From: a bacterium
Lineage (GTDB): Bacteria; SZUA-79; Acidulodesulfobacterales; Acidulodesulfobacteraceae
Assembly: GCA_027319095.1 (NCBI GenBank)
Contig: DAHVNW010000011.1
Span: 1 to 50,170 of the forward strand
Reading direction: 5' to 3'
DNA length: 50,170 nucleotides
The notes below the pieces were generated by a model, which searched no databases, had not been told where the DNA came from, and saw only the letters and a program-made list of their open reading frames with translations. Positions 1-50,170 of this stretch are shown piece after piece. The translations under genes and the position numbers were made by a program. Every line of letters starts with the position of its first letter. The stretch's first letter is position 1.

Positions 1-528
1 TTGCGGATAATTTTTTAACTTGATTTCTTTTCTTATAAATCCGAGAATTTTAACATAAGCATTATATTCTTCGCCGTAAATCTTTTCTAAATCTTCCTTT
101 ATTTTTCTGGCAAGCCGCGGACTTAGACCGCTTGTAAAGATAGCAATATCGAATTCCCCTCTGGAAACAAGAGCCGGAAGCGTAAATGTGCAAAATTCCG
201 GCTTGTCCGCAACATTGATTAAAATATTTTTTTTAACGCATCTTTTAAAAAGACCGCTTTCCATTTTTAGATTTTCTTTTCCTGCGGAAACGGCGCAAAA
301 AACTGCAAACGATCCGTTTTCGTCGCCGGTTTTATATATCCTTTCGTGCCATTCAATTTTACCTTTTCTGACGAATTCTTTTATTTCGCCAGATATTTCG
401 GGAGCGGCCAAAATTATATCGGCTCCTCTTTCTAAAAGCCTTTCGACCTTTCTTGACGCAACGGAACCGCCGCCGATCACAAGCACTCTTTTTCCGGAAA
501 TATTAAGATTAACCGGATAATATTTCAT
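1..528 (-). CDS. Siroheme synthase N-terminal-type protein (precorrin-2 dehydrogenase / sirohydrochlorin ferrochelatase), partial
   Basis: The reverse strand is open from an ATG at 528 to the left edge, so the 3' end is missing and about 176 codons are visible. The start reads MKYYPVNLNISGKRVLVIGG, an N-terminal Rossmann fold with a GGG(S) dinucleotide-binding loop, followed by a conserved INVADKPEFCTFTLPA stretch and a (T)SGLSPRLAR segment. This is the pattern of the CysG N-terminal/Met8p/SirC family, which oxidises precorrin-2 with NAD+ and inserts iron to make siroheme, the cofactor of sulfite and nitrite reductases. The ATG overlaps the stop of the upstream AMMECR1 gene by one base (TAATG), so the two are probably translationally coupled. 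Whether a CysG-like methylase domain follows cannot be seen. Confidence 0.85.
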   Translation of the reverse strand, partial: MKYYPVNLNISGKRVLVIGGGSVASRKVERLLERGADIILAAPEISGEIKEFVRKGKIEWHERIYKTGDENGSFAVFCAVSAGKENLKMESGLFKRCVKKNILINVADKPEFCTFTLPALVSRGEFDIAIFTSGLSPRLARKIKEDLEKIYGEEYNAYVKILGFIRKEIKLKNYPQ

Positions 529-1100
529 TAATCTTCTCCAAATACGATTGCGGAAAATATGCATATATCGGCGTCGTTTTTATAGGCATCGGACGGAAGT
601 CCAGCTTTCATCGAAACTGCCTCCAAAAATCCCTTTTTATCCATATTGCATTCCGTAGCAACCTGCGGAAGCAAAACTCCATGGCACGGGCCTTTCATTA
701 AATATAAGCCGTGCTTTCCTATTTCGATTTTGCTCAAGTCGTCGATCTTTTCGAGCGGCGTCAGAACGGATATTTCTATTTTTATTTTCTGAAGTTCGGC
801 GCCGTTTAACGGCATAAATCTTGGATCGCCGAAAGCCGCTTCTTTTGCCATATTATATACGTTCAAATAAATCGGAATGCCGAAATTAAAATTGCCTATG
901 CACCCCCTCAACTGTTCCCGGCCTGTTTTCAACGTAACGAAAACACCGGCGTTAGCTTTAAGATTATCAGTCAACAAAAAAGACAATTCCTTTGAATTTA
1001 TAAAAATATCTTTATTTTTATTTAATTTATCTTCGATGGACTTCCTTGCTATCTTTAAAAGAGTAGATTTTTCCTCATCAGATAAATTAAAATTTTCCAT
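528..1100 (-). CDS. AMMECR1 domain protein
   Basis: A 190-residue protein of the usual AMMECR1 length. It has the family signature LRGCIGNF near residue 65, followed by the AAFGDPRF region and an EISVLTPLEKI strand, then a KGPCHGVLLPQVA segment. AMMECR1 proteins occur in bacteria and archaea, often next to a Memo-like protein and a radical SAM protein (AmmeMemoRadiSam system), and their chemistry is unsettled. Neither partner is nearby here; the next gene downstream is the siroheme-type dehydrogenase, coupled through a one-base overlap. The family assignment is secure; the function is not known. Confidence 0.88.
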   Translation of the reverse strand: MENFNLSDEEKSTLLKIARKSIEDKLNKNKDIFINSKELSFLLTDNLKANAGVFVTLKTGREQLRGCIGNFNFGIPIYLNVYNMAKEAAFGDPRFMPLNGAELQKIKIEISVLTPLEKIDDLSKIEIGKHGLYLMKGPCHGVLLPQVATECNMDKKGFLEAVSMKAGLPSDAYKNDADICIFSAIVFGED

Positions 1101-1182
1101 ACAATTTGCCTCCCTTTAACCAAAATCCCGATTTATAAACTTATTTTCTGCATAAATGCCACTTCAGCAGGCACAAAAGTTT

Positions 1183-1222
1183 TATTTTTGTAAACGCCTG
1201 CCTCCGTATTTTTGTAAACGCC
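1183..1222. repeat. Two-copy 16-bp direct repeat
   Basis: TATTTTTGTAAACGCC occurs at 1183-1198 and again at 1207-1222, a 24-bp period. It lies in the 140-bp gap between the OsmC gene and the AMMECR1 gene (both minus strand), just downstream of the OsmC stop and within the AMMECR1 promoter side of the gap only if transcription initiates there. No function is evident; it could be a regulator site or a slippage duplication. Confidence 0.5.
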
Positions 1223-1240
1223 GTATATTTTATATCATAT

Positions 1241-1663
1241 TCAACAATTTTCGATTTTATATGACCATTTTATATCGATTCCGTTTTTAAGCATAGCCCA
1301 AACGCTGCAATATTTGTCTTTTGACAACTCTATGGCTCTTTTAACCGCATTTTCGTCGATATTTTCGCCTTTAATTTCATAGATTATAGAAATTTTAGTA
1401 AATACCTTCGGGTGGTTTTCCGCTCTTTCTCCGGTAACTTTTACTTTATAATCTATTATATTCTGCCTCTTTTTTTTTAAAATAGAAACTATATCCATGG
1501 AACTGCATCCCGCAAGCCCGACAAGAACTAAATCCGTGGGCTTCATGCCTTCGTCTCTTCCGCCTGCTTCTTTAGACGTATCGAGTAAAATCTCATAATT
1601 CCTATTCTGGTCTGAATATGCCTTGAACTGCAAATCTTTAAGGTACTCTAATTTAATCCCCAT
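1241..1663 (-). CDS. OsmC family protein
   Basis: A 140-residue protein matching OsmC/YhfA-like proteins in length. The two family cysteines are visible: one in the VGLAGCSSMD helix near residue 53 and one in KDKYCSVWAML near residue 118. They form the peroxidatic/resolving pair that lets OsmC and Ohr proteins reduce hydroperoxides. The second cysteine context (KYCSV) resembles the YhfA branch rather than Ohr. It is a cytosolic protein, probably involved in thiol or peroxide homeostasis. It stands 26 bp downstream of gpsA on the same strand. Confidence 0.87.
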   Translation of the reverse strand: MGIKLEYLKDLQFKAYSDQNRNYEILLDTSKEAGGRDEGMKPTDLVLVGLAGCSSMDIVSILKKKRQNIIDYKVKVTGERAENHPKVFTKISIIYEIKGENIDENAVKRAIELSKDKYCSVWAMLKNGIDIKWSYKIENC

Positions 1664-1689
1664 GGCAATCCTCTTTTTTAATTTTTAGT

Positions 1690-2730
1690 TTATTTTCTAT
1701 CCCCGATAAACTCGTCTTTAATATCTCTTCCCAAAAGTTTAATTATGGCATCAGACGGCTTAAGATTTTCATAAAGAATCGAATATACGACACCGGTTAT
1801 AGGCATATATATATTTTTTTCTTTAGCTATTTCATAAACGGATTTTGTAGTGGCGACACCTTCGGCAACCATTTTCATTCCGTTTAAAATAGAGTTTAAG
1901 CTTTCCCCCTTGCCTATTCTAATTCCAACGGTCCTGTTTCTGCTTAAACCTGACGCCGAGGTAAGCATTAAATCGCCAAGCCCCGAAAGCCCCGTAAAAG
2001 TTTGCCTGTCTGCCCCCATTGCCTCGCCGAATCTTGTAACCTCGACTATTCCACGGGTTAAAAGCGCCGCTCTCGCATTATTGCCAAGACCAAGACCGTC
2101 CGATATGCCAGCGGCAATAGCTATAATATTCTTAAGAGCGCCGCCGAGTTCGACCCCTTTAACGTCGTTTAAAGTATATATTCTGAAATTTAACGCATTT
2201 TTAAAAAAAGATTTTAATTCATTTAAAATTTCATCGTTAAAAGACGCCGCGCATACCGCAGTTGGCAGATACCGCGCAACTTCGGCCGCAAAACTGGGAC
2301 CGCTCAACACGGCATACCTTTCGAGCATAGCATCGCTAAAAACGCTCCCGAAGACTTTGTAGGGCAGTTCCATAGACTCATCTCCCAGCCCCTTTGCCGT
2401 ATTTATAAAGATAAAGCCGGTGAGGTCGAACTTATCCCCGTATTTTTTAATGTCCTCAAGCGTGGTTTTTAAGGCGGCCGAAGGAACTACTAAAAATATA
2501 AAACCGCAATTTTTAAAAATATCCTCGTAGTCATCCGTTACTATTATATTATCGTCTAAATATACACCCTTTAAATAATATTCGTTATATCTTTTTGTTT
2601 TTAATTCCTCCGCAAATTCTTTACTTCGGGATTTTAGATAAACTTTAGGCGCAAATTTTGAAAAGTTTACGGCAAGCGCCGTACCGAAACTTCCCGAACC
2701 TATAATACCGGCAGGCTTTATTTTTTCCAT
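1690..2730 (-). CDS. gpsA: NAD(P)H-dependent glycerol-3-phosphate dehydrogenase
   Basis: A 346-residue protein of the expected length. It reduces dihydroxyacetone phosphate to sn-glycerol 3-phosphate for phospholipid synthesis in the cytosol. The N-terminus has the dinucleotide-binding loop GIIGSGSFGTALA (residues 8-20). Further on are FINTAKGL, LSGPSFAAEV, and the catalytic lysine region VELGGALKNIIAIAAG with the substrate-binding GLGLGNNARAAL segment. The C-terminal helical domain has LSGLGDLMLT. It lies 14 bp downstream of gyrA and may be read from the same transcript. Confidence 0.95.
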   Translation of the reverse strand: MEKIKPAGIIGSGSFGTALAVNFSKFAPKVYLKSRSKEFAEELKTKRYNEYYLKGVYLDDNIIVTDDYEDIFKNCGFIFLVVPSAALKTTLEDIKKYGDKFDLTGFIFINTAKGLGDESMELPYKVFGSVFSDAMLERYAVLSGPSFAAEVARYLPTAVCAASFNDEILNELKSFFKNALNFRIYTLNDVKGVELGGALKNIIAIAAGISDGLGLGNNARAALLTRGIVEVTRFGEAMGADRQTFTGLSGLGDLMLTSASGLSRNRTVGIRIGKGESLNSILNGMKMVAEGVATTKSVYEIAKEKNIYMPITGVVYSILYENLKPSDAIIKLLGRDIKDEFIGDRK

Positions 2731-2744
2731 AAAAATTTCAAAAA

Positions 2745-5162
2745 TTAAATTTCGTTGGACGAAATTGCGGCGCTAACCACTCTTTCGTTTTCGTCCAAAT
2801 TTACTAACTTAACGCCCATGGTATTTCTCCCTATACTTCTTAAATTCGACTCGTTAATGCGAATTATTTTACCGCCGGACGTTATAAGTATTATATCGTT
2901 ATCTCCCGATGCCTTAAGCACCGAAACTACGAAGCCGTTCCTCTGTCCGGTTTTAATAGCAATAATGCCTTTGCCGCCCCTGCCTTGTTTTCTAAACTCG
3001 GTCATTATGGTCTTTTTTCCATAGCCTCTTTCCGTAATAGCTATAAGATAATCGTTTTCTGAAAAAAGCACGTCCATCGAAACCACTTCGTCGTTTTTAG
3101 AAAGTCTTATGCCTCTAACCCCCATTGCGCCCCTGCCGAGAGTTCTAAAATCTTCGATACCGGCGCAAAGCGATTTCCCCGTCTTGGTAGCTATCACCAA
3201 AAGCTGATTTTTAACCCCGTTATCCACAATCCGGGTGTTTATAACCTCATCGCCTTCTTTAAGTTTTATTGCTATCAAACCTTTTTTCCTGATATTCGCA
3301 AACTTGTCCAAAGAAGTTTTTATAATCTGTCCGCTTTTTGTCGAGATAAAAATAGAGTAATTTTTATCAAAATTTTCAACTGGGAGCACTGACGATATAG
3401 TCTCTTTTTCCTTTAAATCGAGCAGGTTTATTATCGGCTTTCCTTTTGATGTTTTAAGGGTTTCCGGGATACCATAAACGTTTAATTTATAAGCGTTTCC
3501 AAAATTTGTTATAAATAAAATATTGTCGTGGGTATTAGCGCAAAAAGAATTTGCTACGAAGTCTTCTTCTTTTGATTTAATGCCGGTCTGACCCTTGCCG
3601 CCTCTATTTTGCGCTTTAAACGTGGCAAGCTTTGTCCGTTTGATATACCCGTTTTCGGTAACCATGACTATCATAGCTTCGTTGGGGATTAAATCCGTCA
3701 ATACAGTCTCGTTTTCTTCCTGCACTATTTCGGTTTTTCTTTCGTCGCCGAATTTATCCCTGATAAGTTTAAGCTCTTCTTTTATTACATTTTTTATGAG
3801 GATCTCGCTGCCGAGCAGTTCCCTGAGTTTTTTCACTTTATCGAGTATTTCTTCATATTCCTTAATAATGCGTTCTCTTTCCAAATTAGTAATTTTTTCC
3901 AATTTTAAATCGAGAACGGCGCGGGACTGAATATCGGAAAAACTAAATCTTTCCATCAACTTTTCTTTAGCCGCGGCGGGCGATGCCGATTTTTTAATCA
4001 ATTCTATAACTTCGTCGATATTTTGAGCGACTATTTTTAACGCTTCCAATATATGAAGCCGGGCTTCGGCTTTTTTAAGCTCGAATAGCGTTCTTTTAAT
4101 AACGACTTCCTTTCTGAAATCGACGAAAAGGGAGAGTATGTCTTTAAGGTTTAATACCTTAGGCTGATTATTAACTATGGCAAGAAAAATTACGCCGAAA
4201 GTTTCTTCGAGCTGAGTATGCTTAAATAAATTATTTATAACTACCGTTTCGTTTGCATCTCTTTTTAGTTCTATTACCACCCTTAATCCTTCTCTGTCGG
4301 ATTCATCGCGAAGGTCGGATATACCCTCTATTTTTTTCTCCTTGACGAGCTCGGCAATTCTTTCGAGTATTTTAGACTTGTTGACCTGATATGGTATTTC
4401 GGTTATTATTATTTTTGCCTTTTCGAAGTGATATCTTGCCCTTACTTTAACCAGACCCCGTCCGGTATTGAAATAATTATTTATTCCGGAATAACCGTAA
4501 ATAATTCCGCCGGTAGGAAAATCTGGTCCTTTTATTATAGATTTTAATTCGTCTATACCGCATTCGGAATTATCGATAAAGAAAAGCGTCGCGTTTATAG
4601 CTTCGGTAAGATTATGCGGAGGAATATTGGAAGACATTCCTACGGCTATGCCGGACGAGCCGTTCACTAAAAGATTGGGAAACTTGGCCGGCAAAACGAC
4701 AGGTTCCTGAAGCGAACCGTCATAATTCGGCATCCAATCCACCGTTTCAAAATCGATATCGTCTAACAAAAACGACGAAAGCTTAGTCATTCTAATTTCC
4801 GTATATCTCATAGCAGCAGGCGGGTCTCCGTCTATGGATCCAAAATTTCCCTGACCGTCCACAAGAGGGTATCTTAAAGAAAAATCCTGTGCCATTCTCA
4901 CAATCGAATCGTAAACGGCCGCATCGCCGTGAGGATGATATTTGCCTATAACGTCGCCGACGATTCTTGCAGACTTTTTGTATGGCTTATTAAAATCGTT
5001 GCCTATTTCGTTCATGGCAAAAAGGATTCTCCTGTGGACGGGCTTTAATCCGTCTTTTACCTCAGGAAGAGCCCTGCCTATGATAACGCTCATCGCATAA
5101 TCCAAATACGACTGCTTCATCTCGTCTTCGATATTGATATTGATAATGCTCTTCTGGTCCAA
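2745..5162 (-). CDS. gyrA: DNA gyrase subunit A
   Basis: An 805-residue breakage-reunion subunit of gyrase. The catalytic tyrosine is Y120 in [12 protein letters not shown]. The quinolone-contact region reads [13 protein letters not shown], so an alanine (about residue 81) occupies the position of E. coli Ser83. This occurs naturally in some lineages and is linked to lower quinolone sensitivity. The C-terminal half has the six-bladed DNA-wrapping domain, with a GyrA-box-like QNRGGKG that differs by one residue from the canonical QRRGGKG. Translation starts at a TTG (5160-5162) preceded by a GGGAGAAG ribosome site; no better ATG exists upstream. gyrB lies 20 kb away, beside dnaN. Confidence 0.97.
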
Positions 5163-5225
5163 ATTTCTTCTCCCGTCTAATTTTGTATTGTTAATGATTA
5201 AACTAAATATCTGCCGTTATATATA

Positions 5226-6275
5226 TTACCCGCCTATGCTGTTCATAAAATCGTTAGCATCGTTACCGCATAAGGACGGTTCTACTTTCTTTGCCTTTTC
5301 GTTAAAATTATGCTTTAAACGTTTTAACCTGACAATATCCGAAATTTTTTCAAAAACGGCGTCGTCGTCTTTTTCTTTCAAGATATCTTTTATATTATAT
5401 TCGTTATCGTAAAAAAGACATAGCCTTAAATTGCCTGAAGCAGTAAGTCTAAGCCTGTTGCAGTCCCCGCAAAAATGCTCTGATAACGGGCTGATAAATC
5501 CTATAAGAGACCTGCCGTCTTTAAAGCCGAACAAGCGGCTTACACCGTCATAGGCGGAAGTTTTGCCGGCTAAACCGGCATCGCTGTTGTTCCTTTCGCC
5601 GCAAACAGGGCTAAAATCGGAAAATTTAGACTTGATTTTTTCTTCTATTTCTTTTGACGATATAGCATCGGCGATATTTCCGCCTATGGGCATATATTCT
5701 ATGAACCTTAAATTAAGTTCATATTTTTTGGCAAAATCGACAAAATCTATTATTTCGTCGTCGTTTATGCCTTTAATTAAAACGGTATTTATTTTTACCG
5801 GATTAAAACCGGTTTGTCTTGCGATTTCTATACTACTTAAAACATCCCTTAAGGTTCCGCCCCTTGTTATATAGCGAAATCTTTCTTCTTTTAAAGAATC
5901 CAGGCTGATATTGATTCTTTTTAATCCCGAATTATAAAGTTCCTCGGCATATTTTTCAAAAAGGGTGCCGTTAGTCGTCATAGAAATATCTCTGACCATC
6001 TCTATTCGGCTAATTTTTTTTATGAATCCGGTCAACCCTTTCCTCACTAAAGGCTCTCCGCCCGTTATTCTTATTTTACTGACTCCATGTTTCGAAAGAA
6101 TATCGACAAGCCTTAAAATATCTTCGTAGCAAATTATATTGTAGTGGTTTAAACGATATACGCCGGATTCGGGCATACAGTAAACACATCTTAAATTACA
6201 CCTGTCAGTTACGCTTATTCTCAGGTATGTTATCCGTCTTCCGAAACCGTCTGTTAAAGGTTTTAATTTATACAT
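5226..6275 (-). CDS. moaA: GTP 3',8-cyclase (molybdenum cofactor biosynthesis)
   Basis: A 349-residue radical SAM enzyme that converts GTP to 3',8-cyclo-GTP, the first step of molybdopterin synthesis. The N-terminal S-adenosylmethionine cluster motif is CNLRCVYC (about residues 26-33). The second, C-terminal cluster is formed by CGDCNR and the later cysteine in NLRLCLF. The protein ends in the conserved GG tail (SIGG). It provides cofactor for enzymes such as the molybdopterin oxidoreductase at 36.5 kb. Its ATG is 13 bp from the PBP1a stop. Confidence 0.95.
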   Translation of the reverse strand: MYKLKPLTDGFGRRITYLRISVTDRCNLRCVYCMPESGVYRLNHYNIICYEDILRLVDILSKHGVSKIRITGGEPLVRKGLTGFIKKISRIEMVRDISMTTNGTLFEKYAEELYNSGLKRINISLDSLKEERFRYITRGGTLRDVLSSIEIARQTGFNPVKINTVLIKGINDDEIIDFVDFAKKYELNLRFIEYMPIGGNIADAISSKEIEEKIKSKFSDFSPVCGERNNSDAGLAGKTSAYDGVSRLFGFKDGRSLIGFISPLSEHFCGDCNRLRLTASGNLRLCLFYDNEYNIKDILKEKDDDAVFEKISDIVRLKRLKHNFNEKAKKVEPSLCGNDANDFMNSIGG

Positions 6276-6287
6276 GTATTGCTTATC

Positions 6288-8672
6288 CTAAAATAATCCG
6301 AAGAAAGACTGCGGATTTTTAATCTTTTTTTTCTTTTTGACGCTTGTAGGTTCAGTTCCTGCAACGTAAGGCATGAGCACCGGATCCTTATAGCCTGAAT
6401 CCGCAATCAAACCGGTATGCGGATTAATTTCGGCAAAAACTATGTCTTTAGGTATTTTAAAAGCAGCAGGGGGATATATTTTAAGCGCTTTGGACATATA
6501 AGAATCCCAAATCGGGGCTGCGGTGATAGCTCCCACCATGAATCTGCCCATAGAGTGAAAATCGTCTAAACCAGTCCACACGCCGGTTACCAGAGAAGAA
6601 GTATATCCCATAAAAACGCCGTCTCTATACTGGCTCGACGAACCGGTTTTTCCGGCCACGTAAGGAGTAATTTTTCTTATGTTTAAAATTGTAACTCCGG
6701 TACCGTTGGTGATTACTCTTTCTAACATGTTAGTCAATACGTAGGCGACCTGAGGAGATAAAATTTTTTTGCATTCCGGTTTATAGCGATAAATCTTTTT
6801 GCCGCCTGGCGTTAATATCTTCAAGATAAAAACAGGCTTGCATTCTTTTCCTCCGTTTGCAAAAGTCGTATAAGCATCGGTTAAGTCTATTAATCTTATG
6901 CTAGACGACCCCAGCGCCATCGTTAAATTTCTGACAACGTGATGTATGCCCATTTCGTTGGCTAAATGAACCACTTTATTTATGCCTACCTTTTTAAGCA
7001 GCTTTACGGCAACGACGTCGATAGAATGTGCAAGGCCTATTAAAAGCGTGGTAGGTCCGGTAAATCTTCTCGAAAAATTATGAGGTTTGTAATATTTTCC
7101 GGGAACTCCGGTAGGATATATTACGGGAGTATTATTGATAATCGACGAAGGCGTATAGCCAAGCGTTAAGGCCTCTGCATAAACTATAGGCTTAAAGGCC
7201 GAACCAGTCTGCCTTTTCGCATAAAGAGCCCTATTAAACTGCGTCTGATTAAAATTAATTCCTCCGACCATCGCCCGAACGTAGCCGTTTTTAGGGCTAA
7301 TAGAGATCAGCGCCCCTTCTATTACGTCTTTTTCCTCTAAAGAAAAAACTGGAACCCGGTTTTTACCGTAACCGTCGAATTTGACCAATATTTCGTATCC
7401 GGGTTTTAAAACCTGATTAACGCTATTAACAGTTCTATATGCAAAATAAACATAGCGTTGAAAATGCGACGCCCATCTCATATTCGATATTGGCAATATG
7501 CCCCTGAATTTACCAACGGAAACGTAAGCCGCCTGTCCGCTTTTAGAAATTCCAGTAACTAAACCCTTATAAATGCTTCCTTTATATAAATAATTTATGC
7601 GGCTTTTTTCATCGCCGATTTTATGCAGCATATCCGAATAACTTAGTTTCTCCAAAGGTCCGGCGTAACCGTATTCGTGGGAAAGTTTAACTAATCCTTT
7701 TTTTACCGCTTTATCGGCATATTCCTGCACCCTTGCGCTTAAAGCCGCGTATATCTTAAGGCCGCCTTCTTTATATACGGCCTTGCCGTATTTATTTATA
7801 ACTTCCTGTTTGATGAAGGCAAGATAATAAGGTGCCACGCCGTAATACTTAAAAAAATTCCTAAACACGAGTTTCGCGCCGTAAGCTTTTTTAGCCTGCG
7901 CCTGAGTTATAAAACCGTCGTTTGCCATCTGCTCCAAAACGTATTTTTGCCTTCTTTTCGCATCCTTGTAATGCTCATAAGGGTCTAAAAACGACGGCGC
8001 CTGAGGAAGCCCGCCAAGCATAGCGGCTTCGGACAGGGTTAATTTCCATACCGGAACTCCGAAATACGTCAGGGAAGCCGCCTGTATTCCGTATGCATTA
8101 TTTCCGAGATAAATCTGGTTTAAATAAATGTCTAAAATATCGTTTTTAGATAAATTATCAGCAATTTTATACGCTAAAATTGCTTCCCTCAATTTCCATA
8201 TATAAGTCCTTTCGTAAGGAACAAGCAATGTTTTTGCTACCTGCTGGGTTATCGTCGAACCGCCTTCTAATATATGCCCAGCCATAAGATTAACTATAAA
8301 AGCCCTTGCTATAGCCTTATAATCGAGGGGGCCCTGGTTATAAAAATTTTTGTCCTCGGCGGCTAAAAAAGCCTCCCTAACACGCAAAGGAATATCGGCG
8401 AAGGAAACTACTTCCCTGTTTACCGATCCCAAATAACCGACAAGTTTGCCGCTGGACGAATAAACGTAATTAACCTCTTTGGGATGGTAATCCTTAAGAG
8501 AAACTATATTGGGAACTGAATAAGCCAGAAGAAAATATAATACGGCAAGTATAATTACAGGGGTAAAAATTATAATCAAAAACGAAATTATAAGCGTTTT
8601 TACTAATTTTCCCTTTCTTTTTTGCGATTTTTCAGTCTTTTTTTTATTTTCTATTTTTCCGTTTGCCGCCAT
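6288..8672 (-). CDS. mrcA: Penicillin-binding protein 1A (bifunctional peptidoglycan synthase)
   Basis: A 794-residue class A PBP that polymerises and crosslinks peptidoglycan in the periplasm. There is a lysine-rich cytosolic start, one membrane anchor (about residues 25-50), then the glycosyltransferase domain with the catalytic glutamate in FLAAEDKNFY and the GGSTITQQVAK motif. An OB-like insert follows, and the transpeptidase domain has the active-site serine in RQTGSAFKP and KTGSS. The second motif, usually SxN, reads SID in GLAHSIDVVAVKL, an Asp-for-Asn change. Immediately upstream on the same strand is a periplasmic-binding-fold protein that could be its activator. Confidence 0.94.
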   Translation of the reverse strand: MAANGKIENKKKTEKSQKRKGKLVKTLIISFLIIIFTPVIILAVLYFLLAYSVPNIVSLKDYHPKEVNYVYSSSGKLVGYLGSVNREVVSFADIPLRVREAFLAAEDKNFYNQGPLDYKAIARAFIVNLMAGHILEGGSTITQQVAKTLLVPYERTYIWKLREAILAYKIADNLSKNDILDIYLNQIYLGNNAYGIQAASLTYFGVPVWKLTLSEAAMLGGLPQAPSFLDPYEHYKDAKRRQKYVLEQMANDGFITQAQAKKAYGAKLVFRNFFKYYGVAPYYLAFIKQEVINKYGKAVYKEGGLKIYAALSARVQEYADKAVKKGLVKLSHEYGYAGPLEKLSYSDMLHKIGDEKSRINYLYKGSIYKGLVTGISKSGQAAYVSVGKFRGILPISNMRWASHFQRYVYFAYRTVNSVNQVLKPGYEILVKFDGYGKNRVPVFSLEEKDVIEGALISISPKNGYVRAMVGGINFNQTQFNRALYAKRQTGSAFKPIVYAEALTLGYTPSSIINNTPVIYPTGVPGKYYKPHNFSRRFTGPTTLLIGLAHSIDVVAVKLLKKVGINKVVHLANEMGIHHVVRNLTMALGSSSIRLIDLTDAYTTFANGGKECKPVFILKILTPGGKKIYRYKPECKKILSPQVAYVLTNMLERVITNGTGVTILNIRKITPYVAGKTGSSSQYRDGVFMGYTSSLVTGVWTGLDDFHSMGRFMVGAITAAPIWDSYMSKALKIYPPAAFKIPKDIVFAEINPHTGLIADSGYKDPVLMPYVAGTEPTSVKKKKKIKNPQSFFGLF

Positions 8673-8824
8673 AAGATAAGTAAGTCGATGAACTAAAAAT
8701 TAAATTTTATATACTTTTTCATTATACAATATTAATCGGAACTTTAAAAGTTTTAGGCGTTTAATGCAGTTATTCAGAGGAAATACATTTTAGAAAGATT
8801 AAAACGGCCATCGATTTAAAACGG

Positions 8825-10078
8825 CTAAAAAGGACTGCGTAAAATATAAATTTTATGGTTTTTATATTTAAATAAATAAAGCGGCTTTTTAAATCTTTTT
8901 CCAGTTAATTTGCTAATTCCGCATACTCCTTTATATGATTTAACCGATAAAATGGCCTTATAGAATTTTGTTTCGCCTTTATTATTATTCATATTTTCGG
9001 CAGCTTTAATTAATATCCCGCCTATATCGTATCCTTCCGCGCTAAGGATATTAGGCATCTTTCCGTAATTTTTTTTATACGAAGAACTGAATTTTTTAAC
9101 GATTTTATTATCGTCGTGCTTAAAAAATCCATTGGGAAAGATTGCGTTTTGCATATAAAATCCGTATTTTTCTATAAAAGACCTTGAATCCAAAGAACTT
9201 AACCCTAAAATAGGAAATCCGGTAATATTGTAATAAGCAAGCTGCGTTAAAATCAATTCGAGTTTGGAAGGACTACCGATTACAAAAAGGCCGTCGAATG
9301 GTATTTCCGGCCTCAACCCCGTTATCCCGTGCATAAGATCGTATTTGGTAATACCGAGCTGCGATTTTTCCGCCTGCGAAACAAACGTATTGCCAATGCC
9401 TTTAAACTTAACCAACGAATCGAAGTTATCGAAAAAATCAACGGTTCTGCCGCTATATGCCGTTGTGTTTATAACATTTATGCCGTATTGTTTGGCAAAT
9501 AAACTTATAAAGGATAAAATTTTTAAACCGTAGCCGGAGTCTGGATATATTGCGGAAACCTTATTAATGCCGGCATAGCCGGCATATTTCATCTCGGCTT
9601 TTATCTCCTGCTTTAAGGTCATGCCGTAACTGAAAAAAAACGGGGAAAAATCTTTTTGAGGAACAACCGGCGAAGGAGTAATTACCGGTATTTTATATTT
9701 AAGCGAATATGAAGAAAAATACTTCAGCTGGCCTTCGAAAATAGGGCCTATGACGGCACTTATCTTTTTTTTAGACAAGGAACCGAACATGTAACCTATT
9801 GTTTTTCCGCCGGCATGGACAGGCAAATTTATAATTATATATTTTATTTTTGAACCGCGCCGTTTATCTATGCTCAGCAGAAGTCCGTTTATAAACTGCT
9901 TTCCGAAAAAAGCATATCGTCCCCGCGTCGGAAGCGCCAAAGCGATTCTTACTTCATTGCCATTTGCCGAAATATTTTTGCTTCCGCCTGTCGTTTTCGC
10001 ACCCGGCGATAAAGGATGCCATAAAAAAATAAATAAAAATACGATAAACGCAAAATAAATTTTAAGGCTTTTTTTCAT
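8825..10078 (-). CDS. Secreted periplasmic-binding-fold protein (type 1), possible PBP activator
   Basis: A 417-residue protein with a clear signal peptide (Lys-Lys, then a hydrophobic run to about residue 25). The body resembles Leu/Ile/Val-type periplasmic binding proteins: EVRIALALPTRGRYAFFGKQ at the start of the domain, AVIGPIFEG, IPVITPSP, and a C-terminal SAEGYDIGGILIKAA. No lipobox cysteine is visible. There are no ABC permease or ATPase genes nearby; instead the next gene downstream is PBP1a. The C-terminal domain of LpoA, the PBP1A activator of gammaproteobacteria, has this same fold. A role as a PBP1a partner is therefore an inference from fold plus context; an orphan ligand-binding protein is the alternative. 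Confidence 0.75.
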   Translation of the reverse strand: MKKSLKIYFAFIVFLFIFLWHPLSPGAKTTGGSKNISANGNEVRIALALPTRGRYAFFGKQFINGLLLSIDKRRGSKIKYIIINLPVHAGGKTIGYMFGSLSKKKISAVIGPIFEGQLKYFSSYSLKYKIPVITPSPVVPQKDFSPFFFSYGMTLKQEIKAEMKYAGYAGINKVSAIYPDSGYGLKILSFISLFAKQYGINVINTTAYSGRTVDFFDNFDSLVKFKGIGNTFVSQAEKSQLGITKYDLMHGITGLRPEIPFDGLFVIGSPSKLELILTQLAYYNITGFPILGLSSLDSRSFIEKYGFYMQNAIFPNGFFKHDDNKIVKKFSSSYKKNYGKMPNILSAEGYDIGGILIKAAENMNNNKGETKFYKAILSVKSYKGVCGISKLTGKRFKKPLYLFKYKNHKIYILRSPF

Positions 10079-10190
10079 AATACAAATTTAGTTATACTTC
10101 TATATATACAACTTATCTTCCAAACAGTCAATTTATTTGTTTGTAAATTAACTATTTTATTTTTTTAAATTTTATTTTATTATTATTTTT

Positions 10191-11279
10191 ATGAATATCG
10201 AAAAAGAAAGGCAGTATTTCAATTATAGAATTTTTTTAAAAGCCAAATCCGGCGGGTTTTTAAAATCCGCCGTTAAAGCTAATAAAAATAAGGCTGATGA
10301 TTTTGAAGCGGGCAAATTTTACGAAAAGTTTAAAGCATGCGTCGAGCACGAAATCGATATTTTATATAAATTTAAAATAAAGCCGGTCAAGACAAGCGCT
10401 TTAATCAACCGTTTCGGAAACTGCTCCTTTTCCCCTTCCCTGCCGCAATTTTTACACATATCCGGCCCGGACGATTTGCTTGAAGACACTCTTTTTTTAG
10501 AATCTTTGATAAAACCTGACTCCGGTGTTTTTTTGACTTCTTCCAGATACGACGGCACAAAAATTTATAAACCGGCAGAAGACATTCTAAGGGGGTTTAA
10601 CGACTATTTTTTAAACCTTTTAACCGGTTGGGACGATAAGAAATTCGATTTTATATGTATCGGTACTAACAGCGAAACGGAAAAGGAATTTATTAAAATA
10701 TTCCCCGAAAAACTCAAGCTCATAATCCTGCCGGCATATTCTTTATTATATCCGGCGGAAAAATATAAAGCGCCTGCCGAATGTTTAAAAATCTCTGCGC
10801 TGGACCCTTTTGCGAAAAATTTAAAATATGGCCTTACATTAAGAAACAGCCTTGCCTTTCATTTATCAAAAGAGCTTGGCGTATTGTATTTGTCTAAAAA
10901 AAGCGCTTTATCGGGCATAATTAAGAAATTTCGGAAAGAGGGGAAAAGTGTAAAAATATTTGAAGGGGGGCATAATATTGCTTTGAATGCCGACCCCGAT
11001 TCCAACCCTGATTACGACACGGATAAGAGCGTATGCAAAACCTGCGAAAAATACTTCGAATATGGCCGCATCGGACAGTTTATAATGAGTTCTTTGGAAG
11101 AAAAAGAAAATATTGCTATTGACAATTTATTAAAACTAAGCAATATTAAATTGAACGCAAGCGAAAAAGAAATTATAAATGCTATTTCGATACTTGAAAT
11201 AAATTCAGAAATAGAAAGATATCCTGGAGGAATTATAAAAAAATATGAAAAATCTCGTTCTCGTAGAATCTCCGTCTAA
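10191..11279 (+). CDS. Highly divergent DprA/Smf-like protein
   Basis: A 362-residue protein with no strong textbook motif, but its layout follows DprA, the RecA loader of natural transformation. A helical N-terminus (to about residue 85) comes first. A Rossmann-like section follows, with GVFLTSSRYDGTK at the place of the usual GSR..T motif, then LKLIILPAYSLLYPAEKY where DprA has its L..GiD..YP..n segment. LTLRNSLAFHLSKELGVLYL matches the RNR-ia-ls-vvveA stretch, and SGIIKKFRKEGKSVKIFEG matches the gr-vfavPG strand. The C-terminus (LKLSNIKLNASEKEIINAI... YPGGIIKKYE) looks like the DprA winged helix. Many conserved residues are lost. It overlaps topA by 35 bp, the classical dprA-topA arrangement. 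Confidence 0.6.
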   Translation: MNIEKERQYFNYRIFLKAKSGGFLKSAVKANKNKADDFEAGKFYEKFKACVEHEIDILYKFKIKPVKTSALINRFGNCSFSPSLPQFLHISGPDDLLEDTLFLESLIKPDSGVFLTSSRYDGTKIYKPAEDILRGFNDYFLNLLTGWDDKKFDFICIGTNSETEKEFIKIFPEKLKLIILPAYSLLYPAEKYKAPAECLKISALDPFAKNLKYGLTLRNSLAFHLSKELGVLYLSKKSALSGIIKKFRKEGKSVKIFEGGHNIALNADPDSNPDYDTDKSVCKTCEKYFEYGRIGQFIMSSLEEKENIAIDNLLKLSNIKLNASEKEIINAISILEINSEIERYPGGIIKKYEKSRSRRISV

Positions 11280-13605
11280 AGCAAACACGATAAATAAATA
11301 TCTCGGCAGCGCCTACACCGTAAAAGCCACGGTAGGACACATTAAAAATTTACCTAAAAGCTCAATAGGCATTGACATAAAAAACGGATTCGAGCCTAAA
11401 TACGAAATCATAAAAGGAAAAGAAAAAACCGTCGAAGAAATTAAGAAACTTGCAAAAAATTCCGACGTAGTTTATCTTGCGCCCGACCCCGACAGGGAAG
11501 GAGAGGCGATAGCATGGAACATAAAAGAAGTTATCGACGAAATTAAAGGGAAGAAACCAGAAATAAAAAGGGTTCTTTTTAATGAAATAACCAGGGATAA
11601 GATTTTGGACGCAATAAAAAATCCCTCCGAATTAAATAAACCTATGTATGAATCGCAAAAAACAAGGAGGATATTAGACAGGCTCGTCGGTTATAATCTA
11701 AGCCCGTTTTTATGGGAAAAAATCAGAAGAGGGCTTTCGGCAGGAAGGGTCCAATCCATAGCATTATATCTTATCGTAGAACGCGAAAAAGAAATAAACG
11801 CTTTCGTTAAAGAAGAATTTTGGACGATAAAAGCCCTCTTTGAATTAAAAAACATGGATAAAAAAAATCCGGCCGTGAATACTATAGAAGGAGAACTCTT
11901 TAAAATAAACGGTAAAGACCCTCAAATAAAAACCGAAAAAGAGGCGAAAAAAATTAAAGAGATTTTAATTAATTTAAAAGACGAATACAGGATAAAAGAT
12001 ATTACAAAAAAACAGGCATCGAGAAAACCGCCTCTTCCTTTTATAACAAGCACCCTTCAACAAGAAACCGCAAAAATACTGAGATTTCCGGTTAAAAAAA
12101 CAATGTCCGTAGCTCAAAAATTATATGAAGGAATTGAACTCGGAGCAGTAGGGGGTTTAAGCAATAAGCCGCTTGGGCCGGTAGGCTTGATAACCTATAT
12201 GAGGACGGATTCGACGAGAATTTCAGCCGAAGCTGAAAGTCTCGCAAAAGAATTTATAAATAATATTTACGGTCCGGAATACGTTTCTGGAAAAGGAATA
12301 ATCAAAAGAAAAGGCAAAGCCGGAACGGAAGATAAAAAGATCCAGGATGCCCACGAAGCGATTAGGCCTACTAATATATTGCTGACGCCCGGAAAAATTA
12401 AAAGCTATCTGACTCCCGACGAGTATAAACTATATAACCTGATTTGGACATATTTCGCCGCTTCTTTAATGAGCGAAAGTATTTACGACCAATACGGATT
12501 GACGATAGCCGGACATTACGCGCAAAATGTCAAAAAAACCGAATTCATTTTTAAAACAACCGAAAGCGTTTTAAAATTCGACGGATTCCAAAAAGTTATA
12601 AATGAAAATTTAAAAAGCAAAGAAGATATTTTAGAACCTGAAAATGACACACAGGATATACAGGCGAAATCTTCTTTGCCTATGATAAAAATTTTTGAAT
12701 TCCTTTCGGCAGGCGACGGTGCAATCATCAAAAAAGCCGATGCTTCGCAGCATTTTACCGCGCCGCCTTCCAGATATACCGAGGCGAGTTTAGTTAAAGC
12801 TTTGGACGAAAACGGCATAGGCAGGCCATCTACATATCAAAGTATTATCGCAAATATAAAAATTAAAGATTATGTCGCTATGACGACGGAAACTAAGTAC
12901 AGCGCAAGCTCATCCGCGGACGTTTCCAAAAAAGGAGGTTCCACGTTAAAGTTTAAACCGACCGAATTGGGGATAACCGTTTCCGATATATTAAAAGCCG
13001 GGTTTTCCGACATAATAAATCTAAAGTTTACGGCAAACATGGAATCAAAATTAGACAATATCGAAAAAGGATTGCTTGAAAAAAACGATCTGCTTCACGA
13101 TTTTTACGGTAAGTTTATGAAAAATTTCAAAGAAGCTAAAATAAATATTAAAAACATTAAAGGCTCTTCGGAGCCTACAGATATGACTTGCGAAAAATGC
13201 GGAAAACCAATGGTTATAAAAATGGGGCGTTTTGGAAAGTTCCTTGCCTGCAACGGGTACCCCGAATGCAAAAATACAAAAGAACTTCCAAAAGAAAATA
13301 GCACCATGGCAAACAACCCCGCCGAAACTGAAGAAACCGGCGAGACTTGCGAAAAATGCGGAAAACCAATGGTTATAAAAGCCGGCAGGTACGGTAAATT
13401 CCTATCCTGCAGCGGGTACCCCGAATGCAAAAATATTAAGCCCTTGCCGATAAAAATCCATAACTTAAAAATTCCGTGTCCGAATGGATGCGGTGGTTAT
13501 CTCGTCGAAAAAAGGACGAAAAAAGGACGAAAATTTTTTGGCTGTTCGAACTATCCCGAATGCGGCTATGCGGCATGGACATTGCCGGAAAAAAGCGAAA
13601 AATAA
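11245..13605 (+). CDS. topA: DNA topoisomerase I
   Basis: A 786-residue type IA topoisomerase that relaxes negative supercoils. The start reads MKNLVLVESPSKANTINKYL (Toprim), with the acidic triad in APDPDREGEAIAWN. The catalytic tyrosine lies in GLITYMRTDSTRIS, and the region ending GIGRPSTYQSII is also conserved. The C-terminus carries three four-cysteine zinc ribbons: CEKCGKPMVIK...CNGYPEC, a near copy, and CPNGCGG...CSNYPEC. The first two ribbons are encoded by an exact 37-bp DNA repeat (13185-13221 and 13344-13380), pointing to recent duplication or gene conversion. The ATG lies inside the end of the dprA-like gene. Confidence 0.97.
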   Translation: MKNLVLVESPSKANTINKYLGSAYTVKATVGHIKNLPKSSIGIDIKNGFEPKYEIIKGKEKTVEEIKKLAKNSDVVYLAPDPDREGEAIAWNIKEVIDEIKGKKPEIKRVLFNEITRDKILDAIKNPSELNKPMYESQKTRRILDRLVGYNLSPFLWEKIRRGLSAGRVQSIALYLIVEREKEINAFVKEEFWTIKALFELKNMDKKNPAVNTIEGELFKINGKDPQIKTEKEAKKIKEILINLKDEYRIKDITKKQASRKPPLPFITSTLQQETAKILRFPVKKTMSVAQKLYEGIELGAVGGLSNKPLGPVGLITYMRTDSTRISAEAESLAKEFINNIYGPEYVSGKGIIKRKGKAGTEDKKIQDAHEAIRPTNILLTPGKIKSYLTPDEYKLYNLIWTYFAASLMSESIYDQYGLTIAGHYAQNVKKTEFIFKTTESVLKFDGFQKVINENLKSKEDILEPENDTQDIQAKSSLPMIKIFEFLSAGDGAIIKKADASQHFTAPPSRYTEASLVKALDENGIGRPSTYQSIIANIKIKDYVAMTTETKYSASSSADVSKKGGSTLKFKPTELGITVSDILKAGFSDIINLKFTANMESKLDNIEKGLLEKNDLLHDFYGKFMKNFKEAKINIKNIKGSSEPTDMTCEKCGKPMVIKMGRFGKFLACNGYPECKNTKELPKENSTMANNPAETEETGETCEKCGKPMVIKAGRYGKFLSCSGYPECKNIKPLPIKIHNLKIPCPNGCGGYLVEKRTKKGRKFFGCSNYPECGYAAWTLPEKSEK
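13185..13380 (+). repeat. Exact 37-bp repeat within topA encoding zinc ribbons 1 and 2
   Basis: Positions 13185-13221 and 13344-13380 are identical, both starting GACTTGCGAAAAATGCGG and coding for TCEKCGKPMVIK. A second shared stretch, beginning CGGGTACCCCGAATGC, follows each copy. Identity at third codon positions indicates that the duplication is recent or is kept uniform by gene conversion. Confidence 0.85.
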
Positions 13606-13628
13606 GAATAATAATAGTATTATTATTC
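13606..13628. terminator. AT-only inverted repeat between convergent topA and proC
   Basis: GAATAATAATA and TATTATTATTC form a perfect 11-bp inverted repeat around a single G, starting one base after the topA stop codon. It sits between converging genes, where a bidirectional terminator is expected. The stem has almost no G-C pairs and no room for a loop without opening, so its strength is doubtful. Confidence 0.35.
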
Positions 13629-13667
13629 AATATTCTTCATAGAGATCAATAATATATATTTTATATA

Positions 13668-14522
13668 TTAAACCAATCCCTTTGCCCTTAAATATGCGGC
13701 ATTGACGGCTGAATCCAAAACATGCTTGATTCTTCCTTCTTCTAATTTGGCAAGCCCGTAAGCCGTCGTTCCGCCGGGCGAAGTTACCATATCCTTTAAA
13801 TCTTTCGTGGACGTTTTAGAAAATGCGGAACTGCTAAGAAGTTCGGCGGAGCCGAGAAGGGTCTGGACCGTCAATATTTTTGCAGCGTCCCGCGGAAGGC
13901 CAAGCTTGACTCCGGCTTCTATGAGTCCCTCGGCAATCAGAAAAATATAAGCGGGACCGCTTCCGCTTAAAGCGGTAACCGCGTCAAAATACTTTTCTTC
14001 TATAGATAATACTTTTGAAGACGTTTCCAATATGTATACGGCTAAATCTAAGTCTTCTTTGGAAACATTGACGTTATGGCACATTGCGCTCATTCCCTTT
14101 CCTACCAAAGAATTTATATTGGGCATAATTCTGAATATTTTCAACGAAATACCGGTTTTAAGCGTCCTGTTGAAAACTTCTTCCATGAAACCTATTTTAA
14201 CGCCTCCCGCAATCGAAATAAAAAGAGGGAGGCTTTTATTCTTTTTAAAATTATTTAATGTATTTGCAGCCACTTCAAGCACGCTTTCGACCGAATAAGG
14301 CTTAACGGCAATAAAAACTATGTCGCAATTTTCGACTATCTCTCCTATGCTATCCAAAGAATTTACGCTAAGAGTTTCCTTTACAAATTTAATCCTCGAA
14401 GGATCAGTATCGTAAATAATAATCTTTATATCCTGAGGGTTTGCGGTAATTATTCCGCTAATAAGACCGAAAGCCATATTGCCGGCTCCTATAAATCCAA
14501 CATTGATTTTTTTTAGCTGCAT
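13668..14522 (-). CDS. proC: Pyrroline-5-carboxylate reductase
   Basis: A 284-residue enzyme that reduces pyrroline-5-carboxylate to proline with NAD(P)H, the last step of proline synthesis. It has the N-terminal dinucleotide fold NVGFIGAGNMAFGLISG, then FIAVKPYSV, ISIAGGV and the RIMPNINSLVGKGMSAM segment. The C-terminal dimerisation/active-site region is VTALSGSGPAYIFLIAEGLIEAG followed by VTSPGGTTAYGL. Length and motifs are typical. It is transcribed alone, converging on topA and divergent from the metal exporter. Confidence 0.96.
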   Translation of the reverse strand: MQLKKINVGFIGAGNMAFGLISGIITANPQDIKIIIYDTDPSRIKFVKETLSVNSLDSIGEIVENCDIVFIAVKPYSVESVLEVAANTLNNFKKNKSLPLFISIAGGVKIGFMEEVFNRTLKTGISLKIFRIMPNINSLVGKGMSAMCHNVNVSKEDLDLAVYILETSSKVLSIEEKYFDAVTALSGSGPAYIFLIAEGLIEAGVKLGLPRDAAKILTVQTLLGSAELLSSSAFSKTSTKDLKDMVTSPGGTTAYGLAKLEEGRIKHVLDSAVNAAYLRAKGLV

Positions 14523-14633
14523 GTGAATATATCCTCTTAATTTTTGATAATTGAATAATATTATATAATAGAATTAAATTAATTTCTAAACAATAATGCA
14601 ATATGTTATAATTTTATAATCGAGTATATAATC

Positions 14634-15596
14634 ATGGAAAATACCGCTGTTCATAATGATAGACATAATCATAGCCATAGCCTTAAATTTAATTTAAGCG
14701 GCGAATCTTTTGAAACTGAAAAAAACTTAAAAACCGCTTTTTTGCTTACGCTCGTAATTCTATTTATCGAATTTAGCGGAGCAGTTATATCAAAAAGCAT
14801 GGCGCTGTATTCCGAATCCGGACACGTTTTAGTTGACGCGTCATCCCTTCTTTTGGCATGGCTTGCGCAAATTCAGGTAAGAAAAAGCCCCTCGGAAAAA
14901 AACACTTTCGGCTATCATAGGATAGGCATACTTGCCGCTCTTTTAAATTCGCTTTTACTTCTTATACTGTCTTTAATATTGATTTACGCAAGCTATCTAA
15001 GGATAGTACGCCCTGAAAAAATTAATTCGAGCCTTATGATTATTTTCCCGCTTATAAGCCTTATTATAAACGCCGTCATCGGATTAAAAATACACAAGGG
15101 CATTAAGCATAACTTAAATCTTAAAAGCTCTTTCTTCCATATAGTTGGGGATTCTTTGGTTTCTATGTCTATTATTGCCGGCGGAATAATTATTTATTTT
15201 ACCGGGGTGTATTATATCGACCCGGTTATCGGATTAATAATATCTCCCCTTATCGCCATAGGCGCTTTTTCAGTCATAAACGAAACGATTAACATACTGC
15301 TTGAAGGCGTTCCTAAAGAAATCGATTTTTCTTCGGTAAAGGAAGAAATACTGAAAACGCGTGGCGTAAAAAATGTCCATGACCTTCACATATGGAGCAT
15401 GTCGAAGTCTTTTAAATTGTTAAGCGCACATATCCTTGTGGAAGAAACCGCGGTTAAATCGGCGGATATATGCTGCATCATCAATAATATTCAGGATTCC
15501 CTTTCAGAAAAATTCGATATAAACCATGTAGTAATCCAACCTGAATTATCCGACTGCAATACGACTAACGATTTTTGCATTTATAAAAATTTATAA
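14634..15596 (+). CDS. Cation diffusion facilitator (CzcD/ZitB-type) metal efflux protein
   Basis: A 320-residue inner-membrane antiporter that exports divalent metals such as zinc. A His-rich N-terminus (HNDRHNHSHS) precedes six predicted membrane helices. The two intramembrane metal sites are visible: SGHVLVDASSL in helix 2 and FHIVGDSLVSM in helix 5 (HxxxD in each). A cytoplasmic C-terminal domain follows with VHDLHIWSMS. Two membrane histidines with two aspartates favour zinc-type substrates, as in CzcD. No metal-sensing regulator is adjacent. Confidence 0.93.
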   Translation: MENTAVHNDRHNHSHSLKFNLSGESFETEKNLKTAFLLTLVILFIEFSGAVISKSMALYSESGHVLVDASSLLLAWLAQIQVRKSPSEKNTFGYHRIGILAALLNSLLLLILSLILIYASYLRIVRPEKINSSLMIIFPLISLIINAVIGLKIHKGIKHNLNLKSSFFHIVGDSLVSMSIIAGGIIIYFTGVYYIDPVIGLIISPLIAIGAFSVINETINILLEGVPKEIDFSSVKEEILKTRGVKNVHDLHIWSMSKSFKLLSAHILVEETAVKSADICCIINNIQDSLSEKFDINHVVIQPELSDCNTTNDFCIYKNL

Positions 15597-15614
15597 TTAT
15601 GGTTTATTTTTTAC

Positions 15615-15642
15615 TTGAATTAATTTTAAAAATGTGTACAAT
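15615..15642 (+). promoter_or_regulatory. Sigma-70-type promoter for the fumarase operon
   Basis: TTGAAT at 15615-15620, a 16-bp spacer, and TACAAT at 15637-15642. The start of transcription would fall near 15650, some 32 bases before the fumarase alpha-subunit ATG at 15682. Confidence 0.55.
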
Positions 15643-15681
15643 ATTTATAACGTAAAAAAATAAATAGAAAATACATCGCAT

Positions 15682-16521
15682 ATGAGGGTTGTTACAGCCG
15701 AAGAAATTTCAAACGCCGTTAAAAATTTAATAATTAATTCGAGCGTTAACTTGCCTGAAGATACTTACCTGAGCCTAAAACATGGCTTTGAAAAAGAGAT
15801 ATCGGATTCTGGAAAAAGTGTTTTAAGCCGTATATTATTAAACGCGGAGATTGCAAAAACCGAATTAAAGCCGTTGTGTCAGGATACGGGGCTTGCCGTT
15901 TTTTTCATAGAAATCGGAAAAGACGTTGCCGTAAGCGGTAAAAATTTAACGGATGCAATTAATGAAGGCACAAGGGCAGGCTATTCGGATGGCTTTTTAA
16001 GGAAATCGACCTGCGACCCTATTTCGAGGAAGAATACCGGCGATAATACCCCGGCTATTATACATTACGATATTACGGACGGCGATAAAATTAAAATAAT
16101 GTATGCGGCAAAAGGCGGGGGAAGCGAAAATATGAGCAGGCTTAAAATGATGCGTCCTTCCGACGGAAAAGAAGGGGTTATTGATTTTGTCGTAGAAACA
16201 ATGAAAGAAGCAGGCCCAAATCCTTGCCCTCCAAATATCATAGGCGTCGGCATCGGGGGTAATTTTGAAAGGTCCGCAATCATTGCAAAAAAAGCCCTTT
16301 TTAGAAAGTTAGGCGAAAAAAACGTTGATCCGGAATTAGCGGAAATGGAAAAGGTTATGCTCGAAAAAATCAACAACATAGGCACCGGGCCTATGGGTTT
16401 CGGCGGAATATGCACTGCCCTGGGCGTTCACATTATTAAAGAGCCGTGCCATATTGCCAGTTTTCCCGCGGCGGTTAATATCGAATGTCACTCGCATAGA
16501 CATTCGGAAATTATTATTTAA
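15682..16521 (+). CDS. Class I fumarate hydratase, alpha subunit
   Basis: A 279-residue subunit of the oxygen-sensitive [4Fe-4S] two-subunit fumarase (TtdA/FumA-N family). It interconverts fumarate and malate. Typical segments are LKPLCQDTGLAVFFIEIG, the STCDPISRKNTGDNTPA stretch, GGSENMSRLKMM, and GPNPCPPNIIGVGIGGN. Cysteines in CQDTG, CDP and the C-terminal IKEPCH or ICTALG regions are the candidate cluster ligands. Homologous tartrate dehydratase is the alternative, but the sucCD/kor neighbours argue for fumarase. The beta subunit follows after 76 bp. Confidence 0.92.
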   Translation: MRVVTAEEISNAVKNLIINSSVNLPEDTYLSLKHGFEKEISDSGKSVLSRILLNAEIAKTELKPLCQDTGLAVFFIEIGKDVAVSGKNLTDAINEGTRAGYSDGFLRKSTCDPISRKNTGDNTPAIIHYDITDGDKIKIMYAAKGGGSENMSRLKMMRPSDGKEGVIDFVVETMKEAGPNPCPPNIIGVGIGGNFERSAIIAKKALFRKLGEKNVDPELAEMEKVMLEKINNIGTGPMGFGGICTALGVHIIKEPCHIASFPAAVNIECHSHRHSEIII

Positions 16522-16597
16522 TTTCTTTTTATTTATATGAATAATTAACGAATAATTAACATAATTTAATTACAATAATAATATAAATATATTCTAT

Positions 16598-17167
16598 ATG
16601 GGAGCTATAAAAATTACTACCCCCCTCACGGACGACAAGATATTAAGCCTGAAAACCGGCGACGAGGTCTTAATAAGCGGAACTATTTATACTGCAAGGG
16701 ACCAGGCGCATTTCAGATTGGTAAAACTAATCGAGGAAAACAAACCGCTGCCTTTCGACCCTAATGGACAGATTATTTATTATGTCGGACCAACTCCCGA
16801 AAAACAGGGCGAGATTATCGGCTCCGCCGGTCCCACTACCAGCTATAGAATGGACAAATATGCGCCAGTACTTATCGAATGCGGCTTGAAAGGCATGATA
16901 GGAAAAGGAAAGCGGTCTGCAGAGGTAAAAGAAGCCATAAAAACATATAAAGCAATTTATTTCGGCGCTATAGGCGGGGCAGGAGCCTTAATATCAAAAA
17001 CCGTTAAATCAAGCAAAGTAATAGCATACGAAGACCTTCTTTCCGAAGCCATAAGACAGCTCGTCGTAGAAAACTTTCCTGCTGTTGTAATTAACGACGT
17101 TTACGGCGGCGACCTATATGAAGCCGGCAGGAAAAGATACGAAAATAAATATAGCATTGCGGTTTAA
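16598..17167 (+). CDS. Class I fumarate hydratase, beta subunit
   Basis: A 189-residue partner subunit (TtdB/FumA-C family). It begins with ITTPLTDDKILSLKTGDEVL, then ISGTIYTARDQAHFRL, GPTPEKQGEIIGSAGPTTSYRMD, and an IYFGAIGGAGAL motif that holds substrate-binding residues. Length and order of motifs match other two-gene fumarases. It is part of a run that continues into sucC 46 bp later. Confidence 0.93.
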   Translation: MGAIKITTPLTDDKILSLKTGDEVLISGTIYTARDQAHFRLVKLIEENKPLPFDPNGQIIYYVGPTPEKQGEIIGSAGPTTSYRMDKYAPVLIECGLKGMIGKGKRSAEVKEAIKTYKAIYFGAIGGAGALISKTVKSSKVIAYEDLLSEAIRQLVVENFPAVVINDVYGGDLYEAGRKRYENKYSIAV

Positions 17168-17212
17168 AAAATATTAACATTATCCAAAAATAAATTTTAA
17201 ACGGGAACAATT

Positions 17213-18376
17213 ATGGATATCCATGAATATCAAGCAAAAGAGCTTTTAAATAAGCATAGGATTAAAACCTTAAAGTCTATTTTATGCCATAGCGGCGAAG
17301 AGGCTTACGAAGCTTTTCTAAAGTTGCCGGCTCCGCTTGCGGCAGTAAAAGCGCAGGTGCATGCCGGCGGAAGAGGTAAGGGTGGCGGTGTGAAAATTGC
17401 AAAATCTGCGGACGATGCAAAATCCATAGCATCAAAAATGATTGGAATGAATTTAGTTACCGCTCAAACCGGCAAAGAGGGTAAATTAGTCCGAAAGGTT
17501 TTAATAGAGGAAGGCGCGGAAATTGTAAAAGAATTTTATTTGTCCATAACGGTAGACAGGAAAAACGCCGGTATCGCTTTTGTATTAAGCGCCGAGGGCG
17601 GCATGGAAATAGAGGAGGTTTCTAAAAATAATCCCGAAAAAATTTTAACCGTTTCTATTAATCCGCTATATGGACTAAAATCTTACCATATACTTGAAAT
17701 GTCGTTGTTTCTGGGAATAGACAAAAATCTTTTCGGAGAATTTTCCAAGCTTATTAATCTTTTATACGGCGCTTTTACCTTAGAAGATATGTCGATGCTC
17801 GAAATTAATCCGTTAATACTTACAGGCTCAAATGAATTTATTCCTTTAGACGCCAAAATTATTTTGGACGACAATGCAGATTTCAGGCATCCGTTTTTTA
17901 AAGACTTAATAGACGAAAACGAAGAAGAACCTTTGGAAGTCAAAGCCAAAAGCGCCGGGCTTAATTATATAAAATTAGAGGGAAACGTCGGATGTATGGT
18001 AAACGGCGCCGGGCTTGCAATGGCTACCATGGATACCATAAAAGAGTTCGGGGCGACGCCCGCAAACTTTTTAGACGTTGGAGGAACGGCTGATAGTAAA
18101 AGGGTAGAAACTGCCTTTAATATACTTTTGGCGGATAAAAACGTCAAAGGAATATTCGTCAATATATTCGGCGGAATCGTAAAATGCGACATGGTTGCGG
18201 AAGGGGTCGTCGCTGCAGCTAAAAATATAGGTTTAAAATTACCCGTCGTTGTAAGGCTTGAAGGCACAAATGCCGATATAGCCGCTAAAATTATCGAAAA
18301 TTCGGGAATGAATTTCGTTTCCGCAGAAAGCCTTGCCGACGGCGCCAAAAAAATTTCAAAAATCGTTAACGGATAA
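17213..18376 (+). CDS. sucC: Succinyl-CoA synthetase beta subunit
   Basis: A 387-residue subunit with an N-terminal ATP-grasp domain ([15 protein letters not shown], then [19 protein letters not shown]) and the SMLEINPL motif near residue 200. The C-terminal ligase domain has [18 protein letters not shown] and [12 protein letters not shown]. It binds nucleotide and, with SucD, interconverts succinate and succinyl-CoA. The genes on either side make succinyl-CoA's neighbours in the TCA cycle. Confidence 0.96.
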
Positions 18377-18393
18377 ATAAAGGAATAATATTT

Positions 18394-19269
18394 ATGAGCA
18401 TTCTCGTCAATAAAAATACAAATGTTTTGGTGCAGGGAATAACCGGCAAGGAAGGTTCCTTTCATGCTCAAAAATGCTTGGAATACGGCACTAAAATAGT
18501 AGCCGGCGTTACGCCTTTTAAAGGTAATACTCTATTCAACGATTCCGTCCCGGTTTATAACGCGATAAAAGAGGCAAAAAAAGAACGGCGCATAGACGCC
18601 ACTATGATATTTGTTCCCGCCGGATTTGCTGCGGCCGGCATAATAGAAGCTATCGAAGCTGAAATTCCTTTAATCGTCTGCATAACCGAAGGAATTCCGG
18701 TCTTAGACATGCTTAACGTAAAAGCGGCTCTTAATTGCTCCGGGTCAACTATGATCGGACCAAACTGTCCGGGCATTATAACGGCGGACGAATGTAAAAT
18801 CGGAATTATGCCTGGCTTTATCCATAAAAAAGGGAAAGTAGGGGTTTTATCGAGAAGCGGAACGCTGACTTATGAAGCGGTTAATCAGCTTACCGAAGGC
18901 GGTTTGGGAGAAACAACCTGTATAGGCATAGGCGGCGACCCAATAATAGGCTCTCCTTTTATAACTTTTTTAAAAATGTTCGAGAATGATCCGGAAACAA
19001 AAGCCGTGGTTATGATAGGCGAAATCGGAGGAACGGCTGAAGAAGAAGCATCTGAATTCGTTAAAAACAATATGAAAAAACCGGTAATCGGATTTATAGC
19101 CGGCAAAACGGCTCCCGCAGGAAAAAGAATGGGGCATGCCGGAGCGATTATTTCAGGCGGCAAGGGAACTGCATCGGAAAAACTTAAAACCATGGAAAAA
19201 AACGGTATTTACATTGCCGATAATCCTTCGGTTATTGCCGAAACCGTTAATAAGGCTTTAAACGAATAG
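18394..19269 (+). CDS. sucD: Succinyl-CoA synthetase alpha subunit
   Basis: A 291-residue subunit. The CoA-binding Rossmann domain has [20 protein letters not shown] and [19 protein letters not shown] and [13 protein letters not shown] follow, and the phosphorylated histidine is in [17 protein letters not shown] (about residue 248). It begins 17 bp after sucC with a near-consensus ribosome site (AAGGAATAAT), so the pair is co-transcribed. Confidence 0.96.
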
Positions 19270-19327
19270 TAAATAAAATTAGCGAATAAATATATTATAT
19301 TAATAAAATTATAGGGGGAGGCTAAAA

Positions 19328-19669
19328 ATGCCTGAAAAAGAAAGTAAAAATTTAAAAGACGGCGTTGCCGTTACCGCCGATGTCGTTCTTACTAATTATA
19401 GCGTTTGTGAGGGATTAGAAAAGGAAATAAGGACAAAAAATAATCTCACGATAAAAGAAGTTTCCGGAAGAGGCAAAAAAGGAGACGTTAAAATCGACAT
19501 TGTAGTAAGTTATTGTAAAGGTTGCGAAATTTGCGTTGCATTTTGCCCGGAAAAAGTTCTTGCCATGGAAAGGGAGATAGCCAAGGTTGTCGATATCTCA
19601 AAATGCACTAATTGCAATATCTGCGAATATCTGTGTCCCGATTTTTCAATTACGGTAGAATCGCTTTAA
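19328..19669 (+). CDS. korD: 2-oxoacid (probably 2-oxoglutarate):ferredoxin oxidoreductase, ferredoxin-like delta subunit
   Basis: A 113-residue protein with two [4Fe-4S] motifs, CKGCEICVAFCP and CTNCNICEYLCP, in its C-terminal half. The first 55 or so residues form an extension without cysteine clusters. It passes electrons between the thiamine-diphosphate site of KorB and ferredoxin. It opens a four-gene run korD-A-B-C with strong ribosome sites (AGGGGGAGG upstream here). Confidence 0.9.
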   Translation: MPEKESKNLKDGVAVTADVVLTNYSVCEGLEKEIRTKNNLTIKEVSGRGKKGDVKIDIVVSYCKGCEICVAFCPEKVLAMEREIAKVVDISKCTNCNICEYLCPDFSITVESL

Positions 19670-19720
19670 AATAAAATCAGCCGCTTAGGTTTTGTCAAAT
19701 TAATAAGGAGGAATTGATTA

Positions 19721-20860
19721 ATGACTAAAAATATCAAGTTAATGCAAGGCAATGAAGCTGTGGCCGAAGGAGCGATTATTGCCGGTTGCGATTTTTTTGC
19801 AGGTTATCCTATAACGCCTTCTTCGGAGGTTATGGAACAACTTTCAAGCAAATTAGTTAAATTAGGCAAGGTTTGCATACAGATGGAAGACGAGATTGCG
19901 GCGCTTGGAGCCGTACTTGGAGCGGCGCTCGGCGGCGCAAAGGCGTTGACCGCTTCATCGGGCCCTGGCATGTCTTTAAAAGCGGAACATATCGGCTACG
20001 CATCGATGTGCGAAATCCCGTGCGTAATAGTCAACGTTATGAGGGGAGGACCTTCCACGGGACTTCCAACGCTTCCTGCGCAGGGAGATATTATGCAGGC
20101 AAGATGGGGAACCCACGGCGACCATGCAATTATAGCAATTACGCCGTCTAGCGTTAACGAATCCCTCTATGAAACTATAAGGGCGTTTAATTTGGCAATA
20201 AAATACAGGACGCCGGTTTTAATTTTAACGGACGAAATAATCGGCCATATGAGGGAAAAAGTAGTCATTCCAAATAAAGAAGATATAAAAGAAATTTTGG
20301 ACGTTAAATTGCCGGATGTTCCTCCCGAAAAATATTTCCCATATAATTATACAAGCGGAAAAGTTACTTCTTTAGCTCCTATGGGCGAAGGCTACCGCTA
20401 TCACGTTACCGGTCTTATTCACGGCGAAACCGGCTTTCCGTCGCAAAAAACCGATGTAATTCAGAATGCGCAAAAATGGCTATACGATAAAATATATAAA
20501 AATATTAAAGACATCGAAAAATTCGAGGAATTTCAAACAGAAGACGCGGACATACTCATTTTTGCGTACGGTTCGGTATCCCGTTCGGCACGGCAGGCTA
20601 TTTTAATGGCAAGAAGCGCCGGTATTAAAGCCGGATTGTTTAGACCGATTACTATTTGGCCGTTCCCCGAAGAACGGGTATCTTCTTTATCCAAAAAGAT
20701 TAAAAAGATTATCGTACCCGAAATGAATATGGGGCAGGCCGTATTGGAAGTTCAAAGAAATGCTTGCGGAAGCGATGTTTACGGGTTAAACGTCGTCAAC
20801 GGTGAGCCGATTACTCCGGATACAATTTATTATAAGATTAAAGAGGTAGCCGGCGCGTAA
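19721..20860 (+). CDS. korA: 2-oxoacid:ferredoxin oxidoreductase, alpha subunit
   Basis: A 379-residue subunit. It starts with LMQGNEAVAEGAIIAGCDFFAGYPITPSSEV (the pyrimidine-side motif of the family), then GAALGGAKALTASSGPG. A second domain carries IFAYGSVSRSARQAIL and IIVPEMNMGQ. This fits the four-subunit 2-oxoglutarate type (KorA) rather than the single-chain pyruvate enzyme. Adjacent sucCD supplies or consumes succinyl-CoA, which supports 2-oxoglutarate as substrate. Confidence 0.9.
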   Translation: MTKNIKLMQGNEAVAEGAIIAGCDFFAGYPITPSSEVMEQLSSKLVKLGKVCIQMEDEIAALGAVLGAALGGAKALTASSGPGMSLKAEHIGYASMCEIPCVIVNVMRGGPSTGLPTLPAQGDIMQARWGTHGDHAIIAITPSSVNESLYETIRAFNLAIKYRTPVLILTDEIIGHMREKVVIPNKEDIKEILDVKLPDVPPEKYFPYNYTSGKVTSLAPMGEGYRYHVTGLIHGETGFPSQKTDVIQNAQKWLYDKIYKNIKDIEKFEEFQTEDADILIFAYGSVSRSARQAILMARSAGIKAGLFRPITIWPFPEERVSSLSKKIKKIIVPEMNMGQAVLEVQRNACGSDVYGLNVVNGEPITPDTIYYKIKEVAGA

Positions 20861-20907
20861 AATTAAAATTTTAATTTTAATTATTTTTAAGTAAACAGGA
20901 GATAAAA

Positions 20908-21735
20908 ATGCCTAATAAAAAATTCGATTACGATAAATATTTAAGAAAAAACACGCTGCCTCATATATGGTGCCCCGGCTGTGGAGACGGAATAATTTTA
21001 AAATCGCTTATCAGGGCTATCGATAAGTGCGGATATTCCAAAGACGATGTCGTTATTACGTCCGGTATCGGATGCGCATCGAGACTGCCTGGATATGTGG
21101 ATTTTAATACAATACATACCACTCATGGCAGGGCTTTAACTTTTGCTGTAGGAATAAAAATGTACAAACCGCGACTTAAAGTTATTACTGTTTCCGGAGA
21201 CGGCGACGCTTTAGCTATAGGCGGAAATCATTTTATTCATGCAGCAAGAAGAAATATTGACATAACGATGATTGTTTTTAATAATTATACATACGGAATG
21301 ACGGGCGGACAATCCTCTCCTACCCAACCGCTTGGAACTTTCTCGACAACTACGCCATTCGGAAGCGTCGAAGGGCCGTTCGACGTATGCAATTTAGCTC
21401 AGGCCGCAGGAGCTACATGGGTAGGAAGGTCCACTTCTTATCATGCAGTCCAACTGGAAAAATTTATAGTTAACGCTCTTAATCATAAAGGATTTTCGGT
21501 TTTAGACGTTATCACGAATTGCCATATTTCGTACGGGAGACGCAATAAAATGAAATCGCCGGTAGAAATGATACATTATCAGAAGGATAAGGCGGTCAAC
21601 GTCCGTTCGTCTGAAAATATAGCTCCCGAAAATATGGCAGGGAAGTTCAAAACCGGAATTTTATATGAAAACAAAGGTGCTCAGGAATTCTCGGAGGAAT
21701 ATTATAAAGTTCTGAATGCCGTTAAAATAAAATAA
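20908..21735 (+). CDS. korB: 2-oxoacid:ferredoxin oxidoreductase, beta subunit
   Basis: A 275-residue thiamine-diphosphate subunit. The cluster-proximal cysteines are in HIWCPGCGDG and GIGCASRLPGY. The ThDP/Mg motif is VSGDGDALAIGGNHFIHAARRN, followed by NNYTYGMTGGQSSPT. TTHGRALTFAVGIK is the conserved cofactor loop. Length and motifs are typical of KorB. Confidence 0.94.
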   Translation: MPNKKFDYDKYLRKNTLPHIWCPGCGDGIILKSLIRAIDKCGYSKDDVVITSGIGCASRLPGYVDFNTIHTTHGRALTFAVGIKMYKPRLKVITVSGDGDALAIGGNHFIHAARRNIDITMIVFNNYTYGMTGGQSSPTQPLGTFSTTTPFGSVEGPFDVCNLAQAAGATWVGRSTSYHAVQLEKFIVNALNHKGFSVLDVITNCHISYGRRNKMKSPVEMIHYQKDKAVNVRSSENIAPENMAGKFKTGILYENKGAQEFSEEYYKVLNAVKIK

Positions 21736-21780
21736 ATTTTTCCGTATATATTTAATAATAATTATAAAAGGGGTATTTAT

Positions 21781-22335
21781 ATGACTAATAGAACTGAATT
21801 CAGGTTTGCAGGCTCGGGCGGACAAGGCTTAATTCTCGCAGGAATAATACTTGCCGATGCCGCGGTATCTCAGGAAAATAAAAATGCGGTCCAAACACAA
21901 TCCTATGGACCGGAGGCAAGGGGCGGCTCAAGTAAATCGGAGGTCATTGTTTCCGACGATACTATCGAATATCCGAAAGCCACCAAATTAGATTATATGA
22001 TTGCCCTGACTCAGGAATCGTTTTCTAAATATATAGGCGATCTTAAAGACGACGGTATCGTAATAGTAGATAGGGAAATGGTTCGCGACTATTCCAAAGC
22101 TAAAGGAAAACTGTATGTTTTGGACATGGTAAAAACCGCCAGGGAAGAACTTGGAAAACTTTTAGGACTTAACATTATTGCACTCGGAGCATTAGTGGCA
22201 ATATCTGGAATAGTATCGCATGAATCAGCAGAAAAAGCACTTATGAGCAGGGTGCCTAAGGGCTTCGAAGAATATAATAAAAAAGCATTGGAAATCGGCT
22301 TTAGGCTTGCAAAAGAAGCAAAAAATAATAAATAA
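21781..22335 (+). CDS. korC: 2-oxoacid:ferredoxin oxidoreductase, gamma subunit
   Basis: A 184-residue subunit with the usual start FRFAGSGGQGLILAGIILADAA, then QTQSYGPEARGGSSKSEVI and DYMIALTQESF. It completes the KorDABC complex, which reversibly converts 2-oxoglutarate, CoA and oxidised ferredoxin to succinyl-CoA. It is followed 31 bp later by ndk. Confidence 0.93.
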   Translation: MTNRTEFRFAGSGGQGLILAGIILADAAVSQENKNAVQTQSYGPEARGGSSKSEVIVSDDTIEYPKATKLDYMIALTQESFSKYIGDLKDDGIVIVDREMVRDYSKAKGKLYVLDMVKTAREELGKLLGLNIIALGALVAISGIVSHESAEKALMSRVPKGFEEYNKKALEIGFRLAKEAKNNK

Positions 22336-22366
22336 ATACAATATATAAATATTGAGGGGATAAATA

Positions 22367-22783
22367 ATGACGGAACAAACGCTTTCCATTGTCAAACCAG
22401 ACGGCGTTAAAAAAGGTTTGTGTGGAAAAATCATATCGATATTCGAAGAAAACGGGTTTGAAATTAAGGCGGTAAAAAAAGTTACCCTTACTAAAAAACA
22501 AGCCGAAGGTTTTTATTATATTCATAAAGAAAGACCCTTTTTTAACAGCTTGGTTGCTTTTATGACTGAGGGACCCGTTATGATTGCGGTTCTATCCCGT
22601 GAAAATGCCATTGCAAAAAACAGGGAAATAATGGGGGCTACCAATCCTAAGGATGCGAAAGACGGCACGATAAGAAAAATGTTTGCGGAAAGCATAGAAA
22701 GAAACGCGGTGCACGGATCCGATTCGTTAGAATCGGCAAAATTTGAAATTTCATACTTTTTTAACGTTTTCGAGATATTATAA
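22367..22783 (+). CDS. ndk: Nucleoside diphosphate kinase
   Basis: A 138-residue kinase that equilibrates nucleoside di- and triphosphates. It has [18 protein letters not shown] at the start, then [19 protein letters not shown], and the phosphorylated histidine in [12 protein letters not shown]. It lies at the end of the kor run; its stop is 2 bp before nth, so translation of the two is likely coupled. Confidence 0.97.
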
Positions 22784-22785
22784 GA

Positions 22786-23445
22786 TTGCCAAATAATATT
22801 GAAATTCAAGATATAGATTCTATTAGAAAGCTTTTAGAAAATAACTACGGCGATTTAAAACCGTTTTTAAACTTTAACAATGCTTTTCAACTTTTAATAG
22901 CCGTAGTTCTTTCCGCCCAGTGCACGGATAAAAGAGTTAATATTATTACCGAACGACTATTTAAGATCTACGTTAAACCTTCCGATCTTGCAAAAAAAAA
23001 CCTTAACAATTTTGAAGAAGAAATCAAAACCTGCGGAATGTTTCATAATAAAGCAAAAAATATTATAGGGGCTTCAAAAATACTTGCCGAAAAATATAAC
23101 GATGAAGTCCCCGAAAATTTTGAAATACTTACGTCCCTTCCGGGAGTTGGAAGAAAGTCTGCAAACGTCATACTCGGCACATATTTTAACGAAAACAGAT
23201 TTCCGGTCGATACCCATGTTTTTAGAACTGCAAACCGCATTGGACTGGCAAATTCCAAAACTCCCGAAAAAACGGAGGAAGAACTTACTAAAATAATTCC
23301 GCCCGCCCTTTGGATGAAAATGCACCGCTGGTTAATTAAACATGGTAGAACATACTGCACCGCAAGAAACCCTAAATGTCCGTCTTGTTTTTTAAAAAAT
23401 TACTGTCTTTATTATAAACGTGATTTTAATCATAAAAACTCATAA
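22786..23445 (+). CDS. nth: Endonuclease III
   Basis: A 219-residue bifunctional DNA glycosylase/AP lyase that removes oxidised pyrimidines. The helix-hairpin-helix is LPGVGRKSANVILG, with the catalytic Lys in RKSAN, and the catalytic Asp is in FPVDTHVFR. The [4Fe-4S] cluster is formed by CTARNPKCPSCFLKNYC near the end. The proposed start is a TTG (22786-22788) two bases after the ndk stop; no nearby ATG gives the full N-terminus. Confidence 0.95.
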   Translation: MPNNIEIQDIDSIRKLLENNYGDLKPFLNFNNAFQLLIAVVLSAQCTDKRVNIITERLFKIYVKPSDLAKKNLNNFEEEIKTCGMFHNKAKNIIGASKILAEKYNDEVPENFEILTSLPGVGRKSANVILGTYFNENRFPVDTHVFRTANRIGLANSKTPEKTEEELTKIIPPALWMKMHRWLIKHGRTYCTARNPKCPSCFLKNYCLYYKRDFNHKNS

Positions 23446-23470
23446 ATTTATATGGTAAAATAATTTTATT

Positions 23471-23896
23471 ATGAGCCCGCTAATAAGATATTTTACGATT
23501 GCTTCGCTCGTTTATCTCGCTATAGGAACTTTCTTGGGACTTATTATGTCCGTTTATCCCCCGTCCATTAACTACCTTCTTCTGGCGCACGTTCATCTCC
23601 TTCTTCTTGGTTTTATCGCCATGATGATTTATTCGGTCGGATATCACGTCTTGCCGAGATTCAGCGGATTCAATCTATACAGCAATTTCCTCGTAACCGT
23701 CCAATTTTATATGACTAATATCGGGTTAATAGGCATGGCTTTAATCTGGATTTTTTCAAGGGATGTAATTTCAGGATTTTATTCCATACTTTTTCTTTTT
23801 ATATTTGCCATAATGGAATTTACGGGTATTTGCATTTTTGTTTTTAATAATGTTATGACTCTTTCGGGAAAGGGGGGGAAGACGGCTGCGCAATAA
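23471..23896 (+). CDS. Small membrane protein resembling part of haem-copper oxidase subunit I
   Basis: A 141-residue protein with four predicted membrane helices. The motif LLLAHVHLLLLGFIAMMIYSVGYHVLPRF resembles the helices of cytochrome oxidase subunit I or NnrS-like proteins that carry haem histidines. Here two histidines lie in the HVH element and one in YHVLPR. A complete subunit I has twelve helices, so this is either a stand-alone mini-protein or a fragment that has kept a clean start and stop. It could bind haem, but that is inference. It ends 3 bp before the convergent queE. Confidence 0.6.
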   Translation: MSPLIRYFTIASLVYLAIGTFLGLIMSVYPPSINYLLLAHVHLLLLGFIAMMIYSVGYHVLPRFSGFNLYSNFLVTVQFYMTNIGLIGMALIWIFSRDVISGFYSILFLFIFAIMEFTGICIFVFNNVMTLSGKGGKTAAQ

Positions 23897-23898
23897 TC

Positions 23899-24534
23899 CT
23901 ACTTTAAGCCTACAATCTTATGAATCTGCAGGCCCAATCTAACATTTAATCCGTCACTCAATATCCATCCGGCGAGTTCGCTTAAGCTTAAAGAATTTGC
24001 AACCGCAGAAAATATTAACTTAACGGCTTTCAATTTATTTAATTTAATAAAGTCTTTTGCAAATACATAATCGTCATAATTGCCTATTACAAACTTTATT
24101 TCATCGTATTTATTTATATATTTTAAATTTTCAAAGTTAAAGTTTTCTCCAAACCCGCTGGAGGGACACTTAACATCGACAATCTTAATAATCTCTTTAT
24201 CCACTTTCCGCAAGTCGATAGTTCCGTTTGTTTCCAAAAGAGTGCGGTAACCTAACTTGCCGAGTTCGTCAAATAATCCGTATACGGAATCCTGAATCAT
24301 AGGCTCGCCTCCGGTAATTTCGATAAGTTTTATATTAATGTTTCCGGTATCTCTTAAAACGGCAAGGATTTCTTGTATGCTTAACCGCTTAGAACGCTCA
24401 ATATCTAAACCTTCCTTTGTATCGCAATAGCTGCATTTCAGATTGCATCCTGCAAGCCTTATAAACTTACAGGGATAACCAGCAAAAGACGATTCGCCCT
24501 GAATACTGTAAAAAATATCGCTGACATTCAACAT
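23899..24534 (-). CDS. queE: 7-carboxy-7-deazaguanine synthase
   Basis: A 211-residue radical SAM enzyme of queuosine synthesis that contracts the ring of carboxy-tetrahydropterin to 7-carboxy-7-deazaguanine. The start IFYSIQGESSFAGYPCKFIRL and the cluster motif CNLKCSYCDTKEG (CX3CX2C) are characteristic, as is EITGGEPMIQD. Length agrees with QueE. No other queuosine genes are in the window. It is divergent from tatA. Confidence 0.93.
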   Translation of the reverse strand: MLNVSDIFYSIQGESSFAGYPCKFIRLAGCNLKCSYCDTKEGLDIERSKRLSIQEILAVLRDTGNINIKLIEITGGEPMIQDSVYGLFDELGKLGYRTLLETNGTIDLRKVDKEIIKIVDVKCPSSGFGENFNFENLKYINKYDEIKFVIGNYDDYVFAKDFIKLNKLKAVKLIFSAVANSLSLSELAGWILSDGLNVRLGLQIHKIVGLK

Positions 24535-24559
24535 AGCAAAAAGAAAAGAGAAATAAAAT

Positions 24560-24588
24560 TTGAATATTATAAATTTTTATTATATAAT
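24560..24588 (+). promoter_or_regulatory. Sigma-70-type promoter for tatA
   Basis: TTGAAT at 24560-24565, a 17-bp spacer, and a perfect TATAAT at 24583-24588. The start of transcription would be near 24595, with a GGAG ribosome site at 24597-24600 ahead of the ATG at 24609, leaving a very short leader. Confidence 0.6.
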
Positions 24589-24608
24589 AAAAAAATGGAG
24601 AAATAAAA

Positions 24609-25019
24609 ATGTTTGGAATAGGAGCTCCCGAATTAATCATTATCGCAATTATCGCTTTATTAATATTCGGACCGTCGAAACTTCCCGAATTAGGTAAAAC
24701 CCTCGGTAAAGGTTTAAGGGAATTTAAAAATGCGTCGTCCAACCTAAAAGACCAGATAAATCCTCTAAGCGATACAGGCGAAACCGAAGAAATTTCTCAC
24801 TCGCATTCCGAACGTAAAAGCACAAAAGATAATCTCCCGGAGCATAAAAAAAATACCGCTAAAACTGGGGTAAACAAAACCGGCAAAAAAAGCCGGCAAA
24901 AAAAAATAAAAGGCGCGGAAAGCGTTGCTGAAATTGTATCGCGTCCGGTTCGCAAAAGCATTTCTCAAAAAAATACCGCTAAAAACCCGCAACCAACTAA
25001 AACTAAAATTCATAAATAG
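24609..25019 (+). CDS. tatA: Sec-independent protein translocase subunit TatA/TatB
   Basis: A 136-residue protein with one N-terminal membrane helix, the conserved FGP hinge ([20 protein letters not shown]) and an amphipathic helix after it. The tail from residue 60 on is Lys/Ser/Thr-rich and looks disordered, longer than in a minimal TatA. It helps export folded proteins, such as the molybdopterin oxidoreductase class, across the inner membrane. No tatC is in the window, so whether this is the TatA or TatB paralogue is open. Confidence 0.88.
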
Positions 25020-25036
25020 AGACGAAAATATTTAAA

Positions 25037-27550
<2,514 letters not shown>

Positions 27551-27565
27551 TTATATTTTAATATA

Positions 27566-28783
27566 TTAATATCTCATGGGCATAAATACGCCTATTACTT
27601 GCATTGTTTTTTCGGCATCGTTATTATTTTCTAAGAGTGGTTCAATTATAAAAGGACTATATATAGTATCAAATTTAACGCTCAAGTTGTTTTCCTGAAT
27701 ATTTGAAATAAAATCCATAATATACCTGGAATTTAATTTAATACTTATAGGTTCGCCTTTATAATTAATTTCTATTTCATCGCTTCCCTCTCCTATATTG
27801 GTATTTACGGTTTTAATAAGTAAATCGTTATCGCTAAAACTGAGTTCTATGGAGTGAGTTTTTTCTTCGGCTAATAAAGAAACCATTTTAATTGAATTAT
27901 AAAACTTTTTTGTGTTAATTATAGAAGTTTTATATGTATTTTTAGGAAGAACGGTTTTATAATCCGGAAATTTACCTTCTATAAACCTTGATATAAATTT
28001 AGTATTATTATTTAAGTTTTCGGATTGTTTTTGGAATTCAAAAATTACATTGTTAGAATTTATTTGTATAGAAACAATGCTCGATTCTATTTTGTCTAAT
28101 TTTAAAACTTCGGATAATAATTTTCTTGGAATTATAACTCCGTTTTTTAATAAGTTATAAATACCTTCGTCTTTTTTACCGTTATAATTTATTACCGATT
28201 GGGCCAAGGAAAGCCTATGTCCGTCGGTTGCTACCAACCTAAGATAATCTTCGTTTCCAGATTTTTCCAAAATAAAATAAACGCCTGTAAGATTTCTTTT
28301 TGTATCTTCAGACAGCGCCGTAGAAAATATTACTTTACTTATAAGTGTTTTAAAAATTTTTAATTCGATATTAAAACTATCGTCCGACTCGAAATCTATA
28401 ATATTAGGATAATCGCTTGCAGGAATAGTAGTTAATTTAAAAACGCTTTTTTTATAGCTAACGGTAACTATGCCGTTTTCATTTTCAATAAAATCGACAT
28501 ATTTATCATCTTTTTCTTCTATAAAATCTTGGGGAAGTTCTTTTATAATATTATATATTTTTTTTGAATTTACCGTAGTTTTGCCTTCCGATATAATTTT
28601 AGCACTGCAATATGTAATAATACTTATTTCTAAATCAGTAGCGCTTATTTTAATAAAATTATCATCGATGCTTTCAATAAGAATATTTGAAATTATAGGC
28701 ATAGAACCTTTTTTTTCCGAAGTTCCTTGAACTATCGACAAACTGTTTAAAAAATTTTGCTTTTTAACTTTAAAATTTAACAT
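27566..28783 (-). CDS. dnaN: DNA polymerase III beta sliding clamp
   Basis: A 405-residue processivity clamp made of three repeated domains. It begins MLNFKVKKQNFLNSLSIVQG and contains RLVATDGHRLSLAQ at the clamp signature in domain 2. It ends in the typical PMRY tail (VIGVFMPMRY), part of the peptide-binding pocket. At 405 residues it is somewhat longer than the usual 365-380. It follows dnaA after 214 bp. Confidence 0.96.
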   Translation of the reverse strand: MLNFKVKKQNFLNSLSIVQGTSEKKGSMPIISNILIESIDDNFIKISATDLEISIITYCSAKIISEGKTTVNSKKIYNIIKELPQDFIEEKDDKYVDFIENENGIVTVSYKKSVFKLTTIPASDYPNIIDFESDDSFNIELKIFKTLISKVIFSTALSEDTKRNLTGVYFILEKSGNEDYLRLVATDGHRLSLAQSVINYNGKKDEGIYNLLKNGVIIPRKLLSEVLKLDKIESSIVSIQINSNNVIFEFQKQSENLNNNTKFISRFIEGKFPDYKTVLPKNTYKTSIINTKKFYNSIKMVSLLAEEKTHSIELSFSDNDLLIKTVNTNIGEGSDEIEINYKGEPISIKLNSRYIMDFISNIQENNLSVKFDTIYSPFIIEPLLENNNDAEKTMQVIGVFMPMRY

Positions 28784-28997
28784 AATTAACAGATATCTTT
28801 TATTATTTTTAAGTTAATTTTAAAAACATTAGTAGTAATAATAAAGTAAAAAAAGTTTATAAATATTTAAGTTGTTAAAATTATAAATAAATTATTGTTT
28901 ATAACTTTGTGCTATTTTATTTATTATTTAAAAAAAAATGTTTAATTCTTTTTTAAATAATAAATTCAACATAAATTCAACATACTTTTCATATAGT
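28784..28997. other. AT-rich dnaA-dnaN spacer with tandem repeat and DnaA-box-like site
   Basis: This 214-bp gap is almost entirely A/T. It contains an 11-bp direct tandem repeat, ATAAATTCAAC, at 28960-28970 and 28971-28981, and one DnaA-box-like 9-mer (TGTTTATAA, 28896-28904). It probably carries the dnaN promoter and may be a secondary DnaA-binding or unwinding segment. Confidence 0.4.
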
Positions 28998-30365
28998 TTA
29001 TTTTTTTATTATTTTAATAATAGTATTTAAAATTTTTTCCAATTCTTCATTGTTTTTTAATTTTTTATTAATTTTATTTACCGCATAAATAATTGAAGAA
29101 TGATCTTTTCCTCCAAATTTATCGCCTATTTCCGGAAAAGACAATTCAGTATAACTTCTTATTAAATACATGGCTATTTGACGCGGTTCAACAAATTCTT
29201 TTAATTTTTTATTAGATTTAATATCGGTTATTTTAATATTAAAATAATTACATACTGCCTTTATTACATTTTCGGCGGTAATAATTTTTTCATTTTCCTT
29301 AAGTAAATTTGACGTGGCTTCCATAGCAAGTTCAATATCTATAGGTCTTCCGGTAAAAGAAGAATATGCCGATATTTTAATCATTGCGCCTTCCAGCTCC
29401 CTTATATTAGAGTTTATTTTATTAGCTAAAAGACTTAAAACGTCATCAGGAAAATCTATATTGTTTAGCAAGGCTTTTTTTTTAAGTATTGCTATGCGCG
29501 TTTCGAAGTCGGGAGGTTGGATATCGGCAATCAATCCCCATTCAAATCTTGACCGAATTCTTTCTTCCAAACTTACTATATCTTTTGGTATTTTATCGCT
29601 CGATACGACAATCTGTTTTTGGTTTTCGTATAAAGCATTAAACGTATAAAAAAATTCTTCCTGAGTTCTTTCTTTTCCTGCAATAAATTGTATATCGTCT
29701 ATAAGTAAAATATCCACATTTCTATAGCGATTTCTAAATTCAACCATTTTATCATCCCTTATCGAGGCAATCATCTCATTTGTAAATTTTTCGGATGAAA
29801 CAAGACAAATATTTAATTGTTTTTCTTTTATTATTTTATTTGCAATCGCGTTAAGTAGATGCGTTTTGCCGAGTCCTACGTCGCTGTATATAAACATAGG
29901 GTTATACGTCTGTCCCGGAAGATTGGCGACAGCGAAACTTGCGGCATGCGCAAATTGGTTTCCCGAACCTATAACAAAATTTTCAAAAGTATATTTATGG
30001 TTTATATTGAAATAATTTTTTTTAAACTGTTTTTTATTTTCTAAAATTTTTTCATCATTTTTTTTCTCTATTTTTACAACGGGTTCTTGAATATTAATGC
30101 TATCGCCTTCATTATCTGTTATTTCGACGCCGTTTTCTATATTATAAAGTAAATTAAGTTCCTCTTTATTATTTAAATTTCTCCAAATATTTAAAATAAT
30201 TTCTTTATAAGATTCATTTATAATATCTTTAAAAAATTTATTAGGGACCGAAAATATTAACGTATTATTATTTAAATATATATCGGCCGGATTAAACCAT
30301 ATATTAAAATTGCTTATCCCGATTTCTTTTTTTAATTCCTCGAGCAAAGGTTCGATGTTATTCAT
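28998..30365 (-). CDS. dnaA: Chromosomal replication initiator DnaA
   Basis: A 455-residue AAA+ initiator. The N-terminal helicase-loading domain is residues 1-80, and then a short linker. The AAA+ core has the Walker A VGLGKTHLLNAI and Walker B ILLIDDIQFIAGKE, and SRFEWGLIADIQPPD carries the sensor/arginine finger region. The C-terminal DNA-binding domain has the signature FGGKDHSSIIYAVNKI. It is transcribed away from the putative oriC and followed by dnaN and gyrB. Confidence 0.97.
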   Translation of the reverse strand: MNNIEPLLEELKKEIGISNFNIWFNPADIYLNNNTLIFSVPNKFFKDIINESYKEIILNIWRNLNNKEELNLLYNIENGVEITDNEGDSINIQEPVVKIEKKNDEKILENKKQFKKNYFNINHKYTFENFVIGSGNQFAHAASFAVANLPGQTYNPMFIYSDVGLGKTHLLNAIANKIIKEKQLNICLVSSEKFTNEMIASIRDDKMVEFRNRYRNVDILLIDDIQFIAGKERTQEEFFYTFNALYENQKQIVVSSDKIPKDIVSLEERIRSRFEWGLIADIQPPDFETRIAILKKKALLNNIDFPDDVLSLLANKINSNIRELEGAMIKISAYSSFTGRPIDIELAMEATSNLLKENEKIITAENVIKAVCNYFNIKITDIKSNKKLKEFVEPRQIAMYLIRSYTELSFPEIGDKFGGKDHSSIIYAVNKINKKLKNNEELEKILNTIIKIIKK

Positions 30366-30753
30366 AAATGTATTGAATTTATTTAAAAGATAGGATTATT
30401 AAAATTAAACAGAGTTATCAACAGTTGTTGATAACTCAAATAACTCAATAATTACAACAAGTTATATTTAAAAATTTATTGTAAATCATGCGTTATTTAT
30501 CTAAATTTATATTTATAAAAATAAGATAAAATTAGACTAATCAACATTATCAAATTTTAAAATATAATTCAATTAAAATTTGCTAAACCATTTATAATAA
30601 AATCAACATGTTAAATAATTAAATAACATATTTACCCTTGTGTTGCCTTAAGTTGCGCAATAAAATGGAAAATAAAAAAGCTTGACATCTTTATTGTTAT
30701 TTGTTTAAATTAAAATTTAACGTAATTTTAATGTTTATTTTGGGGTAATTTAA
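30366..30753. other. oriC: Putative origin of replication (oriC)
   Basis: This 388-bp AT-rich gap lies between divergent dnaA and rpmH, the standard origin position. At 30412-30437 a perfect 12-bp inverted repeat GAGTTATCAACA ... TGTTGATAACTC, separated by 2 bp, contains two head-to-head DnaA boxes (TTATCAACA at 30415-30423 and its complement at 30426-30434). Weaker variants are TAATCAACA at 30538-30546 and an ATCAACA near 30602. The last 80 bp hold the rpmH promoter. GC-skew data would confirm it. Confidence 0.7.
30682..30710 (+). promoter_or_regulatory. Promoter for rpmH operon
   Basis: A perfect TTGACA at 30682-30687, a 17-bp spacer and TTAAAT at 30705-30710. It precedes rpmH and the following genes, which are closely spaced and on the same strand, so it probably drives rpmH-rnpA-yidD-yidC and perhaps mnmE-mnmG. 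Confidence 0.65.
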
Positions 30754-30903
30754 ATGAAACGCACATTTCAACCTAGCAAATTAAAAAGAAAGAGAACGCA
30801 CGGTTTTTTAAGAAGAATGAGCACAAAAAACGGAAGGTTGGTTTTATCGAGACGCAGAAGAAAGGGGCGCAAAATTTTAGTTCCGGTTATCAGTTCTAAA
30901 TAA
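30754..30903 (+). CDS. rpmH: Ribosomal protein bL34
   Basis: A 49-residue basic protein beginning [18 protein letters not shown] and continuing with RRMSTKNGR and [11 protein letters not shown], the invariant L34 pattern. A GGGG-containing ribosome site (TTGGGGTAA) precedes the ATG. L34 is a component of the large ribosomal subunit. Its place directly between oriC and rnpA is conserved across bacteria. Confidence 0.97.
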
Positions 30904-30935
30904 ATTTATTAATTTTGCCTTTGGCAAAAAAATTA

Positions 30936-31268
30936 ATGGCTCTTTCTGACATTAGATTTAAATTAAATGAAGACGTTAAATTAAAAGATAAAAAATTAAT
31001 AAATTATATTTTTAGACAAGGAAATAAAAAGCCGCAAAAAACCTCGGTGCTTTTTTACGTCGAATCGTCAAGTTTTAAATTTTTAATAGCTTTTAAAAAA
31101 AGAATTTTAAATCCGGCAAAAAGAAATAAACTAAAAAGACATATTAAAGAGTATGTAAGGCTTAACCGGCACAGACTTAAAAAAATCGACTGCGCTATTT
31201 TAATCGTTAAAGTTCCCTCTTCTAAAAATCAGTTATTGCAAGAACTGGAATTTTTACTTATAAAATGA
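30936..31268 (+). CDS. rnpA: Ribonuclease P protein component
   Basis: About 110 residues, basic. The RNase P signature is KRNKLKRHIKEYVR (variant of the RNR motif), after a central FKFLIAFKKRILNPA strand. It assists the catalytic RNA in maturing tRNA 5' ends. The ATG at 30936 is preferred; a TTG at 30915 would add seven residues. The stop overlaps the yidD start by four bases (ATGA). Confidence 0.93.
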   Translation: MALSDIRFKLNEDVKLKDKKLINYIFRQGNKKPQKTSVLFYVESSSFKFLIAFKKRILNPAKRNKLKRHIKEYVRLNRHRLKKIDCAILIVKVPSSKNQLLQELEFLLIK

Positions 31269-31495
31269 AGATTTTAAATAAATTTTTTATATACCTGATA
31301 GTTTTTTATAAAAAGGTTATATCTCCATCGTTGCCACAAAGCTGCAGATTTTATCCTTCATGCTCCGAATATGCGCTTGAATGTTTCGAATCGTTCGGTT
31401 TTTTTAAGGCTTTATTTCTTTCTTTATATAGAATTATAAGATGCAATCCGTTTTCTAAGGGCGGTTACGACCCCGTCCCGAAACGCGTTTATTAA
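31265..31495 (+). CDS. yidD: Membrane protein insertion efficiency factor YidD
   Basis: A 76-residue protein with the three-cysteine family signature SCRFYPSCSEYALEC and the C-terminal RCNPFSKGGYDPVP. It is thought to assist YidC in membrane insertion. The start overlaps the rnpA stop, so the two are translationally coupled. Confidence 0.96.
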   Translation: MKILNKFFIYLIVFYKKVISPSLPQSCRFYPSCSEYALECFESFGFFKALFLSLYRIIRCNPFSKGGYDPVPKRVY

Positions 31496-31523
31496 TAATT
31501 TGATATTATAAATTGGAGTTTTT

Positions 31524-33071
31524 TTGGAAAAAAGAATAATTGTCGCCTCTATTATCTCGTTAGTCTTAATTTTGGTTTGGAGTTACTTTATGCCTCATAC
31601 GGCGACGCGTCAGCCCGCCGTTAAAAAGCATAAGTCTGTTCAGCATATTGCGGTGGCCTCAAAAAAAATTATCCCCATAAAAAAATTAAAAAAAAGACAA
31701 AAATCAATAAGTATATCGAAGTCCGTTCAAAATATCGGTAAAATTTCATATAAAGAAAAAAAAATTTATGCATCCTTTAATAAATTTACCGGAGCAGTTT
31801 CGACTTTAGAGCTTTTGAACTATTCCTACGGCGAAAAAAATTTACGAAATAAAGTTAATCTTGGAAATTCGAATAAAATTCCTGAAATCGTAAATTTTAT
31901 TCCAAAACATAACGCCTTACCCGTAAAGCTCATAAAAATAGTTAAAAATACCGGTTCGGTAAAATTTGTTTATAATATCGGAAATAAGTTGATGTTAACT
32001 AAACAATACCGGTTTTTAAACGGGAAATATCTTTTTCAAAATACCGTTTATTTTAAGAATCTTACCGATAAACCTGCTACTTTTAAAGGTTTTTTTGTAC
32101 TGTCCGCCGGATTAAAGCCGTCTGACGCTAAAAGCGAGGATTATATTAATTTTGCTCCGGCTGTTTACATCAATAAAAGTCTTATAACTCCGGCTATTGA
32201 TAAAAAAAATAGCTACAGCGGGAAAATTTCATTTGCCGGTTTTAATTCAAAATACTTTCTTTTGTCCGTTATTTCCCCGGGTTCTAATATTTCGGTCAAA
32301 AAAAATGGTAATTTTGTTTCTTTCTTAATTCCTGAGCGAGTATCGGTTTCACCGGATAAAACCGAAGCCGTTTCTTTAAAGATATACGGAGGCCCAAAAA
32401 AACTGTCCCTGCTTACCCCTTTAAACCACAATCTAAACACTACTTTAAATTTCGGCTTTTTCGGCTTTTTTTCCATAATCCTGCTACATATACTCGAATT
32501 TTTTTTCGGTTTTGTCCACAATTACGGCCTTGCAATTATACTTCTTGTCATAGCCATCAGGATTGTATTTTATCCTCTTACCTATACAGGCTTTAAATCT
32601 ATGAAGCAGATGCAGAAATTAACTCCCAGAATTAACGAAATGCGTGAAAGATATAAAGACAACAAAGCCGAATTAAATAAAAAAATTATGGAGCTTTATA
32701 AAGAAAGCAAAGTGAATCCATTTGGAGGCTGTCTGCCCATGCTTCTTCAAATTCCGGTTTTTTACGGCCTTTATATGACTCTTTTGATGTCGATACAGCT
32801 AAGAAATGCCCCTTTTATTTTTTGGATCCATAATCTTTCCATTCAAGACCCGTATTATATTTTGCCGATTCTAATGGGTCTTACCATGCTTCTTTCTCAA
32901 AAAATGAACCCTATGGTCGGAGATCCGGCACAGGCTAAAATTATGCTGATTCTCCCGATAGTCTTTACTTTTATTTTTATTCATTTTCCCGCCGGACTCC
33001 TTTTATATTGGACGGTAAACAATATTTTAACGATTGCCCAGCAATATATTATTAATAAAAAATTCGCATAA
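31524..33071 (+). CDS. yidC: Membrane protein insertase YidC
   Basis: A 515-residue insertase of Gram-negative type: one N-terminal membrane helix, a large periplasmic beta-sandwich (about residues 60-300), then five C-terminal helices. Conserved parts are GLAIILLVIAIRIVFYPLTY, the cytosolic MKQMQKLTPRINEMRERYKD coiled hairpin and NPFGGCLPMLLQIPVFYGLY. The start is a TTG (31524-31526) after GGAG. No jag/khpB gene follows; mnmE comes next. Confidence 0.96.
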   Translation: MEKRIIVASIISLVLILVWSYFMPHTATRQPAVKKHKSVQHIAVASKKIIPIKKLKKRQKSISISKSVQNIGKISYKEKKIYASFNKFTGAVSTLELLNYSYGEKNLRNKVNLGNSNKIPEIVNFIPKHNALPVKLIKIVKNTGSVKFVYNIGNKLMLTKQYRFLNGKYLFQNTVYFKNLTDKPATFKGFFVLSAGLKPSDAKSEDYINFAPAVYINKSLITPAIDKKNSYSGKISFAGFNSKYFLLSVISPGSNISVKKNGNFVSFLIPERVSVSPDKTEAVSLKIYGGPKKLSLLTPLNHNLNTTLNFGFFGFFSIILLHILEFFFGFVHNYGLAIILLVIAIRIVFYPLTYTGFKSMKQMQKLTPRINEMRERYKDNKAELNKKIMELYKESKVNPFGGCLPMLLQIPVFYGLYMTLLMSIQLRNAPFIFWIHNLSIQDPYYILPILMGLTMLLSQKMNPMVGDPAQAKIMLILPIVFTFIFIHFPAGLLLYWTVNNILTIAQQYIINKKFA

Positions 33072-33080
33072 TTTCGTTTT

Positions 33081-34505
33081 ATGTCTGCAATGTCTTCTTT
33101 ATCGCGTGAAATAGATACTATTTGCGCCGTTTCTTCGCCTTCTGGAGAAGGCGCAATAAGCATTATAAGAGCATCGGGCAAAGACTGCCTTAATATTTTA
33201 AATAAAATTTTTAGGCCATACGAAAAAAATCTTTCCAAAATAAAATCCCGTTATTTTTATGCAGGACAAATTTTTGATTTTCAAACCGCATCCAATATAG
33301 ACGAAGCCGCATGCGTTTTTATAAAAGGTCCAAACTCTTATACCGGCGAAGATATGTTTGAAATATATCCACACGGAGGAATATTTAACACCAAATATAT
33401 TTTGGAAATAATTCTTAAATCGGGGGCCAGACTTGCATTAAACGGGGAGTTTACAAAAAGAGCTTATTTAAACAATAAGATAAATCTTTTGGAAGCGGAA
33501 GCCGTCTTAGAAATTATTAAAGCAAACTCCTTAAAAACTTTAGTTATTGCAAATAACGAATTAGGAGGGCTTTTAGAAAAAAAAATTAAAGAAATTAAAG
33601 AAAGCTATATTTACATTCTTGCCTCTGTCGAGGCGTTAATAGATTTTCCCGACGAAGTATTCGAAAATATCGACTCGGATTTATTAAATAAAGCAGGCGA
33701 AGCGGAACAGGCGCTCACATATTTAATCGATTCGTATAAAAATTACGAGCTAAATAAAGCCGGTTTCAGCGTCGTTATAGCCGGCGCTCCAAATGCGGGG
33801 AAATCAAACATATTAAACAGGATAACGGGAAAAGACAGGGCTATAGTGTCGGACGTTCCCGGAACCACAAGGGATTATATAGAGGAAAATCTTTTTTTGT
33901 TCAATAAGCCTGTTAAAATTATAGATACCGCCGGTTTGAGAGAAACCATGGAATTATTGGAATCAAAGGGCGTGGAGCGAAGTTACGGCCAAATCAAAAA
34001 TTCCGATGCAGTTTTATATATATTAGATATAAACGATTTAAACGAAGATAAAATTTTAAAAGAAACATTTGATATGTTTGAAGATAAAAAAGATAATTTA
34101 ATTCCTATAGTAAATAAAACGGATACTGTTAACAAAAAAGATTTAGACGCTGCCGAAGAGAAGGTTTTGCAATTATTCGAATTTAAAAATAAACCCGTTT
34201 TTATCAGCGCTAAAACCGGTTCAGGTTTCGAAACGATGAAAAAAGAATTGTATGACGTTATCTTAAGAGTTGAGGGCGGGGTTAAAAACGACGTAGGAAT
34301 TACTACGTTGCGTCAAAAAAATTTAATAGTAAAATCCTTAGAACTTTTATCGAGCGCTAAAGATAAGTTTATTGCAGGACGGCCGTTAGAAATAATATCG
34401 TTAGATTTAAGGGAAGGCATTAATGCGCTCGACGAGATAGTGGGCGAAGTAACTAGCGAAGATGTTCTCGACGTTCTTTTTAAAGAATTTTGTATAGGAA
34501 AATAA
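33081..34505 (+). CDS. mnmE: tRNA modification GTPase MnmE
   Basis: A 474-residue GTPase that, with MnmG, puts an aminomethyl-type group on U34 of certain tRNAs. The N-terminal tetrahydrofolate-binding domain has TICAVSSPSGEGAISIIRASG. The GTPase domain has GAPNAGKSNILN, VPGTTRDYIEE, DTAGLRE, and NKTD for guanine. The invariant C-terminal FCIGK is intact, including the cysteine required for modification. It is adjacent to mnmG as in most bacteria. Confidence 0.97.
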   Translation: MSAMSSLSREIDTICAVSSPSGEGAISIIRASGKDCLNILNKIFRPYEKNLSKIKSRYFYAGQIFDFQTASNIDEAACVFIKGPNSYTGEDMFEIYPHGGIFNTKYILEIILKSGARLALNGEFTKRAYLNNKINLLEAEAVLEIIKANSLKTLVIANNELGGLLEKKIKEIKESYIYILASVEALIDFPDEVFENIDSDLLNKAGEAEQALTYLIDSYKNYELNKAGFSVVIAGAPNAGKSNILNRITGKDRAIVSDVPGTTRDYIEENLFLFNKPVKIIDTAGLRETMELLESKGVERSYGQIKNSDAVLYILDINDLNEDKILKETFDMFEDKKDNLIPIVNKTDTVNKKDLDAAEEKVLQLFEFKNKPVFISAKTGSGFETMKKELYDVILRVEGGVKNDVGITTLRQKNLIVKSLELLSSAKDKFIAGRPLEIISLDLREGINALDEIVGEVTSEDVLDVLFKEFCIGK

Positions 34506-34515
34506 GGCAGCTGTT

Positions 34516-36321
34516 ATGGATAAAAAATATGGAGACAATTTTTTCGACGTTGTAGTCGTCGGCAGCGGACATGCCGGAATAGAAGCTTGCCTTGCTTCGT
34601 CGCGCATGGGTTTAAAGACGGCGGCTGTTACGGTTAATTTAGACAATATCGGACAGATGTCTTGCAACCCTGCGATAGGAGGGCTGGCTAAAGGCCATCT
34701 CGTTAGGGAAATAGACGCGCTCGGCGGCGAGATGGGAAGGGCTATAGATAAAACGGGCATTCAGTTTAGGACGCTTAATACTAAAAAAGGGCCTGCCGTC
34801 AGGTCGTCCCGGGCGCAAGCGGATATGTTCCGCTATAAAACCTACATGAAAAACGTCCTTGAGAATGCTCAAAACTTAACGCTGATACAATCCATGGCCG
34901 ATGCGCTTATCGTCGAAAACGGAAAAGCATGCGGAGTAATTTTATGGACGGGCGAAAAACTATATTCTAACGTTGTTATCTTAACTACCGGAACATTTTT
35001 AAGAGGACTTATACATATAGGTCTTTTTAATTATAATGCAGGAAGGGCGGGAGATTTTGCCTCAAATAATCTTTCCTTAAGCCTGCTTGAAAACGGTCTT
35101 GAGCTTGGCAGGTTGAAGACCGGAACTACGCCTAGATTAGACGGCAGAACTATAGATTTTTCGGAACTAGAGGAACAAAAAGGGGAAGACGATTTTATTC
35201 CTTTTTCGATAAGCAACGAAAAAATATATAATAGCATAAGCTGTTATATAACATATACGAATAAAAACACGCACGGCGTAATTTTAAAAGATTTGGATAA
35301 ATCCCCTTTATATTGCGGGGTTATAAAGGGTACTGGACCAAGATATTGCCCTTCTATAGAAGATAAGGTAGTCAGGTTCAAAGATAAAGAAAGACACCAG
35401 ATATTTTTGGAAAGGGAAAGCTTAGGCTCCATAGAATATTATCCTAACGGACTTTCGACCAGCCTGCCTTTAAATACGCAGCTTAATTTTTTAAGAACCA
35501 TTAAAGGACTGGAAAACGTAAAGATTATGAGACCGGGATACGCTATAGAATATGATTATGTCTTGCCGGTTCAGCTTAACCGCTCGCTTGAAGCTAAAAA
35601 AATAGATAATCTTTTTTTAGCCGGACAGATAAACGGAACGTCCGGTTATGAAGAGGCGGCGGCCCAGGGCATTATGGCTGGAATTAACGCCGTTATGAAA
35701 ATTAAGGATAAAAAGCCTTTAATACTTGGAAGAGACGAAGCGTATATAGGGGTTTTAATAGACGATTTAATTACGCTCGGAACGGCCGAGCCTTATAGAA
35801 TGTTTACGTCTCGCGCCGAATACAGGCTTTTACTGCGCGAAGACAATGCGGATTTTAGGCTTTGCGAATATGGAAAAAATATCGGATTGCTTGACGAGGA
35901 AAGATATTCGACATATAAAGAGAGGCTTTTCCGATTTAACGAGTTAATTGCTTTTTTGAAAAATTACGAAAACGGAAAATATTACCTTTTGTTAAAGCGT
36001 CCCGATTTTTCCACAGAAAATCTTATCGAAGAAGTTGGAAATAAAATAGATAAATTCACAAGGGATACAATTAACAGAGCCGGACTTTTTATTAAATACG
36101 AGGGTTATATTAGCAGGCAAAAGGATGAAATAGAGCGGTTAAAAAAATTTGAAGACGTTGCGATAGACGACTGCGCCGATTTTAACTCAATACCGGGTTT
36201 ATCGATTGAAGCCGTAGAGAAACTCAATAAAAATAAACCCCGCACTATCGCCGAAGCAAGCAAGATATCAGGTATAACCCCCGCCGCAATCGGCATTTTA
36301 TTAATGAGGCGCCGAAAATAG
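34516..36321 (+). CDS. mnmG: tRNA uridine-5-carboxymethylaminomethyl synthase MnmG
   Basis: A 601-residue FAD enzyme, partner of MnmE. The FAD motif is VVVVGSGHAGIEACLASSRMG; the next is SCNPAIGGLAKGHLVREIDALGG, carrying the catalytic cysteine region. GRLKTGTTPRLD and GYEEAAAQGIMAGINA are also conserved, as is the C-terminal IPGLSIEAVEKL element. It starts 10 bp after mnmE. Confidence 0.97.
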   Translation: MDKKYGDNFFDVVVVGSGHAGIEACLASSRMGLKTAAVTVNLDNIGQMSCNPAIGGLAKGHLVREIDALGGEMGRAIDKTGIQFRTLNTKKGPAVRSSRAQADMFRYKTYMKNVLENAQNLTLIQSMADALIVENGKACGVILWTGEKLYSNVVILTTGTFLRGLIHIGLFNYNAGRAGDFASNNLSLSLLENGLELGRLKTGTTPRLDGRTIDFSELEEQKGEDDFIPFSISNEKIYNSISCYITYTNKNTHGVILKDLDKSPLYCGVIKGTGPRYCPSIEDKVVRFKDKERHQIFLERESLGSIEYYPNGLSTSLPLNTQLNFLRTIKGLENVKIMRPGYAIEYDYVLPVQLNRSLEAKKIDNLFLAGQINGTSGYEEAAAQGIMAGINAVMKIKDKKPLILGRDEAYIGVLIDDLITLGTAEPYRMFTSRAEYRLLLREDNADFRLCEYGKNIGLLDEERYSTYKERLFRFNELIAFLKNYENGKYYLLLKRPDFSTENLIEEVGNKIDKFTRDTINRAGLFIKYEGYISRQKDEIERLKKFEDVAIDDCADFNSIPGLSIEAVEKLNKNKPRTIAEASKISGITPAAIGILLMRRRK

Positions 36322-36366
36322 AACGTAAACTATTAATAAAAATATTGCGCCAGGTTCCTTGAAATG

Positions 36367-36375
36367 TGCTATAAT
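36367..36375 (+). promoter_or_regulatory. Extended -10 promoter for the molybdopterin oxidoreductase leader
   Basis: TGCTATAAT (TGnTATAAT) at 36367-36375. A weak -35 (TTGCGC) lies about 19 bp upstream of the TATAAT. Transcription would begin near 36382, giving a leader of about 112 nt before the ATG at 36495. Confidence 0.5.
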
Positions 36376-36395
36376 AATTCCATATAACATATAAA

Positions 36396-36481
36396 GGTTG
36401 ATTATCCTCCGGCCTATATTTCGCGGCAAAATAATCAATTTATTGAATAATTATTTAAAAAAAGGTTTTGAAGCCTTTTTT
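36396..36481 (+). promoter_or_regulatory. Structured leader with terminator-like hairpin
   Basis: Two hairpins lie in the leader. The first has a perfect 8-bp stem, TTGATTAT (36398-36405) with ATAATCAA (36431-36438), extendable by G-U pairs, around a 25-nt internal region rich in C and G that can itself pair (GCC with GGC). The second, AAAAAAGG (36458-36465) with CCTTTTTT (36474-36481), resembles an intrinsic terminator just before the start codon. Together they suggest attenuation, perhaps a metal- or cofactor-responsive switch. No known riboswitch class was recognised. Confidence 0.4.
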
Positions 36482-36494
36482 CGATTAATTAAAA

Positions 36495-38510
36495 ATGGAA
36501 ATATGCTATTCCGTATGTCCGCACGACTGTCCAGACACCTGTTCGTTGACGGCTGAAAAGGGAGAGGACGGCAAGATAACAAAAGTCTCCGGGAACCGGG
36601 ACCATCCGGTTACCAAAGGCGTTATATGCGAAAAGGTTCGCGCTTACCCCGAAAGAATCTATAGTCCGTCGCGGCTGCTATACCCTATGAAAAGAGTAGG
36701 GGAAAAAGGTGCAGGCGAGTTTGAAAGAATAACCTGGGAAGATGCTATTGAAATTATAACGGCACGCTGGAAAGAACTTATCTCGAAATTCGGTTCCGAA
36801 AGCATATTGCCTTATTCCTACGGAGGAACGGAAGGCATTATCAATAAATCCGTTATGGACAGGCGTTTTTTCCATAAGCTCGGCGCCACCTTGCTTGACC
36901 GCACAATCTGCTCAGCCGCCGGTTCGCTTGGCTACCAGCTTGCCTACGGAAGCTCGATAGGCATAAATCCATTAGACTCCGTTAATTCAAAACTTGTTGC
37001 ATTCTGGGGAATTAATGCTTTAGATACCAATATGCATCAGGCTATTCTTGCCGACAACGCCCGAAAGAACGGGGCTAAAATAATAGCGATAGACGTCCAT
37101 AAAAACAAAACCGCAAATTGGGCAGACGATTTTTATATGATAATGCCGGGTTCCGACGGTGCGCTCGCCTTGTGCCTTGCCAACATAATAATTCAAAACG
37201 GCCTGGCGGACGAAGAGTTTTTAACTAAAAGTGCACTCGGTTTTAAAGAGTTTAAAACGAAAGCCTTGGAATATCCGCCAGAACGCGCTGCAGGTTTAAC
37301 CGGTCTTACGGAAAACAGGCTTAAAGAGCTGGCTTATTCCTTTGCGGAAACGAAACATAGTTTTATCCGCATAGGAAACGGGCTTCAGCATCATAATAAC
37401 GGCGGAGTAAACACATGGCTCATATCGCTTCTTCCCGCCATTACCGGTGCGTGGAAATATAAAGGCGGAGGCGCTTTGAGATCTAGTTCCGGATATTTTC
37501 CGCTTAACGACGATGCTTTAAAAAGACCGGATTTGCTTAAAAAAACTGTAAGGACGGTAAATATGGTTCAACTCGGTAAGATCTTATGCCAACTTAATCC
37601 GCCCGTTCGTTCCCTTTACGTTTACAACAGCAATCCAGCGGTGGTTGCGCCCAACCAAAACTTGGTAATGAAAGGGCTTGCCAGGGAAGACCTTTTTACC
37701 GTCGTTCACGAGCAGATGATGACGGAAACGGCAAGATGGGCAGACATTATACTTCCCGCAACAACGAGTTTCGAACATAAAGACCTTTACGCAAGCTATT
37801 GGCATCTTTCCCTCCAATGGGCAGACGCCGTAATTTCCCCGATTGGCGAAGCCAAGTCAAACGCGGATGTTTTTAAAATGCTGGCAAAAGCTTTTGAATT
37901 TAAAGAGCCGTGCTTCAACGACGGCGAAGAGGAAATAGCGATTCAGGCGCTCGATCTTCCATACTGGCGCAATCAGGGAATCACTTTCGAAAGACTGAAA
38001 AAAGAAAGGTTTATAATGTTGAAGGATTACGGTTTGCCTTATGCGAACGGCAGCCGGTTTACAGCTTCAGGCAGAATAGAGTTTAAAAGCGAAAAATTTT
38101 CGAAATGCGGGCTTGACGAAATACCGGATTATTCGCCTCCAGCCCCATCTCTTCCCCTTACGCTTGTTGCGCCCCCCAATCACTTTTTTTTAAATTCCAC
38201 GTTTGCCAACGTTGCATCGCTTAAAAAAAAGGCCATAGAACCGCTTTTGGAAATTAACCCAATAGACGCGCAAAGCAGGGGCATAAAAGACGGCGATGCG
38301 GTTAAAATCGAAAATAAGCTGGGCGCGGTAGTCTTAAAGGCAAAAGTTGTAAATTCAGTTTTACCGGGCGTGGTAGTATCGCAGGGCTTGTGGTGGAGGG
38401 AAGACTATAAAAACGGATTCGGGATAAATTCTTTGACGCAGGACGACTTGTCCGACATAGGGGGCGGTGCTACTTTTTTTTCGACTTCCGTTGAAATTGC
38501 AAGGGCATAA
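36495..38510 (+). CDS. Molybdopterin oxidoreductase (BisC/formate-dehydrogenase-like)
   Basis: A 671-residue catalytic subunit of the DMSO reductase superfamily. The N-terminal [4Fe-4S] motif is CYSVCPHDCPDTC with a fourth cysteine in GVICEKVRAYPERIYSP. The candidate metal-ligand region is LDRTICSAAGSLGYQLAYG, where the cysteine is the likely molybdenum ligand. Pterin-binding segments YNSNPAVVAPNQ, ETARWADIILPATTSFEHKD, and the C-terminal NPIDAQSRGIKDGDAVKIEN are present. The substrate cannot be told. No twin-arginine signal is visible, so it is probably cytosolic. No partner iron-sulfur or membrane subunit gene follows. Confidence 0.85.
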   Translation: MEICYSVCPHDCPDTCSLTAEKGEDGKITKVSGNRDHPVTKGVICEKVRAYPERIYSPSRLLYPMKRVGEKGAGEFERITWEDAIEIITARWKELISKFGSESILPYSYGGTEGIINKSVMDRRFFHKLGATLLDRTICSAAGSLGYQLAYGSSIGINPLDSVNSKLVAFWGINALDTNMHQAILADNARKNGAKIIAIDVHKNKTANWADDFYMIMPGSDGALALCLANIIIQNGLADEEFLTKSALGFKEFKTKALEYPPERAAGLTGLTENRLKELAYSFAETKHSFIRIGNGLQHHNNGGVNTWLISLLPAITGAWKYKGGGALRSSSGYFPLNDDALKRPDLLKKTVRTVNMVQLGKILCQLNPPVRSLYVYNSNPAVVAPNQNLVMKGLAREDLFTVVHEQMMTETARWADIILPATTSFEHKDLYASYWHLSLQWADAVISPIGEAKSNADVFKMLAKAFEFKEPCFNDGEEEIAIQALDLPYWRNQGITFERLKKERFIMLKDYGLPYANGSRFTASGRIEFKSEKFSKCGLDEIPDYSPPAPSLPLTLVAPPNHFFLNSTFANVASLKKKAIEPLLEINPIDAQSRGIKDGDAVKIENKLGAVVLKAKVVNSVLPGVVVSQGLWWREDYKNGFGINSLTQDDLSDIGGGATFFSTSVEIARA

Positions 38511-38582
38511 ATATTTAAATTAAAACGGTTATTAAAATAAATTTATGGATTTTAACGTTATGTCAACAATTATTTGATTGGT

Positions 38583-39212
38583 TTAGCCTAAATTAACGGC
38601 TTCCGTATTTTCTAAAGATAAGATATAGTTTTTCAACGAACCGAAACAATCCCTCAGCGTTTCCTTGCTCTGATTTGATTTTGACATCATTATGCAACCC
38701 TCGAAAGATGCTATAATAAAGCTGCTTATAGAAGATATGCCGGAATTCGCGCGTAGTATTCCGGCATCTTTGGCCTTTTGAAGACCTGTTTCTAAAAAGG
38801 AGCGCCAGATAGCTATCACGCCGGCGGTATGTTCGGCGAGTATGGCGTCTTTGGCTGATATTTCGAGGATTAAATTTCCGAGAGGACATCCAGTTTTGGA
38901 CAATCTCTCGGCATTGCTGTTGTAAATGCCGTCTATAACAAGACACAGGGCTTTAAGGGGGTCGTCGGACTTGTAAAAGTTTCCCCAGACGGATTGGTAA
39001 TGAGGTTTTATAACCTCATCTATAACGGCGACGGCAATATCTTTTTTCGATTTAAAATAGTAGTAAATACAGCCTTTGGTCGCACCTATTTTAGAAAGTA
39101 TATCCTGCATCCCGGTATCTTCGTACCCTTTTTCCAGCATAAGTTCGAAGGCTGCATTTACTATTTCTTTCCTTCTCGCATCCTTTTTGCCTTTATCTTT
39201 TTTTTCCCTCAT
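38583..39212 (-). CDS. TetR family regulator, thiol-rich (first of two paralogues)
   Basis: About 209 residues from the ATG at 39212; an upstream in-frame start (39248) would add 12 and lies inside the dsrE ribosome region, so it is less likely. The N-terminal helix-turn-helix reads EIVNAAFELMLEKGYEDTG and IGATKGCIYYYFKSKKDIA. The ligand domain has TGCPLGNLILEISAKD and SFEGCIMMSKS. It shares five aligned cysteines with the paralogue at 44074 (in GCIYY, LCLVIDG, GCPLGN, EGCIM, CF). It starts 39 bp after dsrE, downstream of the operator-bearing promoter at 39.7 kb, so it is probably autoregulated. Confidence 0.9.
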   Translation of the reverse strand: MREKKDKGKKDARRKEIVNAAFELMLEKGYEDTGMQDILSKIGATKGCIYYYFKSKKDIAVAVIDEVIKPHYQSVWGNFYKSDDPLKALCLVIDGIYNSNAERLSKTGCPLGNLILEISAKDAILAEHTAGVIAIWRSFLETGLQKAKDAGILRANSGISSISSFIIASFEGCIMMSKSNQSKETLRDCFGSLKNYILSLENTEAVNLG

Positions 39213-39251
39213 TATTGTTAAGTTACATTTTTTAAAAAAGAAATGCAAGTT

Positions 39252-39602
39252 TTAAAATGTCATAGGCTGGTAGCCTTCCGCCATTAATTCGGCAATTCTC
39301 TGGCCAGCATGAACAAGTTCCGCTTTTTTTTCCTGAAGAACTTTTGATACGCCAAAACCTTCGGCAACGAAAACGCACGCTTGCGGAATTATATTGTTTT
39401 TCAGTACCTCGCCGTAAGCTTCGAGGATTTCCTTATCGCCGGTTTTTGCTATAAAATCTTCGCTTGGACCGAAAAGCATGAGTTTAACATCCTCGAAAGC
39501 CCCGCTGCTCTTCGTTCTCCATGCAACGTTAAGACCGAGTTTTACCTTAATCGGGCTGTCCGCGCCGGATAAAATAATAATTAATGCTTTTGCTTTTGCC
39601 AT
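39252..39602 (-). CDS. DsrE family sulfur-carrier-like protein
   Basis: A 116-residue DsrE/DsrF-fold protein: AKALIIILSGADSPIKVKLGL at the start, VKLMLFGPSEDFIAK, and a single conserved cysteine in IIPQACVFVAEGFGV (about residue 79), the position of the persulfide-carrying cysteine in this family. Known relatives move sulfur between proteins. The gene lies first in an operon with the TetR gene and has a decayed paralogue at 44943-45282. Partner specificity cannot be read from sequence. Confidence 0.85.
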   Translation of the reverse strand: MAKAKALIIILSGADSPIKVKLGLNVAWRTKSSGAFEDVKLMLFGPSEDFIAKTGDKEILEAYGEVLKNNIIPQACVFVAEGFGVSKVLQEKKAELVHAGQRIAELMAEGYQPMTF

Positions 39603-39652
39603 AATTGCCTCCTTGTTCGTTTTTAAGGTTTTTGATTAATCTTATATAAAAA

Positions 39653-39697
39653 ATACCAACTGGTTTGTATTTTAATATTTTTAAAAAAATTTGTCAA
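39653..39697 (-). promoter_or_regulatory. TetR-type operator overlapping the dsrE-tetR promoter
   Basis: On the minus strand, TTGACA (39692-39697), a 17-bp spacer and TAAAAT (39669-39674) form a strong promoter. The 18-bp near-palindrome ATACCAACTGGTTTGTAT (39653-39670, plus-strand reading) overlaps the -10 by two bases and would be blocked when bound. The same operator, with one base changed, has the same position at 45948-45965. Confidence 0.75.
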
Positions 39698-39713
39698 ATG
39701 AATTATTTAGATA

Positions 39714-39722
39714 TGATATAAT
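39714..39722 (+). promoter_or_regulatory. Extended -10 promoter for the radical SAM gene
   Basis: TGATATAAT (TGnTATAAT) 27 bp before the TTG start at 39750. It is back to back with the operator-controlled dsrE promoter, whose operator ends 44 bp upstream, so the same regulator could affect both. Confidence 0.45.
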
Positions 39723-39749
39723 TTATCTTATTTTTGTTATACGGCATGT

Positions 39750-42023
39750 TTGATTATATATGAATTTATACGCCATAATAATACATCGGAAATTTTACGG
39801 AATTTAATTTTGGATAGCAATAAAAAGAAAAAACTCGCCTTTTACGTCGATTACGAACGTTTTAACTCTAAAGAAGCGCCGCCCATACTATTTTTTATTT
39901 CATTTTTAAGAAATGCCGGTTATGAAGTCGATTTTTTTATCAGGGAAAAAGACCTTTTAGATGCGCTTAACCGCCGCAATAATATCATCCGTAAACGTGC
40001 GGAAACGAAACGGGAGCTTGCCGCTTCTTCCGAAGCTATTTATGCGCAAGCTTATTACGATGCATGCCTTCTTTCGCTAATGAGCGCAGACAGTTTAAGA
40101 AAAATACTTCAAACCGCAATCAAAGTAAAAGAAATAAGTCCCTATACGGCAAATATACTCGGAGGAACGGGTGTTTATGGCTACTTTGGCGATTTAATAA
40201 TAGCCGAGGGCATCGATGTAACTATAGAAGGCGATGCGGAAAAAACGCTTCCTGCCGTTTTGGACAACATTGTAACTTTTAACCGATATTGCGCCGAAAA
40301 TTATAATAAGAATTATAAGGATAGCGGGCTTAACGCCGAAAAATTAAACGATAAAATTTTTAAACGATATCCGAAAAAACTTAAATCGGGGATAACAAAA
40401 CAGGAAGCGTATTTTTGCGGACAGGAACACATGGAATTGCTATTCAAATCAAAAGGATGGCATCTTTCTCCTATAATAACCGTACCCGATATGATTTATT
40501 TTCAAAGAAAAATTTCGGGTTATACCGTAAACTGCCCCATTTCTAACGTTGCCATTAAATTAAATAACGGTGTTATAAGACTTTTTGAAAAAGTCGATGC
40601 AAAACATAATAATTTTAATAAATTTTACGGGCCGTATAAAGAAATAATTTTGTCGGAAAAAGAATTCGAAAACTTTATTCTTCCATTTCCTACCGAAGAA
40701 GAAATAAACGCCGGATACACGGGTTACCCGTGGGATATATATGAGCAATACGGTTTTGAATCGATAGGAGTTTACGCTCAGAGAGGGTGCAATTGGGGGA
40801 AATGTTCATACTGCTCTATTGTTAACTATAAATATAGAAAATTGGATATCGGCTTTCTTATAAAAATATTAACAGAGGCGAAAAAACGCCGCGTTTCCGG
40901 GTTTAGTTTCGACGACGACCTGTTCGTGCAAAACAAACTATGGACTAACGATTTTCTCGACAAAATCATTGCAGGAAAATTCAATAATATATTCGATTTT
41001 ACCGCCATGGTTAAGGTTGAACATATCGACGATATTAATCTTTTAAATAAATTAAAACAGGCTAATTTTACCAAAATTCAAATAGGGGTGGAAAGTTTTT
41101 TGCCTAAAAAAATTTCGTATTTTTCTAAAACAAAAGAAGAAAAAGAGCTTATATACGTAAATAAGGCTAAAAACATAATAAATTATTGCGCCTCAATCGG
41201 AATTATTCCTTCCTCGTTTATTATTTTAACATCTCCCAACAAAGATTTTAATTTATCGGATATAGTCCAAGAAGTAGGCGAAATAATCGACATAATAATC
41301 GAGGTTTATAACAGGTATAAATCGCTCCCGATTTTCATGTTTAACGACTTTATTAATGCCTATCCAGGCGCACCTTTATTAGCCGGACAGTCGTACTCCA
41401 AGTTTATGGTGCCGCTTTGCGGGGAGGCGGCGGAAACGAATGAAGACGGCGGCGATTATACCGCTACGATGAATTTAAGAAGCGTATGCGTTCCTTACCT
41501 GTATAAGTTCGAGAATATGAAGATTGCGCACTTTATCGGCATACTTTTAAAAAATTCCGCAAATGGGAGCAGAGAATTCGATGCAGGTTCGGAAGGCAAT
41601 AAAAATAATGCGAAAAATATCGATACGAAAAAGTCCAATATCGCAAAAACGGAGGAAGAAAGAATGTTTATACATATAAAAAATATACTTAATTCGCTGA
41701 ATTATGCGTTCGACCTTTACGGAACGCCTGCATTTTTGCTGTATGATATAGTTGACCGGCTTGATTTGATTTATAATGAAAGCCCCGGCGTTTTGCAGAA
41801 AATTCTTGCAAATTGCTTTAACGTAAGCGATATTAATAAATTTAAAAATTATATTGCTTCCAATAAAATAGACGCAAATGCGGCGCTGGATATTTTTAGA
41901 GGCATAATAAGCGGTTACGACGAAATATGCAAATTTCAACAGGAGGAAAAAGACAAAGGAAAAGCTATGGCCGATATTTTATTAAAAAGAATTGAAGGGT
42001 TTTATAAAAATTATAACTTTTAA
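39750..42023 (+). CDS. Radical SAM protein with B12-binding-like N-terminal domain
   Basis: A 757-residue protein. The first 190 residues resemble a cobalamin-binding-type Rossmann domain (FFISFLRNAGYEVDFF ... ILGGTGVYGYFGDLIIAEGIDVTIEGDAEKTL) but lack a visible DxHxxG cobalamin motif. The radical SAM core starts near residue 330 with RGCNWGKCSYCSIVNY: the cysteines are spaced CX4CX2C, not the usual CX3CX2C. GFSFDDDLFV and IQIGVESFLPK are typical core strands. A C-terminal helical region of about 200 residues follows a low-complexity Asn/Lys/Gly linker near residue 610. Substrate unknown. The start is TTG at 39750; upstream ATGs are out of frame. Confidence 0.75.
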   Translation: MIIYEFIRHNNTSEILRNLILDSNKKKKLAFYVDYERFNSKEAPPILFFISFLRNAGYEVDFFIREKDLLDALNRRNNIIRKRAETKRELAASSEAIYAQAYYDACLLSLMSADSLRKILQTAIKVKEISPYTANILGGTGVYGYFGDLIIAEGIDVTIEGDAEKTLPAVLDNIVTFNRYCAENYNKNYKDSGLNAEKLNDKIFKRYPKKLKSGITKQEAYFCGQEHMELLFKSKGWHLSPIITVPDMIYFQRKISGYTVNCPISNVAIKLNNGVIRLFEKVDAKHNNFNKFYGPYKEIILSEKEFENFILPFPTEEEINAGYTGYPWDIYEQYGFESIGVYAQRGCNWGKCSYCSIVNYKYRKLDIGFLIKILTEAKKRRVSGFSFDDDLFVQNKLWTNDFLDKIIAGKFNNIFDFTAMVKVEHIDDINLLNKLKQANFTKIQIGVESFLPKKISYFSKTKEEKELIYVNKAKNIINYCASIGIIPSSFIILTSPNKDFNLSDIVQEVGEIIDIIIEVYNRYKSLPIFMFNDFINAYPGAPLLAGQSYSKFMVPLCGEAAETNEDGGDYTATMNLRSVCVPYLYKFENMKIAHFIGILLKNSANGSREFDAGSEGNKNNAKNIDTKKSNIAKTEEERMFIHIKNILNSLNYAFDLYGTPAFLLYDIVDRLDLIYNESPGVLQKILANCFNVSDINKFKNYIASNKIDANAALDIFRGIISGYDEICKFQQEEKDKGKAMADILLKRIEGFYKNYNF

Positions 42024-42028
42024 TCTTT

Positions 42029-42319
42029 TTAATCTTTTAAATCGGTTTTAATGCCGTTTCTTCTTATTCGTTCAATTGCTTCCATAAATTTCCTGGCCAA
42101 ATTCACCGCACTACCCCCTGTATTTCTTGATATTTTCATTTAACTGAGAGTCAATAGTGTAGTTTGTGGTTTTAGACATAACGGACCATCTTGTAAATCC
42201 CAGCTAATTTCTAATTCTTTGCCCTCATGTACCTCATGTAATACTCCTTCTGCGTAAACATAGGTTGCAGGCGTTCAACCCATTCCAACGGTTCTTATAA
42301 ATATAATATCGGTTTTCAT
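42029..42319 (-). pseudogene. 96-codon frame interrupted by one TGA and one TAA (decayed gene or selenoprotein candidate)
   Basis: An ATG at 42319 with a good ribosome site (AGGGGAA, 7 bp upstream) opens a frame that runs 97 codons to a stop at 42029. It is broken in frame by TGA at codon 15 and TAA at codon 60. The pieces read MKTDIIFIRTVGMG, then TPATYVYAEGVLHEVHEGKE ... TLLTLS, then MKISRNTGGSAVNLARKFME ... KTDLKD. The absence of frameshifts and the protein-like composition between the stops argue for a recently inactivated gene. I do not recognise the family. A bacterial SECIS stem after the TGA is not convincing. Confidence 0.5.
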
Positions 42320-42385
42320 GCTTTCCCCTGTTTATTTTATCGCAAAATTAAATTAATAAATAACGTTATACCGTGAAGCTATCAA

Positions 42386-43018
42386 TTATAAACCCACGGC
42401 CTCCGCCACGGCCTGCGAATTTTCACAGATAAAAAACATGTTTTCCATACTTTTAAGCGACCTGTCATAGCTTTCCTTGCTCATAGACGAGACGCAATCG
42501 GAAACAATAACTGGATAAAAACCCCTGTTTGCAGCATCCCTTGCGGAAGATTCTATACCGATGTCGGTAGCTATTCCAGTAAATATTAACGTCGTTACCC
42601 CCTTGTTTCTTAATAAGTTCTCGAAATATGTTCCGATAAACAGGCTTGCGGTATATTTTTCTATAACTATATCGCCTTCGGATGGTTTTACATCCTCCAA
42701 TATTTCCATTGCTCCGGAAGAAAAAATAGACTTGAACATATCCTCCGGATTACTTACATTAAACATCTTCATCCGCCAGTAATAAGACCATGAAGATGCA
42801 AAGCCTTTAGGGAGGCCGACGGCAATTTTACTGTATATGAAGGGAATTTTACCCCTTAATTTACCGGTGAAATTTTTAAGGTTTTTAATGAACTCGTCTT
42901 TATTGAAAATACGCTCGGCCGTCGCATTCTGAACATCCCATACTACAAGGCAGCTGCGGGACGGGTCTATTATTTCCCGCAGGGTTTCATATACCGGTAT
43001 CCCGTCGATATTTTTCAT
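42386..43018 (-). CDS. Isochorismatase-fold hydrolase lacking the nucleophilic cysteine
   Basis: A 210-residue protein of the isochorismatase superfamily. The catalytic aspartate is in LVVWDVQNA (about residue 28) and the lysine in IVIEKYTASLF. The third position, normally cysteine in cysteine hydrolases such as nicotinamidase (TDVCVESTA-like), reads IATDIGIESSARDAA, with glycine. True isochorismatases such as EntB also have glycine there, so this is closer to the isochorismatase type than to amidases. The substrate is unknown; there are no siderophore genes nearby. Confidence 0.82.
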   Translation of the reverse strand: MKNIDGIPVYETLREIIDPSRSCLVVWDVQNATAERIFNKDEFIKNLKNFTGKLRGKIPFIYSKIAVGLPKGFASSWSYYWRMKMFNVSNPEDMFKSIFSSGAMEILEDVKPSEGDIVIEKYTASLFIGTYFENLLRNKGVTTLIFTGIATDIGIESSARDAANRGFYPVIVSDCVSSMSKESYDRSLKSMENMFFICENSQAVAEAVGL

Positions 43019-43148
43019 AATCTTACCTCCGTTTCAGATTTTCAAAATATTTTTCTATTATTTTTTTAATCCCTTTTAGCTTATTTAAAGCAGCGCTTTT
43101 TAATGCCCGCAAAATATATGTCGATTATGAATTAATTAAATTAACCGA

Positions 43149-43814
43149 TTAATCGTAAAATTTAACGATTTCGTCAAAATCGTTCCTGAATGTTTTTATG
43201 CCGTTGATTTTACTGTCTGTTTTATAGTAACCGATAGAAATCCCCAGAATGAATTTTTTATTTTTTGGAAGGCCGAACGCCTGCCTTAAAACATCGGGAT
43301 ATACGGTAAGATATGCCTGAGGACAGGCTCCGAGACCATTGTTGTTGTGGGCAGCCAATAAAATATTTTGAATCAACATGCCGCAATCCAGGACAGACCA
43401 CAAACCCAAGCTTTCTTCCATATATATAAATATCGCGGTTTGGGAATTAAAAAAGTTATAGTTCGATAATGTAAATTCCTTTCTTTTTTCTGCATCTTCC
43501 CTTCCTATGCCGATGTATTCGAACCTGTGCTTTCCGGTTTCAAACATGTTGGCTTCCTGTTTTTCCGGCCATACATTTGGAAACGGATAATCGGGATTTA
43601 TAGCAGTACCGTTCTTTGCAAGCCCATACAGGCTGTTTTTTATAAATTCGCTTGTCTTGCCGGTGGAAACGGCTATTTCCCATGGCTGCGAGTTTGCCCA
43701 TGAAGGCGCCCTTAAAGATGCCGAAAGTATTTTTTCGATTATTTCCTTTGGGACGGGCTTGTCTAAAAAATCCCTTTTTGAAGTTCTGGTTGTTAATGCT
43801 TCAAATAATTCCAT
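43149..43814 (-). CDS. Nitroreductase family flavoprotein
   Basis: About 221 residues from the ATG at 43814, which has a strong GGGGG ribosome site; an upstream in-frame start would add 35 residues with no such site. The start MELFEALTTRTSKRDFLDKP and LRAPSWANSQPWEIAVSTG is the FMN-binding nitroreductase pattern, with NILLAAHNNNGLGACPQAYL later. Such enzymes reduce nitro compounds, quinones or other electrophiles with NAD(P)H. The promoter is controlled by a 20-bp palindrome (43936-43955) and the neighbouring TetR, like nemRA-type electrophile responses. The natural substrate is unknown. Confidence 0.88.
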   Translation of the reverse strand: MELFEALTTRTSKRDFLDKPVPKEIIEKILSASLRAPSWANSQPWEIAVSTGKTSEFIKNSLYGLAKNGTAINPDYPFPNVWPEKQEANMFETGKHRFEYIGIGREDAEKRKEFTLSNYNFFNSQTAIFIYMEESLGLWSVLDCGMLIQNILLAAHNNNGLGACPQAYLTVYPDVLRQAFGLPKNKKFILGISIGYYKTDSKINGIKTFRNDFDEIVKFYD

Positions 43815-43935
43815 TTTAAAACCCCCTTTTAAAATTATACTATTAAAAATTATATTGTATAAATATTTTTCCGCTTTGGTTAACTTAATAAAATAAAGAA
43901 AGTTCCCGAAATTCCACAAGCCATTTTTATAAAAT

Positions 43936-44000
43936 AAGACCGATTAATCGGTCTTTATATTTTTATTATTCATTATATATTCGGGCTTTCCATGTGTCAA
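43936..44000 (-). promoter_or_regulatory. Palindromic operator and promoter for the nitroreductase
   Basis: On the minus strand, TTGACA (43995-44000), a 17-bp spacer and TATAAT (43972-43977) make a near-consensus promoter. The perfect 20-bp palindrome AAGACCGATTAATCGGTCTT lies at 43936-43955, about 10-30 bp downstream of the expected start of transcription. Its GACCG...CGGTC arms are typical of TetR operators. The second TetR gene (44074) is divergent. Confidence 0.75.
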
Positions 44001-44044
44001 GCATTTTCTATTTTATTGTTTTATTTTATTATTAAGCCTGTGTA

Positions 44045-44053
44045 TGATATAAT
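44045..44053 (+). promoter_or_regulatory. Extended -10 promoter for the second TetR gene
   Basis: TGATATAAT (TGnTATAAT) at 44045-44053, 21 bp before the ATG at 44074, with an AGGAG ribosome site between (44061-44065). The leader is very short. Confidence 0.45.
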
Positions 44054-44073
44054 GATTTTTAGGAGATTAATTA

Positions 44074-44673
44074 ATGGTAAAAATTTTAAAAAAGAAAACG
44101 AAAAGAGGCGACATACTCGAAAAAGCCGCCTCTCTGATTCTCGAGAAGGGATACGAAGACTTCCGCCTGCAGGACCTCGAAGAAAAAACAGGCTGCGCAA
44201 GGGGTTGTATATATTACCATTTCGATTCTAAAAAAGAAATCGCGGAAACGGTTATAGACGAGATTATAAAGATAAAGTTCGCAGATTCGTGGAAAGATGT
44301 ATATAAAGGGGATAATCCGGTCGAAAGCATTTGCGAAATGCTTGACGGTTTATTGTTAAAAGGGGGGAGCGCCCTTGCAAAAAATGGATGTCCCTTAGGA
44401 AATATCGCAATGGAGTTGTCGCATAAAGATAAATTTTTTGCAAAAAAGATACAAAGCATAGTAGCCCTGCAAATATCTTACATCGAAAAGGCTATAAACG
44501 TCGCAAAGGATAAAGGCATCGTCAGAAAAGACATAGATTCCGACGCAACTGCTAAATTTATCGTTTCTTCCATCGAGGGTTGCATCATGACAGCCAAGAC
44601 ATTTCAGGATAAAGGAGTCCTCGAAAACTGCTTTAAATTAATCAAGGATTATCTGAGGGGCCTTTATGCGTAA
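44074..44673 (+). CDS. TetR family regulator, thiol-rich (second paralogue)
   Basis: A 199-residue repressor paralogous to the one at 38583. The helix-turn-helix reads ASLILEKGYEDFRLQDLEEK and CARGCIYYHFDSKKEIAETV. The ligand domain has AKNGCPLGNIAMELSHKD and SSIEGCIMTAKTF. Its cysteines align with the first TetR, with one extra in TGCARGC. It is divergent from the nitroreductase, with the palindrome at 43936-43955 in between, the usual layout for a TetR and its target. An electrophile or oxidant sensor of the NemR kind is a reasonable inference. Confidence 0.9.
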   Translation: MVKILKKKTKRGDILEKAASLILEKGYEDFRLQDLEEKTGCARGCIYYHFDSKKEIAETVIDEIIKIKFADSWKDVYKGDNPVESICEMLDGLLLKGGSALAKNGCPLGNIAMELSHKDKFFAKKIQSIVALQISYIEKAINVAKDKGIVRKDIDSDATAKFIVSSIEGCIMTAKTFQDKGVLENCFKLIKDYLRGLYA

Positions 44674-44942
44674 AATTCATTCAAAAGCACATGGTTATAT
44701 TGCATATATCAATATTTTATTGCCTTTCATGAGGTTCACGTCTTTATTATAATATTTCCTATTGTGCGGGATTAAAACCTCTTTCCATAAAATATTGATT
44801 CTTTATTAATCTACTAAAATCTCTTTAATTAAGGCTTTAACGGCTAATGCGGTATAGTTATAATTCTGCAATTTTTAAGTATTTTATTGCATTATCGTTA
44901 TATTATATATTATGCAATACGCTTTAAAAATAATAATTACTT
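44674..44942. other. Non-coding gap
   Basis: These 269 bp hold no supportable gene on either strand. The sequence is AT-rich, with no clear promoter, hairpin or repeat. It separates the end of the second TetR gene from the end of the decayed dsrE copy (convergent). Confidence 0.5.
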
Positions 44943-45282
44943 TTAAAGCGTCATCGGCTGATAGCCTTCCGCCATCAATTCGGCAATTCTCGGTCCTGAG
45001 CGGACAAGTTCGACTTTTTTCCTGAAGCATGGGTGTAATGTAAAAGCTTTGGCTATTCGAACGCATGTGTGCGTCATTACATTGTTTTTCAGGACATCGT
45101 CGTAGGCATCGAGAATCTCTTTGTCCCATGTTTTGCAATAAAATCTTCTGCCGGTTCTAAAAACATAACCTTAGCATATTCGACGCGTTTTTTGTTCTCC
45201 ATGCTAAATTAAGCCATATTTGTAATTTAGCTGGATTGTTTTTGCCTGAGATAATAATTGTTAGCGCCTTTGCTTTTGCCAT
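44943..45282 (-). pseudogene. Decayed second copy of the DsrE family gene
   Basis: The start MAKAKALTIIISGKNNPAKL and the end RIAELMAEGYQPMTL match the intact gene at 39252-39602. Between them the frame shifts at least twice: VEYAKVMFLEPAEDFIAK is in one frame, and DKEILDAYDDVLKNNVMTHT in another. The conserved cysteine region survives only as THTCVRIAKAF. The ATG at 45282 and stop at 44943 are in place. It is the last member of the run DUF2892-tusA-psi-dsrE, so the duplication probably kept the operon intact before decay. Confidence 0.85.
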
Positions 45283-45335
45283 AAAGGCCTATATAAAATT
45301 AATTAACGTACCGTAAAAAGATAGGTTGCCTGTTT

Positions 45336-45569
45336 TTATGCTTTTTTAATATAAAATCTAATTTTCTTGCCCTCTTCTTTTGTTTCGACAAGTTCGTTGC
45401 CTGTCATTCTGCACCACGCAGGTATATCTTGCGAAGAAGCGGGACTAGTAGAAATAATTTCGAATATTTCGCCCCGGTTAAGTTCCCCAAGCTCTTTTTT
45501 AATTTTGGGATATAGGGCGGCGCAGGTAAGACAGCCTGTGTCGACAGCTTTCTTGACATCTAAAGACAC
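45336..45569 (-). CDS. TusA family sulfur carrier-like protein
   Basis: A 77-residue protein matching TusA/SirA/YedF in length and pattern. It starts from GTG (45569) after GGGAGG. The sequence is VDTGCLTCAALYPKIKKEL with a cysteine pair CxxC where TusA has CPxP, then GEIFEIISTSPASSQDIPAWCRMTGN and a last strand KIRFYIKKA. The first cysteine is the expected persulfide carrier; the loss of the CPxP proline is unusual. It lies between DUF2892 and the decayed dsrE, under the operator at 45948. Confidence 0.8.
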   Translation of the reverse strand: MSLDVKKAVDTGCLTCAALYPKIKKELGELNRGEIFEIISTSPASSQDIPAWCRMTGNELVETKEEGKKIRFYIKKA

Positions 45570-45659
45570 TATTGCCTCCCAATGATTTATCGTTTATAAA
45601 TATTGCACCGGTAAAAATTCAAAAAATATCATAATCCCAGTTAAACAAAATTAAAAAAC

Positions 45660-45878
45660 TTATTTATTGTCATAGTGTGTAGGACATGTCGAAATTCCAA
45701 GCAGGGCATAAAAAGGACAAAGCCCCGCAATTCCGGTAATTAAAGCCGCAATGCCCGCTATTAACAGTATCACCCCCAACGCCTCGCTTGAACCGAGCAA
45801 GATATACCCGATTATTAAAAGAATTATTCCCAGAATAACACGTATAACCCTATCATTTTTTCCTTGATTTACTTTCAT
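45660..45878 (-). CDS. DUF2892 (YgaP-like) small membrane protein
   Basis: About 72 residues from the ATG at 45878 with ribosome site AGGGGTG; an upstream GTG (45887) lies too close to that site. It has the DUF2892 start KVNQGKNDRVIRVILGIILL, two predicted membrane helices and a C-terminal CPFYALLGISTCP with two cysteines. In other bacteria this domain is often fused to or encoded beside rhodanese-type sulfurtransferases (for example YgaP). It is first in the run with tusA and psi-dsrE, directly downstream of the operator. Confidence 0.85.
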   Translation of the reverse strand: MKVNQGKNDRVIRVILGIILLIIGYILLGSSEALGVILLIAGIAALITGIAGLCPFYALLGISTCPTHYDNK

Positions 45879-45947
45879 AATAATCACCCCTCTTCCAAGT
45901 TTAAGGTTTATTTAAGATTCTTGCCCTGATGATGCTGCGATATAAAA

Positions 45948-45992
45948 ATACCGACTGGTTTGTATCGTATCACTGCCAAAAATTTTTGTCAA
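45948..45992 (-). promoter_or_regulatory. TetR-type operator overlapping the DUF2892-tusA promoter
   Basis: On the minus strand, TTGACA (45987-45992), a 17-bp spacer and TACGAT (45964-45969). The operator ATACCGACTGGTTTGTAT (45948-45965) overlaps the -10 by two bases. It differs at only one of 18 positions from the operator at 39653-39670, and the promoter/operator register is identical. One regulator therefore very likely controls both units. Confidence 0.78.
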
Positions 45993-46056
45993 GCTAATTT
46001 TTATATTTGTAATTTAAATTATAATAAAGTGCGCCTCTATAATACACTAATTAATT

Positions 46057-46605
46057 TTATAACCGAAGTCCTTTAATCCATTCGTCGGTTTTAATTATCC
46101 GGCCGAACCGCGTTTGCGTTACTAGTATGGCCAGGTGCAGTTCTTCTGCCGTCACTGAACCCGCGTCGTTGGTTATGGAAAGCGTTCCCGTGGCATCTGA
46201 CAAAAACTCTACCTCGTAACCCATATGAAAAGCGCGTCTTGCGGTTGTATCGCAGCAGTTTTGCGTCATATACCCCGTTATAGCGACGGTATAGATTCCA
46301 TTTGTTTTCAGCCAGTTTTCCAGATTCGTTCCGGTAAAGGCGTCGGGAAGGTTTTTCTCTATCAATATATCCCTGTTCCTGCTTTCAATTTCTGGATGGA
46401 GCTCCCATTCCGGCGTTCCCTTCCTGAAAACTGGGGATCCCGGAGCGAGAGAGGTATTCTGTATGACGGCCATTGGCAACTTGTACTTTATTGCGGCATC
46501 CATGGCCCTCAAGATATTATTAAAACTCCAGGCAGGATGAGTAACGGGAAGCCTGCCGGTAAAATATTCGTTCTGAACGTCTATAACTAGTAAAGCCCTT
46601 TTCAT
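46057..46605 (-). CDS. Isochorismatase-superfamily cysteine hydrolase
   Basis: A 182-residue protein with all three catalytic residues: aspartate in LLVIDVQNEYF, lysine in IEKNLPDAF, and cysteine in ITGYMTQNCCDTTARRA. It therefore belongs to the cysteine hydrolase branch (nicotinamidase- or carbamoylsarcosine-amidase-like). Its ATG overlaps the stop of the GNAT gene by four bases (46602-46605), so they form an operon. Substrate unknown. Compare the relative at 42386, which lacks the cysteine. Confidence 0.88.
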   Translation of the reverse strand: MKRALLVIDVQNEYFTGRLPVTHPAWSFNNILRAMDAAIKYKLPMAVIQNTSLAPGSPVFRKGTPEWELHPEIESRNRDILIEKNLPDAFTGTNLENWLKTNGIYTVAITGYMTQNCCDTTARRAFHMGYEVEFLSDATGTLSITNDAGSVTAEELHLAILVTQTRFGRIIKTDEWIKGLRL

Positions 46606-47114
46606 AATTTCTCCATGTTAATTTTTAAATACCTTTCCTTATAAATATCCATTATAAAAAAATCTACCTGTTTTCCATGCATCTCTTTTATGCATTCGCC
46701 TTTTTCGCCAAAACCTAATTTTTTATATAAACGGAAAGCTTTTTGATTGTTTTTTCTTACTATAAGGTGAATTCTTGAGACATCCATATTGCCAAAGCCG
46801 TCTTCCATTACCTTAAGCGTTATTGTTTTACCGAGTCCCATGCCGGTTTTTCCAGGTTTTAAAGCGATCCTGAATTCCGCTTCTTCTTGAGAGGTTTTGT
46901 TAAGTATGGCAAACCCCACAAGCTCGCCTGAATATTCAGCCGCGTAACACTTTGTACAGGGTTTCAGGTAATATTCAAAAAGCCATCCGTTTTGCCTTAA
47001 GGCGTAATCCAGCTCCTCGAAGCATTGCGGATAATGCTGCCATTCAATTACCGCCGATATATCGGCTTGTACGATATCCCTCAGCGCAATTTCCGGCAGC
47101 GAATTATTTAGCAT
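46602..47114 (-). CDS. GNAT family N-acetyltransferase
   Basis: A 170-residue acetyltransferase. Typical elements are ELVGFAILNKTSQEEAEFRI, the acetyl-CoA loop region PGKTGMGLGKTITLKVME (a variant of the Q/RxxGxG/A motif), and NMDVSRIHLIVRKNNQKAFRLYKKLGF. It is translationally coupled to the hydrolase downstream and overlaps the methyltransferase remnant upstream by 11 bp. The acceptor is unknown. Confidence 0.88.
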   Translation of the reverse strand: MLNNSLPEIALRDIVQADISAVIEWQHYPQCFEELDYALRQNGWLFEYYLKPCTKCYAAEYSGELVGFAILNKTSQEEAEFRIALKPGKTGMGLGKTITLKVMEDGFGNMDVSRIHLIVRKNNQKAFRLYKKLGFGEKGECIKEMHGKQVDFFIMDIYKERYLKINMEKL

Positions 47115-47325
47115 ATGCCTCTACCTCAAGGAGAATCATTTTTACGCGTATGTTTTCGGACTTGCCCGCGTTACTGGTTATTTTATAATTTTTAACAACG
47201 TCTGAAAGAAAATCTCCCCGCAATGCCTCCGGCAGCCTGTCGATATACGGGAACCATGCAGCCCTGAGCCATTCTTTAAAGCCGTCTTCATCGGAATAGA
47301 ACATGTATTTAGGAATTAATTTCAA
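47104..47325 (-). pseudogene. C-terminal remnant of a class I SAM methyltransferase
   Basis: About 73 codons. The sequence DEDGFKEWLRAAWFPYIDRL followed by PEALRGDFLSDVVKNYK resembles the C-terminal part of trans-aconitate methyltransferase-like enzymes. The Rossmann fold and SAM-binding motif that should precede it are missing. The homologous frame ends upstream exactly where IS21-like sequence begins (about 47325-47335), so the 5' part was probably lost by insertion and deletion. The TTG start at 47325 is only the limit of the frame. Confidence 0.65.
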
Positions 47326-47476
47326 CCTTACGGGGACAAAACCGTTCTCTGGCAGCCATTTTCTGTACGCTTCTTACCGTATTCCTGTCGATTTTTAAGT
47401 CCCTTGCTATCTTTCTAATCGGAACACCTATTTTTAACATAGATACAATCGAATTAAACATATCCGCTCCTATCAT
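47309..47476 (-). pseudogene. IS21-like istA transposase N-terminus, truncated
   Basis: A 55-codon frame starting MIGADMFNSIVSMLKIGVPI and continuing RKIARDLKIDRNTVRS is the helix-turn-helix start of IS21-family IstA. After VQKMAARE the similarity stops and the frame ends in unrelated sequence at 47309. The DDE catalytic domain and istB are absent. It sits next to the terminal repeats at 47507-47570. Confidence 0.7.
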
Positions 47477-47506
47477 TTTAGGTTCATCCCCCCTGTAATA
47501 ATTAAT

Positions 47507-47570
47507 TATTTAAGGGATGAATATACCATTTAGGCGGGTGAAAATAAACGCAATTTAATGGGTGAATTTA
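47507..47570 (-). mobile_element. Left end of an IS21-family element with three terminal repeats
   Basis: On the minus strand three related motifs occur: ATTCACCCATTAAATTG, TTTCACCCGCCTAAATGG and ATTCATCCCTTAAATAA, spaced about 20-25 bp apart and lying upstream of the istA-like start. Multiple short repeats at the ends are a hallmark of IS21-family insertion sequences. The outer boundary and target duplication could not be fixed. Confidence 0.55.
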
Positions 47571-47766
47571 TATTAGCATTAACATTTCTCTCGCAATCTC
47601 AGGCATTCCGATTGTAGTCCATATTACCCCCGCTTAATAAAGTTTAAATCCCCAATAACTTTTTATAAAAATAAATATTATAAAATATTATTATTGATTC
47701 CATTTTAAAAATATTTATATAATGAATCAAATGAATAATAATTATAATTTAAATGATTAATAGCTC
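47571..47766. other. Gap before the LysR gene
   Basis: About 200 AT-rich bp between the IS end and lysR. There is no supportable gene. The stretch from 47660 to 47760 is suited to a promoter for lysR, but no clear -35/-10 pair stands out. Confidence 0.4.
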
Positions 47767-48666
47767 ATGACATTAACGCAGTTAAACATTTTAAAAACTC
47801 TGATTGAAACCGGAAGTTTTACGAAGACGGCGGAGACCCTCTTTATAACGCAGTCCGCGGTCAGTCATTCCATTGCCTCTCTCGAAGACGAACTTGAAAT
47901 CCAGCTTATCAAAAACAACAAAAAAGGTATTGCGCTGACCGAAGCCGGAGAAAAGATTTATGCGCTCGCAAAGGACGTTATGAGCAGAGTATATCGCTCC
48001 AGGGAAGAGATTTCAGCCCTAAAAAACATGCAGGCCGGAAAATTAAGCGTGGGCTGTTTCCAGAGCGTATCCGCAAAAATACTGCCCGGGGTCCTTAAGC
48101 GTTTTAAGCAGAAATATCCGGGAATAGAAATTTCCTGGTTCGAGGGAACGGACCTGGAGGTAGCGGACTGGTTGTCAAAAGGCGCTGTGGACATAGGCTT
48201 CGTGGTTTTGCCGGCCGAAGGGCTTGAAATCATACCTTTGCTGGAAGACAAATTTTTGGCGGTTTTCCCGGAAAAGCATAAATTTTGCGGCAGGAAGAAT
48301 ATAGGCGTAAAACAGCTATCGGGAGAGCAGTTTATAACTTTTAAAGGATCTTCGTGCGGAATGCTGGTATCTTTCAACCTTGCAAGAGATTTGCCGGAAA
48401 CTAAAATGATAGAGGCTAGAAACATAAACACGGTGGCGGAAATGGTTAAAAACGGGATGGGTGTTGCCATTATTCCTGAACTGGCCATCCCCTCGAACAT
48501 CCGCGGAATATGCTCAGTTCCCTTATTTCCAATCATAAAAAGGGAAATAGCTTTAGCCTTCCGTTCCGGAGAAAATATTTCCTTGTCTGCCAAAGCTTTT
48601 ATTGAACTCACCAAAAAACATACGGCCGGTAGCAATGCAGACATTACCGCCATTGCCCAAGGTTAA
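47767..48666 (+). CDS. LysR family transcriptional regulator
   Basis: A 299-residue regulator. The helix-turn-helix is LKTLIETGSFTKTAETLFIT, continuing QSAVSHSIASLEDEL, and the C-terminal domain is a periplasmic-binding-type effector fold with GKLSVGCFQSVSAKILPGVL and MVKNGMGVAIIPELA. LysR regulators usually control a divergent neighbour, but here the upstream side is a remnant IS end, so its target has probably been displaced. The effector is unknown. Confidence 0.93.
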   Translation: MTLTQLNILKTLIETGSFTKTAETLFITQSAVSHSIASLEDELEIQLIKNNKKGIALTEAGEKIYALAKDVMSRVYRSREEISALKNMQAGKLSVGCFQSVSAKILPGVLKRFKQKYPGIEISWFEGTDLEVADWLSKGAVDIGFVVLPAEGLEIIPLLEDKFLAVFPEKHKFCGRKNIGVKQLSGEQFITFKGSSCGMLVSFNLARDLPETKMIEARNINTVAEMVKNGMGVAIIPELAIPSNIRGICSVPLFPIIKREIALAFRSGENISLSAKAFIELTKKHTAGSNADITAIAQG

Positions 48667-48912
48667 AATGATCGGCCTATTAACAGATTTTATTTATTAT
48701 ATCCTATGCGATTTGTAATGTTATATTATAATTACAAATAGATATTTTCGCTGCATATACAAATTTATATCTATTTTAGTAAAAAATAACGGCCGGACTT
48801 TTTAATCGGCGAAAACAGGAATTTTAATTCGGTGTTTTTGGTATTATACATTCGGTGACGAAACGAAAAAATAAGGGAACTTCAAAAATACGCGCAAGGA
48901 GGTAAATACACA
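48667..48912. other. Gap after lysR
   Basis: About 245 bp without a supportable gene. It ends in a very strong ribosome site (AAGGAGGTAAATACACA before the ATG at 48913), so a promoter for the small gene probably lies here, but none is clear. Confidence 0.35.
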
Positions 48913-49125
48913 ATGAGCAGAAATCTAAAGCAGGAAAAAGACCATTTGTCTAACTCCATTAAATCCCAGGGATTTAATATGCATGCCGTAAGGCACTCCG
49001 AAGCCCAGGAAAGATATGTGGAACTGATTGCGGAAGGAAAATCGGACAGAAAAGCCCGGCAGGTAGTTTCCAACGAGCTTGGACACGGGAGGATTTATGT
49101 GACGAAAGTTTATCTGGGAAAATGA
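48913..49125 (+). CDS. Small protein resembling the C-terminus of a tyrosine recombinase
   Basis: A 70-residue product. The segment MHAVRHSEAQERYVELIAEG, then ARQVVSNELGHGRIYVTKVYLGK, matches the C-terminal catalytic end of Integrase_1-type recombinases: HxxR (HAVRH), LGH, and a tyrosine in VYLGK. The N-terminal half and the first catalytic arginine are missing. It has a strong ribosome site and clean start, so it may be translated as a short protein with another role, or be a relic. It is probably not an active recombinase. Confidence 0.6.
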   Translation: MSRNLKQEKDHLSNSIKSQGFNMHAVRHSEAQERYVELIAEGKSDRKARQVVSNELGHGRIYVTKVYLGK

Positions 49126-49180
49126 CACAGAATCTTGAACGCTACCTAATAATTCCCATTGTAAACGATTATAGTTTTAA

Positions 49181-49393
49181 TCACGCATACATAAGGCGGG
49201 TCCCCTTTGGTTCGGGGATGGGGTCGTTAAATTCTTTAGCGGTATTTATCCATAATTCTATAGCTTCATTAACATTATCAAGAGCCTCGTTATAGGTTTT
49301 GCCATGAGCCATGCAGCCCGGCAATTCTGGAACATCGGCAATGTAAATATTGTCCCTGTTATCCCAGTATATTATAATTTCGTATTTATACAT
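49181..49393 (-). CDS. hicB: HicB family antitoxin
   Basis: About 70 residues from the ATG at 49393 (a TTG one codon upstream is an alternative). It has the HicB N-terminal partial RNase H fold: YEIIIYWDNRDNIYIADVPELPGCMAHGKTY, then ALDNVNEAIELWINTA. It lacks a C-terminal DNA-binding helix-turn-helix or ribbon extension, so it is the short form. It neutralises HicA by direct binding. Its start overlaps the end of hicA by 8 bp, the usual hicA-hicB order. Confidence 0.85.
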   Translation of the reverse strand: MYKYEIIIYWDNRDNIYIADVPELPGCMAHGKTYNEALDNVNEAIELWINTAKEFNDPIPEPKGTRLMYA

Positions 49394-49645
49394 CAAAACT
49401 ACCCCCCAAATTATATTTTAAGATTATATCCCTGACTTGACGGACTTGATATGTTTTTGCTTTACTTCCGTCACGCTGCAAATTAATTTTTTCAATGATA
49501 CCTTGTTTCCTAAAAACATGGTGACTACCTTTTACGTGCTCCTCGAAACCCAATTTTTTACAAGGTTGCAAAGCTCGTCAAAAGATGCATTGGAATCCGA
49601 ATCGCCTTTAAGAATTTGAATTAATAACTTTTCGTATTTAGACAT
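49386..49645 (-). pseudogene. hicA: HicA toxin, frameshifted
   Basis: From an ATG at 49645 the frame reads MSKYEKLLIQILKGDSDSNA, then SFDELCNLVK, and shifts at an A6 tract (T6 at 49554-49559). One extra A would restore KKLGFEEHVKGSHHVFRKQG and the end of the protein at 49386. The catalytic histidine context GSHHVF is intact. HicA is an mRNA-cleaving toxin of about 60-90 residues. The shift in a homopolymer could be a sequencing error, slippage that keeps the toxin at low level, or true inactivation. A shorter TTG-initiated form from 49571 is also possible. Confidence 0.75.
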
Positions 49646-49719
49646 GTAATTAATTTGCTTTTAATTATTATATCATATAACAAATATTTATAATTACAAG
49701 CAAAATTCTGGCTTCATTT

Positions 49720-50001
49720 TTATTTCTTCCACACGTCGTTCACCGCTTTTCTTAGCGTGTCCGGCACTAAATGGCTGTACCGTTTCGTCATATTGGGCGT
49801 CTGGTGGCCGAGGAGTTCGCCGGTAATGTATAACGACGTGCCGTTCATAACCATTTTAGATGCAAAAACGTGCCTTAGGTCATGTATCCTTAAATCCTTT
49901 AACCCGGCGTTCCGGCAGGCGGTCTTGAAGGAATGCTTAAAATCGACTATTTTCTTGCCCCCGTTATTAAACACGTGCGAACTGTCAATGCCGGAATAAA
50001 A
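49720..50001 (-). pseudogene. Tyrosine recombinase (phage integrase) C-terminal remnant
   Basis: An open frame of about 93 codons, closed upstream by an in-frame TAG at 50002-50004. It contains three catalytic elements of the lambda-integrase family: HDLRHVFAS (HxxR), LLGHQTPNMTKRYSHL (LGH and the tyrosine). The N-terminal core-binding domain and first catalytic arginine are absent. It lies 140 bp downstream of a tRNA 3' end, which is the usual attachment site of such enzymes. Confidence 0.8.
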
Positions 50002-50143
50002 CTACAATTTTAACATCGGTGGTAACATATATATCAAAAATATAGGAAAAAATTTGCATAAACGACCATTTTGGTTCATTTTTGTGCATAAATTTTCATC
50101 ATGGAAAAACCCGGGAATAGGCTTAAATACTGCGCTTTTAAAC

Positions 50144-50170
50144 TGGCTGGGGGAGAAGGATTCGAACCTC
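50144..50170 (-). tRNA. tRNA 3' end, probably tRNA-Gln (partial)
   Basis: Read on the minus strand, the edge ends GAGGTTCGAATCCTTC, then TCCCCCAGCCA: a T-loop (TTCGAAT), T stem, acceptor strand, discriminator G and encoded CCA (50144-50146). The acceptor implies a 5' end of TGGGGGA, that is U1:A72 with G73, a combination characteristic of glutamine tRNA. The anticodon is outside the window, so identity is inferred. The integrase remnant next to it suggests the gene is or was an attachment site. Confidence 0.75.

Follow-up and report, generated by a model that had tools for sequence, protein, structure and literature searches.

A predicted TetR-type operator shared by sulfur-carrier promoters in Candidatus Acidulodesulfobacterales, and its candidate thiol-responsive repressor

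In a genome of the Candidatus Acidulodesulfobacterales group, two sulfur-carrier promoters share a predicted TetR-type operator, and one of them precedes the gene of a TetR-family protein, TetR1. We propose, with a probability of about 0.6, that TetR1 is an autorepressor acting at the -10 boxes of sulfur-carrier promoters, and that it would be released when thiol-reactive sulfur modifies its cysteines. The Candidatus Acidulodesulfobacterales are a little-known, uncultured lineage, widespread in acid mine drainage, for which this gives a concrete, testable regulon for sulfur trafficking. The conserved regulon also ties little-studied genes (DUF2892, EamA, DsrE-like protein and TauE) to one signal. 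The predicted sites in the window (the whole stretch of DNA analyzed, 50,170 nucleotides) were as follows.

39653..39670, minus strand: operator 1 (ATACAAACCAGTTGGTAT, minus-strand reading), predicted 18-bp site overlapping the -10 box of the dsrE-tetR promoter
39692..39697, minus strand: -35 box TTGACA, dsrE-tetR promoter
39669..39674, minus strand: -10 box TAAAAT, dsrE-tetR promoter
45948..45965, minus strand: operator 2 (ATACAAACCAGTCGGTAT, minus-strand reading), predicted 18-bp site at the DUF2892-tusA promoter
45987..45992, minus strand: -35 box TTGACA, DUF2892-tusA promoter
45964..45969, minus strand: -10 box TACGAT, DUF2892-tusA promoter

The common geometry described by the first-pass annotation was found at both minus-strand promoters: a TTGACA box separated by 17 bp from a -10 box whose final two bases are also the first two of the operator. 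As palindromes the two operators were of moderate quality, with 7/9 and 6/9 symmetric base pairs, and 100 dinucleotide shuffles of the window gave no match to the 18-mers with up to three mismatches allowed. By sequence and conservation, a predicted palindromic operator overlaps the promoter of tetR1 itself, as looked for in a TetR-type repressor. The genes and other elements of the two units, and of the region between them, are listed here.

39252..39602, minus strand: dsrE-family sulfur carrier, 116 aa, with one conserved cysteine (Cys76)
38583..39212, minus strand: tetR1, TetR_C_13 repressor, 209 aa (PF00440 and PF16925)
45660..45878, minus strand: DUF2892/YgaP-like transmembrane protein, 72 aa (PF11127)
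45336..45569, minus strand: tusA-family sulfur carrier, 77 aa (PF01206)
44949..45282, minus strand: decayed dsrE copy, broken into two fragments (45181-45282 and 44949-45161); fragment identities to the intact dsrE are 59% and 56%
44074..44673, plus strand: tetR2, a tetR1 paralogue (~42% identity)
43936..43955, no strand: perfect 20-bp palindrome AAGACCGATTAATCGGTCTT, located between a nitroreductase gene and tetR2 and also kept at the orthologue of tetR2 in the genome G025

The gene content originally proposed for the two units was borne out by Pfam domains for TetR, TusA and DUF2892, by PF02635 via the dsrE alignment, and by the broken state of the downstream dsrE. TetR1 matched PF00440 (52.2 bits, cut-off 24) and PF16925 (49.7 bits, cut-off 27), and its fold model (pLDDT 87) had TetR matches in the PDB. 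A Pfam search with the dsrE product by itself gave no match; in the dsrE alignment, 13/18 members matched PF02635 (best E 4e-8). The DsrE structure model was discarded for its pLDDT of 38, and the family was assigned by profile instead. In a relative (G026/L073), the operator, DUF2892, tusA, dsrE and tetR form a single intact operon; in the window, such an operon appears to have been duplicated and split, one dsrE having decayed. Pairs of dsrE and tetR outside the phylum were sought in one scan of genome contigs with short exact peptides, plus plasmids. A dsrE relative on a Thermococcus plasmid had no TetR among its annotated neighbors listed.

Across 30 genomes, the site pattern gave 42 matches in 23 of them (39 distinct places were examined), compared with 0 for the reversed control, and the composite TTGACA-17/18-TAnnATACAAACCRGTYGGTAT was matched 22 times, again with 0 in the control. 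The operator start was fixed relative to the -10 box in 33/39 sites. The genes behind the sites were dsrE (21), EamA (6), nitroreductase (4), peroxidase (3), DUF2892 (2) and tusA (1), and five target types recurred over three genera: dsrE-tetR, DUF2892-tusA, [dsrE-]EamA-DsrE-like-TauE, di-haem peroxidase and nitroreductase. The downstream TauE, EamA and DsrE-like products are consistent with sulfur handling. The first-pass annotation had named random scatter of the motif through the genome as an outcome that would count against its proposal, which survived this test because the motif proved to be rare and linked to promoters. Genome comparison lends good support to one predicted TetR-type operator common to both sulfur-carrier units and the gene of the regulator itself.

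The strict pattern occurred three times in the genome of the window. The third occurrence (C135:20350) is flanked by a pair of convergent genes. Here the T-tract and the -10/operator junction are retained, but TTGACA is absent. Its upstream stretch scored 18 against a peroxidase promoter and 18 against EamA-type promoters. A chance match was considered and dropped, as the T-tract and junction are shared with other regulon promoters, and this site is more likely to be the relic of a promoter.

We then considered which protein would act at these sites. The site was present in 19/19 genomes with a dsrE-linked tetR1, and no such tetR1 was found in the seven genomes without the site (Fisher p = 1.6e-4, with shared descent ignored). 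At tetR1 loci where both genes were called, dsrE and tetR were on the same strand and downstream of the site. The TetR at 38583, to which both sites had been assigned from the outset, is likely to be their repressor, both from this co-occurrence and because tetR2 has its own, different conserved operator. In three genomes (G016, G017 and G022) the site was found ahead of an EamA gene or where a contig ends, and no tetR1 homolog was detected at E <= 1e-10 except for a partial match in G016. As G017 is 97% complete and has the site but no tetR1 homolog at this threshold, some sites may be true orphans or may be bound by a different protein. Binding of the two sites in the window (site sequence ATACCRACTGGTTTGTAT) by TetR2 (44074-44673), or by a TetR other than TetR1, seems very unlikely: tetR2 is positioned between them, its product has the same cysteines and its identity to TetR1 is the ~42% given above, but its own gene carries the different perfect palindrome and it is missing in most site-bearing genomes. 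Still more improbable, to the point of being negligible, is a repeated site that reflects chance or merely inherited promoter sequence with no regulator. All genomes compared are relatives, so part of the site similarity is common descent, and one orphan site is flanked by convergent genes; against this, in three genera the site stands ahead of five distinct kinds of target, and the reversed controls were empty.

The proposed mechanism is as follows. TetR1 would bind ATACnRACnnGTYnGTAT over the -10 box and so block RNA polymerase at two promoters, that of dsrE-tetR (its own gene) and that of DUF2892-tusA-(broken dsrE). Its targets in relatives would additionally include EamA/DsrE-like/TauE operons, di-haem peroxidase and nitroreductase, which carry this site there. 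Modification of Cys109, Cys173 and Cys189 in the C-terminal sensor domain by persulfide, polysulfide or a related oxidized sulfur compound would cause TetR1 to leave the DNA, and sulfur-carrier and sulfur-export functions would then be made only when reactive sulfur rises. These three cysteines and Lys178 were invariant in 31/31 family members, and a persulfide- or sulfane-sulfur-responsive repressor is expected to have at least two conserved sensor-region cysteines; Cys173 and Cys189 were found in none of the outside relatives examined. Because the three cysteines are invariant in the clade, thiol-based sensing by TetR1 is likely. They are just as conserved in paralogues without dsrE linkage, and so are not specific to sulfur units. 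The signal is probably a thiol-reactive sulfur compound, for which persulfide is a plausible inducer. Only tentatively do we extend this to direct sensing of sulfane sulfur (persulfide or polysulfide) via Cys109/Cys173/Cys189, with TetR1 as a local master regulator of sulfur-carrier traffic within the Acidulodesulfobacterales.

The same regulon and repressor could instead answer to an oxidant or electrophile, as does NemR of E. coli, with the sulfur carriers induced within a general thiol-stress response. NemR shares with TetR1 the TetR_C_13 domain, a redox cysteine region (putative in TetR1), a conserved lysine and an autoregulated operon (predicted for TetR1; that of NemR contains a reductase gene), and its oxidation is proposed to join Cys106 and Lys175 (PMC8748444). 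Lys178 of TetR1 fell at Lys175 in every alignment made, and Cys109 fell at Cys106 by Pfam coordinates and in one alignment (A5), but in another (A2), in hhalign and in a 34-row alignment Cys106 lay four residues off. The identity is ~20%, and NemR lacks Cys173 and Cys189. The E. coli nemR operator (TAGACCGACTGGTCTA) has a 10-bp stretch (ACCGACTGGT) in common with operator 2, but this exact match was given little weight because the dyad centers differ. NemR controls nemA/gloA and senses hypohalous acids and electrophiles, whereas the targets here are dsrE, tusA, DUF2892, EamA, TauE, peroxidase and nitroreductase; the last two would be equally expected under sulfur stress and under stress from oxidants or electrophiles, but the majority of targets are sulfur carriers or lie in operons with sulfur transporters. 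NemR-type sensing fits almost as well as sulfide or persulfide sensing; this account as a whole we consider rather unlikely. A classical ligand-binding TetR with a small organic inducer and structural cysteines is improbable. The closest curated NCBIfam model was that of AcuR (NF051457; an acrylate-utilization regulator by model name), which TetR1 matched with 77 bits, far under the cut-off of 247; against this reading, three clade-invariant cysteines are unusual, and two of these were found in none of the outgroups examined; the nearest plasmid relative adjoins trxB, an AhpD-like gene and trxA.

The preferred reading, a TetR1 released by thiol-reactive sulfur, has one of its closest parallels in AltR of Pantoea ananatis, the TetR repressor of an allicin-tolerance cluster that is released by thiosulfinates (PMC13178969). 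As described, AltR is likewise a TetR-type autorepressor with an inverted-repeat operator partly over the -10 box and several target promoters. Its release by a reactive sulfur compound is cysteine-dependent, for which TetR1 has a predicted counterpart. AltR differs in its known inducer, in its operator (CAATCTAC-N6-GTAGATTG) and in its allicin-tolerance (alt-cluster) targets; its key cysteine is Cys100. No TetR persulfide sensor was found in a literature search confined largely to non-subscription papers. The earlier statement that a persulfide-sensing TetR would be new needs trimming, because AltR is already a TetR responsive to reactive sulfur. Known persulfide-responsive repressors of sulfur-carrier and sulfur-oxidation genes include CstR (CsoR type) and SqrR/BigR/YgaV, SoxR and sHdrR (ArsR type), in which cysteine pairs are bridged by sulfane sulfur and whose folds are unrelated to the TetR fold of TetR1; sHdrR and SoxR control dsrE3C units (PMC12423496). 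The MarR-family oxidant sensors MgrA, MexR, MarR and OhrR use cysteines to respond to sulfane sulfur as well (PMC11211675), but have the MarR fold and targets mostly in drug efflux and peroxide defense. TetR1 adds a TetR-fold candidate for reactive-sulfur sensing alongside the known CsoR, ArsR and MarR types; should it sense sulfane sulfur directly, it would fill with a TetR fold the role that CstR and SqrR play through different folds.

The two 18-bp sites of the window were found where the first-pass annotation had placed them, each in a minus-strand promoter of the claimed geometry (TTGACA, 17 bp, then TAAAAT or TACGAT) and among the genes it had described, including a second dsrE that is indeed broken. 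Window shuffles gave no match with up to three mismatches. The fifth base of each -10 box is the first of the operator. The features concerned are:

38583-39212, minus strand, tetR1, encoding the TetR-type repressor TetR1
39653-39670, minus strand, operator overlapping the -10 box of the dsrE-tetR promoter
39750-42023, divergent from the dsrE-tetR promoter, large radical SAM protein with a weak B12-binding match
43936-43955, perfect 20-bp palindrome AAGACCGATTAATCGGTCTT, between tetR2 and a nitroreductase gene (minus strand)
44074-44673, plus strand, tetR2, a paralogue
45948-45965, minus strand, operator overlapping the -10 box of the DUF2892-tusA promoter

The predicted DsrE assignment is weak if judged from the window protein by itself but firm at the level of its family, in which 13 of 18 members match Pfam DsrE (best E 4e-8) and Cys76 is invariant. 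The family profile also matches 2fb6, a solved protein of unknown function (E 1.3e-5).

Conservation was assessed across 30 genomes of this lineage, from 6 genera, an identical set being returned by order-level and phylum-level searches. The dsrE-tetR unit recurs in a relative recorded under the name Ca. Acididesulfobacter diazotrophicus. Members of its proposed order, Ca. Acidulodesulfobacterales, are uncultured acid-mine bacteria; they are probably facultative anaerobes and carry dsrEFH as well as genes for dissimilatory sulfate reduction (PMC6776010). The pattern ATACNRACYGGTYNGTAT matched 42 times (39 distinct places among the loci examined) in 23/30 genomes, and read backwards as a control it matched nowhere in the 30. 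In an earlier scan, with three mismatches allowed, the hits ahead of dsrE in dsrE-tetR loci had proved to be exact. Only features outside the positions fixed in the pattern were counted as evidence of conservation. Read in promoter orientation, position 5 is A in 35 and position 14 is G in 33 of the 39 sites; in 33/39 the operator begins at one and the same position of the -10 box, and a TTGAC(A/T) box lies 16-18 bp upstream in 31/39. A composite promoter and operator pattern gave 22 matches and no control matches.

Gene directly behind the site (39 sites)
dsrE: 21
EamA transporter: 6
nitroreductase: 4
di-haem cytochrome c peroxidase: 3
DUF2892: 2
tusA: 1
other: 2 (G003:C51 and G022:C55, both close to contig ends)

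The G003:C51 site, in the usual orientation, reads into a dsrE truncated by the contig end. Downstream of the EamA gene there are often genes for a DsrE-like protein and a transporter of the TauE/SafE family. In genome G026 (L153, L073) the operator is followed by DUF2892, tusA, dsrE and tetR in that order. From this gene order, the simplest reading is that the window holds a duplicated operon of this type, one copy reduced to dsrE and tetR and the other to DUF2892, tusA and a decaying dsrE.

The genome search proposed in the first-pass annotation revealed, in the window's own genome, one operator beyond the two promoter-linked sites of the window. This third site (G000:C135:20350-20367; L003 1501-1518) lies between convergent genes, antisense into a Fur-type gene; it keeps the T-tract and the -10/operator junction but has no -35 box, and is probably a promoter relic.

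The site is present in every one of the 19 genomes with a dsrE-linked tetR1, against 4 of the 11 without (7/11 have none; Fisher p = 1.6e-4, uncorrected for descent). One of these four counts as lacking the gene because its contig ends inside dsrE; G016, G017 and G022 have a site, lying ahead of EamA or at the end of a contig, and no clear TetR1. The palindrome beside tetR2 is identical beside its orthologue in G025, and appears to mark a separate TetR circuit. A third TetR branch (L035, L036, L039, L040, L041) shares the three cysteines of TetR1 and has operators resembling ATACTAACCGTTTAGTAT; at G005:C11, the one locus examined in detail, such a site precedes a nitroreductase. This divergence of operators among paralogues argues for TetR1 as the candidate binder of both window sites, and makes the third branch a natural set for studying operator specificity. 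We put the probability of a TetR1 repressor with this regulon at about 0.85. Elsewhere in the window's own genome (G000:C55:1818; L011 1094-1111), a near-palindrome, ATACCGAATGTTCGGTAT, lies just past the 3' end of a further, distant TetR-like gene.

Bound over the -10 box, TetR1 would block both window promoters, its own included, and would leave the DNA once its cysteines react. We consider such a thiol switch probable. Since most targets carry or move sulfur, reactive sulfur species are the most likely signal; that sulfane sulfur is the natural one is a more doubtful proposition. The main rival would have TetR1 respond instead to oxidants or electrophiles. Outside the lineage, plasmid pPI-1 of Staphylococcus warneri encodes a TetR_C_13 regulator that is ~32% identical to TetR1; behind it come trxB, an AhpD-like gene, trxA and another thioredoxin gene (L197/L201, 11045-14581), in what looks like a thiol-stress cluster, possibly comparable to allicin-tolerance clusters. 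A relative in Priestia has an OsmC gene in its neighborhood, a few genes away, and together these neighbors suggest that the family's wider theme is thiol stress.

TetR1 itself belongs to the TetR_C_13 proteins, and its confident structure model (pLDDT 87) has NemR among its structural neighbors. Cys109, Cys173, Cys189 and Lys178 are kept in 31/31 family members of this lineage. Among the closest relatives on plasmids, Cys109 and Lys178 are retained but Cys173 and Cys189 are not; 3qbm, 3eup and 3dpj, relatives with solved structures, have the GCP motif but lack Cys173. Oxidation of NemR is proposed to join Cys106 with Lys175 (PMC8748444). Lys175 aligns with TetR1 Lys178 in every alignment, whereas Cys106 meets Cys109 by Pfam coordinates and in one alignment (A5) and lies four residues away in three others. 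The sulfane-sulfur-responsive regulators named in PMC11211675 and PMC12423496 belong to the CsoR, ArsR and MarR types or are FisR, OxyR or one of a few others, and the literature searched yielded no TetR persulfide sensor. The claim that such a TetR would be new stands in part: in AltR, a NemR-related TetR repressor, thiosulfinates trigger release through Cys100 (PMC13178969), so a TetR reading reactive sulfur is not wholly new, but one reading persulfide and governing DsrE/TusA/TauE genes would be.
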